Shown here: positions 1 through 64,000 of the stretch, in pieces | Layout: each line of letters begins with the position of its first letter | Numbering within the stretch: position 1 is the first letter of the stretch | From: Actinokineospora enzanensis DSM 44649 | GTDB lineage: Bacteria > Actinomycetota > Actinomycetes > Mycobacteriales > Pseudonocardiaceae | Reading direction: 5' to 3' | Assembly (NCBI RefSeq): GCF_000374445.1 | Contig: NZ_KB894414.1 | Coordinates: forward strand, 62,001-126,000 | DNA length: 64,000 bases | Made by a program: the position numbers and the translations under genes | Notes under the pieces: model-generated | The model's input: only the letters and a program-made list of their open reading frames with translations | Told to the model about the DNA's origin: nothing | The model's database searches: none

Positions 1-474
1 ACCGAACGCGCCCAGTATGACCACGCTGCGCAATGTCGGGCGGAGCAGCGCGAGTTCGCGGACAAGCCAGGACCGGCAGTTGTCCCGTTCTTCCGTGGTC
101 GGTTTGTTGGCGGGCGGCGCACACTTCACCGGCGCGGTGATCCGGGTGCCGTACAGCTCCAATCCGTCACCGATGTGCGTGGCGGTCGGCTGCGAGGCCA
201 GGCCCACCGCGTGCATGGCGGCGTAGAGCACCTCGCCCGATTTGTCCCCGGTGAACATCCGGCCGGTGCGGTTGGCGCCGTGCGCGGCCGGGGCCAACCC
301 GACGATGCCGATCGCGGCGTCCGGCGGACCGAAGCCGGGCACCGGGCGGCCCCAGTACGTCTGGTCGCGGAACGCCGCGCGCTTGACCCTGGCCACCTCC
401 TCCCGCCAGGCGACCAGGCGGGGGCAGGCGCGGCAGGCGGTGACGTCGCGGTCGAGGTCGGCGAGGCTGCTCAC
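1..474 (-). CDS. Uracil-DNA glycosylase, family 5 (UdgB-like), C-terminus beyond the window
   Basis: Removes uracil (and other deaminated bases in this family) from DNA at the first step of base excision repair. The visible 158 codons contain the iron-sulfur cysteines C14 and C17 in a CRACPRLVAWR segment and the active-site motif GLAPAAHGANRTGRMFTGD, the family 5 form of the GLAPG-type motif. Start GTG at 474 puts the CxxC at the distance usual for the family; an in-frame GTG at 501 is the alternative. It is divergent from the S10 peptidase, with 39 bp between starts, so the two must share a very compact promoter region. The gene runs off the left edge, so the last part of the enzyme and the final iron-sulfur cysteines are not seen. 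Confidence 0.85.
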   Translation of the reverse strand, partial: MSSLADLDRDVTACRACPRLVAWREEVARVKRAAFRDQTYWGRPVPGFGPPDAAIGIVGLAPAAHGANRTGRMFTGDKSGEVLYAAMHAVGLASQPTATHIGDGLELYGTRITAPVKCAPPANKPTTEERDNCRSWLVRELALLRPTLRSVVILGAFG

Positions 475-513
475 CCCGCCAATACTGCTACGGATCGCCA
501 CTAAGGTCTGGAC

Positions 514-1986
514 ATGGCATCCACGGACTCCGACGACGACCAGCCCACGGCTGTCGTCGAACCCACCGACGACCTGGTCACCACCGCGCACTCGCTGACC
601 GTGCGCAGGCGCAAGCTCAACTACACGGCCACCACGGGCAGGCTCGTGCTGCGCAAGGAGGTGGTCACCGAGGGCAAGTTCGAGGGCCACCAGCCCAAGG
701 CCGAGGTGTTCCTCACCGCCTACACCCTGGACGGGGCCGACCCGGCCCGCCGCCCGGTGACCTTCGCGTTCAACGGCGGGCCGGGGGCGGCCAGCATCTG
801 GCTGCACCTGGGGGTGCTCGGGCCGCGCCGGGTGGTGTCCGGCGACGCGGGCGAGCTCGCGGAGCCGCCGTACGGGCTGGTCGACAACGCGGAGACGCTG
901 CTCGCGCACAGCGACCTGGTGTTCATCGACCCGGTCAGCACCGGCTACTCGCGGGCGGCGCGCGGGGAGAAGCCGGGCGAGTTCCACGGCTTCCAGGCCG
1001 ACCTGGAGTCGGTCGGCGAGGTCATCCGGCTGTGGACGACCCGCAACGGCCGGTGGCTGTCGCCCAAGTTCCTGGCGGGCGAGTCCTACGGGACCACCCG
1101 GGCCGCCGGGCTGGCCCACCACCTGCAGACCCGGCATGGTCTGTACCTGAATGGTCTGATCCTCGTCTCGGCCGTGCTCGACTTCGCGACCCTGCAGTTC
1201 ACCAGCGGCAACGACCTGCCGTACCCGCTCTACCTGCCCACCTACGCGGCCATCGCGCACCACCACGGCCTGCACGGGGACCGGTCGCTGCGCGAGGTGC
1301 TGGACGAGGCCGAGTCCTACGCCGCCCGGGACTACCCGTACCTGCTGGCCCGGGGCAGCCGCCTGTCCACTGAGGAGCGGGCCGGGGCGGTGGCCACGCT
1401 GGCCCGGCTGACCGGGCTGTCCGAGGACTACGTGGACCGCTCGGACCTGCGGATCGAACACGTTCGCTTCTTCACCGAGATATTGCGGGACCGCAAACGC
1501 ACGGTCGGCCGGATGGACGGTCGGTTCCTCGGCTGGGAGGCCGACTACGTGCGTGACCGGTTCACCGACGACCCGTCGATCTCCGGCATCATCGGCGCCT
1601 ACACCGCTGGTATGAACCACTACCTGCACACGGAACTGGCCTACCCCAACGACTTGCCGTACGAGGTACTGAGCATGGACGTGAACCGGGCCTGGTCGTA
1701 CAAGGAGTTCGAGAACGCCTACGTGTCGGTCCTGGACAAGCTGGCCGCGGCCATGCGGGCCAACCCGGCGCTGCGGGTCCATGTCGCATCCGGGTACACC
1801 GACGGCGCCACCCCCTACTTCGCCACCGAGCACTCGTTGGCACAGCTGGACATTCCGGCCGAGCTGCGGGACAACATCGAGGTTTCCTACTACGAGGCCG
1901 GACACATGATGTACGTCCACGAGCCGTCCCGGCTGCGCCAGTCGAAGGACATCGCGGCGTTCGTGAACCGAAGCACCAGCCGCTAA
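514..1986 (+). CDS. S10 family serine carboxypeptidase-like protein
   Basis: A 490-residue alpha/beta-hydrolase peptidase of the S10 family, which cleaves C-terminal residues from peptides. The oxyanion/nucleophile region is clear: FAFNGGPGAAS at about 85-94 and GESYGT with Ser191 as nucleophile. The probable rest of the triad is Asp430 in GYTDGATPY and His464 in EAGHMMYVHE. No signal peptide is visible; the N-terminus is acidic and hydrophilic, so the enzyme looks cytoplasmic, unlike eukaryotic lysosomal carboxypeptidase Y. Bacterial homologues of this length are common in actinobacteria. The ATG start at 514 lies only 39 bp from the divergent glycosylase start. A GC-rich hairpin follows the stop at 2029-2052. 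The physiological substrate cannot be told. Confidence 0.88.
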   Translation: MASTDSDDDQPTAVVEPTDDLVTTAHSLTVRRRKLNYTATTGRLVLRKEVVTEGKFEGHQPKAEVFLTAYTLDGADPARRPVTFAFNGGPGAASIWLHLGVLGPRRVVSGDAGELAEPPYGLVDNAETLLAHSDLVFIDPVSTGYSRAARGEKPGEFHGFQADLESVGEVIRLWTTRNGRWLSPKFLAGESYGTTRAAGLAHHLQTRHGLYLNGLILVSAVLDFATLQFTSGNDLPYPLYLPTYAAIAHHHGLHGDRSLREVLDEAESYAARDYPYLLARGSRLSTEERAGAVATLARLTGLSEDYVDRSDLRIEHVRFFTEILRDRKRTVGRMDGRFLGWEADYVRDRFTDDPSISGIIGAYTAGMNHYLHTELAYPNDLPYEVLSMDVNRAWSYKEFENAYVSVLDKLAAAMRANPALRVHVASGYTDGATPYFATEHSLAQLDIPAELRDNIEVSYYEAGHMMYVHEPSRLRQSKDIAAFVNRSTSR

Positions 1987-2028
1987 GCGGTGCCCACGCC
2001 GACCCCGACGCCGTAACCTGGGGCCGAG

Positions 2029-2052
2029 GCTCCCGGCCCGGTGGCCGGGAGC
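2029..2052 (+). terminator. GC-rich hairpin after the S10 peptidase gene
   Basis: Perfect 10-bp stem (GCTCCCGGCC / GGCCGGGAGC) with a CGGT tetraloop, 42 bases after the peptidase stop. No T-tract follows, as is usual for actinobacterial terminators. It also lies just upstream of the ribosome-binding site of the next gene. Confidence 0.5.
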
Positions 2053-2088
2053 GCGGTCTCAAGCCTCCCTTCGGCGAAGGGGTCGAGC

Positions 2089-3264
2089 GTGAGCGACATC
2101 GGACGAAGGCTCCGGCAGATCCGCAACGCCCGCGGCAAGTCGCTGGCGGTGGTCGCGGGTCTGGCCGGGATCTCGCCGTCATACCTGAGCAGGCTGGAGT
2201 CGGGGCACCGCGCGCTGGACCGGCGATCGCTGATCGTCGCCCTGGCCAGGGCGCTGGACGTGGCCCCCACGGAGATCACCAACGCGGCGCTGACCACGCC
2301 AGGCGAGGCCGAGGAGGACCGGGCCCTCGGCGCGGTGCGGCTGGCCCTGTTCGCGGCGAGCATGCACGCCCCGCGCGGGCGGGTGTGCGGGGCGGACGAG
2401 CTGGACGCCCGCGCAACGGACCTGCTGAACCGGCAGCGCGACTGCGACTACGCGACGGTCGGTACCCGGTTACCGGGGCTCATCAACGACCTGCACACCA
2501 CCCTGGAGTCGGGCGCGCACACCCGCGACGTGCTGCGGCTGCTCGTGACGACGCACGTGCAGGGCACCCAGGCGTGGCTCGGCGACATCGGCGCCAGCCA
2601 GGACCTCGCCTGGCAGGCCGCGACCATGGCCGCGGACGCGGCACAGCGGCTGGCCGAGCCGGTGGCGCTGGCGGTCAGCGGGTTCGGCATGGCGTTCGGG
2701 CTGATCGGGGCGGGTGGCTTCGAGCTGGCCGACGAGGTGCTGGACGCCACCGACCCGGGCACCACGGACAACGTCGAGCTGCAGATGTCGGGCATGCTCA
2801 CGCTGGCCCGCTCGCTGGTCGCCGCCTCCCGGGGCAACCAGTCCGAGCGGGTCGCCGCCCTCGACCAGGCCGAGGACCTGGCCCGGTTCGCGGGCGAGGG
2901 CAACGCGATGTGGTTCGGCTTCGGCCCGGCGAACGTCGGCGTGTGGCGGATGTCGGTGGCCCTGGAGGCGGGCGAGCACGGTGAGGCGGCCCGGATCGCG
3001 GCCACCATCGACCCCGACGCGTTACCCTCCCCCACCCGCCGCTCCGCCTACTGGCGCGAGTACGGCCGAGCCCTGGCCCGCATGCCCAACCGCCGCGACG
3101 ACGCGGTGATGATGCTGCGCAAGGCCGAACGCATTTCCCCGGCCCGGGTACACCGGCACCCGTTCATACACTCGATCCTCTCCGAACTCCTCGCTCGCGC
3201 CCGCGATGACGCCATCGGCCGGGAATTGCGCGGCCTGGCCTACCGATCCGGTCTCCTGACGTAG
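2089..3264 (+). CDS. XRE-family helix-turn-helix regulator with TPR-like C-terminus
   Basis: Predicted transcriptional regulator of 391 residues. Residues 1-60 form a lambda-repressor-type HTH (IGRRLRQIRNARGKSL, then AGISPSYLSRLESGHRAL). The remaining ~330 residues are alanine-rich helical pairs resembling a TPR or helical sensing domain, as in many actinobacterial XRE regulators. I chose GTG at 2089 because GAAGGGG at 2076-2082 is a well-placed Shine-Dalgarno and the HTH begins at residue 3; an upstream GTG at 2041 would add 16 unconserved residues. The 19-bp palindrome at 3307-3325, directly downstream and in front of the next small genes, is a plausible target for this protein, but that link is inference. 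The effector is unknown. Confidence 0.8.
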   Translation: MSDIGRRLRQIRNARGKSLAVVAGLAGISPSYLSRLESGHRALDRRSLIVALARALDVAPTEITNAALTTPGEAEEDRALGAVRLALFAASMHAPRGRVCGADELDARATDLLNRQRDCDYATVGTRLPGLINDLHTTLESGAHTRDVLRLLVTTHVQGTQAWLGDIGASQDLAWQAATMAADAAQRLAEPVALAVSGFGMAFGLIGAGGFELADEVLDATDPGTTDNVELQMSGMLTLARSLVAASRGNQSERVAALDQAEDLARFAGEGNAMWFGFGPANVGVWRMSVALEAGEHGEAARIAATIDPDALPSPTRRSAYWREYGRALARMPNRRDDAVMMLRKAERISPARVHRHPFIHSILSELLARARDDAIGRELRGLAYRSGLLT

Positions 3265-3306
3265 TCATGCCCGGTTGTCCAGACCTTGCCTGCGCCGAAC
3301 GGGGGA

Positions 3307-3325
3307 CCTTGCCACTGTGGCAAGG
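3307..3325. promoter_or_regulatory. 19-bp palindrome, candidate operator
   Basis: CCTTGCCAC-T-GTGGCAAGG is a perfect inverted repeat with 9-bp arms and a one-base centre. It sits 43 bp after the XRE regulator stop and about 45 bp before the next ribosome-binding site. It includes a TTGCCA element resembling a -35 box, though I found no convincing -10 at the right distance. Odd-length palindromes of this size fit dimeric HTH regulators. Confidence 0.55.
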
Positions 3326-3370
3326 GGCGTTGTCGGCCCGCTCCTACCGTTGACCGCGGTGGAGGAGGTG

Positions 3371-3427
3371 ATGGACGTGGTCGGGGAGATCGGGTCCGCG
3401 ATCCGGAAAAGGGGTGGCGCGGTTTGA
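3371..3427 (+). CDS. Possible 18-residue leader peptide, coupled to the next gene
   Basis: The short frame MDVVGEIGSAIRKRGGAV starts at ATG 3371, immediately after a very strong GGAGGAGGTG sequence, and its TGA overlaps the TTG start of the next frame as TTGA. The spacing between the best Shine-Dalgarno core and ATG is short. The peptide has no recognisable domain. It could be a real small protein, a translational-coupling leader, or chance; the strong ribosome-binding site and exact overlap argue against pure chance. Confidence 0.35.
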   Translation: MDVVGEIGSAIRKRGGAV

Positions 3428-3639
3428 CGGCGACCCCGGAGCAGGTCGACACGGCACGGGCGCTCGTCCTGCTAGCCGCCAAGCTCGACACGCTACCCGC
3501 ACGATTGCGCGACTACGCCTCCGGTCTGATCATCGGCTGGGCCTCGCCCGAGCAGGCCGATGCCTTGGCCGCGGCCCTGGAAGAGACGGCACGACAGGTG
3601 CGCGTCAACCGCCCGCAGTTCGTGCTGACCATGGAATAA
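3424..3639 (+). CDS. Small helical protein, unknown function (TTG start)
   Basis: A 71-residue protein from TTG 3424, whose first bases overlap the stop of the 18-residue frame (TTGA), suggesting translational coupling. The sequence is mainly amphipathic helix: PEQVDTARALVLLAAKLDTL, then a second helical segment around EQADALAAALEETARQV. There are no cysteines, signal peptide or membrane segment. I do not recognise the family. An in-frame extension upstream to 3286 exists but is proline/glycine-rich and unlike protein. Its position behind the palindrome at 3307-3325 and the XRE gene suggests it belongs to that regulator's circuit. Confidence 0.5.
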   Translation: MTATPEQVDTARALVLLAAKLDTLPARLRDYASGLIIGWASPEQADALAAALEETARQVRVNRPQFVLTME

Positions 3640-3740
3640 CCCCGCCACCGCAACGGCAGCGGGTCCCGTCGGTGGTCCTGGCGGGGCTCGCTGCCATCCA
3701 GTGTGGACGGACATTGTGGATATTCGACGTTCATCTGAAA

Positions 3741-3769
3741 TGGACACTGGAACGCGAGTCCACTATCGA
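3741..3769 (+). promoter_or_regulatory. Sigma70-type promoter for the broken regulator gene
   Basis: TGGACA at 3741-3746 and TATCGA at 3764-3769 are separated by 17 bases. The predicted start of transcription is near 3776, about 25 bases before GTG 3801, which has AGGGAG at 3790-3795 as ribosome-binding site. The surroundings are visibly AT-richer than neighbouring genes. Confidence 0.5.
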
Positions 3770-3800
3770 TGATTCCTCACCGAACAACCAGGGAGCCCAC

Positions 3801-5008
3801 GTGGACAACGCGAAGCTCCGCGAGTTGATGGCGGAGGTGGAGATCAGCAACACCGCGCTGGCCGTGCCGTGGTCGCCGCTGGGCGGCGGGAAGGCATCCA
3901 CCTCGGTACTGGCCCGACGTCCGTCAAGCGGATGCTGGCAGGACGGGACATGAAGCGACGGAACTTCCTGGTGGGATCCGCTTTCACCGCTGCGGCGTTC
4001 GCCGAGCCCGCACTGTTCGCACTCACCACGCCGCAGGTGGAGGGTGTGGCGCGGGCGACGGGCGGACGGATCGGCCTGGCGGAGGCGGAGATCGTCCATG
4101 AGAACGTGGTGCACCTTCGGCGGCTCGACCACCAGTACGGCTCAGGGCGGGTGCGTGAACAGGTGGTGCGGTTGCTCGGTCACGAGGCCGCCAGGGCCCG
4201 TCAGGGCTCCTACTCGGAGACAACCGGCCGCGCGCTGCTGGGCGCGGTGGCCCGGCTCGCGGACTTGGCCGCCGGTACGTCCATCGATATCGGCAGGCAC
4301 GCATTGGCCCAGCGCCACCAGATCCAGGCGCTGAACCTGGCTGTTGGCGCGGGTGACCGGATGTTCGCCGCTGACGTGTTGGTTCGCATGAGCCACATGG
4401 CCGTACTAGTCGGGCAGGGGGCGCCGACGACCGACGGCAGGCGCCGCAACGCACGACAAGGTCTGGCGCTTGCTCGCGCGGGTCGCTCACTCGCGGGTAC
4501 CGCTCCTATTCCGACGTTGACCACGGCATTGCACGCCGTTGAAGCCCGCGGGCACGCCCTTCTCGACGACGCGGTCGAGACACGCCGGTCGATGCGGGCA
4601 GCCGAACTTGCCTATGCCCGAACACGGCCAAGCGCCGAGCCGGATCACCTCCACTATGCGGAAGGGCAGTTCGCTGCGGACCTCGGGCGATGTCTGCGGG
4701 ACATCGGTGACGGCCAGGAGAGCGTGCGTGAGCTGACCCGGGCCCTCGACACCAACCCGCCACACCGGGTACGCAGCCGGTGCATCATAGAGGCCGACTT
4801 GGCCGCCTCCTACCTCGTCACCGGTGAGCACGAGCAGGCCGCGAGCCTCGGGCGAACCGCCGTCCGCACAGCGACGACGATGACATCGGCACGCGTCACC
4901 GAGCGTCTTCGCGTATTGCGGAGTCAGGTCCGCGCCCAGCCTCGATCGTCCGGACAGCTCACCGACCTGGACAGCCGCGTCACCCGGCTCTTGGCCGACA
5001 ATCCATGA
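3801..5008 (+). pseudogene. Frameshifted, DNA-binding-domain-deleted transcriptional regulator
   Basis: This is a regulator of the actinobacterial type with an N-terminal HTH and a TPR-like C-terminal region. The N-terminus begins at GTG 3801 (VDNAKLRELMAEVEISNTALA) but then leaves frame: adding one C to the run at 3862-3863 restores ALARAVVAAG, which continues in the frame containing GIHLGTGPTSVKRML. That segment then jumps directly to GRDMKRRNFLVGSAF, so the roughly 60-80 residues that normally complete the HTH and linker seem to be missing as well. The rest, to 5008, is an intact helical domain of about 340 residues. An internal ATG at 3950 with AGGA 7-10 bases upstream could still express it alone. 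The RRNFL segment looks like a twin-arginine signal but is a normal internal feature of this family. Two separate lesions favour a true pseudogene, but the single-base loss could be a sequencing error. Confidence 0.7.
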
Positions 5009-5015
5009 CCACCGG

Positions 5016-6014
5016 TCACGGGACGACGGAGCGTTCCTCCGCGAAGTGGCAGGCGCTCGGGTGGCCGCCGACCCGGGTGATCAGCTCCGGTTCCTCGGTG
5101 GCGCACACCTCCTGCGCCTTCCAGCACCGAGTCCGGAAGCGACACCCCGACGGCGGGTCCACCGGGCTCGGCACGTCGCCCTCCAGTCGGATGATCTGGC
5201 GTTGGCCGCGCAGGTCCGGGTCCGGTACCGGGACCGCCGACAGCAGGGCCTGCGTGTACGGGTGGGTCGGGTGTTCGTACAGTTCCGCCTCGGTGCCGAT
5301 CTCCACGATCTTGCCGAGGTACATCACCGCCACCCGGTCCGACAGGTGGCGGACCACCGACAGGTCGTGCGCGATGAACACATAGGACAGGCCGAACTCC
5401 TGCTGCAGCTCCCCAAGCAGGTTCATCACCTGCGCCTGGATCGACACGTCCAGCGCGGACACCGGCTCGTCGCAGATGATGACCTTGGGGCGGAGGGCGA
5501 GGGCGCGGGCGATGCCGATGCGCTGGCGTTGGCCGCCGGAGAACTGGTGCGGGTAGCGGTTGATGTGCTCGGGGTTGAGGCCGACCACGTCCAGCAGGTC
5601 CTGCACCCGTTTGCGGCGGTCCCCCTTCGGCGCGACCTCGGCGTGGATCTCGAACGGCTCGCCGACGATGTCGCCGACCGTCATGCGCGGGTTGAGCGAG
5701 GTGTACGGGTCCTGCAGCACGATCTGGATGTCGCGGCGCAGCTTGCGCAGGGCCGCGCCCTTGAGGTCCAGCACCTCCTGACCCTCGAACCGGACCGCGC
5801 CCGCGGTAGCGGGTTCCAGTCGCATGAGGACCTGGGCGAGGGTGGACTTGCCACAGCCCGACTCGCCGACCACGCCAAGGGTCTCGGCGCGGGCGAGGTC
5901 GAACGACACGCCGTCCACCGCGCGGACGTGGCCGACGGTGCGCTTGAACACCACGCCCATCCGGACGGGGAAGTGCTTGACCAGGTCGCGGACTTCCAGG
6001 ATGGGGTCACTCAC
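5016..6014 (-). CDS. Oligopeptide/dipeptide ABC transporter ATP-binding protein (OppF/DppF type)
   Basis: Last gene of a five-gene importer operon; powers uptake of short peptides together with the OppD-type ATPase encoded upstream. Of 332 residues, Walker A is GESGCGKST (50-58), the signature is FSGGQRQR, Walker B ends [12 protein letters not shown] and the switch histidine is in FIAHDLSVV. The C-terminal oligopeptide-transporter domain holds the cysteine-containing [15 protein letters not shown] segment expected for this subfamily. The ATG start overlaps the preceding gene's stop region by 8 bp, so translation is coupled. Substrate specificity cannot be read from the ATPase. Confidence 0.95.
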
Positions 6015-7023
6015 CGGAGATCAGCTCCTCGGCGAAATGGCAGGCGCTGAGCCTGCCCGCGGCCGGTCGGTGGGCGGGCGGGACGTCGGTGCGGCACACG
6101 TCCCGCACCCGCGGGCAGCGGGGGTGGAACGGGCAACCCGCCGGGATGTCGATCAGGCTGGGCGGCAGGCCCTTGATGGTGTTCAGCCGCGCGCCCTTCA
6201 GGTCAAGGCGCGGCAACGAGTCCAGCAGCGCCTGCGTGTACGGGTGGCCGGGCTGCCGGTAGAGCGAGACCGCGTCCGACTGCTCCACGATCCGGCCCGC
6301 GTACATGACCGCGATCCGGTCCGCCACCTCGGCGACCACGCCAAGGTCGTGGGTGATCAGGATCAGGCCCATGTGCCGGTCCAGCTGGATCTCCCGCAGC
6401 AGGTCCATGATCTGCGCCTGCACCGTCACGTCCAGCGCGGTGGTCGGCTCGTCCGCGATCAGCAGCTCCGGGTCCAGCGCCAGCGACATGGCGATCATCG
6501 CGCGCTGCCGCATGCCGCCGGAGAACTCGTGCGGGTACTGCCGGACCCGGTCCCGCGCGTTCGGGATCCGCACCTGGTCGAGGAGTTCGACGGCACGCTT
6601 GCGCGCGTCCCGACGGGACATTCCCCGGCGCACCCGCAGCTGTTCCTCGATCTGGAACCCCACGGTGAACACCGGGTTCAACGCGGACAGCGCGTCCTGG
6701 AAGATCATCGCGATGCCCGAGCCGCGCACCTCCCGGCGCCGCTTGGCCGAGGCGGCCAACAGGTTCTCGCCGTGGTAGCGGACCTCGCCGCCGGTGATGA
6801 CGCCGGGCGGCGTGTCCAGGATACCCATGATCGTCTGCGCGGTCACGCTCTTGCCGGAGCCGGACTCGCCGAGCACGGCCAGCGTCTCGCCTGCCTCGAC
6901 CCGGTAGCTCACCCCGTTGAGCACCTTGGCCACCCCGTCCCTGGTGCGGAACTCGACGAACAGCTCGTCGACCGCCAGCAGCGGCCCGGCCGCCTCGCTG
7001 TCCACTATGGACTCGACTGTCAC
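6007..7023 (-). CDS. Oligopeptide/dipeptide ABC transporter ATP-binding protein (OppD/DppD type)
   Basis: Partner ATPase of the OppF-type protein, 338 residues. Walker A is GESGSGKSV (52-60), the signature [12 protein letters not shown] and Walker [13 protein letters not shown] are intact, followed by the C-terminal peptide-transporter extension with [15 protein letters not shown]. The order SBP-permease-permease-ATPase-ATPase matches the classic opp/dpp arrangement. The start ATG at 7023 is 7 bases after the stop of the permease gene. It overlaps the next gene by 8 bp. Confidence 0.95.
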
Positions 7024-7030
7024 CTGGGTC

Positions 7031-7987
7031 CTACCTCGTCTTCGGGTCGAGCGCTTCGCGCACGGCGTCGCCGAGCATCACGAAGGCCAGCACGGTCGCG
7101 GTCAGGAACGCCGCCGGGAACAGCAGGGTGTGCGGGGCGATCCGGAGGAAGTCGCGCGAGTCGGCGATCATCACGCCCCAGGACACCACCGGCGCGTGCA
7201 GCCCGATGCCCAGGAAGGACAGGGTCGCCTCGGCGCCGATGAAGCCGCCGAGCGCGATGGTCGCGTAGACCAGCACCGGCGCCAGGATGTTGGGCAGCAG
7301 GTGCCGCAGGATGATCCGGGACGTGCTCGCGCCCAGCGCGCGGGCCGCCTTCACATAGTCCTGCTGCTTGGCCGTGATCGCCGCGGCGCGGGTGATGCGC
7401 ATGCACGCGGGCCAGGACAGCACCGAGATGGAAAGGATCACCAGCAGCGTGATCTCGGTCGCCGAAGAGCCGCCGGTGGCCCGGAAGCTGGACAGGATGA
7501 CGATCGCGCCGAGCACGAACGGCAGTCCGAAGAAGATGTCCGCGACGCGCGACATCACCGCGTCCACCCAGCCGCCGTGGTATCCGGCGAGCAGCCCGAG
7601 GGTGCCGCCGAGCAGCACGGTGAACACCGTCGCGCTGATGCCAACGACGATCGAGGCGCGCGCGCCGTAGATGGTGCGGGCGAAGATGTCCGCGCCCTGG
7701 TTGTCGTAGCCGAACCAGGCCTGCGCGGACGGGCCCAGCCTGCTGCGGTCGAGGTCGGCGTAGTTCGGGTCGACCGAGGTGAACAGCGACGGCCACGCCG
7801 CCATCAGCAGCACCAGCAGGATCAACGCGGCGGAGATGATGAACCGGGGCCGCCTGCGCAGGTCGTACCAGGCGTCGGAGGCGAGGCTGCGCGGTTTGCC
7901 CGGCTTGGTCTGGACGTGTTCCGCGCCGGTGACGAACTCGCTCGCGGACACCGCCGCGCCGGAGGCCGCGGTGCTCGGGTCAGTCAT
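7031..7987 (-). CDS. Oligopeptide/dipeptide ABC transporter permease (OppC/DppC type)
   Basis: Membrane subunit of 318 residues. It has a ~40-residue cytoplasmic N-terminus, a first transmembrane helix (FIISAALILLVLLMAAW), a large periplasmic-side loop, then about five further helices. The EAA cytoplasmic loop that contacts the ATPases is DYVKAARALGASTSRIILRHLLPN. ATG at 7987 was chosen because it begins the conserved OppC N-terminus and overlaps the OppB stop by 8 bp; a longer in-frame extension to 8167 only shadows the upstream gene. It pairs with the OppB-type permease to form the channel. Confidence 0.94.
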   Translation of the reverse strand: MTDPSTAASGAAVSASEFVTGAEHVQTKPGKPRSLASDAWYDLRRRPRFIISAALILLVLLMAAWPSLFTSVDPNYADLDRSRLGPSAQAWFGYDNQGADIFARTIYGARASIVVGISATVFTVLLGGTLGLLAGYHGGWVDAVMSRVADIFFGLPFVLGAIVILSSFRATGGSSATEITLLVILSISVLSWPACMRITRAAAITAKQQDYVKAARALGASTSRIILRHLLPNILAPVLVYATIALGGFIGAEATLSFLGIGLHAPVVSWGVMIADSRDFLRIAPHTLLFPAAFLTATVLAFVMLGDAVREALDPKTR

Positions 7988-8909
7988 AGCGGATCCTTGG
8001 GTCGAGGACGGCGTAGAGCAGGTCCACCAGCAGGTTCGCCAGCAGGTAGACGACCACCAGCAGCGAGACCACGCCGGTGACGGTCGCGCCGTCCTTGCCG
8101 AGGATGCCGTCGTAGACCAGGAAGCCGATGCCCTTGATGTCGAAGATGCCCTCGGTGACGATCGCACCGCCCATCAGGGCACCGAGATCGGTCCCGAGGT
8201 AGGTCACCACGGGGATGGCGGAGTTGCGCAGCAGGTGCACGCCGACCACGCGGCGCGGCGGCTGCCCCTTGGCGATCGCGGTGCGCACGTAGTCCGCGCG
8301 TCTGTTCTCCGCGATCGAGGTGCGCGTCAGCCGGGCCACATAGGCCATGGAGAGGCTGCCGAGCACGAACCCTGGCGCGATCAGCTGCCCCCAGGGGGCC
8401 GGGGAGTCGGTCACCGTCGGCGTGATCCATTGCAGCTCGTAGCCGAGCAGGATCTGCAGCGCGAACCCGGTCACGAACACCGGCAGCGAGATCAGGAACA
8501 GCGTGGAGACCAGGGTCAGGCTGTCCACGAAACCCCGCCCACGCAGGCCGGACAGGATGCCCGCGGCCAGCCCGATGACCGCCTCGATGAGCAGCGCGAC
8601 CAGGGCGAGGCGCAGCGTGTTCGGGTATGCCTCGTTGATCAGCGAGCCGATCGCGACCTCGCTGGAGTTCTCGCCGAAGTCACCGGTGAGCAGCTTCCCC
8701 AGGTACTTGAGGTACTGCAGGACCAACGGGTCGTCCAGGTTGAACTTCTCGGTCATCTTGGCGATGTAGGTGGGATCGCACGGCTTCTCGCCGCACTTCC
8801 CGGCGAACCGGTCGCCGGGCAGGCTCCACACCAGCCAGTAGATCAGGAACGTGGTCCCGACGAACACCGGGACCAGCTGCAGCAGACGGCGGAGGACGTA
8901 GCGTCCCAT
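7980..8909 (-). CDS. Oligopeptide/dipeptide ABC transporter permease (OppB/DppB type)
   Basis: A 309-residue inner-membrane permease. The N-terminus is typical of OppB (MGRYVLRRLLQLVPVFVGTT), leading into the first helix and a large outer loop rich in charged residues, with a GEKPC cysteine segment that is not universal. About five further helices follow. The EAA loop is ADYVRTAIAKGQPPRRVVGV. It lies 76 bp after the binding-protein gene; that gap contains a strong hairpin, and the gene overlaps OppC by 8 bp. Confidence 0.94.
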   Translation of the reverse strand: MGRYVLRRLLQLVPVFVGTTFLIYWLVWSLPGDRFAGKCGEKPCDPTYIAKMTEKFNLDDPLVLQYLKYLGKLLTGDFGENSSEVAIGSLINEAYPNTLRLALVALLIEAVIGLAAGILSGLRGRGFVDSLTLVSTLFLISLPVFVTGFALQILLGYELQWITPTVTDSPAPWGQLIAPGFVLGSLSMAYVARLTRTSIAENRRADYVRTAIAKGQPPRRVVGVHLLRNSAIPVVTYLGTDLGALMGGAIVTEGIFDIKGIGFLVYDGILGKDGATVTGVVSLLVVVYLLANLLVDLLYAVLDPRIRYD

Positions 8910-8931
8910 CGGAATCTCCCAACCCGGCGCC

Positions 8932-8966
8932 GGGCCGGACGCGCGGGGTGACCGCGCGCCCGGCCC
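8932..8966 (-). terminator. Intercistronic hairpin between the binding-protein and permease genes
   Basis: GGGCCGGGCGCGCGG / CCGCGCGUCCGGCCC in the minus-strand transcript forms a 15-bp stem (one G-U pair) with a 5-base loop. Hairpins here are common in ABC importer operons, where they stabilise or attenuate the transcript so that binding protein is made in excess over permease. Confidence 0.6.
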
Positions 8967-8985
8967 GGACAGGCACTGGTGGCGA

Positions 8986-10641
8986 CTACTTCTTCTTTAC
9001 CGTCACCGTGGTGAGGTCCAGCTCCTTCTGGGTGTTCAGCCGGACGTCGCCGAGCCGCTGGGACCAGCCGAACTGGGCGGTCTCGTTCCACAGCGGAATG
9101 GTCGGCAGATCGTCCCGGAGTACCTGCTCGGCCTGCTGGTACAGCTTGTTCGCCTGCTCGACGGTCGGCGCGGCGTCCGCCTGGTCCATCAGCCCGTCGA
9201 ACTTGGGGCTGCTGTAGGTGGAGTCGTTGGACGAGGCGTTGGTCCGGTAGAGCTGGCTGAGGAAGTTCTCGATGGACGGGTAGTCCGCGATCCAGCTGGC
9301 CCGGAACAGGCCGGTCATCTTCCGGTCGTCGATCAGCGTCCTGGTCTCGCCGAAGGTCGGGATCGGCTGGTAGGTGCAGTCCAGGCCGAGCGTGTTCTTG
9401 ATGCTGTTGCAGGCCGCGGTCATCCACTCCTTGTGGCCGCCGTCGGCGTTGGCGATCAACGTGATCGGGCCGTGGTAGCCGGACTTGTCCAGCGACTCCT
9501 TGGCCTTCGCCGGGTTGAACGTGCAGATCTCGCCGCACTGGCCCTTGGCGTAACCGGGGACGGCGGGGTTGACCCAGCCGTCGGCGGCGACCCGGGTGCC
9601 CTCGAAGATCTTGTTCACGATCTCGTCCCGGTTGATCGCCATCGAGATGGCCTTGCGCAGGTCCACGTTCTGGTAGGTCGGGTCGTACAGCGGGAACATC
9701 AGGGCCTGGTTGCCCATGTACGGCAGCGAGCCGTTGCGCTTGTCCAGGTCCTTCTTGTACTGGCCGCCCGCGATGCCGGTGGGCGGGATCTTGTCCAGGA
9801 AGTCCAGCGAACCGGAGACGACCGCGGTGTAGGCGGCCTCGTTGGTCTGGAACATCTTGAACGTGAGGTCCTTGAACTTCGGCTTGTCCTGGCCGGAGTA
9901 GCCGTCGAAACGGGTCAGCTTGATCTCGGTGCCCGGCTTGCGCGAGACGAAGCTGAACGGCCCGTTGCCGATCGGCTTGCTCTCGAATGCCTTCGGGTCG
10001 GCGAAGAAGGAGTCCGGCAGCGGGAAGAACGCGCTGTAGCCCAGCTTGATGGCGAACACCGAGAACGGGGAGCTCAGCGTGACCTGGAAGCTGTAGTCGT
10101 CGAGGACCTTGAGGCCGGACATCTCCTTGGCCACCGGCGTCGGCGCCTGCTGCGGGCCGTCCTTGCCGTCCGGGTCCGAGGTGTGCACGTCCTCGTAGCC
10201 CTGCACCTGCTCGAAGAAGCTGGCGGCGAGCTGCCCGTTGGGGCTGTATGCGGTGTAGTTCCAGGCATCCACGAAGTTCTTGGCCTTGACCTCGGTGCCG
10301 TCGTGGAACTTCCAGCCGTGCTTGAGGGTGATCGTGTAGACCTTGGAGTCGGTGGTCTCGATCTTGTCCGCGACCGCGTTGGTTGACTCGGCGGTGAGCG
10401 GGTCGTACCTGGTCAGGCCGGTGAACAGGGCGCGGACGACCTTGCCGCCACCGGTTTCCACGGTGTTGCCGGGCACCAGCGGGTGCTGCGGCTCGGTGTC
10501 GAAGGCGGACAACGCGCCGTTCGGGTCGACGCTCCCGGAGCCGGCGTCGCCACCGCTGTCCCCGCTCGCGCCGCACCCGGCGATCGTGAGCGCGAGTGCC
10601 ACCGGCAGCACGGACACCGCTATCCAGCGCGGTCTGCGCAT
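8986..10641 (-). CDS. Peptide ABC transporter substrate-binding lipoprotein (OppA/DppA family)
   Basis: Extracellular binding protein of 551 residues, SBP family 5, delivering peptides to the downstream permease. The N-terminus is a lipoprotein signal: MRRPRW, a hydrophobic stretch and lipobox TIAGC with Cys23. Family features include the DGTEVKAKNFVDAWNY segment and C-terminal LYQQAEQVLRDDLPTIPLW. ATG 10641 is preceded by GGGAGGGAG, a strong ribosome-binding site; the in-frame extension to 10779 lacks one. It heads the five-gene operon. The upstream 270 bp contain repeated GTCAC/GTGAC elements that may regulate the operon. Confidence 0.95.
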   Translation of the reverse strand: MRRPRWIAVSVLPVALALTIAGCGASGDSGGDAGSGSVDPNGALSAFDTEPQHPLVPGNTVETGGGKVVRALFTGLTRYDPLTAESTNAVADKIETTDSKVYTITLKHGWKFHDGTEVKAKNFVDAWNYTAYSPNGQLAASFFEQVQGYEDVHTSDPDGKDGPQQAPTPVAKEMSGLKVLDDYSFQVTLSSPFSVFAIKLGYSAFFPLPDSFFADPKAFESKPIGNGPFSFVSRKPGTEIKLTRFDGYSGQDKPKFKDLTFKMFQTNEAAYTAVVSGSLDFLDKIPPTGIAGGQYKKDLDKRNGSLPYMGNQALMFPLYDPTYQNVDLRKAISMAINRDEIVNKIFEGTRVAADGWVNPAVPGYAKGQCGEICTFNPAKAKESLDKSGYHGPITLIANADGGHKEWMTAACNSIKNTLGLDCTYQPIPTFGETRTLIDDRKMTGLFRASWIADYPSIENFLSQLYRTNASSNDSTYSSPKFDGLMDQADAAPTVEQANKLYQQAEQVLRDDLPTIPLWNETAQFGWSQRLGDVRLNTQKELDLTTVTVKKK

Positions 10642-10774
10642 GGGTCTCCCTCCCGAGACTAGTTCGACGTGGTCGGCCGGTTCTGCCGACCGCCGCGCCG
10701 ATCCCGGAGCGGAAGCCCGCTCCGAAAGTGAGAGGAAGTTAACCGGTGGCATGAGGCGCCGAGCATTCGCGGAC

Positions 10775-10792
10775 GTCACAAAGCAGTCACAA
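10775..10792. promoter_or_regulatory. GTCACAA direct repeats upstream of the peptide importer operon
   Basis: Two GTCACAA copies at 10775-10781 and 10786-10792 lie one helical turn (11 bp) apart. On the same strand GTGAC occurs at 10861 and 10872, again 11 bp apart, and at 10888. An 11-bp direct-repeat period resembles binding sites of response regulators such as PhoP, but the match is only architectural. Confidence 0.35.
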
Positions 10793-10915
10793 TCATCCCA
10801 GATTCATCCATTCGGGGGATGGTTAAAACTGGGAATGACCGGTAATCGAACACCAATTCTGTGACGGTCGAGTGACGAGTCCTGGTTGTGACAACAACGT
10901 TTTATCCAGTTTATG

Positions 10916-11887
10916 TCACGGACGGTCGGCGTTTTCCACGATGGACAAGGCGATTCCGTCGAGAATGTCGTGTTCACTCACCGACAACCGCTCGATCGGC
11001 GCGGTGCCGATGATGTGCCGGGCCAGCGCGCGCACCACCAGCGCCCCGCCTGCGATCACGTCGACCCGGCCCGGGTGCATGGCCGGGATCGCGGCCCGCT
11101 CGTCGTGCGTGGCGGCCAGCAGCCGCCCGGTGATCCCCTCGATGTCCGCGCCGGACAGCGCGCTCAGGTGGATCCGGTCGGGGTCGTAGGCGGGCAGGTC
11201 CTGCGCGATGGCGGACAGCGTGGTCACCGTGCCCGCCACGCCCACCCAGGTGCGCGCCTCGGCCACCGGGACCGCGGCGAAGGCCTCCGCCAGCACCTCC
11301 ACGGCCACCGCGTCGGCTGCGGCGATCTCGTCGGCCGTGGGCGGGTCGGAGCGCAGGCACCGCTCGGTGAGCCGCACACAGCCGATGTCGACCGACTTGG
11401 CGGCCCGCACGACGGCGCGGGTGCCGTCCCAGTCGCCCAGCACCAGCTCCGTCGAGCCGCCGCCGACGTCCGCGACCAGGAACGGGCCGTCCTCGGGTGC
11501 CAGCTCTCCCACCGCGCCCACGAACGACAGCCGGGCCTCCTCCGCGCCGCTGATCACCTCGGCCTCGACACCGAGCACCGCATGGGTCATGGCGAAGAAC
11601 TCGTCCCGGTTGGCCGCGTCCCGGGTGGCGGAGGTGGCCACCATGCGGACCTGCTCGACTCCCTTGCGGCGCAGCACACCCACGTAGTCGGCGAGCGCGT
11701 CCGCGGTGCGCTGCAAGGCCTCCGGGGCCAATCGGCCGGTCGCGTCAACGCCCTGGCCCAACCGGACCACGCGCATCTCCCGGTGCAGGTCACGCAGCGA
11801 GAACGACCCGTCGTGCCGCTCGGTGACCTCCGCGACCAACAGCCGCAGCGAATTCGTACCGCAATCGATGGCGGCGACCCTGTTCAT
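10916..11887 (-). CDS. ppx: Exopolyphosphatase / Ppx-GppA family phosphatase
   Basis: Hydrolyses inorganic polyphosphate or pppGpp. The 323-residue protein has the ASKHA-fold phosphate loops: AAIDCGTNSLRLLVAEV at the N-terminus and VADVGGGSTELVLG in the middle, with GVAGTVTTLSAI as the later adenosine-like motif. The length suits the short actinobacterial Ppx (like M. tuberculosis Rv1026) rather than the ~500-residue enterobacterial enzyme. ATG 11887 begins exactly at the conserved MNRVAAIDCGTNS. In mycobacteria ppx follows DUF501; here a transglycosylase gene, aidB and a VanZ-like gene separate them. Confidence 0.9.
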   Translation of the reverse strand: MNRVAAIDCGTNSLRLLVAEVTERHDGSFSLRDLHREMRVVRLGQGVDATGRLAPEALQRTADALADYVGVLRRKGVEQVRMVATSATRDAANRDEFFAMTHAVLGVEAEVISGAEEARLSFVGAVGELAPEDGPFLVADVGGGSTELVLGDWDGTRAVVRAAKSVDIGCVRLTERCLRSDPPTADEIAAADAVAVEVLAEAFAAVPVAEARTWVGVAGTVTTLSAIAQDLPAYDPDRIHLSALSGADIEGITGRLLAATHDERAAIPAMHPGRVDVIAGGALVVRALARHIIGTAPIERLSVSEHDILDGIALSIVENADRP

Positions 11888-11994
11888 GCCCAGCAGCCTA
11901 GGGATGGGGTGTGTCACGCGCTCGGTCCGGTATGGACGTCGGAAGCCGCCCACACCGTGGCGTGGGCGGCTTCCAGTCGATCGCTTGTCCGGTA

Positions 11995-13272
11995 TCAGGT
12001 GGTCGGCAGTGCCGATCCGACCGCACCGGTCGTGGTGGCGCCAGCCGCCGGGGTCGTCGTCGGGGTGACGCACGGCTCCGGCGTGGTCGGGGCGCCCGCG
12101 GGGGTCGTGGTGGTGGTCGGGGTCGTGGTGGGCACGACCTCGGTGCACGACGGCGTGGTGGTGACCGGCGGGGTGGTCGTCGACGGCTCGGTGGTCGTCG
12201 TCGGCTGTGTCGTCTGCGTGGTCTGCGTGACCGTGCTGCTCGGCGCGGTGGTGCTCGACCCACCCGGCTGCGTCGTCGTCGACGGCGGCACGCTCGGGTT
12301 CTGCGACGGGCTCACCCCGTCCACCGGCGGCGGGACCGGCGACGGGCCCGGCGTGATGGTGGCGGTGGGCAGCACGGGCGCGGGCAGCGCCAACTGCTGC
12401 ACCGGCCCGGCGTGCGAGTCGGCGACCGGCGTGACGCCCTTGCCGTAGGCGTCGGCCCAGACCAGGACCGTGCGCACGTAGCTGTCCGAGTGGTTGTAGC
12501 GGAACACCGCCGCCGCCCGCTGCTGCGGGTTCGACACGTCCAGACCACCCGAGCACAGGTACTTCGCCGCGCCGAGCGCCGCGTCGAACACGTTGTTCGG
12601 GTCGGTCTGGCCGTCGCCGTTACCGTCCGAGGCGTAGCCGCGCCAGGTGGACGGGATGAACTGCATCGGGCCGACCGCGCGGTCCCAGCGGGCGTCGCCG
12701 TCGTAGCGGCCGCCGTCGGTGTCGGCGATCGCGGCGTACCCGCCGCCGTTGAGCACCGGGCCCAGGATCGGCGCGACCGTGCGCCCGGTGGCGTCGACCC
12801 GGCCGCCGCGCGCGTGGTTGGACTCGATGCGCCCGATGCTGGCCAGCAGCGGCCAGTCCAGGTGGCAGTTCGGCGTGGTGGTGGCCATCGTCTGCGCGGC
12901 GCGCATGTAGGCCTGCAGCATGGTCCCGGGGATGTTGTTCGTCCCGGTCGGGACCGGGATCGGGGGACCGGCGGTGTAGGCCAGCAGATCCGGGTTGCCC
13001 GCCAGGTCGAGCACCTCCTGGCCGAGCTTGTCGTCGGCGGGCGCCGAACCGTCGACACCGACCTCGGCCGGGTCGGTCATGCCGTTCAGGCCGCCACCCG
13101 CCTGCGCGGCGAGCGCCGAGGCGGTCTGCATGTCGTAGAGCGCCACCGGGGCGCCCGCGCCGACGGCGGGGACCAATAACAGCGCGCCCGCGGCCGCGAC
13201 CGCCCCGCGCCTGCGCTTGGTCTGCTGCCGGTGCTTCCCGACCTTCCTACCTCCGGTTCTGCGCGCACTCAC
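11995..13272 (-). CDS. Secreted lytic transglycosylase-like protein with Thr/Pro-rich tail
   Basis: Predicted peptidoglycan-cleaving enzyme of the MltB-like (SLT_2) group. After a basic N-terminus (GKHRQQTKRRR) and a hydrophobic signal segment comes a transglycosylase domain with IGRIESNHARGGR (catalytic Glu in RIESNH), the region RYDGDARWDRAVGPMQFIPS and RYNHSDSYVRTV. The last ~130 residues are a low-complexity Thr/Pro tail, probably a wall spacer. The start is uncertain: GTG 13272 is the nearest usable codon, while a GGAGGTAGGAAG sequence precedes a GTC codon at the conserved GKHR. It is a paralogue of the protein at 20567-21397. Confidence 0.85.
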   Translation of the reverse strand: MSARRTGGRKVGKHRQQTKRRRGAVAAAGALLLVPAVGAGAPVALYDMQTASALAAQAGGGLNGMTDPAEVGVDGSAPADDKLGQEVLDLAGNPDLLAYTAGPPIPVPTGTNNIPGTMLQAYMRAAQTMATTTPNCHLDWPLLASIGRIESNHARGGRVDATGRTVAPILGPVLNGGGYAAIADTDGGRYDGDARWDRAVGPMQFIPSTWRGYASDGNGDGQTDPNNVFDAALGAAKYLCSGGLDVSNPQQRAAAVFRYNHSDSYVRTVLVWADAYGKGVTPVADSHAGPVQQLALPAPVLPTATITPGPSPVPPPVDGVSPSQNPSVPPSTTTQPGGSSTTAPSSTVTQTTQTTQPTTTTEPSTTTPPVTTTPSCTEVVPTTTPTTTTTPAGAPTTPEPCVTPTTTPAAGATTTGAVGSALPTT

Positions 13273-13584
13273 CCTGAACCCCGCCCCTCGACCATCGTGT
13301 GTCCGCCGGCTCGCGCCGACCCGTACTCGCGTCCCGGCCATCTACCCTGCCGCATCTCGGGCGCCGAGTCATCGTCAACGCGGAGATGGGGCCAGATGTC
13401 TTCACGTTCCGCCCTTTCGTCCGTCCGTTGTTAACTCTGTCGTCAAACCAACAGTCAAACCAACCGTCAAACCGAGCGCCCCGGCCGGGGGGCAGCGGTC
13501 CCCGGCGGCGCACCGCCGGGCCACGCCTGGGACGTAACGCTAGATCGCCCCGGTTGCCCCTGCCACGGGTATTACTCTCCGGTA
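13273..13584. other. 312-bp intergenic region with a short tandem repeat
   Basis: Separates two divergent genes. The only clear structure is GTCAAACCAACA repeated at 13442, 13454 and 13466 (12-bp period, last copy diverged). On the minus strand this reads as successive TTTGAC boxes, one followed after 17 bases by GTTAAC. On the plus strand a TATTAC -10-like hexamer at 13570-13575 lies 9 bases before the acyl-CoA dehydrogenase ATG, which suggests a leaderless transcript. Confidence 0.4.
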
Positions 13585-15204
13585 ATGACCGCGACGCGCC
13601 CGCTGGACCACACCCACGAGGTGGCCAACCAGGCACCACCCGTGCATCGCCTCGACCCGCTCGCGTGTGACCCGACGCTGGTCAGCGCGGTTCGGGCGTT
13701 CGGATCCGGGGCGGTACTGTCCTCGTTGGAGCCTGTCGCGAAAGAGGCGTGGGCGGTGGAAAGCCGGCAACAGGGAAGGCTCGCCAACGACCATCCACCG
13801 ACCCTCCGTACGCACGACCGGTACGGCAACCGGATCGACGAGGTCGAGTTCCACCCGTCCTGGCACTGGCTCATGGACCGCGCCGTCGCCCATGGCCTGC
13901 ACGCGGCACCATGGGCCCCGGACGCGGGCCCGCACGCGCATCTACGCCGGGCGGCGGCATTCACACTGTGGTCCCAGATGGAGGCAGGCCACGGCTGCCC
14001 GATCTCGATGACGTACGCGGCTGTCCCGGCCCTGCGGCACGCGCCGGAACTGGCGGAACAGTTCGAACCCGGCCTGCGGTCGACCGTCTACGACCCGGGA
14101 CTTCGGTCCCCTTCGGACAAAGCCGGGCTGCTGGCGGGTATGTCGATGACTGAGAAACAGGGTGGATCCGACGTCCGGACAAACACGACAACCGCGACTC
14201 CCGTGGGAGACGGGACGTATTCGCTGGTGGGGCACAAGTGGTTCACGTCGGCACCGATGAACGACCTGTTCCTGACCCTCGCCCAGGCGCCTGGCGGGCT
14301 CACATGTTTCCTGCTGCCGCGGGTGTTGCCCGACGGGACGCGCAACGCGGTGCGGTTGCAGCGGTTGAAGGACAAGTTGGGGAACAAGTCCAACGCCTCC
14401 GCAGAACTGGAGTACATGGGGGCGATCGCGTGGCGGGTCGGAGAGGAGGGGCGAGGGGTTCGCACGATCATCGAGATGGTGACGTTGACGCGGCTGGATT
14501 GTGTACTGGGATCGACGTCGAACATCCGGGCGGCGTTGACGTATGCAGCCCATCACGCGGCACATCGATCGGCTTTCGGCTCCATGCTGCGCGATCAGCC
14601 CGCGATGACGGCGGTCCTGGCCGACCTGGCGCTGGAGTCTGACGCGGCGACCGTGCTTGCCATGCGCCTGGCGTCCGAAGTGGACTCAGGCGGCGAGCTG
14701 CTGCGGATCGCGTTGCCCGCGGCGAAGTTCTATGTGTGCAAACGGGCGCCGGGAGTGGTGGCCGAGGCGCTGGAGTGCCTGGGCGGCAATGGGTATGTGG
14801 AGGAGTCGGAGCTGCCCCGGCTGTACCGGGAGGCGCCATTGATGTCGATCTGGGAGGGATCGGGGAATGTGACCGCGCTTGACGTGGTGCGCGCGGTTGA
14901 TCGGTCTCCGTCCAGTGTGGATGCGTTGATGGCCGAGCTGGCTTTGACCGATGGCCTGGATTCACGGCTTGATGGGGCTGTGGCGGGATTGCGCGCTCTG
15001 GTTGCCGGGGCTAGGGCGGAGGGGGCTCGGTTGTTGGCCGAGCAGGTTACGTTGTGCTTGCAGGGGAGTTTGTTGGTTCGGTATGCGCCTGAGGTGGCGG
15101 AAGGATTCCTCGCCAGCCGGTTCGCGGGGACTGGCCGGGTGATGGGGGTGTTACCTCGGGGGGTGGATATTCGGGGATTGGTCGACCGAATCACGCCGAA
15201 CTGA
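13585..15204 (+). CDS. AidB-like acyl-CoA dehydrogenase family protein
   Basis: FAD flavoprotein of the AidB branch of acyl-CoA dehydrogenases, 539 residues. In E. coli AidB is induced by alkylation stress and binds DNA; the reaction is not settled. The N-terminus DHTHEVANQAPP matches the AidB arm, MSMTEKQGGSDVRTN is the flavin/substrate motif, and CLGGNGYVEESELPRLYREA with SIWEGSGNVTALD at the C-terminal part are diagnostic. ATG 13585 follows a TATTAC -10-like element by 9 bases, so the mRNA may be leaderless. It stands alone, divergent from the transglycosylase gene. Codon use near the C-terminus is less GC-rich than usual here. Confidence 0.9.
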   Translation: MTATRPLDHTHEVANQAPPVHRLDPLACDPTLVSAVRAFGSGAVLSSLEPVAKEAWAVESRQQGRLANDHPPTLRTHDRYGNRIDEVEFHPSWHWLMDRAVAHGLHAAPWAPDAGPHAHLRRAAAFTLWSQMEAGHGCPISMTYAAVPALRHAPELAEQFEPGLRSTVYDPGLRSPSDKAGLLAGMSMTEKQGGSDVRTNTTTATPVGDGTYSLVGHKWFTSAPMNDLFLTLAQAPGGLTCFLLPRVLPDGTRNAVRLQRLKDKLGNKSNASAELEYMGAIAWRVGEEGRGVRTIIEMVTLTRLDCVLGSTSNIRAALTYAAHHAAHRSAFGSMLRDQPAMTAVLADLALESDAATVLAMRLASEVDSGGELLRIALPAAKFYVCKRAPGVVAEALECLGGNGYVEESELPRLYREAPLMSIWEGSGNVTALDVVRAVDRSPSSVDALMAELALTDGLDSRLDGAVAGLRALVAGARAEGARLLAEQVTLCLQGSLLVRYAPEVAEGFLASRFAGTGRVMGVLPRGVDIRGLVDRITPN

Positions 15205-15307
15205 TACCAAGCCGCAAATTGCAGTCGACTGTCGATACCTCTCGGCGCGAGAATCCGAGCTGCTACCCTGAGCAAGGGGTCGATCACCGGACGTCGAGGG
15301 GTGTCGG

Positions 15308-15928
15308 ATGGAGCAACTCTGGCGGAGCTTCGGCAAGGTCATCCCGTTGACCTGGGCGATCCTGCCGATCCTGCTGATAGTCGGCTTGGTATTGACACTG
15401 CACAGGAAGCGCCGTATGCCCGCTCGTGCGGCGCTCATGAAGTCAGTGCTCGATATGCTCTCGCTCTTGTCTATCCTGCCGGTTCTTTATCTCGTCGCGT
15501 TTCCTGTTTTCGGTCCGACGGAAAACCATTCAGTCAGCCTCGTGCCAGGAGCGGAGATCTCGAAGGTCTTCGCGGAAGAGTCGAACCTCTGGCAAGCACT
15601 GGGAAACCTGGCCCTCCTGGCCCCGATTGGCGCGCTGGTGCCCATACGCTACCCCGCCGCCCGCACGTGGATCCGTTCCGGATTGATCCTGCTGGCAGCT
15701 TCCTGCGCCATCGAAGCTCTGCAATGGCTCCTCCCGCTCGGCAGGATCACAGCCGTCGATGACGTGATCCTGAACGTTACCGGCGGAATGCTCGGCGCGG
15801 CGCTCACCCGCTTCTGGTGGGGCCGAAGGCCAACCAGCCGCGAACGAACTGCGACACTCGTGAGGCACCCGACGTCAGTTGGTGCTGGGGGCCGCGCAGT
15901 CGCCGGTGGGCCAGGAGGTACCGAGTAG
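15308..15928 (+). CDS. VanZ-like membrane protein
   Basis: A 206-residue integral membrane protein of the VanZ family; the family includes a teicoplanin-resistance accessory protein but most members have no known role. Four or five hydrophobic helices are visible (ILPILLIVGLVLTL, LLSILPVLYLVAFPVF, NLALLAPIGALVPI, LILLAASCAIEAL, DDVILNVTGGMLGAAL). The conserved motifs are NLALLAPIGAL and the EALQWLLPLGR / DDVILN pair. The hydrophilic C-terminus after residue 165 is not conserved and overlaps the convergent DUF501 gene by 54 bp. GC content is lower than that of its neighbours, which hints at acquisition. Confidence 0.8.
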   Translation: MEQLWRSFGKVIPLTWAILPILLIVGLVLTLHRKRRMPARAALMKSVLDMLSLLSILPVLYLVAFPVFGPTENHSVSLVPGAEISKVFAEESNLWQALGNLALLAPIGALVPIRYPAARTWIRSGLILLAASCAIEALQWLLPLGRITAVDDVILNVTGGMLGAALTRFWWGRRPTSRERTATLVRHPTSVGAGGRAVAGGPGGTE

Positions 15929-16375
15929 GGCCAGAGCCTCGTCACCGAACGGGTTCACGCCTGGGCCCGCGGCCAGCGAGTGGGCGATGTGGACGTGCAG
16001 GCATTTGACTCGGCCGGGCATGCCGCCCGCGGTCACCTGGGTGCCCAAGGGTTCGATGGCGTCGCGCTCGGCCAGGTAGGTCTCGTGGGCGCGGAGGTAG
16101 TGGGCCGCCAGGTCCGCGTCGGTGGACAACCGGTCCGTCATGTCCTTCATGACGCCGGTCGTCTCCAAGGTGCTCACCGCGGCCGCGAGTCGGGAGCACG
16201 TCAAGTAGTACAGCGTGGGGAACGGTGTGCCGTCCTCCAGCCGCGGGCTGGTCTGGATCACCGCCGGGTGGCCGCTCGGGCAGCGGGCGGCGATGGCGCG
16301 GATGGCGCGGGGCGGGCGGCCCAGCTGGACGGCGACGGTGTCGCGGTCGAGTTCGGTGACGGGTTCGAGGTTCAC
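15875..16375 (-). CDS. DUF501 domain-containing protein
   Basis: Conserved actinobacterial protein of 166 residues with no assigned function. Typical features are QLGRPPRAIRAIAARCPSG, the PFPTLYYLTCSRL segment and KCLHVHIAHSLAAGPGVNP, including conserved Cys and His residues that suggest a metal site. GTG 16375 overlaps the divIC stop as GTGA, which decides the start against an upstream ATG at 16402. It is the third gene of the eno-divIC-DUF501 operon, an arrangement shared with M. tuberculosis Rv1023-Rv1025. Confidence 0.88.
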   Translation of the reverse strand: MNLEPVTELDRDTVAVQLGRPPRAIRAIAARCPSGHPAVIQTSPRLEDGTPFPTLYYLTCSRLAAAVSTLETTGVMKDMTDRLSTDADLAAHYLRAHETYLAERDAIEPLGTQVTAGGMPGRVKCLHVHIAHSLAAGPGVNPFGDEALALLGTSWPTGDCAAPSTN

Positions 16376-16905
16376 CGGCGCTCCCCCGTGACCGAGTCCC
16401 ACAGCGACTGGTACCAGGCCTGTTGCGGGATCGGCTGGGTCGTTGCCTGGTCGCCCGCGCCCTGGTTGGCGGTGGGCGGCAGTTCGACCATGTAGGGGGT
16501 TTCTCCGGGCATCACGTAGCGCAGTCTCTCGCGGGCCTGGACGCGGATCTGTTCCGGGTCGGCCAGTTGTTCCTTGCGCCTGGTCAGGTCGTCGACCTGC
16601 TTGTGCAGTTCGGCCTGGCGGTGTTCCATCGCCTCAAGATCGGTGCGCTGGGACAGGTAGTTGCGCAACGGCACCGCCACGCTCAACGCCAGGGCGCAGA
16701 CGACCGTGGCGACGACGGCCGCGCGGCGGGTGGTGGCCAGGCCGAGGACGCCGCCGCGTTTGCGGGACTTCTTCTGCTGGCCCGGTCGGGACTCCGACCG
16801 GGCCTGCGCGGTGGTCGGGCGCGTGCGCCGGGTTCGCTCCGGGCGGCGGGCCACGGTGGCGCGCTTGGCGGCTCGTCCGCCGCGTTCGGTGCCGCGCCCG
16901 ACCAT
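16372..16905 (-). CDS. Septum formation initiator family protein (DivIC/FtsB)
   Basis: Bitopic divisome protein of 177 residues that in other bacteria bridges FtsL and FtsQ at the septum. It has a long Arg/Lys/Thr-rich cytoplasmic N-terminus (about 1-58), one transmembrane helix (AAVVATVVCALALSVAVPL), a coiled coil (DLEAMEHRQAELHKQVDDL) and the conserved ARERLRYVMPGE. The rest is a Pro/Gln-rich C-terminus. The start lies 4 bases after the eno stop; the stop overlaps DUF501. Confidence 0.92.
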   Translation of the reverse strand: MVGRGTERGGRAAKRATVARRPERTRRTRPTTAQARSESRPGQQKKSRKRGGVLGLATTRRAAVVATVVCALALSVAVPLRNYLSQRTDLEAMEHRQAELHKQVDDLTRRKEQLADPEQIRVQARERLRYVMPGETPYMVELPPTANQGAGDQATTQPIPQQAWYQSLWDSVTGERR

Positions 16906-16909
16906 CGGC

Positions 16910-18286
<1,377 letters not shown>

Positions 18287-18338
18287 TCACAATGCGGGGT
18301 CGAGGAACAGCGTTTTCCCGCGTAGTGTTGATCTGACT

Positions 18339-18725
18339 ATGACGGAGGAGCCCGCCAACACCTTCGACGCGTTCCGCCACGCCGAGTCACTGGTGGCCCA
18401 ACGCAGGCCGCTGGACGCCCTCGCGGCCCTCGGCCCCGTGCTCGACGCCGCCCCCGACGCCCCCAGCGTGCACCTGCTGGCAGGCCGCGCGTACCTCGGA
18501 TCCGCCCAGCTCCGCCGCGCCGAACAGGCGTTCCTGCGGGTGCTGGAGCTGGACCCCACGGACCACTACGCCCGCTTCGCGCTCGGCAAGACCCTGCAAC
18601 GGCAGAGTCGGCTCCCGGAAGCCCAGACCCAGCTGCGGATGGCCGTCGCGATGAACCCGCTGCCCGAGTACCAGGAAGCATTGGGCGAGGTCAACGCCCG
18701 AATGGCGGTCGAACGCGACCGGTAG
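18339..18725 (+). CDS. TPR-repeat protein
   Basis: A 128-residue cytoplasmic protein made of about three tetratricopeptide repeats: FRHAESLVAQRRPLDALAAL, then VHLLAGRAYLGSAQLRRAEQ and HYARFALGKTLQRQSRLPEA. These repeats mediate protein-protein contacts; the partner is unknown. ATG 18339 is only 10 bases after a TAGTGT -10-like hexamer, so the transcript may be leaderless. It is divergent from eno. Short TPR proteins of this kind are common beside eno in related genomes, but I cannot name a function. Confidence 0.8.
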   Translation: MTEEPANTFDAFRHAESLVAQRRPLDALAALGPVLDAAPDAPSVHLLAGRAYLGSAQLRRAEQAFLRVLELDPTDHYARFALGKTLQRQSRLPEAQTQLRMAVAMNPLPEYQEALGEVNARMAVERDR

Positions 18726-18821
18726 TCGGCGGATACCGGTCATCACCGTGAGTACCCGGCCGGTCTCGGCGAAGATATCCCCGACCACCAGCCGACCCGG
18801 GCGACTTGGAGAATCCGGAGG

Positions 18822-19076
18822 ATGAGCATCCAGGAGCAAGCCAACCAGCTCGCGGGCCTCGCCGACCGCGTGCCGACCGCCAACATCCAGCAGCTGAACA
18901 ACGACCTGTCCGACCTCGCGAACCAGGTCTCCAGCATCCTCGGCGAGACCACCAGCGCGAACTCCGTCCGCTCCATCCTCGGCCAGGCCCAGAGCGTCGT
19001 GAACGACCTGGGCGGCCTGCTCGAACAAGCCCGCACCGAGATCACCAACGCGGCCCACCACCACCTCAACGGTTGA
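18822..19076 (+). CDS. Small helical protein, first gene of the deaminase-toxin operon
   Basis: An 84-residue, almost entirely helical protein (MSIQEQANQLAGLADRVP, then QQLNNDLSDLANQVSSIL and SVVNDLGGLLEQARTEI). It has no WxG motif, signal peptide or cysteine, but its size and two-helix character resemble small ESX-type partners or chaperones. GGAGG directly abuts the ATG, with a better spaced TTGGAGA ten bases upstream. Its TGA overlaps the TTG start of the toxin gene (TTGA), so the two are translationally coupled. I infer a role as secretion partner or adaptor of the toxin; it could equally be a regulator. The family is not recognised. Confidence 0.7.
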   Translation: MSIQEQANQLAGLADRVPTANIQQLNNDLSDLANQVSSILGETTSANSVRSILGQAQSVVNDLGGLLEQARTEITNAAHHHLNG

Positions 19077-19741
19077 TCCCGCAGTCCGCCGACCGGCTAC
19101 GCGCCTTGGCCGTCCCGATCGCCGTGGCGAGATCCCTCACGGGGGAGATCGAGACGTGCGGTCAGGCAGTCGCGGAGCTGGTCGGCGAGCACGCGGTGGT
19201 GGGCACGTTCCGGGCGGCACTGGCTTGCGCGGAGCTGCTGGAGCGGGTGCTGGAGCAGTTGCGGACGGCACTCGACCAGGCCGCGGACCATCACGGCGCG
19301 GCGAGAACGGCAGCGTCTGCTGCCTCGGCGAATACCAGGGCCGCTCTACCGAAGCCACCTGCCCCAGGGAAAACACATGGTCGGTGGATCGATGGCCAGG
19401 GGCATACGGTCATCCTCACCAGCGGGCGAGGCAGCCAGTACTTCGATTCGGCGATCGCACGAGCCCGAGAGATCGGGCTCCCTCAGGGAAACACGACCGC
19501 CGAACCGGCCATCGTCCGGCATGTGGAAATACAGTTCGCCTGCCGGATGGCGGCAGAAGGGCTACGAGACGAAACCATCGAAATCAACCGGCGAGTGTGC
19601 GGGACCAGGTCGCGGGACCGGGATTGGCCGGAGACCTGCGATAAGCAGCTCCCCTATTTCCTACCGGAAGGTGCCAGGTTGACCGTGAAAGACGGCTCGT
19701 CCCCGCAGGGACGCGTCTATACAGGACGGAAACCAGAATGA
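19073..19741 (+). CDS. DddA-like (SCP1.201-like) DNA cytidine deaminase toxin
   Basis: Predicted polymorphic toxin that deaminates cytosine in DNA. Residues 1-95 are helical with no recognised domain; residues 100-222 form the deaminase. It begins THGRWIDGQGHTV and carries the zinc-ligand/catalytic pair as HVE (His150, Glu152), then INRRVCG (Cys176) and ETCDK (Cys189), followed by the family's LPEGARLTV and GRVYTG. Burkholderia DddA has the same HVE and a CxxC; here 12 residues separate the cysteines. TTG 19073 overlaps the previous stop (TTGA), and its own TGA overlaps the ATG of the immunity gene (ATGA). It lacks a large delivery domain such as Rhs. GC is lower than in neighbouring genes (about 63-65% in hand-counted lines). 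Family assignment is firm; activity is inferred. Confidence 0.82.
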   Translation: MIPQSADRLRALAVPIAVARSLTGEIETCGQAVAELVGEHAVVGTFRAALACAELLERVLEQLRTALDQAADHHGAARTAASAASANTRAALPKPPAPGKTHGRWIDGQGHTVILTSGRGSQYFDSAIARAREIGLPQGNTTAEPAIVRHVEIQFACRMAAEGLRDETIEINRRVCGTRSRDRDWPETCDKQLPYFLPEGARLTVKDGSSPQGRVYTGRKPE

Positions 19742-20160
19742 CTATCGAGGTCGGGTGGGATGTCGATCGAGCGGACGGCTTCTGCGAGGAAGTGGTCATG
19801 ACGCTCACCACCCCCGACGACGTGGCGGAGTTCGTGCGACGGCTAGCTGAGCCCGGCGCACTCCACACACGTGTCGTTCACCGGGGACGGCCGTGGTTCG
19901 AAGAGCGAGAAGGCTACTTCGATCATGCCGTCTACGCGGCGATCCATGGTGACTATGCGTACCTGAGCTATCAGGACTACGTGATCGGCAAGCACTATTC
20001 TGTCGGCAGCCCCGATTCTCCCGGCGCCGAGTACGACGACGACGACTTTCCGCCCGGCTCCGGGATCACCACCGACCAACTCACCGACGCCATCACGGAG
20101 TTCCTGGTGACCAGCGAGCGGCCCGGGTGCCTCGCCTGGAAGCCGGCGGCTTTCGCTTGA
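19738..20160 (+). CDS. Imm1-family immunity protein (first copy)
   Basis: A 140-residue cytoplasmic protein expected to neutralise the deaminase encoded just upstream. It shows the Imm1 pattern: an N-terminal strand (EVGWDVDRADG), a helix after TLTTPDDVAEFVRRL, the central HGDYAYLSYQDY strands, the acidic SPGAEYDDDDFPPGS loop and a final helix TDQLTDAITEFL. Imm1 proteins are the usual partners of SCP1.201-like deaminases in actinobacteria. ATG 19738 overlaps the toxin stop by 4 bp. A hand count of one 60-base line gives 55% GC, clearly below the genome. It is about half identical to the next gene. Confidence 0.8.
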   Translation: MTIEVGWDVDRADGFCEEVVMTLTTPDDVAEFVRRLAEPGALHTRVVHRGRPWFEEREGYFDHAVYAAIHGDYAYLSYQDYVIGKHYSVGSPDSPGAEYDDDDFPPGSGITTDQLTDAITEFLVTSERPGCLAWKPAAFA

Positions 20161-20570
20161 GAGCGGGTATCCAGGCTGGGTGGGGCATCGAGAATGCGGA
20201 TGGCGCGTTCTGCGGTGCAGGCATGCGACTCGTGTCTGCGGAGGACGTGGCCGCTCTTGTGCGACAACTGATCGAGCCGGGCACGACGGCCGCCTGGCTC
20301 GATCATCGAGATCGGCCGATGTGGGACGAGGCGAACGGGATCACCGACCACGACATGTTCGTCGCCGTCCACGGCGGCTACGGGTACATCAGCTTCCAGG
20401 ACTCGACGATCGGCAAGTGCTACTCGGTCGGCGCTTCGGAATCACCAGGGGTCGAGTACGACGATGACGAATTTCCGCCCGGCTCCGGCATCACCACCGA
20501 CCAGCTCACCGACGCCATCACCGAGTTCCTGGAGACCCGCGCCATCCCCACCTGCATCACCTGGCGCTAA
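20157..20570 (+). CDS. Imm1-family immunity protein (second, tandem copy)
   Basis: A 137-residue paralogue of the preceding gene. Matching blocks include GWGIENADGAF, EDVAALVRQLIEPG, HGGYGYISFQD, SPGVEYDDDEFPPGS and an identical GITTDQLTDAITEFL. TTG 20157 overlaps the previous TGA as TTGA, the third such overlap in the operon; an ATG at 20127 would give a longer frame lying inside the first copy. The start residues align with the N-terminus of copy one, which supports TTG. The repeat suggests tandem duplication followed by divergence, perhaps to cover a second toxin variant. It converges with the transglycosylase gene, overlapping it by 4 bp at the stops. Confidence 0.75.
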   Translation: MRAGIQAGWGIENADGAFCGAGMRLVSAEDVAALVRQLIEPGTTAAWLDHRDRPMWDEANGITDHDMFVAVHGGYGYISFQDSTIGKCYSVGASESPGVEYDDDEFPPGSGITTDQLTDAITEFLETRAIPTCITWR

Positions 20571-21397
20571 GCCAGTTCCGCCGCCTTCCGCGCATACGCG
20601 GCCGCCCCGCTATACACATCCCGTCCATACTTTGTGGACTCGTTGTACGTCATGACCGCCTTCCACCACCCCTCCCCCGTGGACAGATCCCCCCCGCTCT
20701 CGCACAGATACCGCCCGGCCGTCAAAGCCGAGTCGTCCACGTTCTGCGGGTCCGGCGCCGCTCCGTCTCCCGACGCGCGCAGGGACCATTCCTGCCAGGT
20801 GGATGGCAGAAACTGCATCGACCCCACCGCGCGGTCCCACTGGGCGTCGCCGTCGAGCCGACCCTGGTCCGTGTCCGGGATGGCCCGTACCCCGGGCGAC
20901 CCGTCCAGCGGTACCCCGATGATCGGTTTGGACAGTGTCCCGTCCTCGCCCACCCGGGTCCCCCCGTACTTCCCGTGGTGGGACTCCACCCGTCCCACCC
21001 CCGCCAGGGTGATCCAGGTCAGCTTGCAGTCGGGCAGCCGTCCGCGCATCTGTGTCTCCGCGCGGGCGTAGGCGATCAGCGTCCGGGCCGGGATGTCCGT
21101 CGCGCGGGATACCTTCGATGCCCAGTCGTCCAGTTCCGGGCCGGATGGGACCGGCGGTACCGGGGGCACCGCCGTTCCCGGGCGGACGTCCAGGCTGGTC
21201 ACCGTGAAGGGTGGGGGTGGTTTCGGGTCGTTGCCCGCGTCGTCCAGGAGCACCACCGTGACCGCGCCCAGGGTCACGAGCGCGGTCACCACCAGGAGCC
21301 GGGCCACGAGCTTCCACCGGCGCCGCCGCGGGGGTTCCCGGAGCGGCTGTAAGGGGATCGCGAGCGTGGTCGGCGGGGGCGTTGGGGATGCGGCCAC
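20567..21397 (-). CDS. Membrane-anchored lytic transglycosylase-like protein
   Basis: Peptidoglycan hydrolase-like protein of 276 residues, related to mycobacterial LpqU-type transglycosylases. A proline-rich cytoplasmic tail is followed by one membrane helix (LVARLLVVTALVTLGAVTVVL), a linker, and the catalytic domain with GVGRVESHHGKYGG (Glu in RVESHH), DGDAQWDRAVGSMQFLPS and MTYNESTKYGRDV. Unlike its paralogue at 11995-13272 it has no Thr/Pro tail. GTG 21397 is the likeliest start, though no strong ribosome-binding site is seen. The upstream 80 bp separate it from the methyltransferase gene on the same strand. Confidence 0.85.
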   Translation of the reverse strand: MAASPTPPPTTLAIPLQPLREPPRRRRWKLVARLLVVTALVTLGAVTVVLLDDAGNDPKPPPPFTVTSLDVRPGTAVPPVPPVPSGPELDDWASKVSRATDIPARTLIAYARAETQMRGRLPDCKLTWITLAGVGRVESHHGKYGGTRVGEDGTLSKPIIGVPLDGSPGVRAIPDTDQGRLDGDAQWDRAVGSMQFLPSTWQEWSLRASGDGAAPDPQNVDDSALTAGRYLCESGGDLSTGEGWWKAVMTYNESTKYGRDVYSGAAAYARKAAELA

Positions 21398-21477
21398 GAA
21401 ATCCAGGCTACGTGCTCCACCGCCGACCGCCGCCATTCCCTGGTCGGCTCGGCCTTTCGGGCCAGGCTGACCAGGTG

Positions 21478-22317
21478 TTACGGCTTCTCGGCGCGCAGTG
21501 CGTAGATCAACGGGATGCGCGGGGCCGCGGCCGGGAGGCTGAACCAGCCGCCGGTGGTGGTCATGGTGGACCAGCGGGGCCATGGGAGTTGCTCGGTCTC
21601 GCGCAGGTGCACGATCCGCAGTCCGGCGCCGACCAGGGCGTTCACCACCTCGCCCACCCCGTGCGGCCACTCGTAGGACTCCCGCGCGGTCGGCAGTTCC
21701 GGGCCGTCCGTGTACGTGCGGGTCCCGTCCCGTTCCACCGCGCGACCGCCCAGGTAGTCGTGTCGCAGCAGCAGGTCCTCGCTGCCGTCCGGTGGCGGGA
21801 CCGGGCTCAGCGAGTTCAGCAGCGGGTGGAACTCCACGATGTACACCTGGCCGCCGGGTCGCAGCAGCGTGGCGACCTGCGCGGCCCACACGGGCAGGTC
21901 GGGCAGGTAGCAGATGGCTCCCTTGCCGGTGTAGACGATGTCGAACGCCTCGTGGCCCAGGGCCGCGGCCGCGTCGTGGACATCCGACTTCACATATCGG
22001 ATGTCCACGCCCTGCGCGGCGGCCAGGTCGGTGGCGGCGCGGACGGACTCGGTGGAGATGTCCAAGCCGACGACGCGGGCGCCGCGCCGGGCGAGCGCGA
22101 CGGTCTCCGCGCCGATGTGGCACTGCAGGTGGGCCACGTCCTTGCCGGTCAGGTCGCCGAGGTCGGTCCACTCGAAATCGGCGAACCACACCTCCGGATC
22201 GCGGTTGGCGACGTCGTAGAACGCCGAGGCGAGGTGGATCGGGGTACGCGCGTCCCAGTTCGCCTCGTTGGCCGCGATCCGGCGGGTGGTCTCGGGGTCG
22301 AATGCCATGATCGTCAT
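21478..22317 (-). CDS. Class I SAM-dependent methyltransferase
   Basis: A 279-residue methyltransferase of unknown substrate. The SAM-binding motif I is degenerate (DVAHLQCHIGAETVALA, with HIG replacing the usual GxG), followed by motif II VVGLDIS, motif III YVKSDVHD and the FDIVYTGKGAICYLPDL segment typical of a group of small-molecule methyltransferases. The last 80 residues (PHGVGEVVNALVGAGLRIVH) match that group's substrate-side lid. ATG 22317 or the second ATG at 22308 could be the start. It stands downstream of the tricorn protease gene but on its own. Confidence 0.82.
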   Translation of the reverse strand: MTIMAFDPETTRRIAANEANWDARTPIHLASAFYDVANRDPEVWFADFEWTDLGDLTGKDVAHLQCHIGAETVALARRGARVVGLDISTESVRAATDLAAAQGVDIRYVKSDVHDAAAALGHEAFDIVYTGKGAICYLPDLPVWAAQVATLLRPGGQVYIVEFHPLLNSLSPVPPPDGSEDLLLRHDYLGGRAVERDGTRTYTDGPELPTARESYEWPHGVGEVVNALVGAGLRIVHLRETEQLPWPRWSTMTTTGGWFSLPAAAPRIPLIYALRAEKP

Positions 22318-22351
22318 CCTGCCCTGTGCCGGGGTGCCACCGGAAAAACAG

Positions 22352-25300
22352 CTAGCTGAGCGGCGGAAACTCCGGTGGGGTCGCGGCTGGCCGGGCGGAC
22401 AGCCGTTCCAGGGCGATCTCGATGGCCTTGTCCAGCTGCGGGTCGCGTCCGGCCGCGTAGTCCTGCGGCGTGGTCACGACCTCCACGTCCGGGTCGACGC
22501 CGTGGTTCTCGATGCCCCAGCCGGGGCCCTCCATCCAGGACGCGTACCGGGGCTGGGTGACCAGCGTGCCGTCCACCAGGTGGTAGCGCATGTCCATCCC
22601 GATGACCCCGCCCCAGGTGCGGGTACCCACCACCGGACCGATCTTCAGCGCCTTGATCGCGGCGTTGACGATGTCGCCGTCCGAGCCCGAGAACTCATTG
22701 GCCACCGCCACCACCGGGCCGCGCGGGGCGTCCAGCGGGTAGGTCTCCTCGTAGTAGCCGTCGCGGGCGCGACCCCAGCCCACGATCCGCCTGCTCAGCT
22801 TCTCCACGACCAGCTGGGACAGGTGGCCGCCGCGGTTCTCCCGCAGGTCGACCACGATGCCGTCGCGGCGCATCTCCAGCCGCAGGTCGCGGTGGAACTG
22901 GGCCCAGCCGTTGGCGATCATGTCCGGCACGTGCAGGTAGCCGACCCGGCCGTCGGTGGCCGCGTGCACGTGCGCGCGCCGGTCGTTGACCCACGCCTGG
23001 TAGCGCAGCGGCAGGTCGTCCAGCAACGGCACCACGACCACCCGCCGGGTCGCGCCGCCGCCCTTGGGCACGATCGTCAGCTCGACCGGGTTGCCCGCGG
23101 TGCCGACCAGCAGCGTGGCCGGGCCGCGCACCGGGTCGACCGGGATGCCGTCGACCGCGACCACCGCGTCGCCGTCGCGCACCCCGACGCCGGGCGCGCG
23201 CAGCGGCGAGCGGGCCTTGGGGTCGGAGCTCTCGCCGGGCACGATGTCGCGCACCCGCCACACCCCGTCGGCGTCCCGGACCAGGTCGGCGCCCAGCAGG
23301 CCCATCCGGCGCCGGTGGTCCGCGCCGCCGCCCGACGGCATCACGTACGCGTGCGAGGTTCCCAGCTCGCCCTGCACCTCCCAAAGCAGGTCGACCAGCT
23401 CGTCGTGCGAGCCGAGGGTGTCGACCAGCGGGCGGTAGCGGGCCAGCGCGGCGGCCCAGTCGACGCCGCCCATGTCCGCACGCCAGAAGTGGTCGCGCAT
23501 GAGCCTGCCGGTCTCGTCGTAGGACTGCCGCCATTCCGCCGCCGGGTCGACGTGCACCCGCACCCGGCCAAGGTCGACGGAGATGTTGTCCTCCGAGCCC
23601 TCCTCCGAGTCGGCCTTGCGGTCGGCGGGCAGCACCCGCAGCGCGCGGCCGTCGCGGACCACGATGCGGCTGCCGTCGCCGCTGGGCCACACCTCGTCCA
23701 GGCCGTCCACCAGCGTGTCGACCTTGAGCTTGGCCAGGTCGTAGCGCTCCAGCACGGACCGGGGCGCGGCCGCGCCGGACTCGTCCAGGTCGTCGCCGAG
23801 CGAGCCGGTGAGCGGGTCACGCAGCCAGGCCACACCGCTCTTGACCGCCAGCAGCCGCGAGTAGCGGGCGGCGGGCACCGGGAAGGCGACCACGCGATCG
23901 GCGATGCCCTCCAGGTCGACCGAGGTACGGGGGGTCTTGTCGTCCTCGTCCTTGTCCTCGTCCTTGTCGTCCGAGTCCCCGAACGCGCGGCCCTCGCGCA
24001 GCGGGGCGAACGGGGACGGCGTGGTCGCGGCCAGCGGGACCAGGTAGGGCCTGCTGCCGTTGGCGAAGGACAGGTCGAACACGTGCACGTCGTAGATCGG
24101 GTCGAAGCTGCGCGAGGACAGGAACGCGATGTGCTTGCCGTCCAGGGTGAACGCCGGGTCGGAGTCGACGAACCGCAGCGGGGTCACGTCCACCACGGTG
24201 AGGCTGGTCGTGTTCACCATCCTGATGTGCCGCAACGGGTCCGGGCCCGGATGCGACCAGGCAAGCCAGGCCGAGTCCGGGGAGAAGGCCAGCCCGGTCG
24301 GGTCGCCCTCGCGCACCCGGACGATCTCGCGGACCTCGCCGTCGTCCGCGTCGACCAGCAGCAGCCTGCCGTCGTGGGTGACCACGGCGACCCGCCTGCC
24401 GTCCGGGGCGGCGGCCAGCTCCAGCACCCGGCCCAGCTCGCCGGTGGCCACCCGGCGCGGGCTCACGCCCGGCTCGCGGCCCTCCACCGGGCCGAACTCC
24501 AGGGCGTCCTCGCCGTCCGCGTCGGTGACCCACACCGCCTGCCCGGTGCTGCCCAGGACCTGCGGCAACCGGGCGCGGGCGCCGGGTTCCACGGCGAGTG
24601 CGCGTACCGGGCCGTCGCGGTGGGTCACCCAGTGCACGGTGCCGCGGACCTCGATGGCGCTGGCGCGGCCGGTGCGGTCCGGGCCGACGTGGCCGATGTT
24701 GCGACCGACGCCGATTGGGCGGACCTGGCGGGGGTTGCGGGAGCCGCCAAGCTTCACCTCGACCCGGCGCGGCTCGGCGTCCAGCGCGTCCAGCACCCAC
24801 ACCTCGCCCGCCCGGTGGTAGCTCACCCGGGTGCCGTCGGTGGTGGGGTTACGCGCGTAGAAGTCCGCGTGGTCGGTGTGTTTGCGCACGTCGCCGCCGT
24901 CGGCGGTGCAGGAGTAGAGGTTGCCGATGCCCTCGTGGTCGGACAGGAACACGATCCGGTCGCCGACCCACTGTGGGCGGACGATGTGTCCATCCACATC
25001 GGACAGCACGCGGTGGAACTCGCCGCCGCCGGTCGGGTCAAGCCAGATCTTGCCCGCGGTGCCGCCGCGGTAGCGCTTCCAGGAGGCGGGCTCCCGGGAG
25101 ATCACCGTGCCGAGCAGCACGGCCCCGGCCGGGTTGGTCTCCAGCGAGGCCAGCGGGCCGTAGGGCAGCCGCTCCGCCGGGGCGCCGTCCAGCGGCACCG
25201 CGTGCGCCCAGGTCTGGCGCAGCGAGGAGCGCCCCCAGGTGCTGCGGGCGATCACCCGGCCGTCGGCGGTCCAGCCGATCACCGCGGTGTTGACGTCCCC

Positions 25301-25552
25301 CCAGTGGGTGAGCCGCTGGCTCGGGCCGCCCTCCACCGGGGCGACGTGCACCTCGGGCTCGACATCGCGGGTGCTGGTCCAGGCGATCCGGGTGCCGTCG
25401 GGGGAGAACCGGGGGTTGGTCACCGGGACCTGGTCGGCCGAGAGCCGCCAGGCCCGCCCACCGGCCGCGGGCGCCAGCCACACGTCGTCCTCGGCGACGA
25501 AGGTGATCAGGTCCGCGTGCAGGTGGGGGAATCTGAGGTAGGCGTCGGTCAC
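22352..25552 (-). CDS. Tricorn protease homologue (S41 family peptidase)
   Basis: A very large cytoplasmic protease of 1066 residues that in archaea degrades peptides released by the proteasome. Residues 1-~640 form the two beta-propellers (repeated SPDG/TRDG blades such as RFSPDGTRIAWTSTRD). A helical core domain contains GELGTSHAYVMPSGGG (catalytic His region), a PDZ domain lies around RDGDAVVAVDGIPVDP, and the S41 catalytic part has ENRGGHLSQL and EFSGSDGDIVNAAI with the nucleophilic serine. A charged Asp/Glu/Lys insert (SDDKDEDKDEDD) near residue 520 is likely a flexible loop. Actinobacteria with proteasomes often keep this gene. Confidence 0.93.
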   Translation of the reverse strand: MTDAYLRFPHLHADLITFVAEDDVWLAPAAGGRAWRLSADQVPVTNPRFSPDGTRIAWTSTRDVEPEVHVAPVEGGPSQRLTHWGDVNTAVIGWTADGRVIARSTWGRSSLRQTWAHAVPLDGAPAERLPYGPLASLETNPAGAVLLGTVISREPASWKRYRGGTAGKIWLDPTGGGEFHRVLSDVDGHIVRPQWVGDRIVFLSDHEGIGNLYSCTADGGDVRKHTDHADFYARNPTTDGTRVSYHRAGEVWVLDALDAEPRRVEVKLGGSRNPRQVRPIGVGRNIGHVGPDRTGRASAIEVRGTVHWVTHRDGPVRALAVEPGARARLPQVLGSTGQAVWVTDADGEDALEFGPVEGREPGVSPRRVATGELGRVLELAAAPDGRRVAVVTHDGRLLLVDADDGEVREIVRVREGDPTGLAFSPDSAWLAWSHPGPDPLRHIRMVNTTSLTVVDVTPLRFVDSDPAFTLDGKHIAFLSSRSFDPIYDVHVFDLSFANGSRPYLVPLAATTPSPFAPLREGRAFGDSDDKDEDKDEDDKTPRTSVDLEGIADRVVAFPVPAARYSRLLAVKSGVAWLRDPLTGSLGDDLDESGAAAPRSVLERYDLAKLKVDTLVDGLDEVWPSGDGSRIVVRDGRALRVLPADRKADSEEGSEDNISVDLGRVRVHVDPAAEWRQSYDETGRLMRDHFWRADMGGVDWAAALARYRPLVDTLGSHDELVDLLWEVQGELGTSHAYVMPSGGGADHRRRMGLLGADLVRDADGVWRVRDIVPGESSDPKARSPLRAPGVGVRDGDAVVAVDGIPVDPVRGPATLLVGTAGNPVELTIVPKGGGATRRVVVVPLLDDLPLRYQAWVNDRRAHVHAATDGRVGYLHVPDMIANGWAQFHRDLRLEMRRDGIVVDLRENRGGHLSQLVVEKLSRRIVGWGRARDGYYEETYPLDAPRGPVVAVANEFSGSDGDIVNAAIKALKIGPVVGTRTWGGVIGMDMRYHLVDGTLVTQPRYASWMEGPGWGIENHGVDPDVEVVTTPQDYAAGRDPQLDKAIEIALERLSARPAATPPEFPPLS

Positions 25553-25861
25553 CCTGTCAAGTTAGCCACTGACCCCGCGCCCCGCCCCCACTTTCACCGG
25601 CCTGGCCTGCGGGACCCGCCAACTGTCGTAATCCGGGTGCCGGGTTCGCCGCCGCCCGCACCACCGTCCGGCCGGGGTCGACCGTCCATTCGGGACGCTC
25701 CGGACCCGGATCCGCCCCGGTCGACGCTCGGAAACGACGACCGGTTCGGGTGAACATCGGACACAGAGGACGCCGGTCCGGTTAGCCGGACACCCTCGGA
25801 CGACGCGGACACGAGAGCCGGCTAGCGGCTCGCCCCGTGACATCGGGCGGGCGGACCGCTG
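25553..25861. other. 309-bp intergenic region, no gene seen
   Basis: Between the tricorn and mazG genes, both on the minus strand. Only short frames occur, with no ribosome-binding sites or recognisable motifs. It probably holds the tricorn promoter, but I cannot point to one. Confidence 0.4.
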
Positions 25862-26800
25862 TCACGCGGACCAGTGCGCGCGCCAGTCGTCGTGGCCCAT
25901 CCGGGCCGGGTCCAGGCCCGCCGCGCGCGCCGAGACCTCCGCCGCGCGCACCCGGGCGGCGAGGCTCCTGGCCACCAGGCGCAGCTCGTCCTCGGGGTCG
26001 CGGCCTGCCAGCCGGGCCTCGGCGGCCAGCGCGAACAGCCGCTCCCCCGGCTCGTCACCGGCGGGCAGCAGGTCGGCGGGCAGCCCGGCGCGCCGGGTCC
26101 GCTGGGCCAGCTTGGCCGCCAGCGCGACCGCGGGCTGCCCCATCGCCACACCGTCCACACAGGACTCGCGGCGCTTCTCCCGCTGCTTGAGCTCCTCCCA
26201 GCGGTGCTCCTGGGTGGCCGCGTCGCGCACCGCCGGGTCGCCGCCAGCGAACACGTGCGGGTGCCTGCCGACCAGCTTGGTCACCAGCGCCTCGGCCACC
26301 TCGTCCACGTCGAACGGGTCCTGCGGGTGCTCCTCGGCCACCCTGGCGTGGAAGAGCACCTGGAGCAGCACGTCGCCCAGCTCCTCGCGTAGTGCCGCCC
26401 GGTCGCCGTCCTCGATCGCGTCGAGCAGCTCGTAGGCCTCCTCGACCAGGTACTGGCGCAGCGAGTCGTGGGTCTGCTCGGCGTCCCACGGGCAGCCGCC
26501 CGGCGAGCGCAGTGTGTCCATCACCCGCATCGCCGACAGCAGACCGACGCCGGGCGCGCGGTACACCGGCACGCCCGCCTCGACCAGCTCGGCCACCTCG
26601 GCGAGGTCGTCGGCGACCACCACGACCGCGCTGCCCGCCAGCTCGTCGAGCGCGGAGCCGGGCAGCGGGCCGTCACCGAGTGCCGGGTCGGCCGTTCCCG
26701 CCACGTAGACCCGCTTGGCGGAGCGCAGCAGCGGCAGCGCGGCGGCGGGCACCGTCCCACCGCCGACGAGCACCACGGCGGTGCCGGGGTGCGGGGTCAC
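25862..26800 (-). CDS. mazG: MazG-family nucleoside triphosphate pyrophosphohydrolase
   Basis: Hydrolyses NTPs and damaged dNTPs to monophosphates, a house-cleaning enzyme (M. tuberculosis Rv1021 is the counterpart). Of 312 residues, the first ~110 form an extra N-terminal domain found in actinobacterial MazG. The catalytic core follows: GGCPWDAEQTHDSLRQYLVE with EEAYELLDAI, and the EExxE-type metal ligands continue in REELGDVLLQVLFHARVAEE. The C-terminus has a degenerate second half (RRAGLPADLLPAGDEPGERL). GTG 26800 overlaps the stop of the upstream lipoprotein gene as GTGA. Confidence 0.93.
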   Translation of the reverse strand: MTPHPGTAVVLVGGGTVPAAALPLLRSAKRVYVAGTADPALGDGPLPGSALDELAGSAVVVVADDLAEVAELVEAGVPVYRAPGVGLLSAMRVMDTLRSPGGCPWDAEQTHDSLRQYLVEEAYELLDAIEDGDRAALREELGDVLLQVLFHARVAEEHPQDPFDVDEVAEALVTKLVGRHPHVFAGGDPAVRDAATQEHRWEELKQREKRRESCVDGVAMGQPAVALAAKLAQRTRRAGLPADLLPAGDEPGERLFALAAEARLAGRDPEDELRLVARSLAARVRAAEVSARAAGLDPARMGHDDWRAHWSA

Positions 26801-27801
26801 GGAGCGGCGACGGGGTTCTTCATCGGCAGCACCGCACCCGAGGTCTCCGCCGCGCTCGGCGCGATGTCCATGGCGACCTCGTCCCACACGCCGTAGCGGG
26901 GGCTGATCTGCACGCCGACCTCGGCCACGCTGCTCTCCAGCAGGCGCGGGCCGAGGGTCTGCGCGAGCTGGGCGGTGGGCTGGGCCTGCGGGTCGTCGGA
27001 CGGCTTGCCGTCCGGGTTGCGCTTGCGGATGATCGCGATGACCCAGTTGTCCTCTTCCGGGCTCGGCTTGAACACCGCGACCGAGTTCGCGGGCGCGCCG
27101 AACACGACCGTGCCCGCGATGTCCGAGGCCATCGCCGGGGTCAGCACCTGGTCGGTGGCCGCCTGCTGGCCTGCCGCCACGTCCGCCTCGATCAGCTTGG
27201 TGGCCTGCTTCGGGTCCGCGGCCAGCTGCTGGGCCTTGGCCATCGCCCGGTCCCTGGTGGAGCCTGCGGGCTTGCCCTGCTCGGGCGGGGAGACCACGGT
27301 GAAGTCGAAGGTCACCGTCAGCTTGGCGGCCTCGCGGTCGCCCATCTCGGCCATCAGCAGGTAGTCGCGGGCGATCATCTCCGGGTCCAACACCCGAGCG
27401 ATCGCCTGGCTCACCACGGTGTTGGCCGGGACGCTGCCGTCGGTGGGGAACTGCCGGAACGCGGCGGGCATCTGCCTGGCGAACTCGGACACCTTGCCCG
27501 GGTCGACGGTGATGTGCTCCTTGGCCGCGTAGTGCTCGACCAGCTCGTGCTGCACGAGCTGCTTGAGCGCCTCCCGGGAGAACAGCCCCAGCTTGCGCTG
27601 GTCGGCCAGCGACCGGGCGGCGGGCTCGGCCTTGACGGCCCGCTCCACCAGGTCCTGGATCCGGTCAACGGTGATGGTCTTGCCGCCGACGATGGCGGCG
27701 GCGTTCACCTGGCTGGGCCCGGAGGCGCAGGCCCCGAGCAGCAGCCCGAGCGTGCCGAGCAGCGCGACGAACGGGCCCCGGCGACGGATGACGGTGGTCA
27801 C
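26797..27801 (-). CDS. SurA-like lipoprotein
   Basis: Extracytoplasmic lipoprotein of 334 residues with a SurA N-terminal-type helical domain, so probably a chaperone or foldase-like protein at the membrane surface. The signal is RRRGPFVALLGTLGLLLGAC with the lipid-modified Cys25. The SurA-like portion runs from VGGKTITVDRIQDLVERAV to about residue 200. No clear PPIase domain follows. GTG 27801 begins exactly at the signal peptide, whereas the longer frame upstream shadows the espG gene. It is coupled to mazG. M. tuberculosis has a lipoprotein gene (lpqU) at the corresponding place, but of a different family. Confidence 0.85.
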   Translation of the reverse strand: MTTVIRRRGPFVALLGTLGLLLGACASGPSQVNAAAIVGGKTITVDRIQDLVERAVKAEPAARSLADQRKLGLFSREALKQLVQHELVEHYAAKEHITVDPGKVSEFARQMPAAFRQFPTDGSVPANTVVSQAIARVLDPEMIARDYLLMAEMGDREAAKLTVTFDFTVVSPPEQGKPAGSTRDRAMAKAQQLAADPKQATKLIEADVAAGQQAATDQVLTPAMASDIAGTVVFGAPANSVAVFKPSPEEDNWVIAIIRKRNPDGKPSDDPQAQPTAQLAQTLGPRLLESSVAEVGVQISPRYGVWDEVAMDIAPSAAETSGAVLPMKNPVAAP

Positions 27802-27853
27802 AGTGCCAAGCCTCTCACAGCGCCGCGACCACGCTCGCGAGGACCCGTTCGGG

Positions 27854-28597
27854 TTACCGCCCGTGATCAGCGGCGGTCTGGCCGAGCACGTGCGCCAGCT
27901 GGTCGCGGAGCAGGGCGGTGTCCGCGGGCGCCAGGCCCACCCACTGCCTGCCATCGGCGCGCACGGTCCGCATCAGCGCGTAGCGGCCGTCGTCGGCGAC
28001 GTCGAACCAGAACAGCGACGGCCCGCGCTCGCCACGCGCGGCCACGCCCAGCTGCCCGGCGCGCAGCCTGCGCGCGGCCAGCAGCTCGGTGAGTACCGGG
28101 ACCTGCTCGGCGTGTTCGGCCCGCCAGCTGCCGCCCGCCCGGCGTCCGGCCCGGTCCGCGGGCAGCTCGGCGACCACGGCCGCGGCCAGCGCCTCGATCC
28201 CGACGTCCCGGATCAGCACGTCGCCGCCCGCGTGCTCGCTCGGCCCCGGCTCCTGGGTGGCGATCACGGCCCGGCGGCCGACCCGCGCGGCCAGCACGCG
28301 GTGCGGCGAGTCGGACCCGTCCTCGGCCATCCACACGGAGTCGACCGAGACGTCCGGGGCGTGCAGCATGCGCAGGCTCGCCTCCAGCTCGGGGTCCAGC
28401 CGGTCGCCGCGACCGAGCACCCCGGAGGTGCGCAGCCGCGCCCGTACCCGGTCGGCCACCACGGCCTGCTCGCGCGCGGTCAGCCCGGCGCGGGCCACCT
28501 GCAGCGGGTACGGGAAGGTGTCGATGCCCAGCTGGTCCCAGACATGGCCGAACTCGTCCGGGCTCAGCGTCCAGCCGAGCTGGGTCGTGAGCGTCAC
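27854..28597 (-). CDS. ESX secretion-associated chaperone EspG-like
   Basis: Cytosolic chaperone family that binds PPE proteins and guides PE-PPE pairs to type VII (ESX) secretion systems. The 247-residue protein has the family's N-terminal LGWTLSPDEFGHVWDQLG, the central strand and helix pattern, and the C-terminal segment GRYALMRTVRADGRQWVGL. It overlaps the PPE-like gene by 4 bp (ATGA), forming a PE-PPE-EspG unit. No EccB/C/D/E or mycosin gene is seen in the window, so it must work with an ESX system elsewhere. Confidence 0.85.
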   Translation of the reverse strand: MTLTTQLGWTLSPDEFGHVWDQLGIDTFPYPLQVARAGLTAREQAVVADRVRARLRTSGVLGRGDRLDPELEASLRMLHAPDVSVDSVWMAEDGSDSPHRVLAARVGRRAVIATQEPGPSEHAGGDVLIRDVGIEALAAAVVAELPADRAGRRAGGSWRAEHAEQVPVLTELLAARRLRAGQLGVAARGERGPSLFWFDVADDGRYALMRTVRADGRQWVGLAPADTALLRDQLAHVLGQTAADHGR

Positions 28598-29862
28598 TGC
28601 TGCTCCCCGATCACGGGCGGCGCGGCCGTTCCACCGGCGCCGAAGATCTCGTTCCTGTCCACCTCGATCAGGTACCGGTTGCGGTGGTCGAGTTCCTCGT
28701 CCGCGCGCCCGGCCCCGGCCGCCCCGACCGGTCCCGGCGTCACCGCCGAACCGGGGCGGGACGCCTGAGCGGACACTGGACCCGGACCGACCGATCCGGT
28801 AGGGCCGAACTGCCCTGGTGGCCCGCTCGCGGAGCGTGGTCCCACGGTCGGCGGTACTCCCGGTGGTCCGAACGCCCCGCGCCGGTAGTCACCGAGGGGT
28901 CCACCCGTGGACTGGGCACCGCCCACGGGTGGACCGGGTACCGGCGGGGACACGCTTTCGCCCGGTGTGACAGTCGAAGCCGTACTGCCCGGTAGGACAG
29001 TGCTGGGTGTCGTCAGCTCCGCCCGGGCGGTGATGTTCGGCTCGGTCGGCGCGTAGGCCGCCGCACTCGGCAGGTAACAGGCAGGCGGCGCGTACTGCTG
29101 AGTGGTGGGCTGGGAGACGGGCTGCGCCTGGTACCCGGCCGAAGGGGTGTACGTGATGGGCCGGGCGTGCGTGGGCGCGCCGCCACCGGTGGCCGACTGG
29201 TAGGGCGTCCACTGTGGATCGACACGAGTGTCCACATGCGGATCCGAGCGACCGATCACGGGCGGCTCGGGGAAGGCAGGCACACCGGCGTCGATCGCCA
29301 GATAGGGCGCGGTGTAATGGGTGAGCATGACCTGTCGCGCCCGAGCCAGCGCGTTCTCGCGCTCGGTGAACTGCTGGCACAGGTCGAAAGTGCCCGCCGC
29401 ACTTGCCCCGAGCGCGGCCGCCTGCGGCCCACCGACTCCCCTGGTCGCCGCGCCCCGGATCATCGCGTCCAGGTTCCGCCGCCACGAGAACTCGACCGGC
29501 TCGGGCAGCGCGGCCTTCGTCTGCTGCACGGCCTCGACGGCATCCTGCGTCCGCGCGGCCGTCCCCTCCATCGCGTCGGCCATCCGCATGGCCCAGTCCC
29601 GGAACGGCCGCGCCGCCCCCGCCGCGCTGTCCGCCGACTCCCCGACCCATGCCGTCCCGAGCAGATCGTCCAACCGCGCCCCGAACTCGGCGAACCCCCG
29701 CCCGATCTCCTCGGCCGCCCGCTGCCACATGTCCCGCGCCGCCACCAGCGGCTCAAGGTCGATACCGTCGACCATCCGCTTGAGATCGCGGTGCCGCCAC
29801 ACCCACCAGTTGTCCAGCTCGACGATCTCCGGCGGGTCGACCTCCGGGCTGTCAGACCACAC
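28594..29862 (-). CDS. PPE-like protein with Pro/Thr/Gly-rich tail (ESX substrate)
   Basis: A 422-residue putative type VII secretion substrate. Residues 1-~175 form a PPE/WXG-like helical hairpin: VAARDMWQRAAEEIGRGF, then LLGTAWVGESADSA and FRDWAMRMADAMEGT. The W-x-G-like turn (AWVGES) matches that fold. From ~200 on the protein is a low-complexity Pro/Gly/Thr/Ser/Gln region without domains. It overlaps the preceding PE-like gene by 11 bp and the EspG gene by 4 bp. The tail gives no clue to the target. Confidence 0.78.
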   Translation of the reverse strand: MWSDSPEVDPPEIVELDNWWVWRHRDLKRMVDGIDLEPLVAARDMWQRAAEEIGRGFAEFGARLDDLLGTAWVGESADSAAGAARPFRDWAMRMADAMEGTAARTQDAVEAVQQTKAALPEPVEFSWRRNLDAMIRGAATRGVGGPQAAALGASAAGTFDLCQQFTERENALARARQVMLTHYTAPYLAIDAGVPAFPEPPVIGRSDPHVDTRVDPQWTPYQSATGGGAPTHARPITYTPSAGYQAQPVSQPTTQQYAPPACYLPSAAAYAPTEPNITARAELTTPSTVLPGSTASTVTPGESVSPPVPGPPVGGAQSTGGPLGDYRRGAFGPPGVPPTVGPRSASGPPGQFGPTGSVGPGPVSAQASRPGSAVTPGPVGAAGAGRADEELDHRNRYLIEVDRNEIFGAGGTAAPPVIGEQQ

Positions 29863-30178
29863 CGGCGCCTCCCGGTCCGAACAGGAGCCGGTTCAGCTCC
29901 TCGGTGGACTCGACACACCGCCCCGCCTCGTTGAACCGGGTCGCCATGGCCACCAGGCCGTCCTGGACCTGCCGCATCCGACCGAGGAACCCGTGCTCGG
30001 CCTCGATCTTCCCGGCGAACTTGCCGGTCAGGCCCTGGCCGAGGCGGCAGTCCCCGCAGTCCGCCCTGGTCGAGACCTCGACGGCGGCCACCAGGGCGCG
30101 GACCCGCTCGATCTGGGCGATGCAGAGGCGGAAGGCCTCGCGCGCCGCATCAGGCTCAATGGCGAAATACCCCGCCAC
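29852..30178 (-). CDS. Small PE-like / WXG100-like helical protein
   Basis: A 108-residue helical protein encoded just upstream of the PPE-like protein. It is likely its hairpin partner in ESX secretion. Helices run through DAAREAFRLCIAQIERVRAL and GFLGRMRQVQDGLVAMATRF, separated by a turn with two cysteines (ADCGDC). A third cysteine lies in the C-terminal AGRCVESTEEL. No WxG motif is visible and the cysteines are unusual for PE proteins, so the assignment rests on size, fold and gene order. The 200 bp upstream hold no other gene. Confidence 0.65.
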   Translation of the reverse strand: MAGYFAIEPDAAREAFRLCIAQIERVRALVAAVEVSTRADCGDCRLGQGLTGKFAGKIEAEHGFLGRMRQVQDGLVAMATRFNEAGRCVESTEELNRLLFGPGGAGVV

Positions 30179-30380
30179 CAGGCGACCCCTCTCCGGACCC
30201 GACGCATGATCGCCTGGGGTGTCGCCGGGTGGTCGCGGGGTGTTACCGCAGGCCGGGTGGGGTCACACGGCTGCCGTCGCGCGTTCACCCGCGTACGGCA
30301 AGTGGCAGAGGGGAATCATCCGTGGCACGGGCTTCCGGCGAGAGCGTTCGCGTGCCCGAAAGGCCGTTCCCCCAGGGAAA

Positions 30381-30923
30381 CTATTCGGCCTTCTTGCTTC
30401 GACGGCGCAGTTCTTCCACCCAGGCCGCCTGCACCGCGTCCACGGCGTCCGGGTGATATCCCTGGCCCGGATAGGCGGACAACCCCAGCTGCATCCCCTC
30501 GATCTGCTCGGCGGTCGGGCCTGCATTGTGTTCCACCGCCGCCCGGTCCAGAAGATGCGCCAACCTCTCCACGTCACTGGGGTGATACCCCCGCACACCG
30601 GTGGGCGCGGGCGGTAACGGCAGATACGGCACCTCGGAATGGGTGGGCTCCGGCGGGTCCATCTCCCGTGTCCGGTTCTCCAGCTCGGTGGCCACGTCGT
30701 CCAGGAACTCGTCGACCTGGTCCTCGTGGTAGCCCCGCTTCACCAACGGCGCCGCGTCGAACTCGGCCTCCCGCACCTCCTTCACCGTCATCCGCGACCG
30801 ACCGTCCAACGCGGCCTCGATGCGGTCGATGAACTCGTCGACCTGGTCCTCGTGGTAGCCGCGCCGACCGAAGGGGGCCTTGTCGAAGGTGACGGAGCGG
30901 ACGGTTTCCGCGGTCATGGGCAT
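30381..30923 (-). CDS. Protein with four DivIVA-type GYH motifs
   Basis: A 180-residue protein built around four copies of the DivIVA membrane-targeting motif: RGYHEDQVDEF at about 21-31 and again at 63-73, RGYHPSDVERL at 111, and QGYHPDAVDAV at 154. The first two lie in near-identical SFDKAPFGRRGYHEDQVDEF-like units preceded by VRSVTFDK and VREAEFDA. DivIVA proteins bind negatively curved membrane at poles and septa. This one lacks the long C-terminal coiled coil. The start at ATG 30923 has GGGA 8-11 bases upstream. It sits just before pth but reads in the same direction, 12 bp after the pth stop. Confidence 0.8.
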   Translation of the reverse strand: MPMTAETVRSVTFDKAPFGRRGYHEDQVDEFIDRIEAALDGRSRMTVKEVREAEFDAAPLVKRGYHEDQVDEFLDDVATELENRTREMDPPEPTHSEVPYLPLPPAPTGVRGYHPSDVERLAHLLDRAAVEHNAGPTAEQIEGMQLGLSAYPGQGYHPDAVDAVQAAWVEELRRRSKKAE

Positions 30924-30935
30924 GGTCGGGTCCCG

Positions 30936-31517
30936 TCAGTTCGCGTGGAAGGAGTTCTGGGCGGCTTCGAGGCCCTGGGTCAGCAGGGCCTCGACAGCGT
31001 CGGCGCAGCGGTCGATCTCGAACGCCAGCTCCTTGCGTTCGAGGGTGCCGAAGTCGCGCAGGACGTAGTCGGCCGGGTCCATCCGGCCCGGCGGGCGGTC
31101 GATGCCGAAGCGGACGCGGTAGTAGTCCTTGGTACCCAGCGACTTGGTGATCGAGCGGAGTCCGTTGTGGCCGTTGTCGCCGCCGCCGAGCTTGAGCCGG
31201 AGGGCGCCGAACGGGAGGTCCAGCTCGTCGTGAACCACGGCGAGGCGGTCCGGGCCCGCCTTGAAGAACTTCATGGCGCCCGCCACCGGGCCGCCCGAGA
31301 GGTTCATGAACGATCTGGGCTTGACCAGCACCACCCTGGCCCCCGACAGCCTGCCCTCCAGCACCTCGGCGCCCGCCTTGTGCGCCTTGAAGCGGCCGCC
31401 GACCCGGGCGGCCAGCTCGTCGGCGACCAGGAAGCCGATGTTGTGCCGGTTGCCCTCGTACTGGGGGCCGGGGTTGCCCAGGCCCACCACGATCATCGGT
31501 GCGTCGGTGTCGACCAT
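30936..31517 (-). CDS. pth: Peptidyl-tRNA hydrolase
   Basis: Releases peptides from prematurely dissociated peptidyl-tRNA so the tRNA can be recycled. The protein is 193 residues, the usual length. The active site shows as [21 protein letters not shown] (catalytic His in NRHN), [10 protein letters not shown], and HDELDLPFG with [15 protein letters not shown] 31517 follows an AGGAGCAGGAGC ribosome-binding site. It lies 65 bp after rplY with a strong hairpin in the gap, as in the rplY-pth pair of M. tuberculosis. Confidence 0.97.
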
Positions 31518-31535
31518 GCTCCTGCTCCTGACAGG

Positions 31536-31573
31536 CCGGTGCCCCGGCCCCATGGCTGGGACCGGGGCACCGG
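31536..31573 (-). terminator. Hairpin between rplY and pth
   Basis: Perfect 12-bp inverted repeat CCGGTGCCCCGG / CCGGGGCACCGG with a 14-base loop, just upstream of the pth ribosome-binding site. It may terminate or attenuate rplY transcription. Confidence 0.55.
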
Positions 31574-31582
31574 AAAGCTAGC

Positions 31583-32206
31583 TCAGCCCGCGGTGGCCTC
31601 GGACTTCGGCTCCTCCACCACACCCGCACCGGCGGCGTCGATCTCGCCCTCCAGCTGCTCGGCGGTGGGCGCGGCGTTGACCGCCAGCACCAGCGCCTCG
31701 GGGTCGGTGACCAGGCTGGCGCCACGCGGCAGCTCGACCTGGGCGGCGGTGATCTGGGTGCCGATCCCGACGCCCGCGATGGACAGCTCGACCTGCTCCG
31801 GGATGTGCAGGGCCTCGACCTCGATCTGCAGCGTGGTCAGGTCCTGGGTGACCAGGCTGCCCGGGACCGCGTCGCCGGAGACCACGACCGGCACGTCCAC
31901 GGTGACCTTCTCGCCGCGCTTGACCAGCAGCAGGTCGACGTGCTCGATGTAGTTCTTGAGCGGGTGGGTGGTCACGGTCTTGGTCAGCGCGAGCTCGGTG
32001 TCGCTGCCGATGTTGAGCGTGAGCACCGTGTTCTGGCCGTGCTCACGCACGACGCGGGCGAACTCCAGGCCGGGCAGGGCCAGGTGCTTGGGGTCGGAAC
32101 CGTGTCCGTAGAGCACGGCGGGGATCTTCCCGGCGCGGCGGGTGCGACGGGCGGCGCCCTTGCCGAACTCGGTTCGCTGTTCGGCGGCCAGACGTACCTC
32201 GGACAC
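31583..32206 (-). CDS. rplY: 50S ribosomal protein L25 / general stress protein Ctc
   Basis: Binds 5S rRNA in the large ribosomal subunit. This is the long (Ctc/TL5) form of 207 residues: the N-terminal L25 domain ([24 protein letters not shown]) is followed by the C-terminal beta domain ([20 protein letters not shown]) and a Glu/Ala-rich tail. Gene order prs-rplY-pth is conserved in actinobacteria. Confidence 0.96.
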
Positions 32207-32387
32207 GGTGGTGCTCTCCTTGCGATCACAGTGCGGCGGGGGCGCGACTTCTTGATGTCGGGGCGGCAGCCTGCGGCAAGGGGCACGGGAGGGCGTGAGA
32301 CGCTACGGCCCGAAAACCACCACGTCGATCACGCCAGGCGCGATGCCCGCCTCGCCGAGGCAACTTGAATAGTCTACGCACGGCCGC

Positions 32388-32420
32388 GGCGCGGGGCGAA
32401 CCCGGGGGTCCGCCCGCGCC
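32388..32420 (-). terminator. GC-rich hairpin downstream of prs
   Basis: GGCGCGGGCGGA ... TCGCCCCGCGCC in the minus-strand transcript forms a long, slightly imperfect stem 14 bases after the prs stop. There is no U-tract. It probably ends the glmU-prs transcript. Confidence 0.5.
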
Positions 32421-32434
32421 CCGACCGGGTGAGA

Positions 32435-33415
32435 TCAGGCGTCGCCGTCGAACAGCGAGGTGACCGAGCCGTCCTCGAAGACCTGCTGGATGGCGCGGGC
32501 CAGCAGCGGGGCGATGGACAGCACGGTCATGCCGGGGAACCGCTTGTCGTCCGGGATCGGCAGGGTGTTGGTGAAGACCACCTCGCGCGCGCCGGAGCCG
32601 GACAGCCGCTCCCGCGCCGGGCCGGACAGCACGCCGTGCGTTGCCGCGATGACCACGTCCGCGGCGCCCTCGTCGAGCAGCTGGCGGACCGCCTTGGCGA
32701 TGGTGCCGCCGGTGTCCACCATGTCGTCGATGACCACGCAGAGCTTGCCCTCGACGTCACCGACCACCCGGTTGGCGACGACCTCGTTCGGCCGCAGCGG
32801 GTCGCGGGTCTTGTGGATGAACGCGATCGGCGCGCCGCCGAGGTCGTCGGCCCACTTCTCGGCCAGCTTGGTGCGGCCCGCGTCCGGGGACACCACGACC
32901 ATGTTCGACTGCGGGTAGTTGTCCTTGAGGTACCTGGCCAGCGTGCTCTGGGCGAACAGGTGGTCGACCGGGCCGTCGAAGAAGCCCTGGATCTGCGCGG
33001 TGTGCAGGTCCACGGTCATGATCCGGTCCGCGCCTGCCACCTTGAACAGGTCCGCGATCAGCCGCGCGGAGATCGGCTCCCGGCCCTTGTGCTTCTTGTC
33101 CTGCCGGGCGTACGGGTAGAACGGCATGATCACGGTGATGCGCTTGGCGCTGGCCCGCTTGAGCGCGTCGACCATGAGCAGCTGCTCCATGACCCACTGG
33201 TTGATCGGGGCGCACGCGCTCTGCATGACGAACGCGTCGCAGCCGCGCACCGACTCCTCGAACCGGACGAAGATCTCGCCGTTGGCGAAGTCGTAGGCCG
33301 ACTGCGGGGTGATGCTGACATTGAGGTGCTTGGCCACCTCCTCGGCCAGCTCCGGGTGCGCCCGGCCGGAGAACAGCATCAGGTTCTTCTTGGGGGTCCC
33401 GACCTTGGTGCTCAT
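32435..33415 (-). CDS. prs: Ribose-phosphate pyrophosphokinase (PRPP synthase)
   Basis: Makes phosphoribosyl pyrophosphate from ribose 5-phosphate and ATP, for nucleotide, His, Trp and arabinan-precursor synthesis. The 326 residues include the ATP loop region [18 protein letters not shown], the flexible loop [20 protein letters not shown], the divalent metal region [18 protein letters not shown] and the ribose-phosphate loop [14 protein letters not shown]. The ATG overlaps the glmU stop by 4 bp, so prs is coupled to glmU. Confidence 0.97.
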
Positions 33416-34911
33416 GGGCTGTCCTCGTTGTCTGGATCACCGCTGGTCTCAGCGGCGCGCTTGGCGAGCTGGGCGGCCTCGGCGGCCGGGGTACCCGGGC
33501 GGCGGCGGACCACCCAGTTCTCGACGTTGCGCTGCGGACCGCCGGACACCGCGAGGGCGCCGGGCGGCACGTCGCGCCGGATGACCGTGCCCGCACCGCT
33601 GTAGGCGCCGTCCCCGACCGTGACCGGCGCCACATACATGTTGTCGGACCCCATGCGCACGTGGGAGCCGACGACTGTGTGGTGTTTGTTCACCCCGTCG
33701 TAGTTGACGAACACGCTAGCCGCCCCGATGTTGCTGTGCTCACCAATCGTGGCGTCACCCACATAGGACAGGTGCGGGACCTTGCTACCCGTCCCGATCT
33801 GCGCGTTCTTGGTCTCGACGAAGGTGCCGATCTTGCCGTGATCACCCAGTCGGGTGCCCGGCCGGACGAACGCGAACGGCCCAACGCTCGCCCCGGCGCC
33901 GATCTCGGCCGACGACCCGTGCGTGCGCACCACCTGCGCGCCCGCCCCCACGACCACGTCGGTGAGCGTGGTGTCCGGGCCGACCACCGCGCCGGTGCCC
34001 ACCGAGGTGGCCCCGCGCAGCTGGGTGTTCGGCTCCAGCAGCACGTCCCGGTCGAGGGTGACGTCCGCCTCGATCCAGGTGGTGCCCGGGTCGATGACGG
34101 TGACCCCGGCGCGCATCCACGCCTCGACCGTGCGCCGGTTCAGCTCGGCGCCCAGCCTGGCCAGCTGCACCCGGTCGTTGACGCCCTCGACCAGCCACGG
34201 GTCGGCGCACACCAGCGCCCCCACCCGGCGGCCGTCGCCGCGGGCGATGCCCAGCACGTCGGTCAGGTACAGCTCGCCCTGGACGTTGTCGGTGGAGATG
34301 CGGGTGAGCCCGTCGCGCAGCACGGCCGCGTCGAAGGCGTACACCCCGGAGTTGATCTCGTCGATGGCGTGCTGGGCCTCGGTGGCGTCCTTGTGCTCGA
34401 CGATGGCCTGCACGGTGCCGTCCGCGGCCCGCACGATCCGGCCGTAGCCGGTCGGGTCGGGGACCTGGGCGGTCAGCACGGTGACGGCGTTGCCCTGCTC
34501 GGCGTGCTCGTCGAGCAGGGCGGCCAGGGTGGCGGTGTCCAGCAGCGGCACGTCGCCGTAGGTGACCACGACGGTGCCGGTGACCGCGCCGAGCGGGGCC
34601 AGCCCGCAGGCGACCGCGTGCCCGGTGCCGTCCTGCGTCTCCTGCACCGCGGTGGTCACGTCCCGGCCGAGCACCCCGGCGACCCTGGCCAGGTGCGCGC
34701 CAACCGCGTCCCGGCCGTGGCCGAGGACCACGACCAGGTGTTCTGGCTTGAGCCCGGCGGCGGCCCGCACGGCGTGCTCCACCAGCGGCCTGCCCGCGAC
34801 CGGGTGCAGCACCTTGGGAGTGGCCGACCGCATCCGGGTGCCTTCCCCGGCGGCCAGGATGACGGTGGTGACCGCGCCCGGGCGCGCTTGATCGGGGGAG
34901 GTTGTAGACAT
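33412..34911 (-). CDS. glmU: Bifunctional UDP-GlcNAc pyrophosphorylase / GlcN-1-P acetyltransferase
   Basis: Produces UDP-GlcNAc, the first committed peptidoglycan precursor, in two steps. The N-terminal uridyltransferase half has [19 protein letters not shown] and the GDVPLLD metal region. The C-terminal left-handed beta-helix acetyltransferase has hexapeptide repeats and the catalytic-region sequence [19 protein letters not shown]. It is 499 residues, normal length. The acidic/Ala tail after ~470 is typical of actinobacterial GlmU. Upstream lies the diguanylate cyclase on the same strand. Confidence 0.97.
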
Positions 34912-34998
34912 CGCGCTCCCTAGCGTCGGCGAAAGCTCGGAGTGGACGGCTCGCCCGCGGGACGGGGGTCGCTGGGTCGACGCCGCCGGGGCACGATC

Positions 34999-36786
34999 CT
35001 ACGTGGTCTCCGGCAGCACCCACGCCGGGTCGTCCGGGCGGGTGGACCGGTTGCCGTTGGTACGTTCCCGGCCGCCGCGATCGCCCGGTTCCGCACCGGT
35101 CGTCCCGTCCTCGGGCTCGGCTCCCGCACCGCCGGTGACCGCGACGATGCCGTTGCCGCCCTTGCGCTTGGCCGCGTACATGGCCGCGTCCGCGCGGGCC
35201 AGCGCGCGCACCGCGGTCTCCTGCGGGCGCAGGCACACCACGCCGATGGACAGCGTGACGCCGTGCGAGAGGTCCGGCGGCAGCCCGGCCACCGCGGTGA
35301 CCGCGCGGCGCAGCGCGGCCTCGGCGGCGGTCAGCGGGGCGCCGGGCAGCAGCACGATGAACTCGTCGCCGCCGTAGCGGGCCACCATGTCGCTGCCGCG
35401 CAACGCGTCCCGCAGCGTGCCCGCGACCACACGCAGCACGTCGTCGCCCTCGGCGTGCGACATGCGGTCGTTGACGCCCTTGAAGCCGTCCAGGTCGACC
35501 AGGGCGATGGCCAACGGGTGGTTGGTCGGCGAGGCGGCCAGGGTGGCCAGCCGCTCATCCAGCGCGCGCCGGTTGGGCAGGCCGGTGAGCGGGTCCTGCA
35601 TGGCCTGCCTGGCGACCGTGCCGTGCATGGCGGAGAGGCGCTCGTGCTCGCGGCGGGTGTTCAGGGTGGCGATCCGGGACTCCCGCATGTCCCACAGCTG
35701 CGCCTCAAGCTCGGTGGCGTAGTGCTCCAGGGCGCTGGTGGTGCGTTCGGTACTCTCCGTGCCGGACAGCCGGGCGTACTCGCGGATCAGGCACAGCCGC
35801 AGCGTCTGCTCGGAGGTCTCGTGCTCGTCGTACATCCGGGCGCGCGCCCCGGCGAGCACCTCGACGGCGTCCTCCTCGCGGCCCTCGTGCTCCAGGCAGC
35901 GGGCCAGCGCGATGGCCACGATCACCAGCTCGCGCGGCGACTCGGCGAGCGCGCGCAGCCGGGTCAGGTGCACCGCGGACGGCTGGGCCAGCGCCAGCGC
36001 GGCGCCCACGACCGGGTTCTGGTCGGCGGCGGCCAGGTCGGAGTCGCGCGGGAACAGCGACTCGCGGAACGGCGGCTCCACCGCGACCGCGATGGCGGCC
36101 GCGGTGGCGAACCGCTCGGCGGCCCGCTCGTCCTCGCTGATCCGCTCCAGCCGCAGGCCCCAGCCGACCAGCAGCCGGGCCCGGTTGATCATGTGCACGG
36201 AGATCAGGTGCGGGCCCGCGCCCGCCCGGATGCTCTTGGCCGCCCGGTTCATCACCTGGTCGGCGATCTCGTAGACGCCCAGCTGGGTGAGCAGCGTGCC
36301 GATGTCCATCAGCGTGGTCGCCATGATCATGTCCCAGCTGCGGCGGCCGAACTGGGTGTCCGGGGTGATGTCCTCGTCCAGCATCGCCAGCGCGATGGCG
36401 GCCTCGGTCAGCGCCGGGTCCTCGGCGGAGGCGAGCAGCAGCCGGTGCCCGCGCAGCGCGTGCGCGTCGGCCTTCAGCACCACCAGACCGTGCCTGCGGG
36501 TGTGCGCGAGCAGCTCGTCCAGCAGCGGTTCGGCGGAGTCGACCAGCTCCGGGTTGAACACCCGCACGGCCACCGCGGAGCGCAGCAGCTGCGCGACCAT
36601 CCTGGGCTCGCCGCGGTGCTGGGCCTCGGCCAGCAGCCGGTCGACCTCCTCGGCGTGCCTGGCCCGCTCCGGTCTGCCGCTGACCTGGATGACGGCGAGC
36701 AGCTCCCGCGCGCGGCCGACCAGCCAGGCGTCGGAGCGCTCCTCCAACGCGGGCAGCTCGCCCTCGTCCCGCCGCTCGTCGTCCAC
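34999..36786 (-). CDS. GGDEF-domain diguanylate cyclase with helical sensor domain
   Basis: Predicted to make cyclic di-GMP from two GTP. The first ~390 of 595 residues are TPR-like alpha-helical repeats (cytoplasmic sensor), with no membrane helix. The GGDEF domain follows: DPLTGLPNRRALDERL, ALVDLDGFKGVNDRMSHAEG, then an intact RYGGDEF active site. RGSD stands five residues before GGDEF and forms an inhibitory I-site (RxxD). There is no EAL domain. The C-terminal ~50 residues are a disordered Gly/Glu/Asp tail. The GTG start has no strong Shine-Dalgarno. c-di-GMP controls development in Streptomyces through BldD; a parallel here is only inference. Confidence 0.9.
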   Translation of the reverse strand: MDDERRDEGELPALEERSDAWLVGRARELLAVIQVSGRPERARHAEEVDRLLAEAQHRGEPRMVAQLLRSAVAVRVFNPELVDSAEPLLDELLAHTRRHGLVVLKADAHALRGHRLLLASAEDPALTEAAIALAMLDEDITPDTQFGRRSWDMIMATTLMDIGTLLTQLGVYEIADQVMNRAAKSIRAGAGPHLISVHMINRARLLVGWGLRLERISEDERAAERFATAAAIAVAVEPPFRESLFPRDSDLAAADQNPVVGAALALAQPSAVHLTRLRALAESPRELVIVAIALARCLEHEGREEDAVEVLAGARARMYDEHETSEQTLRLCLIREYARLSGTESTERTTSALEHYATELEAQLWDMRESRIATLNTRREHERLSAMHGTVARQAMQDPLTGLPNRRALDERLATLAASPTNHPLAIALVDLDGFKGVNDRMSHAEGDDVLRVVAGTLRDALRGSDMVARYGGDEFIVLLPGAPLTAAEAALRRAVTAVAGLPPDLSHGVTLSIGVVCLRPQETAVRALARADAAMYAAKRKGGNGIVAVTGGAGAEPEDGTTGAEPGDRGGRERTNGNRSTRPDDPAWVLPETT

Positions 36787-36947
36787 CTGCGCCGCGACAC
36801 CCCCCTAGGTGCGTGTTCGGTCGTGCCACCGGGTTCGCCTCGGCCCTCGGCCACCGGGTCGTCGACGCGGGGACCGGCTGCCCGCCCGGCGCGGGCCCTG
36901 GTCCCGGCCTGCGTGCTGCCGACCGGTCCGGGCATTCGACGACCGTG

Positions 36948-37018
36948 CTCCGCCGCCAGGATTCGAACCTGAACCATTGGAACCAAAATCCAAGGTGCTG
37001 CCTTTACACCACGGCGGA
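36948..37018 (-). tRNA. tRNA-Gln (anticodon UUG)
   Basis: Minus-strand cloverleaf: acceptor stem TCCGCCG pairs with CGGCGGA, anticodon stem TTGGA/TCCAA encloses the loop TTTTGGT with anticodon TTG, and the T-arm contains GGTTCGAATCC. The CCA end is not fully encoded (G-CA follows). A tRNA-Gln lies beside glmU in mycobacteria too. The upstream 395 bp to the desaturase gene contain no further gene. Confidence 0.93.
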
Positions 37019-37341
37019 CCGCGAGCGAGGTTCGCTCACAGTGGGGAACATCGTGGCATGCGGGTGGCGGTACGGGCAGCACTACCCGCGCGATTGGCCC
37101 TGGCTCGCGTCCGTTCGGGTGTTAGCGGGGTCACAAGAATCGAGACGGCGTTACGCAACGAGGCGATATGGGTGCGGTCAGTTCCTTGTCCGGCCGACAA
37201 CCGGCACTCCGGAGGTCTTGGCCAGCGTCGACTTCACCGCCACACTATGTCCGCTTCACGACCACGCCACACCGCCGTCCAGTGGCGAATATCCAGTGGG
37301 ACAAGGGGCTCGGGGTACTGGCGCCACGCCCGACCGAGTCC

Positions 37342-37371
37342 TTACGCTGTCGTAGGTTACGGAGGCGTAGG
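37342..37371. promoter_or_regulatory. Tandem TTACGNNNNCGTAGG repeats, candidate TetR operator
   Basis: Two consecutive 15-bp copies, TTACGCTGTCGTAGG and TTACGGAGGCGTAGG, each containing the palindromic pair ACG-N4-CGT, sit 44 bp before the desaturase ATG. The pattern resembles operators of TetR-type regulators of fatty-acid desaturase genes in actinobacteria. The TetR gene at 38450 is the obvious candidate binder. Confidence 0.55.
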
Positions 37372-37414
37372 TGAGCCTCGCCTTGGTCGCGCCGGTCGGA
37401 AAGTAGGGACATCC

Positions 37415-38377
37415 ATGACGAGCACGCTCGACGCGAAAGCGGGAGTGGCCGAGAACGAGAAGAAGGGGCCCAAGCCCCTCATCGAGGGCAGGCGGAACCT
37501 CACCACCCGGATCGGGGTGTACGTCTTCATCCTGCTGCCCTTCGTCGCGCTGGTCGGCGCGGTGCCCTTCGCCTGGGGCTGGGGGTTGGGCTGGACCGAC
37601 GTGATCCTGGCGGTGTCCTTCTTCTACCTCTCCGGCCTCGGCGTAACGGTCGGCTACCACCGACTGTTCACGCACGGCTCGTTCAAGCCGAAGCGCCCGC
37701 TGAAGATCGTGCTCGCGGTGATGGGCAGCATGGCTGCCGAGGGCCCGCCGGTCACCTGGGTCGCCGACCACCGCCGCCACCACGCCTTCTCCGACCGGGA
37801 GGGCGACCCGCACTCGCCGTGGCTGTTCGGCACCTCGCCGGTGGCGCTGGCCAAGGGCTTCTGGCACTCGCACATGGGCTGGATCTTCGACCACGACGTG
37901 ACCAACAAGGAGCGCTTCGCCCCCGACCTGCTCGCCGACCGCGACATCATGCGCGTCAACCGGCTGTTCCCGCTGATCACCGCGGTCAGCCTGCTGATGC
38001 CCGCGGTGCTCGGCGGGCTCATCTCCTGGTCCTGGTGGGGCGCGTTCACCGCGTTCTTCTGGGCGGGCCTGGTGCGCGTGTCGTTCCTGCACCACGTCAC
38101 CTGGTCCACCAACTCGGTCTGCCACATGATCGGCGAGCGCCCGTTCGCCAGCCGGGACAAGGCAGCCAACTTCTGGCCGCTGGCCATCCTCAGCTTCGGC
38201 GAGTCCTGGCACAACCTGCACCACGCCGACCCCACCTGCGCCAGGCACGGCGTGCAGCGCGGCCAGATCGACACCTCCGCCCGACTCATCTGGATCTTCG
38301 AGAAGTTCGGCTGGGTGAGCGACGTGCGCTGGCCGAGCGAGGCCCGGCTGGCCAAGCTCGCGGTCGCCAAGGACTGA
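37415..38377 (+). CDS. Acyl-CoA / fatty-acid desaturase
   Basis: Membrane di-iron desaturase of 320 residues that introduces a double bond into acyl chains, adjusting membrane fluidity. The three histidine boxes are complete: HRLFTH, HRRHH and HNLHH, with several hydrophobic helices between (VYVFILLPFVALVGAVPF, LFPLITAVSLLMPAVLGGLI). ATG 37415 follows AGGGA by 7 bases. Upstream is a pair of tandem palindromic repeats; downstream, 72 bp away, is a TetR regulator in the same direction. Confidence 0.94.
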   Translation: MTSTLDAKAGVAENEKKGPKPLIEGRRNLTTRIGVYVFILLPFVALVGAVPFAWGWGLGWTDVILAVSFFYLSGLGVTVGYHRLFTHGSFKPKRPLKIVLAVMGSMAAEGPPVTWVADHRRHHAFSDREGDPHSPWLFGTSPVALAKGFWHSHMGWIFDHDVTNKERFAPDLLADRDIMRVNRLFPLITAVSLLMPAVLGGLISWSWWGAFTAFFWAGLVRVSFLHHVTWSTNSVCHMIGERPFASRDKAANFWPLAILSFGESWHNLHHADPTCARHGVQRGQIDTSARLIWIFEKFGWVSDVRWPSEARLAKLAVAKD

Positions 38378-38449
38378 CCCCACCGCGCTTTCCACACGCG
38401 AAACCGCGCTCTACCGCGCAACGCCGGTTCGCGCCACTAGGCTGGATCG

Positions 38450-39112
38450 GTGGCGGCGAGAAGGATCGAGACATCCCCGACGACGCGCGTGCGAATGACC
38501 GGCAAGGAGCGCAGGCAGCAGCTGCTGGACGTGGCGCGCGCCCTGTTCGCCGAGAAGGGGTTCGACGGCGCCTCGGTCGAGGAGATCGCGCACCGGGCGC
38601 ACGTCAGCAAACCCGTGGTGTACGAGCACTTCGGCGGCAAGGAGGGCATCTACGCGGTCGTGGTCGACCGGGAGATGCGCTCGCTGCTGGAGGGCATGAG
38701 CCGCGCGCTGTCCGAGGACGCGCACCCCAGGGTGCTGCTTGAGCGCGCCGCACTGTCGCTGTTGGACTATGTCGAGGGCAGCACGGACGGGTTCCGCATC
38801 CTGGTGCGGGACTCGCCGGTGGCCACCTCCACCGGCACCTTCTCCAGCCTGCTCAACGACATCGCCAGCCAGGTCGAACACATCCTGGGCGTGCAGTTCG
38901 GCAAGCGCGGCTACGAGCCGAGGCTGGCCGCGCTATACAGCCAGGCTCTGGTCGGCATGGTGGCCTTCACCGGCCAGTGGTGGCTGGAGGCGCGCAAGCC
39001 GGGCAAGGACAAGGTGGCCGCGCACCTGGTGAACCTGGCCTGGAATGGCCTGTCCAACTTGGACGGCAGCCCGGAGCTGTGCGAGCGGCCCGGGACGGTC
39101 GGGGGCCGGTAA
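38450..39112 (+). CDS. TetR/AcrR family transcriptional regulator
   Basis: DNA-binding repressor of 220 residues, counterpart by position of M. tuberculosis Rv1019. The N-terminal HTH is clear: RRQQLLDVARALFAEKGFDG, then SVEEIAHRAHVSKPVVYEHF. The C-terminal ligand domain is helical, with no recognised ligand. TAGGCT at 38438-38443 is placed so that transcription would begin at the GTG itself, a leaderless mRNA. It may control the desaturase gene before it through the tandem repeat at 37342-37371. The stop lies inside a terminator hairpin. Confidence 0.88.
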   Translation: MAARRIETSPTTRVRMTGKERRQQLLDVARALFAEKGFDGASVEEIAHRAHVSKPVVYEHFGGKEGIYAVVVDREMRSLLEGMSRALSEDAHPRVLLERAALSLLDYVEGSTDGFRILVRDSPVATSTGTFSSLLNDIASQVEHILGVQFGKRGYEPRLAALYSQALVGMVAFTGQWWLEARKPGKDKVAAHLVNLAWNGLSNLDGSPELCERPGTVGGR

Positions 39113-39135
39113 GTCCACTGCGGACTTACCGGCCC
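39103..39135. terminator. Bidirectional terminator between convergent tetR and sugar dehydrogenase genes
   Basis: Perfect 14-bp stem GGGCCGGTAAGTCC / GGACTTACCGGCCC with a 5-base loop. The TAA stop of the tetR gene (39110-39112) is part of the stem. It can serve both strands. Confidence 0.75.
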
Positions 39136-39178
39136 GGTCCGGTTTACCTGGTGGTTTGCTCCTATCCGGTCGGTGGCG

Positions 39179-40351
39179 TCAGCTGCCGGTCGGGGCGATG
39201 CGCAGCAGTTTGTCGTTGGAGCCGGTGGACGTGGTCACGTACAGCGCCCCGTCTGGGCCGGTGCGCGCGGCGCGCAGCCTGCCGAACTTGCCGTTGACCT
39301 CGGCGGGAATGGCCTTCGAGACCACGTTGGCCTGCTCGTCCAGGGTGAGCACGATCAGCTTGGCGCCCTTGAGCGCGACGATGGCCAGCGCGCCGTCCCA
39401 TTCACCCCACTGCTTGCCTGCGAGGAAGGTGTCCCCGCAGGTCGCCTCGGTGGGGGTGCCCGAGGACCACTTGGCAGGCACGGCGTCCGGGAACCGGGTC
39501 AGGTCGGTCATCGGCACGGTCTCGTCGTACTTGGTGCTGGTCCCGCCGCGCGAGGGGTCCCAACCGTAGTTGGCGCCCTTCACCAGCAGGTTGACCTCGT
39601 CATCCTTGTCCGGGCCCTGCTCGGCGGTGAGCACCTGCCCGTTGGACCGGACCGCGACGCCCTGGACGTTGCGGTGGCCGTAGTTGTAGACCGGCGAGCC
39701 CGGGAACGGGTTGTCCGGCAACGGTTTCCCGGTGTGCAGGTCGATCCGCAGCACCTTGCCGCCGAAGCTGTTCTTGTTCTGGGCCACGGTCGGGTTGGCG
39801 GTGTCCCCGGTGCCGACGAGCAGCGCACCGTCTGGACCGATGGTCGGGCGGCAGCCGGAGTGCCTGCCCTGCTGGGAGATGGGCAGCCCGGTGAGCAGGT
39901 CCTTGACCTTGGTCGCGCTCCGGTTGTCGGTGCCCAGCTTCCAGGTGACCAGCCGGATGTCGACCGGCTTGTTGTTCTGCTGGTAGGTCTGGCAAGCGGT
40001 GAACTCCCGGGTGGTGGCGAAGTCCGGGTGGATGACCAGTCCCATCAACCCGCCCTCGCCGAGCACCCGCACGGAGCTGGTGTCGGCCCGCAGCGTGGTC
40101 ACCGTCGCGCCGGGCCGGGCGGACGACAGCAACGCGAACTTCCCGGTCCGCTGGGTCACCAGGACTTTGCCGTCGGGCAGGAAGCCGACGTCCCAGCCGT
40201 GGGTGAGCCCGGCGGCCACGGTCTGCACCGTCAACGCCGGGGCGGTCGCCCCGGCTGTCCCGCCGGGTGCCTGTGGCGAACCGTCCGCCGTGGCGTACCC
40301 GACCGAGAGGACCAACATCACCGATATCGCAGTGGAGGTGATTAGGCGCAT
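39179..40351 (-). CDS. PQQ-dependent sugar dehydrogenase-like secreted protein
   Basis: Six-bladed beta-propeller of the soluble aldose/glucose dehydrogenase family, 390 residues, which oxidises sugars using PQQ where the cofactor is available. The N-terminus is a signal peptide (MRLITSTAISVMLVLSVGYA). Diagnostic parts are GLTHGWDVGFLPDGKVLVTQR, GLMGLVIHPDF, RHSGCRPTIGPDGALLVGTG and VYNYGHRNVQGVAV (cofactor-site His/Asn). ATG 40351 starts the signal peptide; an ATG at 40378 would add nine residues. It converges on the tetR gene across a terminator. Confidence 0.88.
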   Translation of the reverse strand: MRLITSTAISVMLVLSVGYATADGSPQAPGGTAGATAPALTVQTVAAGLTHGWDVGFLPDGKVLVTQRTGKFALLSSARPGATVTTLRADTSSVRVLGEGGLMGLVIHPDFATTREFTACQTYQQNNKPVDIRLVTWKLGTDNRSATKVKDLLTGLPISQQGRHSGCRPTIGPDGALLVGTGDTANPTVAQNKNSFGGKVLRIDLHTGKPLPDNPFPGSPVYNYGHRNVQGVAVRSNGQVLTAEQGPDKDDEVNLLVKGANYGWDPSRGGTSTKYDETVPMTDLTRFPDAVPAKWSSGTPTEATCGDTFLAGKQWGEWDGALAIVALKGAKLIVLTLDEQANVVSKAIPAEVNGKFGRLRAARTGPDGALYVTTSTGSNDKLLRIAPTGS

Positions 40352-40464
40352 GACCGCAGAGTGCCGCAAAACATCCATTGCCACTGGACGGCGACCGGAA
40401 ACCGCCCATGGGAACATCGGGCGAACTGGGCTTACCCCGATCGTTTCCCAGTTACCGTTACCGG

Positions 40465-41226
40465 GTGGACCAGAACCTGATCTTGACGACGGACGGCCCG
40501 GTCGCCACGGTCACCATCGACCGCCCCGCGAAAAAGAACGCGCTCAGCTACGAAATGTGGCGCGCGCTCCCCGACCTGGTGCGCCAGGTCGCCGCTGATG
40601 ACACACTCCGCGCGCTGATCATCCAGGGCACGGAATCGTTTTCCGCGGGCGCCGACATCACCGAGTTCGGCACCGTGCGCCGGGACGTCGCGGGCGCGCG
40701 CGACTACGCGGCGGCGATCGAGGCGGCTACCGGGGCACTGACCGCGCTGCCCAAGCCGACCATTGCCGCGGTCACCGGGTTCTGCATCGGCGGCGGCTGC
40801 GAACTGGCGCTCGCCTGCGATCTCCGGGTGGCCGCAGAGGACGCCCGGTTCGGAATCACCCCGGCCAAGCTGGGAATCGTGTTCGCGTTGCCGTCGACCC
40901 GGCTGCTGGTGAACGCGGTCGGCCCGGCGTGGGCCAAACAAATACTCTTCACCGCCGACATCCTGGACGCTCGAACGGCATTGCGAATCGGGCTGGTGAA
41001 CGAGCTCCAGGCGGATCCGCGGGCGCGCGCGGTGGAGTTGGCCGGGGTGATGGCCGCGCGTTCGCGCACGACCATCAGCGGCGCCAAGGAGATCATCGGG
41101 CGGATCGTGGACGGGCGCCACGACGAGGACGACGCCGTGCACCTGCTGTACGCGGCTTCCGTGGGCGGCGCCGATTACGCGGAAGGCGTGTCCGCCTTCC
41201 TGGAGAAGCGCTCTCCGCAGTTCTGA
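40465..41226 (+). CDS. Enoyl-CoA hydratase/isomerase family protein
   Basis: Crotonase-fold enzyme of 253 residues acting on acyl-CoA thioesters. Oxyanion-hole segments are seen as FSAGADITEF and GFCIGGGCELALACDLRVA, and ITPAKLGIVF follows; the Glu positions expected for hydratases are partly replaced (LGIVFALPS), so isomerase or another activity is possible. GTG 40465 matches the family N-terminus (DQNLILTTDGPVATVTIDRP); the upstream 29 residues are unconserved. It is divergent from the sugar dehydrogenase and unlinked to other beta-oxidation genes. Confidence 0.9.
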   Translation: MDQNLILTTDGPVATVTIDRPAKKNALSYEMWRALPDLVRQVAADDTLRALIIQGTESFSAGADITEFGTVRRDVAGARDYAAAIEAATGALTALPKPTIAAVTGFCIGGGCELALACDLRVAAEDARFGITPAKLGIVFALPSTRLLVNAVGPAWAKQILFTADILDARTALRIGLVNELQADPRARAVELAGVMAARSRTTISGAKEIIGRIVDGRHDEDDAVHLLYAASVGGADYAEGVSAFLEKRSPQF

Positions 41227-41259
41227 GCCTGGTCAAGCCGCTAGTAGCGGGTCGCACCA

Positions 41260-41862
41260 CTAGTTCAGTTCGGCGAGTTCCGCGGTCATGTTGGCGCGGG
41301 CGGCTGTCTCCCAACGCGAGCGGGCCTGCGGTGTCCGGTAGAGCTGCGGCAGCTCCAGCAGGCCACGCAGCACGGCGGCCCGGCCCGCGCGGAACTGGTC
41401 GTCGGGCACGTGCGCGTACTCGGCGCGGACCGCGTCCACGTACGCCCGGTACTCGGCGGAGGCCAGGATCGCCAGGTCGGCGTCGCACAGGACCTCGCCG
41501 TTGCGGTCGCCGGGCGCGGTGCGGTGGCCCGCGGTCAACCGCACCAACCGGGCCACTTCCCCGGTCGCCTCGGCCGACAGGCCCACCGCGGGCAGCTCGG
41601 TTTCGGCCAGCCGGGCGCTGGCCTCCTCGTCGTCGGCGCGGCCGAGGTAGACCGCGTCGTGATACCAGGCGGCGAGGCGGACCAGGTCCGGGTCGGCGGC
41701 GTGCGTCACCAGGTCGTCCACACCCGACAAAACCGTCGTCAAGTGGTCGACATCGTGATAGCGCCTGCCCGGCTCCGACCACCTGGCCAGCAGGCTCCGG
41801 CCCAGGTCGTCGGCGGTGAGGCCGAGCCTGCGGGTCAACGCGGTCCACTGTCCGAGCGGCAT
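41260..41862 (-). CDS. HD-superfamily metal-dependent phosphohydrolase-like protein
   Basis: A 200-residue protein with the predicted HD fold: RRYHDVDHLTTVLSGVDDL supplies the first histidines, LAAWYHDAVYLGRADDEEAS the HD pair, and the C-terminal LCDADLAILASAEYRAY the final Asp. Members of this uncharacterised group are widespread in actinobacteria; substrates are not known. It converges with the enoyl-CoA hydratase and is divergent from mfd, 112 bp away. Confidence 0.82.
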   Translation of the reverse strand: MPLGQWTALTRRLGLTADDLGRSLLARWSEPGRRYHDVDHLTTVLSGVDDLVTHAADPDLVRLAAWYHDAVYLGRADDEEASARLAETELPAVGLSAEATGEVARLVRLTAGHRTAPGDRNGEVLCDADLAILASAEYRAYVDAVRAEYAHVPDDQFRAGRAAVLRGLLELPQLYRTPQARSRWETAARANMTAELAELN

Positions 41863-41974
41863 GGTCGGCACGCTATACGGCGAGACGGCTGTCGGTCCCA
41901 GGTCGTAGGCTGGTCGGTGCCGCCCTCTCCGCGGGAAGATCCTGACCAAGCCAGCCGACAAGGACGCTGCTCTC

Positions 41975-44900
41975 GTGTCTAAGCTGCACGGCCTGCTCGA
42001 AACACTGCTCGCCGACCCTGCCGCCGCCGCGGTCACCGGGGCCGTGGGGGCACCCACCCAGACACTGCACGGGCCGGTCGCGGCGCGCCCGCTGGTCGTG
42101 GCCGCGCTGGCGGCGAAGGCCCCGGTGCTGGCGATCACCGCCACCGGGCGGGAGGCGAGCGACCTGGTCTCGGTGCTCGGCGACCTGCTCGGCCGGGACG
42201 TCGTGGTCGACTTCCCCAGCTGGGAGACGCTGCCGCACGAGCGGCTGTCGCCACGCGCGGACACGGTCGGTGCCCGGCTGGCGGTGCTGCGCAGACTGGC
42301 TCACCCGGAGGAGCACCCGGCCGGGCCGGTGCGGGTGGTGGTCGCCACGGTGCGCAGCCTGATCCAGCCGATGGCCCCCGGACTGGGCGAGCTGGCGCCG
42401 GTGCACCTCAAGACCGGCGCGGAGTCCGACTTCGAGGAGACCATCGCCCGGCTGGCCGACCTGGCCTACGCGCGGGTCGACATGGTGGAGAAGCGCGGCG
42501 AGTTCGCGGTGCGCGGCGGCATCGTCGACCTGTTCCCGCCGACCGCCGAGCACCCGGTCCGGGTGGAGTTCTGGGGCGACGAGGTCAGCGAGATCCGCCC
42601 GTTCGCGGTGGCCGACCAGCGCTCGCTGCCCGGCGAGGTGGCCGAGGTCACCGCGCCGCCGTGCCGGGAGCTGCTGCTCACCGCGGACGTGCGCGGCCGG
42701 GCGGGCGCGCTCGCCGAGCTGCACCAGGCGGACGCGCACCTGCACGAGATGCTCACCAAGCTGTCCGAGGGCATCCCGTCGGAGGGCATGGAGGCGCTCA
42801 TCCCGGCGCTCGTGCCGGGGCAGATGCAGCTGCTCACCGACGTCGTCCCGGCGGACACGCACGTGCTGCTGAACGACCCGGAGAAGATCCGCACGCGCGC
42901 GCACGACCTGGTGCGCACCGGCCAGGAGTTCCTGGAGGCCTCCTGGATGGCGGCCGCGGGCGGCGGCAAGGCCCCGATCGACCTGGGCGCGTCCGCGTAC
43001 CGGGATCTCGGCGAGGTGGCCGCGCACGCCCGCGACCACGACCACCCGTGGTGGACCCTCTCCCAGCTGACCACCCCCGACGCGGACGCGATGGTCTTGG
43101 ACGTCCGCCCGGTGGAGGCCTACCGCGGCGAGATCGACCGCGCGTTCGCCGACCTGCGCGCGCACACCGCGGCCGGCGGGGCCGCGGTGCTGGTCGTGCC
43201 CGGTGCGGGTACCGCGAAGCGGGCGGTGGAGCAGCTGGCCGAGGCCGAGGTGGCGGCGGTGTTCGCCGACGACGGGCTGCCCGAGCCGCCGCGCGCCGGG
43301 ATGGTCACGGTGGTCTGCGGGGCGATCGAGGACGGCTTCATCGCGCCCGGCTCCGGCCTGGTGGTGCTCACCGAGACGGACCTGACCGGCGGCAGGCACG
43401 GCACGTCCACAAAGGACATGACGGTCAAGATGCCGTCCCGCCGCCGCAACGCGGTGGACCCGTTGGCGCTCAAGGCGGGCGACTACGTCGTGCACGAGCA
43501 GCACGGCATCGGCCGGTACGTGGAGATGGTCCAGCGCGCCATCAAGGACACCTCCGGCGCCCCGGTGACACGCGAGTACCTGGTGCTGGAGTACGCCAGC
43601 TCCAAGCGCGGCCAACCGGGCGACCGCCTGTTCGTCCCGACGGACCAGTTGGACGAGATCTCCCGCTACGTCGGCGGTGAACTGCCCACGCTGAACAAGC
43701 TGGGCGGCTCCGATTGGAAGAACACCAAGGCGAAGGCGAAGAAGGCGGTCAAGCAGATCGCCGCCGAGCTCGTCCAGCTCTACGCGGCCCGCCAGGCCGC
43801 CCCCGGCCACGCTTTCGGCCAGGACACCCCGTGGCAGCGCGAGCTGGAGGACGCGTTCCCGTTCACCGAGACCGTCGACCAGCTGGCCGCCATCGACGAG
43901 GTCAAGGCCGACATGATGCGCGGCGTCCCGATGGACCGCGTGATCTGCGGTGACGTGGGTTATGGAAAGACGGAGATCGCCGTCCGCGCCGCTTTCAAGG
44001 CCGTGCAGGACGGCAAGCAGGTGGCTGTGCTGGTGCCCACGACCCTGTTGGCGCAGCAACACCTGAACACTTTTGCCGGTCGAATGCACTCGTTCCCGGT
44101 GACCATTCGCGGCCTGTCCCGGTTCACCGACCCGCAGGAATCCGAACAGACCGTGGCGGGTCTGGCGGACGGTTCGGTGGACATCGTCATCGGCACGCAC
44201 CGGCTGTTGCAGACGGGCTTGCGCTACAAGGACCTGGGCCTCGTGATCGTCGACGAGGAACAGCGGTTCGGTGTGGAGCACAAGGAACACATCAAGGCGC
44301 TGCGCACGCACGTGGATGTGCTGACCATGTCGGCCACCCCGATTCCGCGCACGCTGGAGATGTCCCTCGCGGGAATCCGCGAGATGTCCACGATCCTCAC
44401 CCCGCCGGAGGACCGGCACCCGATCCTCACCTATGTCGGCGGCTACGACGACAAGCAGGTGGCCGCCGCCATCCGCCGTGAACTCCTCCGCGACGGCCAG
44501 GTCTTCTACGTCCACAACCGTGTCTCCTCGATCGAGAAGGCGGCCCGCAGGCTCCGTGAACTGATCCCGGAAGCCCGCGTCGTCACCGCACACGGCCAGA
44601 TGAACGAGGACCGCCTGGAGAAGATCATTCAGGGCTTCTGGGAGCGGGAACACGATGTCCTGGTCTCCACGACGATCGTGGAGACCGGCCTGGACATCTC
44701 CAACGCCAACACGCTGATCGTGGAGCGCGGCGACATGCTCGGGCTGGCCCAGCTGCACCAGCTGCGCGGCCGGGTCGGGCGTGGTCGGGAACGGGGGTAC
44801 GCGTACTTCCTGTACCCGCCGGAGGCCCCGTTGACCGAGACGGCGCACGACCGGCTCGCGACCATCGCGCAGAACACCGAACTTGGCGCGGGTATGGCGG

Positions 44901-45556
44901 TCGCCATGAAGGACCTGGAGATCCGGGGCGCCGGGAACATCCTTGGTGCCGAACAGTCCGGGCACATCGCCGGGGTCGGGTTCGACCTCTATGTGCGGCT
45001 GGTGGGCGAAGCCGTGGAGGCGTTCCGGAAGCACGCCGGGGCGCCCGGGGCCGAGGACGAGGAAGACCTGGCGGAGGTCCGGGTCGACCTCCCGGTCGAC
45101 GCGCACATCCCGCATGACTACGTGCCCGGCGAGCGGCTCCGGTTGGAGGCCTACCGGAAGCTTGCCGCCGCGGTGGATGAAGCCGCCTTGGACGCCGTCC
45201 GGGAGGAGCTGGTGGACCGGTACGGGGAGCTGCCCGCGCCGGTGGTGAACCTGTTGGCGGTGGCCCGGTTCCGGCAGTTGTGCCGCAGGCACGGAGTTAC
45301 CGAGGTCGTGACGCAGGGGAACGCTATCCGGTTCGCGCCGTTGCCGTTGCGGGATTCGCAGTTGGTGCGGTTGAAGCGGTTGTACCCCAAGGCCGGGCAC
45401 AAGGCCGTGACCAACACGGTCACTGTTCCCCGGCCTACGGAAGGGCCCGCGGGCGGGCGGATCGGCGCACCGGTGCTGCGGGACCAAGACCTGCTGGACT
45501 GGTGTGCGAAGTTCCTGTCCTCCTTGGAGGTCACCCCGGCTCCAGCCGCCGTCTAG
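41975..45556 (+). CDS. mfd: Transcription-repair coupling factor
   Basis: Displaces RNA polymerase stalled at lesions and recruits UvrA. It is full length at 1193 residues. The UvrB-like N-terminal module ends near 350; the polymerase-interaction domain holds [19 protein letters not shown] (about 500); the RecG-like motor has Walker [12 protein letters not shown], the DEEQ box [29 protein letters not shown] and the TRG region with [16 protein letters not shown]. The C-terminal D7 domain begins at [18 protein letters not shown] 41975 follows AAGGA. A perfect bidirectional terminator follows the stop. Confidence 0.97.
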
Positions 45557-45560
45557 ACAT

Positions 45561-45597
45561 ACGAAACGGGCCCCTTGTGCACAGGGGCCCGTTTCGT
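45561..45597. terminator. Bidirectional rho-independent-type terminator after mfd
   Basis: Perfect 15-bp stem ACGAAACGGGCCCCT / AGGGGCCCGTTTCGT with loop TGTGCAC, 4 bases after the mfd stop and 19 bases from the convergent ligase gene. T-rich flanks (CGTTTCGT) occur on both sides. It can end both transcripts. Confidence 0.9.
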
Positions 45598-45616
45598 GGG
45601 CGAGAAGTACGTTCTG

Positions 45617-47251
45617 CTAGACGTCGGTGACCAAAGCGCCCGCGGCGGCTCGCCGAAGCTTTCCCGAAGGCGTCTTGGGCAACGATCCGGGCGCCAGCAC
45701 CACAACAGCCACCGGCCGCGCGTTCACCGCCTCGAACACCCGCGCCCCGACATCCTTCCGCAGCACCTTCACCGCGTTCTCATCCCCGGCCAACCGCGAC
45801 TCCACCACCACGGCGAACCGCTCCCGCCGCGACCCGGCGTCGATCCGCACGGCCACCGCGTTCCCCGCCCGCACACCCTCCACAGTGGATGCCGCACGCT
45901 CGATATCCGTCGGGTAGATGTTCCGCCCGGCCAGGATGATCACATCCTTGCGCCGCCCGCAGATCACGATCTGCCCGTCCACCAGGTACCCGATGTCCCC
46001 GGTGGCCAGCCAGCCGTCGGCGTCCTGCGTGGGCACCGGCCCGTTGACCGTCAGGTATCCGGGCGTCACGGCCTCGCCCCGAAGCTGGATCTCCCCGACG
46101 GAGCGCTCCCCCAGCACAGCCCCGTCATCCCCGACGATCCTGGCCTCGATCCCGGGCAACGGCTCCCCAAGGACTGCGAACGCCCGTCCCTCCCCAGGAA
46201 CAGCCCGGTTCTCCGCCTCAAGCTTCTCCGCGTCGATCCGGTCCAACGTCAACCCGGTGAACAACGGCGCGAACGACACCGCGAGCGTCGCCTCAGCCAT
46301 CCCGTAGGCGGGGAACACGCACTCTGCCCGGAGACCGAACCGGCCACCCTGTTCGGTGAACGCGCGAACAGCCTTCTCGTCGATGGGTTCCGCGCCGTTC
46401 AACGCGATCCGCAGCGACGACAGGTCGTACTTGTCCTCTTCGTCCACACCGGACAGTCGACGGCCCAGCAGCGCATAGGCGAAGTTGGGCGCGGCGGTGA
46501 TCGTTCCCCGGTGGCGGGAAATGAGGTCGGCCCACAGCAGCGGGCCACCGAGGAACTCGACCGGGGTGACCTTCACCAGTTCCAGGCCGACGGTCATCGG
46601 GATGGTCAGGAAGCCGACCATACCCATGTCGTGGAAGAGCGGGAGCCAGGACACCATGATGTCCGTCTCCGCGTCCAGCGCCGCCCGCTCCGCCATCGCG
46701 GTGAGGTTGGCGTACAGGTTGCCGTGGGTGATGCGGACGGCCTTCGGGTCGGCGGTGGAGCCGCTGGTCAGCTGGAGCAGCGCCGGGGCGTCCTCGTCGA
46801 CCGTGACCACCTCGGCGAGCGGGTCGCCGTCCAGGTCGGCCAGCTTGCGGTAGGCGATGCCGTGTTCGTCCAGCAGCGGGGCCAGCTGGTCGAAGGGTTC
46901 GCCGAGCAGGACCAGCCGGGAGTCGATCATGCTGAGCACCCGGACCGTGTCATGCGCCCATTCGGCCAGGTCGGTGCGGGCGGTGGGCTGGTGCAGCATG
47001 GTGACGCTGCCGCCTGCCAGCCAGACCGCCTGGACGGCCGGGGCGATGGTGACCGGGGTGGTCGCCAGCACCGCGACCGCACCGTACCGGTCCAGACCAC
47101 CGGCGACCAGGGCACCCGCCATGCGCAGGGCGCGGTCGTGGATCTCGCCCCAGGTGTGGCGGACCGGGGCGGTGGGCTCGCCGGTGGTGATGCCTTTGCG
47201 GTCTCCCCTGGCGCGCGCGGTGTCCAGGAGCGTGTCGACGAACCTGCTCAT
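45617..47251 (-). CDS. Fatty-acyl-AMP ligase / acyl-CoA synthetase family protein
   Basis: Adenylates fatty acids for loading onto carriers; M. tuberculosis Rv1013 (Pks16) holds the same place. The 544 residues contain the AMP-binding motif LLQLTSGSTADPKAVRITHG, the FAAL-typical VSWLPLFHDMGMVGFL, the ATP motif NGAEPIDEKAV and YGMAEATLAVSF, then GDIGYLVDGQIVICGRRKDV at the hinge and the C-terminal lysine region LPKTPSGKLRRAAA. The start ATG 47251 (SRFVDTLLDTA) suits the family. It reads toward mfd across the shared terminator. Whether it is a ligase or a CoA synthetase cannot be settled by eye. Confidence 0.9.
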   Translation of the reverse strand: MSRFVDTLLDTARARGDRKGITTGEPTAPVRHTWGEIHDRALRMAGALVAGGLDRYGAVAVLATTPVTIAPAVQAVWLAGGSVTMLHQPTARTDLAEWAHDTVRVLSMIDSRLVLLGEPFDQLAPLLDEHGIAYRKLADLDGDPLAEVVTVDEDAPALLQLTSGSTADPKAVRITHGNLYANLTAMAERAALDAETDIMVSWLPLFHDMGMVGFLTIPMTVGLELVKVTPVEFLGGPLLWADLISRHRGTITAAPNFAYALLGRRLSGVDEEDKYDLSSLRIALNGAEPIDEKAVRAFTEQGGRFGLRAECVFPAYGMAEATLAVSFAPLFTGLTLDRIDAEKLEAENRAVPGEGRAFAVLGEPLPGIEARIVGDDGAVLGERSVGEIQLRGEAVTPGYLTVNGPVPTQDADGWLATGDIGYLVDGQIVICGRRKDVIILAGRNIYPTDIERAASTVEGVRAGNAVAVRIDAGSRRERFAVVVESRLAGDENAVKVLRKDVGARVFEAVNARPVAVVVLAPGSLPKTPSGKLRRAAAGALVTDV

Positions 47252-47315
47252 GGGCAGCAGCCTAGTGCGGCCCCAGTGCACCTTGGACCATGTGTGCCAG
47301 GTCGGGCAAGGCGCT

Positions 47316-49103
47316 CTACTCGGCGGTGTCGGCCACTTCCAACCAGCGCAGTTCCAGGTCGGCCTTCTCCGCGACGATCTTCCGCAGCTCCGCGTCCAGC
47401 TCCAGCAGCCGGGTCGCGTCGGTGGCCGCGCCCGCGAGCGCGGTGTGCAGGTCGGCCTCCTTCTTACCCAGGTTGTCGATCTGCCGCTCCAGTCGGGCCA
47501 GTTCCTTCTGCGCGGCCCGCCGGTCGGCGGCGCTCGCCTTCGGCGCCTCGGCGGCCTGCTTGACCGGCTTGACCGGGGCCCCGGTCGCCGCGGGTGCGGC
47601 GATGGCGGCCTCGCGGCGGTCCAGGTACTCCTCGATGCCGCCCACCAGGTGGGTCACCTTGCCGTCGCCGAACAGGGCCACGACCCGGTCGCACACCCGT
47701 TCCACCAGGTACCGGTCGTGCGAGACCACCACGATGGTGCCCGGCCAGGAGTCGAGCAGGTCCTCCAGCTGCTGGAGGGTGTCGATGTCCAGGTCGTTCG
47801 TCGGCTCGTCGAGCAGCAGCACGTTCGGCTCGGCCATCAGCAGCCGGGCCAGCTGGAGCCGACGGCGCTCGCCGCCGGACAGGTCGCCGATCGGGGTCCA
47901 CTGGCGGTTGGCCGGGAAGCCGAACCGCTCGGCCAGCTGGGACGCGGACAGCTCCTGCTTGCCCAGCGTGACCCGCCTGGCCACCTCCTCGACCGCCTCC
48001 AGCACCCGCTGCGCGGCCGGTAGCTCCTGCAGCTCCTGGGTCAGGTGGGCGAGCCGGACCGTCTGCCCCTGCACGCGCCGACCCGCGGCGGGCTCGGTGT
48101 CGCCCGCCAGCAGCCGCAGCAGCGTCGTCTTGCCGGAGCCGTTCACGCCGACCAGGCCGACCCGGTCGCCGGGACCGATGCGCCAGGTCTCGTCGTCCAG
48201 GATCGGCTTGTCCCCGGCCGCGGCCGTCACGTCCTCCAGCTCGATCACCGTCCGGCCCAGCCTGCGCTTGGCGAACGCGAGCAGCTCCACGTTGTCCCGG
48301 GGCGCGGGCACGTCGGCGATCAGCGCCTCGGCCGCCTCGATCCGGTAGCGCGGCTTCGAGGTGCGCGCGGGGGCGCCGCGACGCAGCCAGGCCAGCTCCT
48401 TGCGGGCCAGGTTGCGCCGCTTCTCCTCCAGCGTGTCGGCCAGCCGGGCCCGCTCGGCGCGTGCGTACACCCAGTCCGCGTAGCCGCCCTCGTACTGCTC
48501 GACGCGGCCGCCGACGACCTCCCAGGTGCGCGTGCACACCGTGTCCAGGAACCACCGGTCGTGCGTGACCACCACCAGCGCGGTGCCCCTGGCCAGCAGG
48601 TGGTCGGCCAGCCAGCGCACGCCCTCCACGTCCAGGTGGTTGGTCGGCTCGTCCAGCACCACCAGGTCCAGCTCGCGGACCAGGGCCGCGGCCAGCGCGA
48701 CCCGGCGCCGCTCGCCGCCGGACATGGTGTCCACCGGACTGTCCAGGCCGAGGCCGAGGATGCCGAGGCCGTCCAGGATGGAGCGGGCCCGCGGGTCGGC
48801 CGCCCACTGGTGCTCCTCGGTGATGCCAAGCGGGTCGAGCACGGCGTGCCGGACCGTGGAGCCGGGGGCCAGCTCGGTGCGCTGGGTGACCACCGCCATC
48901 CGCAGGTCGCGGTTGCGGCTCACCCGGCCCTCGTCCACGGGTTCCAGCCCGGCCAGCACCTCCAGCAGGGTGGTCTTGCCGCCGCCGTTGAGGCCGACGA
49001 CGCCGATCCGGTCGCCCTGCGCCACCCCCAGGGAGACCCGGTCGAGCAACGGCCGCACGCCGAAGCTCTTGCCCACATTTTCCAGGTTGACCAGGTTGGC
49101 CAT
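47316..49103 (-). CDS. ABC-F family ATP-binding protein
   Basis: Soluble twin-ATPase protein of 595 residues acting on the ribosome as a translation factor or, in some members, antibiotic protection. Walker A sites are GLNGGGKTT and GVNGSGKTT, signatures MSGGERRRV and LSGGERRRLQLARLL, Walker B LVVLDEPTNHLDVEGV and VLLLDEPTNDLDIDTL. The C-terminal coiled coil (AAQKELARLERQIDNLGKKE) is of the Uup kind. There are no membrane domains. The ATG at 49103 has no obvious partner gene; 65 bp separate it from the ligase gene downstream. Confidence 0.94.
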   Translation of the reverse strand: MANLVNLENVGKSFGVRPLLDRVSLGVAQGDRIGVVGLNGGGKTTLLEVLAGLEPVDEGRVSRNRDLRMAVVTQRTELAPGSTVRHAVLDPLGITEEHQWAADPRARSILDGLGILGLGLDSPVDTMSGGERRRVALAAALVRELDLVVLDEPTNHLDVEGVRWLADHLLARGTALVVVTHDRWFLDTVCTRTWEVVGGRVEQYEGGYADWVYARAERARLADTLEEKRRNLARKELAWLRRGAPARTSKPRYRIEAAEALIADVPAPRDNVELLAFAKRRLGRTVIELEDVTAAAGDKPILDDETWRIGPGDRVGLVGVNGSGKTTLLRLLAGDTEPAAGRRVQGQTVRLAHLTQELQELPAAQRVLEAVEEVARRVTLGKQELSASQLAERFGFPANRQWTPIGDLSGGERRRLQLARLLMAEPNVLLLDEPTNDLDIDTLQQLEDLLDSWPGTIVVVSHDRYLVERVCDRVVALFGDGKVTHLVGGIEEYLDRREAAIAAPAATGAPVKPVKQAAEAPKASAADRRAAQKELARLERQIDNLGKKEADLHTALAGAATDATRLLELDAELRKIVAEKADLELRWLEVADTAE

Positions 49104-49310
49104 CTACCCGCGCTTCCGCTCACCCGCCGCCACTGCCGTCCGCCAGCCTATCGAGCGCGTCGGGTGGTCGTCCGGCCGCGGTCGACCGCAACGGTGTGAC
49201 CAGTCACATCACATTCACAGTATTACCGAATATCGAGCGCGGTTGCCCGACGACCGGGGGTGACCAATCGCATTCTCCGCGACGACTTCGCCACTCTCTG
49301 TGTGATTCTT

Positions 49311-49339
49311 TTGACCTGGTAACGGAAATCGACTAATTA
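49311..49339 (+). promoter_or_regulatory. Strong sigma70-type promoter for the lipoprotein gene
   Basis: TTGACC at 49311-49316 and TAATTA at 49334-49339 with a 17-base spacer, followed about 20 bases later by GGAGG and ATG 49366. The 260-bp region is markedly AT-rich for this genome. Confidence 0.65.
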
Positions 49340-49365
49340 CGACTTACACGTTGTCTGGAGGTTCA

Positions 49366-49905
49366 ATGTCGTATGTGCGCCGGTGGGCGCGGATCCCCGC
49401 CGTCCTCGCGGCCGGTGCCCTGCTGCTCACCGCTTGCGGGAGCGCGCCGTCATCCGAGGAGCAGCCCGGTGCCGAGGGCACCCGGTCGATGCGGATGGGC
49501 CGCCAGATCGACATCCGATCCGGTGCCAGCCCGGTGCTCGCCACGCTCTGGCTGGACAGCGTGGTCGTGGTGAACTGCACCGAGCCCGGCAGCCTGCCCC
49601 CCAACAGCGGCCACTACCTGGCCGCGACGATCGTGTTGAAGACCACCGACGAGTACACACCGGACTCCGGCTGGTGGATGAGCGCGGGCGACTTCACCAC
49701 CGAGGACAAGGACGGCAAGGTCACCGGCAAGGGCATCCTGACGTCCTGCCTGCCCAAGCACCGCTACCTACCGGACGACTTCTACCTGTCCGACTCCGGC
49801 TACTACGGCGTCGTGCTGATCGACTCGGCCAGTGACCACGGCACCCTGATCTACAAGCCGCACAACCTCCCCAAAGACATCACCGGATGGAGTTGGGCGT
49901 ACTGA
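49366..49905 (+). CDS. Putative lipoprotein, unknown function
   Basis: A 179-residue secreted lipoprotein: MSYVRRWARIPAVLAAGALL with lipobox LLTAC (Cys24). The mature part has a beta-rich look with two cysteines (VVVNCTEPGS and ILTSCLPKHRYLPDD), probably disulfide-bonded, and Tyr/Trp-rich ends. I do not recognise the family. ATG 49366 is 5 bases after GGAGG, which decides it over the upstream TTG at 49351. It stands alone with its own strong promoter, divergent from the ABC-F gene. Confidence 0.8.
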   Translation: MSYVRRWARIPAVLAAGALLLTACGSAPSSEEQPGAEGTRSMRMGRQIDIRSGASPVLATLWLDSVVVVNCTEPGSLPPNSGHYLAATIVLKTTDEYTPDSGWWMSAGDFTTEDKDGKVTGKGILTSCLPKHRYLPDDFYLSDSGYYGVVLIDSASDHGTLIYKPHNLPKDITGWSWAY

Positions 49906-50066
49906 GACATTTCCTCCCGCCGCCCACCCCCTCATCCCCGCCCGGCACGGTCCCCGCCTCGACAGGGCACGGCCACCAGGGCGTCGGGAACGATGCGAGG
50001 TAAAGCAGTCCCGGCCCGAGACCATGGCGGTCGGTGCGCTGTGTGGGCATGGGCCCCGGAGGTTGG

Positions 50067-51032
50067 TCAGGCGTGGGCCTCGGGTGGGATGGTCCGTGGG
50101 GCGTCGTCGCCGCTGACCACTCGGGCGCCGGGGACCGGTCCGTGTGCCACACGGACCGTGCGGCACACGCCCGCGCCGGACAGCTCGGCCGCCACGTGCA
50201 GCGCGGACTCGCCGTCGGCGCACAGGAACGCGCAGGTGGGGCCGGATCCGGAGACGGTGCCTGCGAGCGCCCCGGCGGCCACGCCCGCGCGCAGGGTGCG
50301 GCGCAGGCCGGGGCGCAGCGACACCGAGGCGGCCTGCAGGTCGTTGCCGAGCAGCAGGGCCAGCTGGCGCGGGTCGCCGGTGACCAGGGCCTCCAGCACC
50401 GGCTCGACCTCGCCGATGCGGGGCGGGTCGCCCTCGGCGCGCAGCCGGTCCAGCTCGCCGAAGACCTTGGGGGTGGATAGGCCGCGCCGGTCGAACGCCA
50501 GCACCCAGTGGTAGGTGTGCCTGGTCAGCACCGGCACCAGCCGTTCGCCCCGGCCGGTGCCCAGCGCGGTGCCGCCGTGCAGCACGAACGGGACGTCGCT
50601 GCCCAGCCGGGCGGCGATCCTGGCCAGCTCGTCCCGGCCGATCTCCAGCCGCCACAGCGCGGCCAGGCCGACCAGGGTGGCGGCCGCGTCCGCGCTGCCG
50701 CCCGCCATGCCGCCCGCCACCGGGATGCCCTTGCGGATGACGATGCGCACCTTGGGCTCGTCCGCGTCCCGGCCGACATGCCTGGCCAGCTCCTGCACGG
50801 CCCGCCAGGCCAGGTTGCTGGCCCCGGTGGGCACCGCGTCCGCGCCCTCGCCGTGCACCTCGACCCCTGGCTCGTCGGCCACCGCCACGGTGACCTCGTC
50901 GGTGAGCGAGAGGGCCTGGAAGACGGTGGCCAGGTCGTGGTAGCCGTCCGGGCGCAGGTCGCCGACCGCTAGGTGCAGGTTGACCTTGGACGGCACGCGG
51001 ACGGTCACCGGGGTGGGCACGACAGCGAGCAC
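50067..51032 (-). CDS. ispE: 4-diphosphocytidyl-2-C-methyl-D-erythritol kinase
   Basis: GHMP kinase of the MEP isoprenoid pathway, phosphorylating CDP-methylerythritol. The 321 residues show [24 protein letters not shown] at the N-terminus, the ATP loop [20 protein letters not shown] and the C-terminal [14 protein letters not shown] motif. The position next to rsmA and rpfB is conserved in actinobacteria, except that a MetN-like gene lies between here. GTG 51032 or the GTG at 51020 could be the start. Confidence 0.96.
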
Positions 51033-51124
51033 CAGACCAGCCTACGGGGGTCCGACGGGCCGCCCGGCACCCCCGAGTACCGGGCCCTGCCCCGTCCCCT
51101 GGGCGAGGCAGGACCCGGAGACAC

Positions 51125-51145
51125 TAGTGGTGCAACCCACCACTA
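51125..51145 (-). terminator. Small hairpin at the stop of the MetN-like gene
   Basis: TAGTGGTG / CACCACTA with a 5-base loop; the TAG stop codon is the first part of the stem. Modest strength, no U-tract. Confidence 0.4.
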
Positions 51146-52150
51146 AGCCGCGAGAACGGCGCGCGGGCCGGTGGTCTGGCGGACGACGCCGCCGCGCTCG
51201 CCGATCCAGCCCAGCGCCTGGTCGGCCCGGCCGCCGGTGAGGCCGAGCAGGAAGCGGGCCACCGGGGTCTCGCCGACCCGGGTCAGGCCGCCGCCGATGA
51301 CCGAGACGGACACGTCGAACCGGGCGGTGGCCTCGGGCAGCAGCGCGCCGACCGCGGCGAAGCCGACCAGCACGACCTCGGCGACCCGGTCGTGCGCCGC
51401 GGTGGCGCCCTTGGGCACGTCCACCGCGGGCAGCAGGGTCTGCGCGACCTGGCTGGTCGGGTCCTGCACGAGGGACAGCAGGTGGCCGCTCTCGCCGATC
51501 CGGCCGCCGTCCAGCAGGGCGACGTCGTCGGCGATCCGGCGGACCACGCCCGCGTCGCTGGTGACCACCAGGACGGTCGCGCCCAGCTCGGCACGCGCCC
51601 GGTCGAGCACGGTCAGCACGCCCGCGGCGGCGTCGGTGCCCAGCTCCCGGGTGGGGTCGTCGGCGAGCAGCAGGCCGGGGTCGCCGACCAGGGCGCGGGC
51701 CACCTCGACCCGGGCGCGCTGGCCGGGGGTGAGGGTGTCCGGGTAGCGGGCGGCCTTGTCGGTGAGCCCGATCAGGTCGAGCAGCTTGCCGACCTTCTCC
51801 CGGCGCTGCGGCCCGTCCACGCCCGCCTGCTCAAGCGGCAGCGCGATGTTCCCGGCCGCGGTCCGCTGCGGCAGCAGGTCGCCCTGGGTGACCACGCCGA
51901 TTCGTCGGCGCGCGGCGCGCAGTCTGCGCGGGTCGAGGGCGGCGGTGTTGAACCCGTCGACCCGGATGACGCCGCTGTCCGGGCGCTCCTGCAGGGCGAC
52001 GAGCCGGGCCAGGGTCGACTTGCCGGAGCCCGCGGGCCCGACGACGCCGGTGATGGTGCCGGTGGGCACGTCCAGGGTGACGTCGTCGAGCGCGACGACG
52101 GGACCGGCGTTGCCCCAGAAGGACTTGCTCAGGTTCTCGACGGTGATCAC
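51143..52150 (-). CDS. Orphan MetN-like ATPase with NIL domain and degenerate catalytic motifs
   Basis: Resembles the ATPase of the methionine importer MetNIQ, with a C-terminal NIL (methionine-sensing) domain from about residue 255 (VGALLPEATARFDVSVSVIG). Walker A is intact (GPAGSGKST, 38-46), but three key positions differ: the signature is LTPGQ (140-144) instead of LSGGQ, the Walker B glutamate is Asp165 (LLADDPT), and the switch histidine is Ser198 (VTSDAG). Hydrolysis may be weak or absent. No MetI permease or MetQ binding protein is encoded nearby. GTG 52150 has GGAGAG 8-13 bases upstream. A SAM riboswitch and a short leader ORF lie upstream, which ties the gene to methionine control. 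It may be a regulatory or repurposed protein. Confidence 0.85.
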   Translation of the reverse strand: MITVENLSKSFWGNAGPVVALDDVTLDVPTGTITGVVGPAGSGKSTLARLVALQERPDSGVIRVDGFNTAALDPRRLRAARRRIGVVTQGDLLPQRTAAGNIALPLEQAGVDGPQRREKVGKLLDLIGLTDKAARYPDTLTPGQRARVEVARALVGDPGLLLADDPTRELGTDAAAGVLTVLDRARAELGATVLVVTSDAGVVRRIADDVALLDGGRIGESGHLLSLVQDPTSQVAQTLLPAVDVPKGATAAHDRVAEVVLVGFAAVGALLPEATARFDVSVSVIGGGLTRVGETPVARFLLGLTGGRADQALGWIGERGGVVRQTTGPRAVLAA

Positions 52151-52272
52151 GGTGGTTCTCTCCAAGCGGGCGCGACGGCACGCGGCAACTACGGAAGTCC
52201 ACTATGGACAGTCCGGTGCTCGGCGGTGCCGATGATGATCAGGGGCGAAGGTGACGTGGTGCTGGCAGAAGA

Positions 52273-52362
52273 TCAGCTGGCAACGCACATCGGACGACAT
52301 GCCGTCACGGTTCGCCTGCACTGGTCGATGACCCGACGCTCGGTGAGGACCCGCATCCCCAT
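52273..52362 (-). CDS. Cysteine-containing leader peptide (29 residues)
   Basis: MGMRVLTERRVIDQ is followed by CRRTVTACRPMCVAS, so three of the last fifteen residues are cysteine. A GGAGGAG ribosome-binding site stands about 9 bases before ATG 52362. It fits the pattern of actinobacterial sulfur-gene leader peptides, whose Arg-Arg/Ile-Asp then Cys-rich ends are thought to sense charged tRNA-Cys. It lies between the SAM riboswitch and the MetN-like gene. Confidence 0.55.
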   Translation of the reverse strand: MGMRVLTERRVIDQCRRTVTACRPMCVAS

Positions 52363-52376
52363 CGTTCTCAACTCCT

Positions 52377-52460
52377 CCATCGCTCCTGGCGGTAGCACCT
52401 GCCCGCGGTGGGTGGTTGCTGCGGCGTCTACGAGCCAGGTCTCTCAGCCGCTCGGGATGG
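52377..52460 (-). ncRNA. SAM riboswitch (S-box, SAM-I class)
   Basis: Minus-strand RNA with the S-box core: GAGCGGCTGAGAGACCTGG (52453-52435), GCAGCAACC (52422-52414) and GGTGCTACC (52399-52391), closed by a P1 pairing of CCAUC at 52460-52456 with GAUGG at 52381-52377. The order and spacing match actinobacterial SAM-I elements. It precedes the leader peptide and the MetN-like gene, so expression should fall when S-adenosylmethionine is plentiful. The expression platform (about 230 bases) shows no obvious terminator; control may be translational. Confidence 0.85.
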
Positions 52461-52574
52461 ATTGCCCCAAGAGTAGACCTGACCAGCACACCTGAACGCA
52501 AGAGCGAGAGGTCAAGATGAGGTTTGACGTCCGCCACGTCACACGGAGGGAGTAATGCCGACGTGAACGGCTTA

Positions 52575-53429
52575 CTACACCCGCGTGACAGCCTGGGCTA
52601 TCCGGACGAACTCCCGTACGGACAATTGCTCACCCCTCAGGCCCGGCTCGACCCCGGCCGCTTCGAGCACTTCACCGGCCCGCGCCGCCGACCCGGCCCA
52701 CTCCGCCAACGCCGCCCGCAACGTCTTCCGCCGCTGCGAGAACGCCGCGTCGACAACGGAGAACACAGCGTCACGGTCGATGCCGGTCGGTGTTTCCCGC
52801 CTGCGCAACAGAACGAGGGCGGAGTCGACATTGGGCACCGGCCAGAAGACCGAACGGGACACAGTGGCCACTCGCCGCGCTTCCGCGTACCAGGCCACTT
52901 TGACGCTCGGCACGCCGTAGACCTTGTTGCCGGGCGGGGCGGCCATCCGATCGGCCACTTCGGCCTGGACCATGACGAGGACTGTGTGGAGGCTCGGGAC
53001 CTCGGCCAGCAGGTGCAGCACCACCGGGACCGCGATGTTGTAGGGGAGGTTCGCGACCAAGGCGGTGGGAGCGACGCCCAGCCGCGCTGTGGTGATCTTG
53101 AGCGCGTCGGCGTTGACGACCCGGAGGCGGTCGGCCAGTTCCGGGGTGCGCTCTTGGGCGGTCTTGGGGAGTTGCTCCGCCAGCACCGGATCGATCTCCA
53201 CCGCGACCACCTCGGCGCACGCCGGGAGGAGGGCGAGGGTCAGCGAGCCAAGGCCGGGGCCCACCTCCAGGACGATGTCGTCGTCGCCCAGGTCGGCCGT
53301 GGTGACGATGCGGCGGACCGTGTTGGGGTCGTGGACGAAGTTCTGGCCCAGCTTCTTGGTGGGGCGGACGTCGAGATCCGCGGCCAACCGGCGCACGTCG
53401 GCAGGTCCCAACAATCCCGATCCACTCAC
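52575..53429 (-). CDS. rsmA: 16S rRNA (adenine1518/1519-N6)-dimethyltransferase
   Basis: KsgA-type enzyme that dimethylates two adenines at the 3' end of 16S rRNA late in 30S assembly. The 284 residues contain the N-terminal [21 protein letters not shown] motif [14 protein letters not shown], the catalytic NLPYNIAV motif and the C-terminal [16 protein letters not shown] 53429 begins the conserved part; no strong ribosome-binding site is seen. Gene order metG-tatD-rpfB-rsmA-ispE is the mycobacterial one. Confidence 0.96.
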
Positions 53430-53580
53430 CGACCGAACGATACGGGAAGCCCCGCCCGACCCGTCCGACAGCCCGCCACGCAATGGGCTACGCGCACGGC
53501 AGCGGGGTGGCTGCCCACCGGTGATGCGTAATGAGCTTCCTATTCCCGATTTCGAGTCGGCGATACAAGAAACAGGCCAG

Positions 53581-53643
53581 GACTCGGCAAAGAAAAGCCC
53601 CGACCTGGTAGTCCAGGCCGGGGCTTTCGTTTCTTGCCGAGTC
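53581..53643 (-). terminator. Very long terminator hairpin after rpfB
   Basis: A 63-base nearly perfect inverted repeat: outer arms GACTCGGCAA / TTGCCGAGTC, inner stem AAAGCCCCGACCTGG / CCAGGCCGGGGCTTT, 4-base loop TAGT. It begins two bases after the rpfB stop codon. T-runs flank the inner stem on the minus strand. Confidence 0.85.
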
Positions 53644-53645
53644 GG

Positions 53646-55262
<1,617 letters not shown>

Positions 55263-55415
55263 TCAGCTGTCTGCCAGCGACTCCCACTCCCTCACGTTCG
55301 TGCCTGTTCCAGCGCTTTCAAGTGCGTCCGACGACCCGTTGCCAGCCACCCCGACGTGTACTGACCCGCTCCGGGCCGACTCGGGGCGGTCTGCCCCTGG
55401 TCGTACGGTCACGGG

Positions 55416-55444
55416 ACAGTAACGAGGACCGGCGGGTTGCGCAA
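55416..55444 (-). promoter_or_regulatory. Predicted rpfB promoter
   Basis: On the minus strand TTGCGC (55444-55439) and TACTGT (55421-55416) with a 17-base spacer. It predicts a ~200-base 5' leader before rpfB, long enough for regulation; I could not match the leader to a known riboswitch. Confidence 0.45.
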
Positions 55445-55513
55445 ACACATCGTGCGATCTCGTGAGTCCCATCACACCTCTGGCGGCGTCTGGACATCCC
55501 TCGAACAGCCCAG

Positions 55514-56365
55514 TCATGCACTGCCCGCATCGTCGGATGTCACGTTCCGCAGTCGGAACACGCGGTCCGCGGTCGCGGACACCGCGCTCGCCAGCTCGGC
55601 CACGTCGGCACCGCGCAGCGCGGCGAGGTCGCGGAGCGTGTACGCGGCGCAGTACGGCTCGTTCGGCCTGCCGCGGAACGGGTGCGGGGTGAGGAATGGC
55701 GCGTCGGTCTCCACCAACAGCTGGTCGACGGGCGTGAACGCGGCCGCCTCGCGCAGCGGCGCCGCGTTGCGGAAGGTCACCGGACCGGCGAAGGAGAGTA
55801 CGAAACCGCGCTCGACGCAGGCCCGCGCGAACTCCAGATCACCGGAGAAACAGTGGAACACGACCGACTCCGGGGCGCCTTCCTCGGTGAGGATGCGCAG
55901 GATGTCCGCGTGCGCGTCCCGGTCGTGGATCATCAACGGCTTGCCGACCCGCTTGGCGAGGTCGATATGCCAGCGGAATGCCTCGTGCTGGGCCTCCGGC
56001 GGGGAGTAATCCCAGTAGTAATCGAGCCCGGTCTCCCCCACCGCGACGACCCGCGGCCGCCGGGACAGCTCCTCCAGCACGGCCTTGTCGGCGTCGGAGA
56101 AGTCCTTCGTCCTGGTCGGGTGCACCGCGACCGCGGCGAACACCCGACTGTCCCAGGTGGACGCCTCGGCCGCCCAGCCAGCCGAAGCCAGGTCGTCCGC
56201 GACGGTGATCACCCGGTCCACCCCGGCCGCCCCGGCCCGGTCGAGCATTGTGGACACATCGGCGGCATCCTTGGCACCGCAGGCATCCAGGTGGGTGTGG
56301 GCGTCGACCACCGGCGCCGGAAGCCGCTCCGGCACCGGCGGCCGCTCGCCCTTGCGCGGGGTCAC
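55514..56365 (-). CDS. TatD-family metal-dependent deoxyribonuclease/hydrolase
   Basis: TIM-barrel metallohydrolase of 283 residues; relatives act as 3'-5' nucleases. Metal ligands are visible: [11 protein letters not shown], the Glu in [34 protein letters not shown] and [13 protein letters not shown] 56365 overlaps the metG stop as GTGA, so the genes are coupled. It precedes rpfB on the same strand with about 310 bp between. Confidence 0.93.
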
Positions 56366-58152
56366 TTGACGATCGGCGCCCACTCCGGACCGGTCTCGCC
56401 CAGCTCGGCGTCGAGCTTGGCGAACAACGGCACCGGCTTGTCCAACGGCCTGCCGACCTCGATCTCGGTCGACGCCCAGCGCGCCTGCTCGCCCGCGTAG
56501 TCGCCGGTGAGGACCGGGTAGTCGATGCCCGCGTTGTCGAGGTCCTCGACCTCACGGACCTCCGGCTGCGCCGCCCACACGCCGGTACCGCCGAGCGCCT
56601 CGTGCACCTTCTGCGCCGAGTGCGGCAGGAACGGGGTCAGCAGCGTGTTCGCGTCGGACACGACCTGCAGCGCGGTGTGCAGGATGGTGTCGCGGCGCGC
56701 CGGGTCGTCCTTGCGCTTCCAGGGCTCCTCGTCGGACAGGTACTTGTTGGCCGCACCGACCACCCGCATCGCCTCGCCGATGGCCGCCTTGAACCGGGAC
56801 CGGCGCAGATTGTCGCCCACGGTCGCGAACGCACCCCTGGCCAGCGCCTTCAGCTCCTCGTCCGCCGCGGTGGGCGCGGTCGGCGCGGGCACGGCGCCGA
56901 CGTTCTTGTGCGCCATCGACACCGACCGGTTGACCAGGTTGCCCCACTCGTTGGCCAGCTCGAAGTTGGTCCGCCGGACGAACTCGTCCCAGGTGAAGTC
57001 GGTGTCCTGGTTCTCCGGCCCGGCCGCCGCGATGAAGTACCGCAGCGCGTCCGGCCCGAACTCCCGGAGGAAGTCCCGCACGTAGATCACGGTGCCGCGG
57101 GAGGTGGACACCTTGGAGCCGCTCATGGTGAGGAACTCGCTGGACACCACCTCGGTGGGCAGGTTCAACGTGCCGAACGCACCCGGCTGCCCGCCCTTGT
57201 CCCCCGCGCCGTTCTGGCCGAGCAGCAGCGCGGGCCAGATCAGCGAGTGGAAGACGATGTTGTCCTTGCCCATGAAGTAGTAGCCCTGGGCCGGGTCGGT
57301 CCAGAACTCCTTCCAGGCGTCCTTGTCCCCGGTGCGCCGCGCCCACTCGACACTCGCGCTCAGGTACCCGATCACCGCGTCGAACCACACGTAGAACCGC
57401 TTCATCGGCGCGTCCCGCCAGCCGTCCAACGGCACCGGGATCCCCCAGTCGAGATCCCGGGTGATGGCGCGCGGCCGCATGTCGTCGAGCAGGTTCTGGC
57501 TGAACTTGAGCACGTTCGGCCGCCACTCGGTGCGCGTGGACAGCCAGTTGCCGAGCGACTCGGTGAACGCGGGCAGGTCGACGAACAGGTGCTCGGTCTC
57601 GATGAACTGGGGAATCTCGCCGTTGATCCGCGACCGCGGGTTCTTCAGGTCGACGGGGTCGAGCTGGTTACCGCAGTTGTCGCACTGGTCGCCGCGCGCG
57701 CCGTCGTAACCGCAGATGGGGCAGGTGCCCTCGATGTAGCGGTCGGGCAGCGTGCGGCCGGTGGACGGACTGATCGCCCCCATCTGCACCTTCGCCTGCA
57801 CGTAGCCGTTGCGGTACAGCGCGAGGAACAGGTCCTGCACCACCTGGTAGTGGTTGCCGGTGGTGGTGCGGGTGAACAGGTCGTAGGAGAGCCCGAGCCC
57901 ATGCAGATCCTCGGCGATGACCCGGTTGTACTTGTCGACCAGCTGCCGGGTGATCAGCCCCTCCTTCTCGGCCTGCACCAGGATCGGCGTCCCGTGCTCG
58001 TCGGTACCGCTGACCATGAGCACGCGGTGCCCGGACATGCGCATGTAGCGGGAGAAGACGTCCGAAGGGACACCGAATCCGGAAACGTGACCGATGTGGC
58101 GGGGGCCATTGGCGTAGGGCCAGGCCACCGCGGTCAACACGGGGGCACTCAT
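56362..58152 (-). CDS. metG: Methionine-tRNA ligase
   Basis: Charges tRNA-Met. The 596-residue type has the nucleotide-binding motif [11 protein letters not shown] (HIGH at 19-22), a zinc knuckle with [17 protein letters not shown] (four cysteines), the tryptophan-containing [17 protein letters not shown] segment and a KMSKS-type loop written as KVSTS in [16 protein letters not shown]. It ends after the anticodon-binding helices, with no C-terminal tRNA-binding domain. It is the first gene of the operon with tatD. Confidence 0.96.
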
Positions 58153-58325
58153 GGTTGCCTAGGGTACGGAGCCCGGGCGGGTGGGGGACACCGGGTTATC
58201 CCCTGCTCACGCGACCGGGATCAGGCGCGCCGGTAGTCGCCCGCGCGCCGCCGGGGACAAACCTTGGCGCTTCCCGGCCTGAGGGCCCAGCTCGCTTCCG
58301 ACTTCGGAACACCGGACCACCACCG

Positions 58326-58396
58326 AGTATTCAAATTTGACTAGTTGGACCTCGGTCGGCCATCCTCGTCTGGCTCAAGTATTCAAACTTGACTAG
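58326..58396. promoter_or_regulatory. Two copies of a 19-bp operator upstream of drrA
   Basis: AGTATTCAAATTTGACTAG at 58326-58344 and AGTATTCAAACTTGACTAG at 58378-58396 differ by one base and are 52 bp apart (about five helical turns). The core TCAAATTTGA of the first copy is a perfect palindrome. The second ends 10 bp before the drrA start codon. Probably the PadR binding sites. Confidence 0.65.
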
Positions 58397-58406
58397 AGGG
58401 GTGGGC

Positions 58407-59359
58407 ATGATCGAGGCGCGCGGGTTGGCGCGGGAGTTCGCCGGTAGAGGTCGGACTGTGCAGGCCGTTCAAGGGGTGGACATCGATGTGGCGGCTGGGG
58501 AGCTGGTCGGCTTCCTAGGCCCCAACGGAGCCGGGAAGACGACCACGTTGCGGATGTTGACGACCCTGCTCCGGCCGACATCGGGAGCCGCCACCGTGGC
58601 CGGATGCGATCTGGCGACGGATCCCGTCGGGGTGCGACGGAACATCGGGTACGCGGACAGGCGGGTGGTGCGCAGTTCGACGCCCGGGTCGGCGAGGAGT
58701 TGGCGGCCCAGGCGAGGCTCTACGGCCTGTCGGCAGCCAAGGCACAAGAGCGGGCGAAAGCGCTTGCGGGGCAGTTCGAGTTGGACGATCTGCTGGCCAG
58801 GCCGGTGAAGACCCTGTCAGGCGGGCAGCGGCGGCGGATGGATATCGCCAAAGGACTGGTGCATGGGCCGCGGCTGGTGTTCCTGGATGAGCCGACCGCC
58901 GCGTTGGATCCGCGGAGTCGGGCGAATGTGTGGCAGCACATCCGGACCATGCACGCCGAGCTGGGCACCACCGTCTTCCTCACCACTCATTACCTTGACG
59001 AGGCAGACGCCCTTTGCGACCGCGTGCTCGTGATCGACAGCGGCCGGATCGTGGCCACCGGCTCGCCCACGGAGCTCAAGGCGCGGATCTCCGGTGACCT
59101 CGTCACCGTCGGGGTCGACGCGGTGGATCTGGTGAAGACGGCGGATATCGCGGGCAAGTTCGCCGATGAGGTCGACACGAAACCGGACACCGTCAGTTTC
59201 CGGGTGCCGCGCGGCGATCTGGTCATGCCGGAGCTGCTCCGCGCCCTCGACGCGCACGACATCAGCACGACCTCGCTCAGTGTGCAGCGGCCGACGCTGG
59301 ACGACGTGTTCCTCATCCTGACCGGGCGCACCCTCGCGGAGGCCGACCATGCCGCGTGA
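58407..59359 (+). pseudogene. Drug-exporter ABC ATPase (DrrA type) with a single-base frameshift
   Basis: ATPase of a daunorubicin-type exporter paired with the next gene. The first 83 codons (from ATG 58407, ribosome-binding site GAGGGG) encode MIEARGLAREFAG and Walker A GFLGPNGAGKTTTLRML. The frame is then lost at about 58655. Adding one G to the GG at 58655-58656 joins GVRRNIGYA to GQAGGAQFDARVGEEL, and the rest is intact: signature LSGGQRRRMDIAKGL, Walker B LVFLDEPTAALDPRSRA, switch HYLDEAD, and the DrrA C-terminal domain to 59359. As written the protein would be split and inactive. The loss in a G-run may be an assembly error. Confidence 0.8.
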
Positions 59360-60116
59360 CACCTGGCTTGTGTTCTCCCGGGCGATGAAGCTGTCCCTGC
59401 GTAACCCGACCTGGACCGTGGTCGGGCTGATGCAGCCCGTTCTGTACCTCTTCTTCTTCGGCCCCCTCCTGGAACGGATGACCGAACACACCCCAGGCTT
59501 CCCGACCGGCACGTCCTGGCAGATCCTCACCCCGGCGCTCATCGTGCAGCTGGCGCTGTTCGGTGCGTCCTTCGTCGGCTTCTCTCTCCTGGCCGAGCTG
59601 CGCATGGGTGTGCTGGAACAGTTGCGCGTCACTCCGGTGAGCCGCTCAGCGCTGCTACTCGGCAGGGTCATGCGGGACACCGTGCACACCCTCGTACAGG
59701 CGAGCCTGATTCTGATTCTCGCGTTCACCGTGTTCGACCTGCGCGCGTCTGTGGGCGCGGTAGTGCTCACCCTCGTGATGGTCGCGATGCTGGCGGTAGC
59801 ACTGTCTTCCTGTTCCTACGCCCTAGCACTCGCGCTGCGCAGTGAAGAGGCGTTCCCCGCAGTGCTCAACACGGTATTGCTGCCGATCCTCCTGCTGTCC
59901 GGGATCTTCATCCCGATCACCCAGGGCCTGGCGCCGGGCTGGCTGTACACGGTCTCCCGGTGGAATCCGTTCACGCACGTGGTCGACGCCGAGCGCGCGT
60001 CCTTCCGTGGTGAGTTCACCACCGACGCGCTGCTAACCGGGTCTCTGGTGCTCATCGCGCTGGCCGCGCTCAGTCTCCTGTGGGGCACGCGCGCGTTCCG
60101 CCGCGAGGACGCGTAG
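59349..60116 (+). CDS. ABC-2 type drug-export permease (DrrB type)
   Basis: Membrane component of 255 residues with six predicted helices, beginning RNPTWTVVGLMQPVLYLFFF. The ABC-2 signature region is VLEQLRVTPVSRSALLLGRV, followed by helices such as SVGAVVLTLVMVAMLAVAL and LPILLLSGIFIPI. Its ATG overlaps the drrA coding sequence by 11 bp. Function depends on the DrrA ATPase, which is frameshifted here. Substrate unknown. Confidence 0.9.
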   Translation: MPRDTWLVFSRAMKLSLRNPTWTVVGLMQPVLYLFFFGPLLERMTEHTPGFPTGTSWQILTPALIVQLALFGASFVGFSLLAELRMGVLEQLRVTPVSRSALLLGRVMRDTVHTLVQASLILILAFTVFDLRASVGAVVLTLVMVAMLAVALSSCSYALALALRSEEAFPAVLNTVLLPILLLSGIFIPITQGLAPGWLYTVSRWNPFTHVVDAERASFRGEFTTDALLTGSLVLIALAALSLLWGTRAFRREDA

Positions 60117-60148
60117 ACACCTGAGGGCGTCCGGTGGTCCGGGCGCCC

Positions 60149-60700
60149 TCAGGACTCCGGGGGTTCGAACGTCGCGTAGGTGCCCGCGTCCAGCTTGTCG
60201 ATCAGGCGGTTCGCCCAGGCGATCTCGTTGTCGACGTTGCCCGCCCACAGCTGGAACTGCTCGGCCACGTGCGCGGGCTTGACCGGCTCGACCAGCCGCT
60301 CGTCGAGGTCGGCCCGTTGCCGGTGCAGCGCGGCCACCCGCTCGCGCAGGATCCGCGCGGCGGTCGGACTGTCCAAGATGGGCAGCATGGCGATGGCCGC
60401 GTTCAGCATGAACGGGTCGCCCGGCTCCCGCAGGCCGTTCGTGACCAGGCGTTCCAGTTCCGCGCGGCCCTTGCCGGTGATCGTGTAGACAGTCCGGTCG
60501 GGACCGCCGTGGCCGGGTTCGTGCGAGTCGACCAGCAGACCGTCGGCCACCGCCTTGCGCAGCGCGTGGTAGAGCGAGCCGGGTTTGACGCGGGCCCAGT
60601 CGTCCGCTCGCCAGCTCAGCAGCTCGGCCCGGATCTGGTACATGTGGGCACGCTTGGCCCAGTGCACCACGCCCAACGCCAGCATTCGCGCCGCCGACAT
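60149..60700 (-). CDS. PadR-family transcriptional regulator
   Basis: Winged-helix regulator of 183 residues. The N-terminal PadR domain is MLALGVVHWAKRAHMYQIRA, then ARVKPGSLYHALRKAVADG and the wing TVYTITGKGRAELERLV; the C-terminal helical Vir-like domain runs from MLPILDSP onward for dimerisation. PadR regulators commonly repress a neighbouring drug exporter, and the drrAB genes converge on it here. ATG 60700 has GGAGG 5 bases upstream; the longer frame is a shadow. It presumably binds the repeats at 58326-58396 and its own promoter. Confidence 0.88.
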   Translation of the reverse strand: MSAARMLALGVVHWAKRAHMYQIRAELLSWRADDWARVKPGSLYHALRKAVADGLLVDSHEPGHGGPDRTVYTITGKGRAELERLVTNGLREPGDPFMLNAAIAMLPILDSPTAARILRERVAALHRQRADLDERLVEPVKPAHVAEQFQLWAGNVDNEIAWANRLIDKLDAGTYATFEPPES

Positions 60701-60730
60701 CCAGCCTCCACCGGTCGGGTTTTGAAACAC

Positions 60731-60744
60731 CAGGCTAGAGCCTG
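60731..60744. promoter_or_regulatory. Palindrome in the padR promoter region
   Basis: CAGGCT-AG-AGCCTG, 6-bp arms, 31 bp before the padR start and beside a GTTTTGAAAC element whose TTCAAA core recalls the drrA operators. Possible autoregulation site. Confidence 0.35.
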
Positions 60745-60787
60745 ATATTCGCGGGGTCGCGTGGACCGCACTCGCTACGCTTGGCCG

Positions 60788-61252
60788 GTGAGGGTGATCT
60801 CGGAGCACAGGCCGCGCTGGTCGTACGTGTTTCTCATGACGCTGCTGTACCTCGCCATGATGGCTTGCCTGTTCGCGCTGATGGCGCTGCTGCCGTGGGA
60901 GTGGGCGGGGTTCCGCTGGAGTGAGCTCGCCGCCGGGGTCGTTGCCAGTGGGTTCCTCGCCTACATGGTCCGGACGCGGGTCCTGTGCATCACCCAGGCC
61001 GGGGTCTTCGTCGAGGGCAGCGGTTCGCGCGTCACGGTGCGCTGGACGGACTTCGAGCGGGTGCGGGAGCGCTCGCACGGGCGGGTCGAGCTGTGGTTCA
61101 CCGACGGCGAGGTCGAGTTCGCCAACGGGGGACCCAACCGCCGGATGGACCGCAGACTGCGGAGGCGGGACGCGCAACGGCGGGTGTTCATCTCCCGGTA
61201 CTTCCGCGACTGGCGGACCTCGCCGGTCGGTGTGGCGTTGGGAGACCGATGA
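60788..61252 (+). CDS. Small membrane protein coupled to rsmI, unknown function
   Basis: A 154-residue protein with two N-terminal helices (FLMTLLYLAMMACLFALMAL and ELAAGVVASGFLAYMV) and a C-terminal soluble part resembling a PH-like beta domain (CITQAGVFVEGSGSRVTVRW, VELWFTDGEVEFANGGPN), then a very basic tail RRMDRRLRRRDAQRR. GTG 60788 is preferred; GTG 60794 is the alternative. Its TGA overlaps the rsmI ATG by 4 bp. The family is not recognised with confidence. Confidence 0.72.
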   Translation: MRVISEHRPRWSYVFLMTLLYLAMMACLFALMALLPWEWAGFRWSELAAGVVASGFLAYMVRTRVLCITQAGVFVEGSGSRVTVRWTDFERVRERSHGRVELWFTDGEVEFANGGPNRRMDRRLRRRDAQRRVFISRYFRDWRTSPVGVALGDR

Positions 61253-62085
61253 CCGGGCAGCTCATCCTGGCCGCCACCCCGCTCGGCGAGATCGGCGACG
61301 CCTCGCCCCGCCTGGTGGCCGCGCTCGGCTCGGCGGACGTGATCGCCGCCGAGGACACCCGCCGCGCCCGCAACCTCGCCTCCGCACTCGGGGTCACCAC
61401 GACCGGTCGCATCGTCAGCTTCTACGACGCGGTGGAGGCCAACCGGGCGCCGGGCCTGGTGGCGGCGGTCCGCGACGGCCAGACGGTCCTGTTGATCACC
61501 GACGCGGGTATGCCCAGCGTGTCCGACCCCGGCTACCGGATGGTCGCCGCGTGCGTGGCGGAAGACCTGCCGGTGACGTGCCTGCCCGGCCCATCGGCCG
61601 TGACGACCGCGCTCGCGCTGTCCGGCCTGCCGTGCGACCGGTTCTGCTTCGAGGGGTTCGCGCCGCGCAAGTCCGGCGAGCGACGCAAGTGGCTGGCCGC
61701 GCTGCTGGACGAGCCGCGCACGGCGGTGCTGTTCGAGGCCCCGCACCGGATCGACGACCTGCTGGCCGATGCCGTCGAGGTGCTGGGCGGCGAGCGGCGG
61801 GCGGCGGTGTGCCGGGAGCTGACCAAGTCGCACGAGGAGGTCCGCCGGGGCACGCTGGCTGAGCTGGCGGAGTGGGCGCGCGAGGGCGTGCGCGGCGAGA
61901 TCACGGTCGTGCTCGCCGGGGCCGAGCCGCGCGCGGTCGACCTGGACACCCTGGTCGAGCGGGTACGCGAGCTGGCCGACGCGGGCGCCCGGCTCAAGGA
62001 CGCCGCCGGTGAGATCGCCGCGGCGACCGGGGTGAGCAAGAAGACCCTGTACGACGCGGCCGTGCGCGCGGGGAGCCGCGCCTAG
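61249..62085 (+). CDS. rsmI: 16S rRNA (cytidine1402-2'-O)-methyltransferase
   Basis: Methylates the ribose of C1402 in 16S rRNA, tuning P-site decoding. The 278 residues have the YraL/RsmI features: LILAATPLGEIGDASPRLVA, AAEDTRRARNLASALG, ITDAGMPSVSDPGYRMVAAC and LPGPSAVTTALALSGLP, then CFEGFAPRKSGERRKWL. The TAG stop is formed at the border of the inverted-repeat element described next: TA is the target duplication and G the element's first base. Synteny with M. tuberculosis Rv1003. Confidence 0.95.
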   Translation: MTGQLILAATPLGEIGDASPRLVAALGSADVIAAEDTRRARNLASALGVTTTGRIVSFYDAVEANRAPGLVAAVRDGQTVLLITDAGMPSVSDPGYRMVAACVAEDLPVTCLPGPSAVTTALALSGLPCDRFCFEGFAPRKSGERRKWLAALLDEPRTAVLFEAPHRIDDLLADAVEVLGGERRAAVCRELTKSHEEVRRGTLAELAEWAREGVRGEITVVLAGAEPRAVDLDTLVERVRELADAGARLKDAAGEIAAATGVSKKTLYDAAVRAGSRA

Positions 62086-62246
62086 GCGCTGTCCTGTAAG
62101 TCTGGTGCGCGGGATTCGTGATCCGCGTGGCCTCTGGGCGTGCGGGCGGGAAGCCGCACGTACCGGGTTGTACTTGGGCTTTCCGCCCGTGCGGCCAGAG
62201 GCCGCGCGGGCGCGGATAGCGCGTGCCGGACTTGCCGGACAGCGCC
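62085..62246. mobile_element. MITE-like element with long terminal inverted repeats
   Basis: A 162-bp segment that begins GGCGCTGTCC and ends GGACAGCGCC, flanked on both sides by TA (62083-62084 and 62247-62248). The arms align over about 70 bases with roughly 70% identity, including a shared GCGGCCTCTGG-like block, and enclose a ~20-base centre. TA duplication and long inverted repeats without a gene fit a non-autonomous element of the IS630/Tc1-mariner or a similar group. It could also fold into an RNA hairpin that ends rsmI transcription. Confidence 0.6.
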
Positions 62247-62257
62247 TAGGAGGACAA

Positions 62258-63280
62258 GTGCTGACTGAGACCGAGCTGGTCGCCCGGGTCACCGGGCCGG
62301 GGTCGGCGAACCGCACCGACCGGTTCGGTGTGCACGGCACCGACCTGGGCATCACCTGGGACGCCGACGACGGCCGCACCCTGATCGTCTTCGGCGACAC
62401 CTATGGCGAGCGTTGGGGCGGCCATGGCGCTGGGCCGCGCGAGGCGGACTGGCGCTGCAATGTGCTCGGCTACTGCACGAACCGGGATCTCTCCGCCGGT
62501 CTGACGATCGACTCGATGGTGGCCCGCCCGGATGGGCATGCGCGGCAGATCATCGAACGAGATCCGCGGGTGAAAGAGGAGACCGTCATTCCCTGTTCCG
62601 GGATCTCGATCGGCGGGAAGCACTATCTGCAGTACATGTCCGTACGGACCTGGAGTGGGCCAAGGCGCTGGTACACCAACTATGGCGGGATAGCGGTGTC
62701 CAGCGATGGTGGGGCTACCTGGGACAAACCGTCGTCCGCGATCTGGCGCAACCACATCAGATCCTTCTGGCGTAGACGGTCCAGGCGTGACAGCCCGTTC
62801 CAGATGGGAGCTTTCGCACGGGCCGACAACCATCTGTACCTGCTCGGCACTCCGAGCGGGCGTCTCGGTCACGCCTATCTGGCCAGGGTCTCGCCCGATC
62901 ATGTTCTCGACCGACGTGCCTACGAATACTGGACCGGAGCGACTTGGCACCCGAGCGACGAATACCGCGCGCAACCGGTAATGCGCGGGCCCGTGGGTGA
63001 GCTGTCGGTGATCTACTCCGCGCATGCCCGCCGGTGGCTGGCGATCCACCTCGATGAGTCGTTGGCGGCGTTGGTGCTGCGGACGGCGACGGATCTCGCC
63101 GGTCCGTGGACTGATCCGCTGCCGCTGGTCACCGGCCAGGAGTTTCCCGCCTTGTATGGCGGCTTCCTGCATCCGGTGTCCGCGACCGGCCCGGACGTCT
63201 ACTTCACGATGTCCCAGTGGGGTCCGTACAACGTGTTCCTGATGCGCACCCGGCTGACGTTCGATAACCCAAGCCGCTAG
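62258..63280 (+). CDS. DUF4185 domain-containing protein
   Basis: A 340-residue protein of the DUF4185 family, a five-bladed propeller-like fold found in actinobacterial secreted or wall-associated proteins. The domain starts RVTGPGSANRTDRFGVHGTD with LIVFGDTYG (the FGDT motif) and continues through SSDGGATWDKPSSAIW, APNLYLLGTPSG-like RADNHLYLLGTPSG, and ALYGGFLHPVSATGPDVYFT. No signal peptide is visible, unlike many members. GTG 62258 has AGGAGG 7 bases upstream, immediately after the inverted-repeat element. It converges with the DUF5753 gene, overlapping by 4 bp. Function unknown. Confidence 0.82.
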   Translation: MLTETELVARVTGPGSANRTDRFGVHGTDLGITWDADDGRTLIVFGDTYGERWGGHGAGPREADWRCNVLGYCTNRDLSAGLTIDSMVARPDGHARQIIERDPRVKEETVIPCSGISIGGKHYLQYMSVRTWSGPRRWYTNYGGIAVSSDGGATWDKPSSAIWRNHIRSFWRRRSRRDSPFQMGAFARADNHLYLLGTPSGRLGHAYLARVSPDHVLDRRAYEYWTGATWHPSDEYRAQPVMRGPVGELSVIYSAHARRWLAIHLDESLAALVLRTATDLAGPWTDPLPLVTGQEFPALYGGFLHPVSATGPDVYFTMSQWGPYNVFLMRTRLTFDNPSR

Positions 63281-64000
63281 CCCGCGCGGTCGGCCAGGTC
63301 GGTGATCAGTTTGGCCGAGTCCTCGACCGACAGGGCCAGTTCGGAGACCCGCTCCCACGCCAGCCGATGGGACTCGACCTCCAGCACCTCGTCCAGGAAC
63401 AGGCTGCGCGAGCGGTGTTCGGTGTAGACGACGGTCTGCCCCTGCGGCAGGTCCATCACCACGAACGAGCCCTCCAGCCCGGGGTGCGCGCCGACGTCCT
63501 GGGGCACCACGCGAACCAGGACGTGCGGTTTGCGGATGATCTCCAGCAGGTGCCGCAGCTGGGCGGAGGCCACCGCCGTGCCGCCGACCGGGATGCCCAG
63601 CGCGGCCTCGCCGAGCAGGGCGTGCAGGGTCGGTGGGTACTCGCGGCTGAGGATGCCCTGGCGGGCGAGGCGGGCGGCGACCTTGCCGTCCAGTTCCGCC
63701 GCCGACGGCATGGTGGGGGCGGTGTCGCGGATGGCGGCGCGGGCGTAGTCGGCGGTCTGCAGCAGGCCAGGGACCAGGACCGGGTGGTGGACGCGCAGCG
63801 CGATCGCCTTGGACTCCCAGTCGATCAGGGTCTGCCACTGGTCGGGGAGGCCGCGGCCGTGCACCTGGACCCAGCCGGGTTCGGCGGCCTGCCGGACCAG
63901 GTCGAGGATCTCCTCCTGGCGCGGCTCGGGCACCCGGTAGAGGCCGAGCATCGCCTCCACGTCGCGCAGGCGCAGGCCGCTGGTGCCGGTCTCCACCCGG
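63277..64000 (-). CDS. XRE/DUF5753 regulator, N-terminus beyond the window
   Basis: C-terminal 240 residues of the common actinobacterial regulator with an N-terminal Xre HTH and a DUF5753 sensor domain. The visible part starts in the HTH (RVETGTSGLRLRDVEAMLGL, the last helix) and continues with the DUF5753 pattern: GRGLPDQWQTLIDWESKAIA, VPGLLQTADYARAAI, ARLARQGIL, LHALLGEAALGIPVGG and PGLEGSFVVMDLPQGQTVVY. Such genes often sit beside a DUF397 gene or a secondary-metabolite cluster. The start is upstream of 64000; the apparent GTG at 63996 is internal. Confidence 0.85.
   Translation of the reverse strand, partial: RVETGTSGLRLRDVEAMLGLYRVPEPRQEEILDLVRQAAEPGWVQVHGRGLPDQWQTLIDWESKAIALRVHHPVLVPGLLQTADYARAAIRDTAPTMPSAAELDGKVAARLARQGILSREYPPTLHALLGEAALGIPVGGTAVASAQLRHLLEIIRKPHVLVRVVPQDVGAHPGLEGSFVVMDLPQGQTVVYTEHRSRSLFLDEVLEVESHRLAWERVSELALSVEDSAKLITDLADRAG

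Follow-up and report, generated by a model that had tools for sequence, protein, structure and literature searches.

How a short deaminase might leave its cell: a DddA-like toxin operon of Actinokineospora enzanensis with a helical leader and its free-standing homologue

How does a short deaminase toxin leave its producing cell when its sequence carries no known delivery domain? Short DddA-like toxins are common in actinobacteria, and the parts of the literature sampled here do not state their exit route. We consider this question for a locus of Actinokineospora enzanensis DSM 44649, located in a 64,000-nucleotide stretch of contig NZ_KB894414.1 (positions 62,001–126,000, forward strand) that we call the window and whose numbering is used throughout. 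In this locus a deaminase gene and two immunity genes are preceded by a gene for a small helical protein, and the nature of that protein is central to the answer proposed below.

The deaminase and its immunity genes

Four plus-strand genes at 18822–20570 form an operon. As read from the sequence, the first gene (18822–19076) encodes an 84-aa helical hairpin protein, alpha, and the second (19073–19741, TTG start) encodes a 222-aa toxin. The toxin begins with a helical hairpin homologous to alpha (beta, residues 1–86; 19073–19330) and ends with a DddA-like (SCP1.201/BaDTF1) deaminase domain (19331–19741) containing H150, E152, C176 and C189. Two Imm1 genes follow: copy a (19738–20160, 140 aa; PF14430, 3.9e-17, 63.6 bits) and copy b (20157–20570, 137 aa, TTG start; PF14430, 4.9e-16, 60.1 bits), each above the family cut-off of 22.4 bits. 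All three junctions are 4-bp overlaps: TTGA (19073–19076) between the alpha stop and the toxin start, ATGA (19738–19741) between toxin and copy a, and TTGA (20157–20160) between the two Imm1 copies. A preliminary description of this DNA had recorded these overlaps as they are. The coupling it drew from them is well supported; the locked stoichiometry it also drew goes a step further than the overlaps themselves.

The operon has a GC content of 0.61–0.69 in 500-base steps, against 0.69–0.78 in the adjoining stretches; the fall to about 55–65% given earlier was overstated at its lower end, and the segment at 15.0–16.0 kb of the window is equally GC-poor (0.61–0.66). Upstream lie a plus-strand TPR protein gene (18339–18725) and, beyond it on the minus strand, a gene that we take to encode enolase. 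The minus-strand genes downstream comprise a lytic-transglycosylase-like gene (SLT match below cut-off), a presumed methyltransferase-like gene and a long one with 1066 codons. A promoter scan of the region returned none, and two terminator-like sites were found against 0.7 expected. A plasmid origin was considered and dropped: none of 72,556 plasmid records was matched by the toxin in tblastn.

The deaminase and the immunity proteins certainly belong to known families. Toxin residues 87–218 match PF14428 (3.3e-18, 66.3 bits; cut-off 25), and the structure model of the toxin is closest to DddA structures, with a deaminase fold close to that of DddA. In the model, H150 and E152 lie at the start of one helix (151–162) and C189 at that of another (189–196). 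The preliminary description had placed the toxin in the DddA/SCP1.201 class, had proposed an HMM search of toxin and Imm1 proteins, and had named as contrary outcomes a missing family match or His150/Glu152 outside the active site. The search puts the toxin in PF14428 and both immunity proteins in PF14430, all above cut-off, and His150/Glu152 sit at the catalytic helix of the DddA-like model; the motifs listed there (HVE at 150–152, C176, C189, LPEGARLTV, and 12 residues between the cysteines) are likewise all present. An eight-row alignment shows E152, C176 and C189 to be invariant, with position 150 occupied by H in four rows, including the toxin of the window, and by D in four. Searches of PDB sequences gave no phmmer match for the toxin alone, and the eight-row profile reached DddA (0.0024 and 0.075) and TOD (about 0.004). 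Nothing in a viral fold library fell below E 0.001.

Two features presented as special turn out to be ordinary. Among 104 deaminase domains, this toxin counted in, 97 have an inter-cysteine gap of 2–15 residues, the other seven not being matched by the zinc-site pattern. The commonest gap is 5 (43 domains); 12 occurs in six domains and 2 in only one. Of the 97 matched domains, 72 have H as the first motif residue, 24 have D and one has Y. Cysteine spacing is thus not defining for the DddA-like family, and we rejected the 12-residue gap as a novelty, since it is loop variation inside the family. Compactness is also the rule, with Imm1 close downstream of a compact deaminase in 97 of 100 loci. 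The genome of the window holds two further DddA-like genes: L108 (contig 17), a short open frame of only 145 codons, and L116 (contig 32), a second locus with alpha and a beta-toxin, joined by an ATGA overlap.

The substrate is a separate matter. The preliminary description had taken it to be double-stranded DNA, an assignment that finds no support here, because PF14428 membership alone does not settle the substrate. Excerpts of a commentary on Huang et al. (PMC10847098) report that many SCP1.201 proteins act on single-stranded rather than double-stranded DNA, 45 of 76 tested having given signal in a single-strand reporter. An excerpted study further reports that SPKK-like C-terminal motifs accompanied activity on double-stranded DNA (PMC9935910); the C-terminal end of this toxin reads SPQG, with no clear SPKK-type motif. 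On these grounds there is a nearly even chance that single-stranded DNA or RNA, and not double-stranded DNA, is the substrate of the domain. The structure matches pull the other way, as they include DNA-bound DddA in complex with a double strand, although these are simply the solved members of the family.

The two Imm1 paralogues reported earlier are confirmed, with one correction: they had been described as sharing identical ends, and the shared tract is in fact internal, the last residues being different. The copies are 54% identical overall, with 20 identical residues in a row, FPPGSGITTDQLTDAITEFL, at 20047–20106 in copy a and 20472–20531 in copy b (both plus strand). Identity in DNA reaches 93% in the best 24-codon window, against 0.51–0.72 in other 19-codon blocks, and one of 20,000 shuffles equalled the tract on either measure. 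Identical codons make up 17 of 20 inside the tract and 33 of 52 for shared residues outside it, a modest contrast. The single Imm1 genes that genomes G010 and G003 carry at the corresponding site are not alike in this tract, making selection for the tract alone unlikely. Gene conversion would fit the sequences, as would a recent duplication of part of the gene. At least two Imm1 matches lie downstream in eight of the 100 loci, this operon among them, so that a duplicate Imm1 is uncommon and already known in kind; L083 and L158 have three Imm1-type frames downstream of a DddA-like toxin. In the part of the catalogue at hand, Imm1 is listed as an immunity family of SCP1.201 toxins in actinobacteria (PMC3482391).

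A leader shared among toxins

We use alpha for the stand-alone form of the hairpin and beta for the toxin-borne form in two-gene loci. The preliminary description had called alpha an unrecognised helical protein and a candidate partner of the toxin. It is helical, no Pfam or NCBIfam family matches it above cut-off, and its candidacy as a partner holds; what had escaped attention is its kinship with the toxin. BLASTP aligns alpha with toxin residues 2–74 (30% identity, 4e-8 in a single comparison), and an alpha-family profile grown in the fetched loci matches the toxin front at 3.3e-13 as well as the fronts of 26 DddA-like toxin frames (some loci counted twice). On this sequence evidence, alpha is a homologue of the toxin's own N-terminal hairpin. 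Predicted alone, alpha forms a hairpin (pLDDT 91) with helices at 3–15, 20–40 and 44–83 and a turn at 41–43. The model of the toxin hairpin has helices at 2–39 and 42–86, with a pLDDT of only 53–68 in residues 1–80 and lower values beyond.

Many other compact deaminases begin with a second type of helical N-domain, and a profile from one of these matched 46 loci. Of 86 N-terminal stretches lacking an alpha-type match (two or three in some loci), 37 were also unmatched by the second-type profile. The two types are related by profile in hhalign (92.9%, 3.8e-7, against 1.8% with one side reversed); alpha against itself reversed gives 47%, which shows a degree of inherent symmetry in helical profiles of this sort. 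DUF6244 was tried as a name for the leader and gave weak matches only (4 of 29 and 5 of 29 members; best 0.00093 and 0.00029). It was not adopted because that family finds nothing above cut-off in 16 genomes, with one weak match. A PDB sequence search with the leader profile returned coiled-coil-like noise (best 1.1e-5, to Syn-F4-Link).

An intact alpha followed by a beta-toxin occurs in 11 loci from five genera, always in this order and always with an NTGA 4-bp overlap (11 of 11). Besides the locus of the window, these are L119 (G010), L115 (G013), L116, L135 (G024), L173 (G015, toxin cut short), L209 and L210 (both G129), L236 (G266), L238 (G452) and L239 (G465); the toxin fronts of L115 and L116 were recognised by eye and position, not by profile. 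Nine of the 11 warheads are DddA-like. That of L239 is CdiA_C (PF18451, 7.6e-10, above cut-off), and that of L238 is probably AHH/HNH, judged from an AHH/HNH-like match just under cut-off (0.0004). The two-gene arrangement accounts for only five of 100 deaminase loci, and thus a separate alpha is usually not needed. Broken cases also occur (L162 in G003, toxin degraded; L237, stop in alpha).

Leader fusions in a single gene extend the range of warheads. L203 (in the genome of the window), L204, L206, L207, L208 and the broken L170 have in common a C-terminal domain, HHAVEQ..LENLRG..HLS..WN.FY, followed by a recurring and different neighbour gene of about 145 residues. Pfam gave no match above cut-off for the members scanned, and from sequence the domain and its neighbour are a candidate new toxin-immunity pair. 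A second unnamed toxin-like domain, RKHTQ.A.IK.., has its own neighbour gene; it is fused to the leader in L205, and in L214 it belongs to a toxin-like frame that lacks a leader domain and lies 78 nt behind a weak stand-alone alpha match. Another weak stand-alone alpha match, L215, has no recognised toxin, and four further single-match loci were fetched (L235, L240, L241, L242). In L079 (G015, contig 16) leader and deaminase share one frame with a single TGA between them; the near-identical L074 is one open frame, and L079 is probably a decayed copy.

The same leader family therefore precedes DddA, CdiA_C and AHH/HNH-like domains and two unnamed toxin-like domains. Imm1 adjoins the DddA-like toxins, and the neighbours of the other warheads have no Pfam name (two scanned). 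One leader, different C-terminal toxins and an adjoining immunity gene are the pattern of a polymorphic toxin system, and the leader pair as a recurring unit on several warheads is well supported.

Phylogenetic analysis is consistent with exchange of the leader. A tree of 104 deaminase domains rests on few columns, with unsettled bootstrap values and L209 too gappy to place. The seven two-gene toxins included in the tree need three changes relative to one-gene alpha-type toxins, and two of these changes are imposed by branches with good support. The toxin of the window and L119 share a group (99/98) with L128 and L138, both of which lack alpha and begin with the other type of N-domain; L210 groups with L112 and L139 (100/98), and L135 with L133 and L149 (99/85). 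Since the deaminases of two-gene loci are spread over distinct lineages of toxin, an exchange of the leader pair among toxin cores seems to have taken place, and by this sequence comparison one pair seems joined to several of them. In the leader tree, beta lies on one side of a branch (92/99, short of full support) and the one-gene fronts on one side of another (77/74), with alpha between. A single alpha clade is absent from the best tree, though not rejected (p-AU 0.24). Distances among alphas and among betas correlate over 11 pairs with r 0.49, a value reached by 118 of 20,000 permutations, to which common ancestry of the loci may contribute.

Alpha without a toxin

Alpha also occurs alone. 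We compared the site between enolase and TPR in all 16 genomes of the genus; in G004 it runs into a contig end. G000 has alpha, toxin and two Imm1 genes, G010 alpha, toxin and one Imm1, and G003 alpha, a broken toxin and Imm1. Alpha stands without toxin or Imm1 in G005, G006, G009, G012 and G015, and none of the operon genes is present in G001, G002, G007, G008, G011, G013 and G014. By the Nei-Gojobori method (84 codons, pairs not independent), dN/dS of stand-alone alpha is 0.06–0.09 for G009 against the other four (dS 0.58–0.80), compared with 0.11–0.16 for TPR and 0.11–0.13 for enolase in the same pairs. These values indicate that stand-alone alpha is under strong purifying selection. For toxin-linked alpha, the ratios are 1.06 (G000–G003), 0.54 (G003–G010) and 0.26 (G000–G010).

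Across the family, 69 of 390 genomes have a leader match, 49 of them in genus g16. In that genus the match reaches E<=1e-15 in 46 genomes, and 41 of these 46 have exactly one; the figures count genomes with a match, not a share of the g16 genomes searched. Ten single-alpha loci of g16 showed no DddA or Imm1 match nearby. Four g16 loci with a single alpha (L230, L233, L234, L245), likewise without such a match, share a common housekeeping-like neighbourhood, and in four of five g16 loci inspected alpha lies near what we take to be rseP and dxr, presumably with ispG too in two of those. The median dN/dS of g16 alpha is 0.21 (range 0.07–0.60, 44 pairs). Found under constraint without an adjoining toxin, alpha is not only a toxin partner and seems to exist in its own right. 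Within the genus, alpha co-occurs with one-gene alpha-type toxins (nine of ten genomes with alpha, none of six others); we do not use this as evidence, because it reflects essentially one clade with two or three independent pairs (sign test p 1).

Such findings invite the view that alpha is an independent conserved gene behind which a toxin and Imm1 were inserted and became coupled, leaving alpha without a role in toxin action. The five of 16 genomes that keep alpha alone at the site, its tighter constraint than TPR or enolase and the single alphas of g16 would all suit it. We nevertheless regard it as unlikely: alpha and a beta-toxin joined by a 4-bp overlap recur in five genera with different warheads, and a chance insertion would hardly bring a twin domain every time. 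A wider possibility, which we advance tentatively, is that alpha and its twin beta constitute a new two-part class of toxin leader, distinct in profile from WXG100 and exchangeable among deaminase, CdiA_C and HNH-type warheads. Alpha would then derive from, or be, a conserved single-copy Pseudonocardiaceae protein that toxins copied as a docking part, and orphan alpha might serve one-gene toxins in trans.

Proposed export and relation to known systems

The reading we favour, and consider reasonably probable, is that of a polymorphic-toxin operon whose alpha-beta leader pair would carry the deaminase to an exporter. Most likely, the sister hairpins alpha and beta would pair into a four-helix bundle during coupled translation. 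The pair would keep the deaminase and present it to the export machine, most likely the type VII system of the same genome. Inside a competing cell the predicted DddA-class deaminase would change cytosines, and the two Imm1 proteins would shield the producer and its siblings.

Type VII is the first route to consider because the genome encodes one EccB (6.9e-120) and WXG100 pairs on contigs 9 and 1, and because LXG toxins of Firmicutes depend, according to the excerpts seen of the relevant reports, on helpers that resemble WXG100 and act in pairs (PMC9600955; see also PMC12558993). Export via type VII is a guess. A stronger version, that alpha and beta are a true WXG100/LXG-type substrate complex of type VII, we find doubtful. 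The fold score of the alpha hairpin is shared by many unrelated hairpins, with which Esx chains tie. Identity of the leader with WXG100 was rejected by profile: the alpha-family profile against 30 WXG100 domains of relatives scored 2.2% in hhalign, with reversed controls at 1.5–1.6%, and hmmscan of alpha gave no WXG100 match. Neither alpha nor beta of the window contains a W, and alpha, having neither Y nor F, lacks a YxxxD/E or FxxxD export signal. An hmmscan of the toxin showed no LXG domain.

The Pfam scan agrees with the preliminary description that the toxin has no known delivery domain, and no signal peptide was seen by eye. Together with the very compact, tightly coupled operon, these absences would also suit a deaminase that acts at home, in an intracellular toxin-antitoxin or phage-defence system with alpha and beta as sensor or regulator and Imm1 as antitoxin. 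This is distinctly unlikely. PADLOC gave no match for toxin or Imm1 and noise-level matches only for alpha, although being missing from such a library is not proof in itself; the presence of the leader family on several warheads, CdiA_C included, is a mark of delivered polymorphic toxins; and the catalogue, as excerpted, assigns Imm1 to immunity against SCP1.201 toxins (PMC3482391).

If the delivery reading holds, the alpha-beta pair would offer a concrete handle on export, a small conserved protein, and a reason for the helical N-terminus of about 85 residues that precedes many PF14428 domains here. The pair also yields a naturally occurring set of deaminase cores carried on altered leaders. 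Should alpha turn out to be a core protein from which toxins took a copy, toxin leaders would have a novel way of arising. The arrangement was not found described in titles and abstract openings of the open-licence literature searched.

Several known systems resemble the operon in part. Both downstream genes match Imm1 and adjoin an SCP1.201 deaminase as in the excerpted catalogue (PMC3482391); the operon differs in that its copies are in tandem and carry a gene-conversion-like tract. LXG toxins with Lap1/Lap2 (type VIIb) likewise have a small helical protein encoded beside a toxin with an N-terminal helical domain, and alpha may share their WXG100-like hairpin shape; compared with these, as far as the excerpts describe them, the present operon is actinobacterial and has a single helper that is a homologue of the leader on its toxin (PMC9600955). 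It also differs in having no LXG domain match, and in an alpha without the FxxxD/YxxxD signal. EsxA/EsxB and PE/PPE heterodimers are, like alpha and beta, two helical hairpins encoded together; the pair described here has no WXG100 profile similarity, and one member bears a toxin domain.

The closest relatives of the toxin itself are the DddA/SCP1.201/BaDTF1 toxins, with which it shares the deaminase core, the HxE plus two-cysteine zinc site, the C-terminal position of the domain and a linked immunity gene. It differs from DddA in having no delivery region known to Pfam and in cysteines 12 apart instead of 2. The immunity protein of DddA is of another kind; the operon of the window has Imm1, and a helical leader with a free-standing twin.
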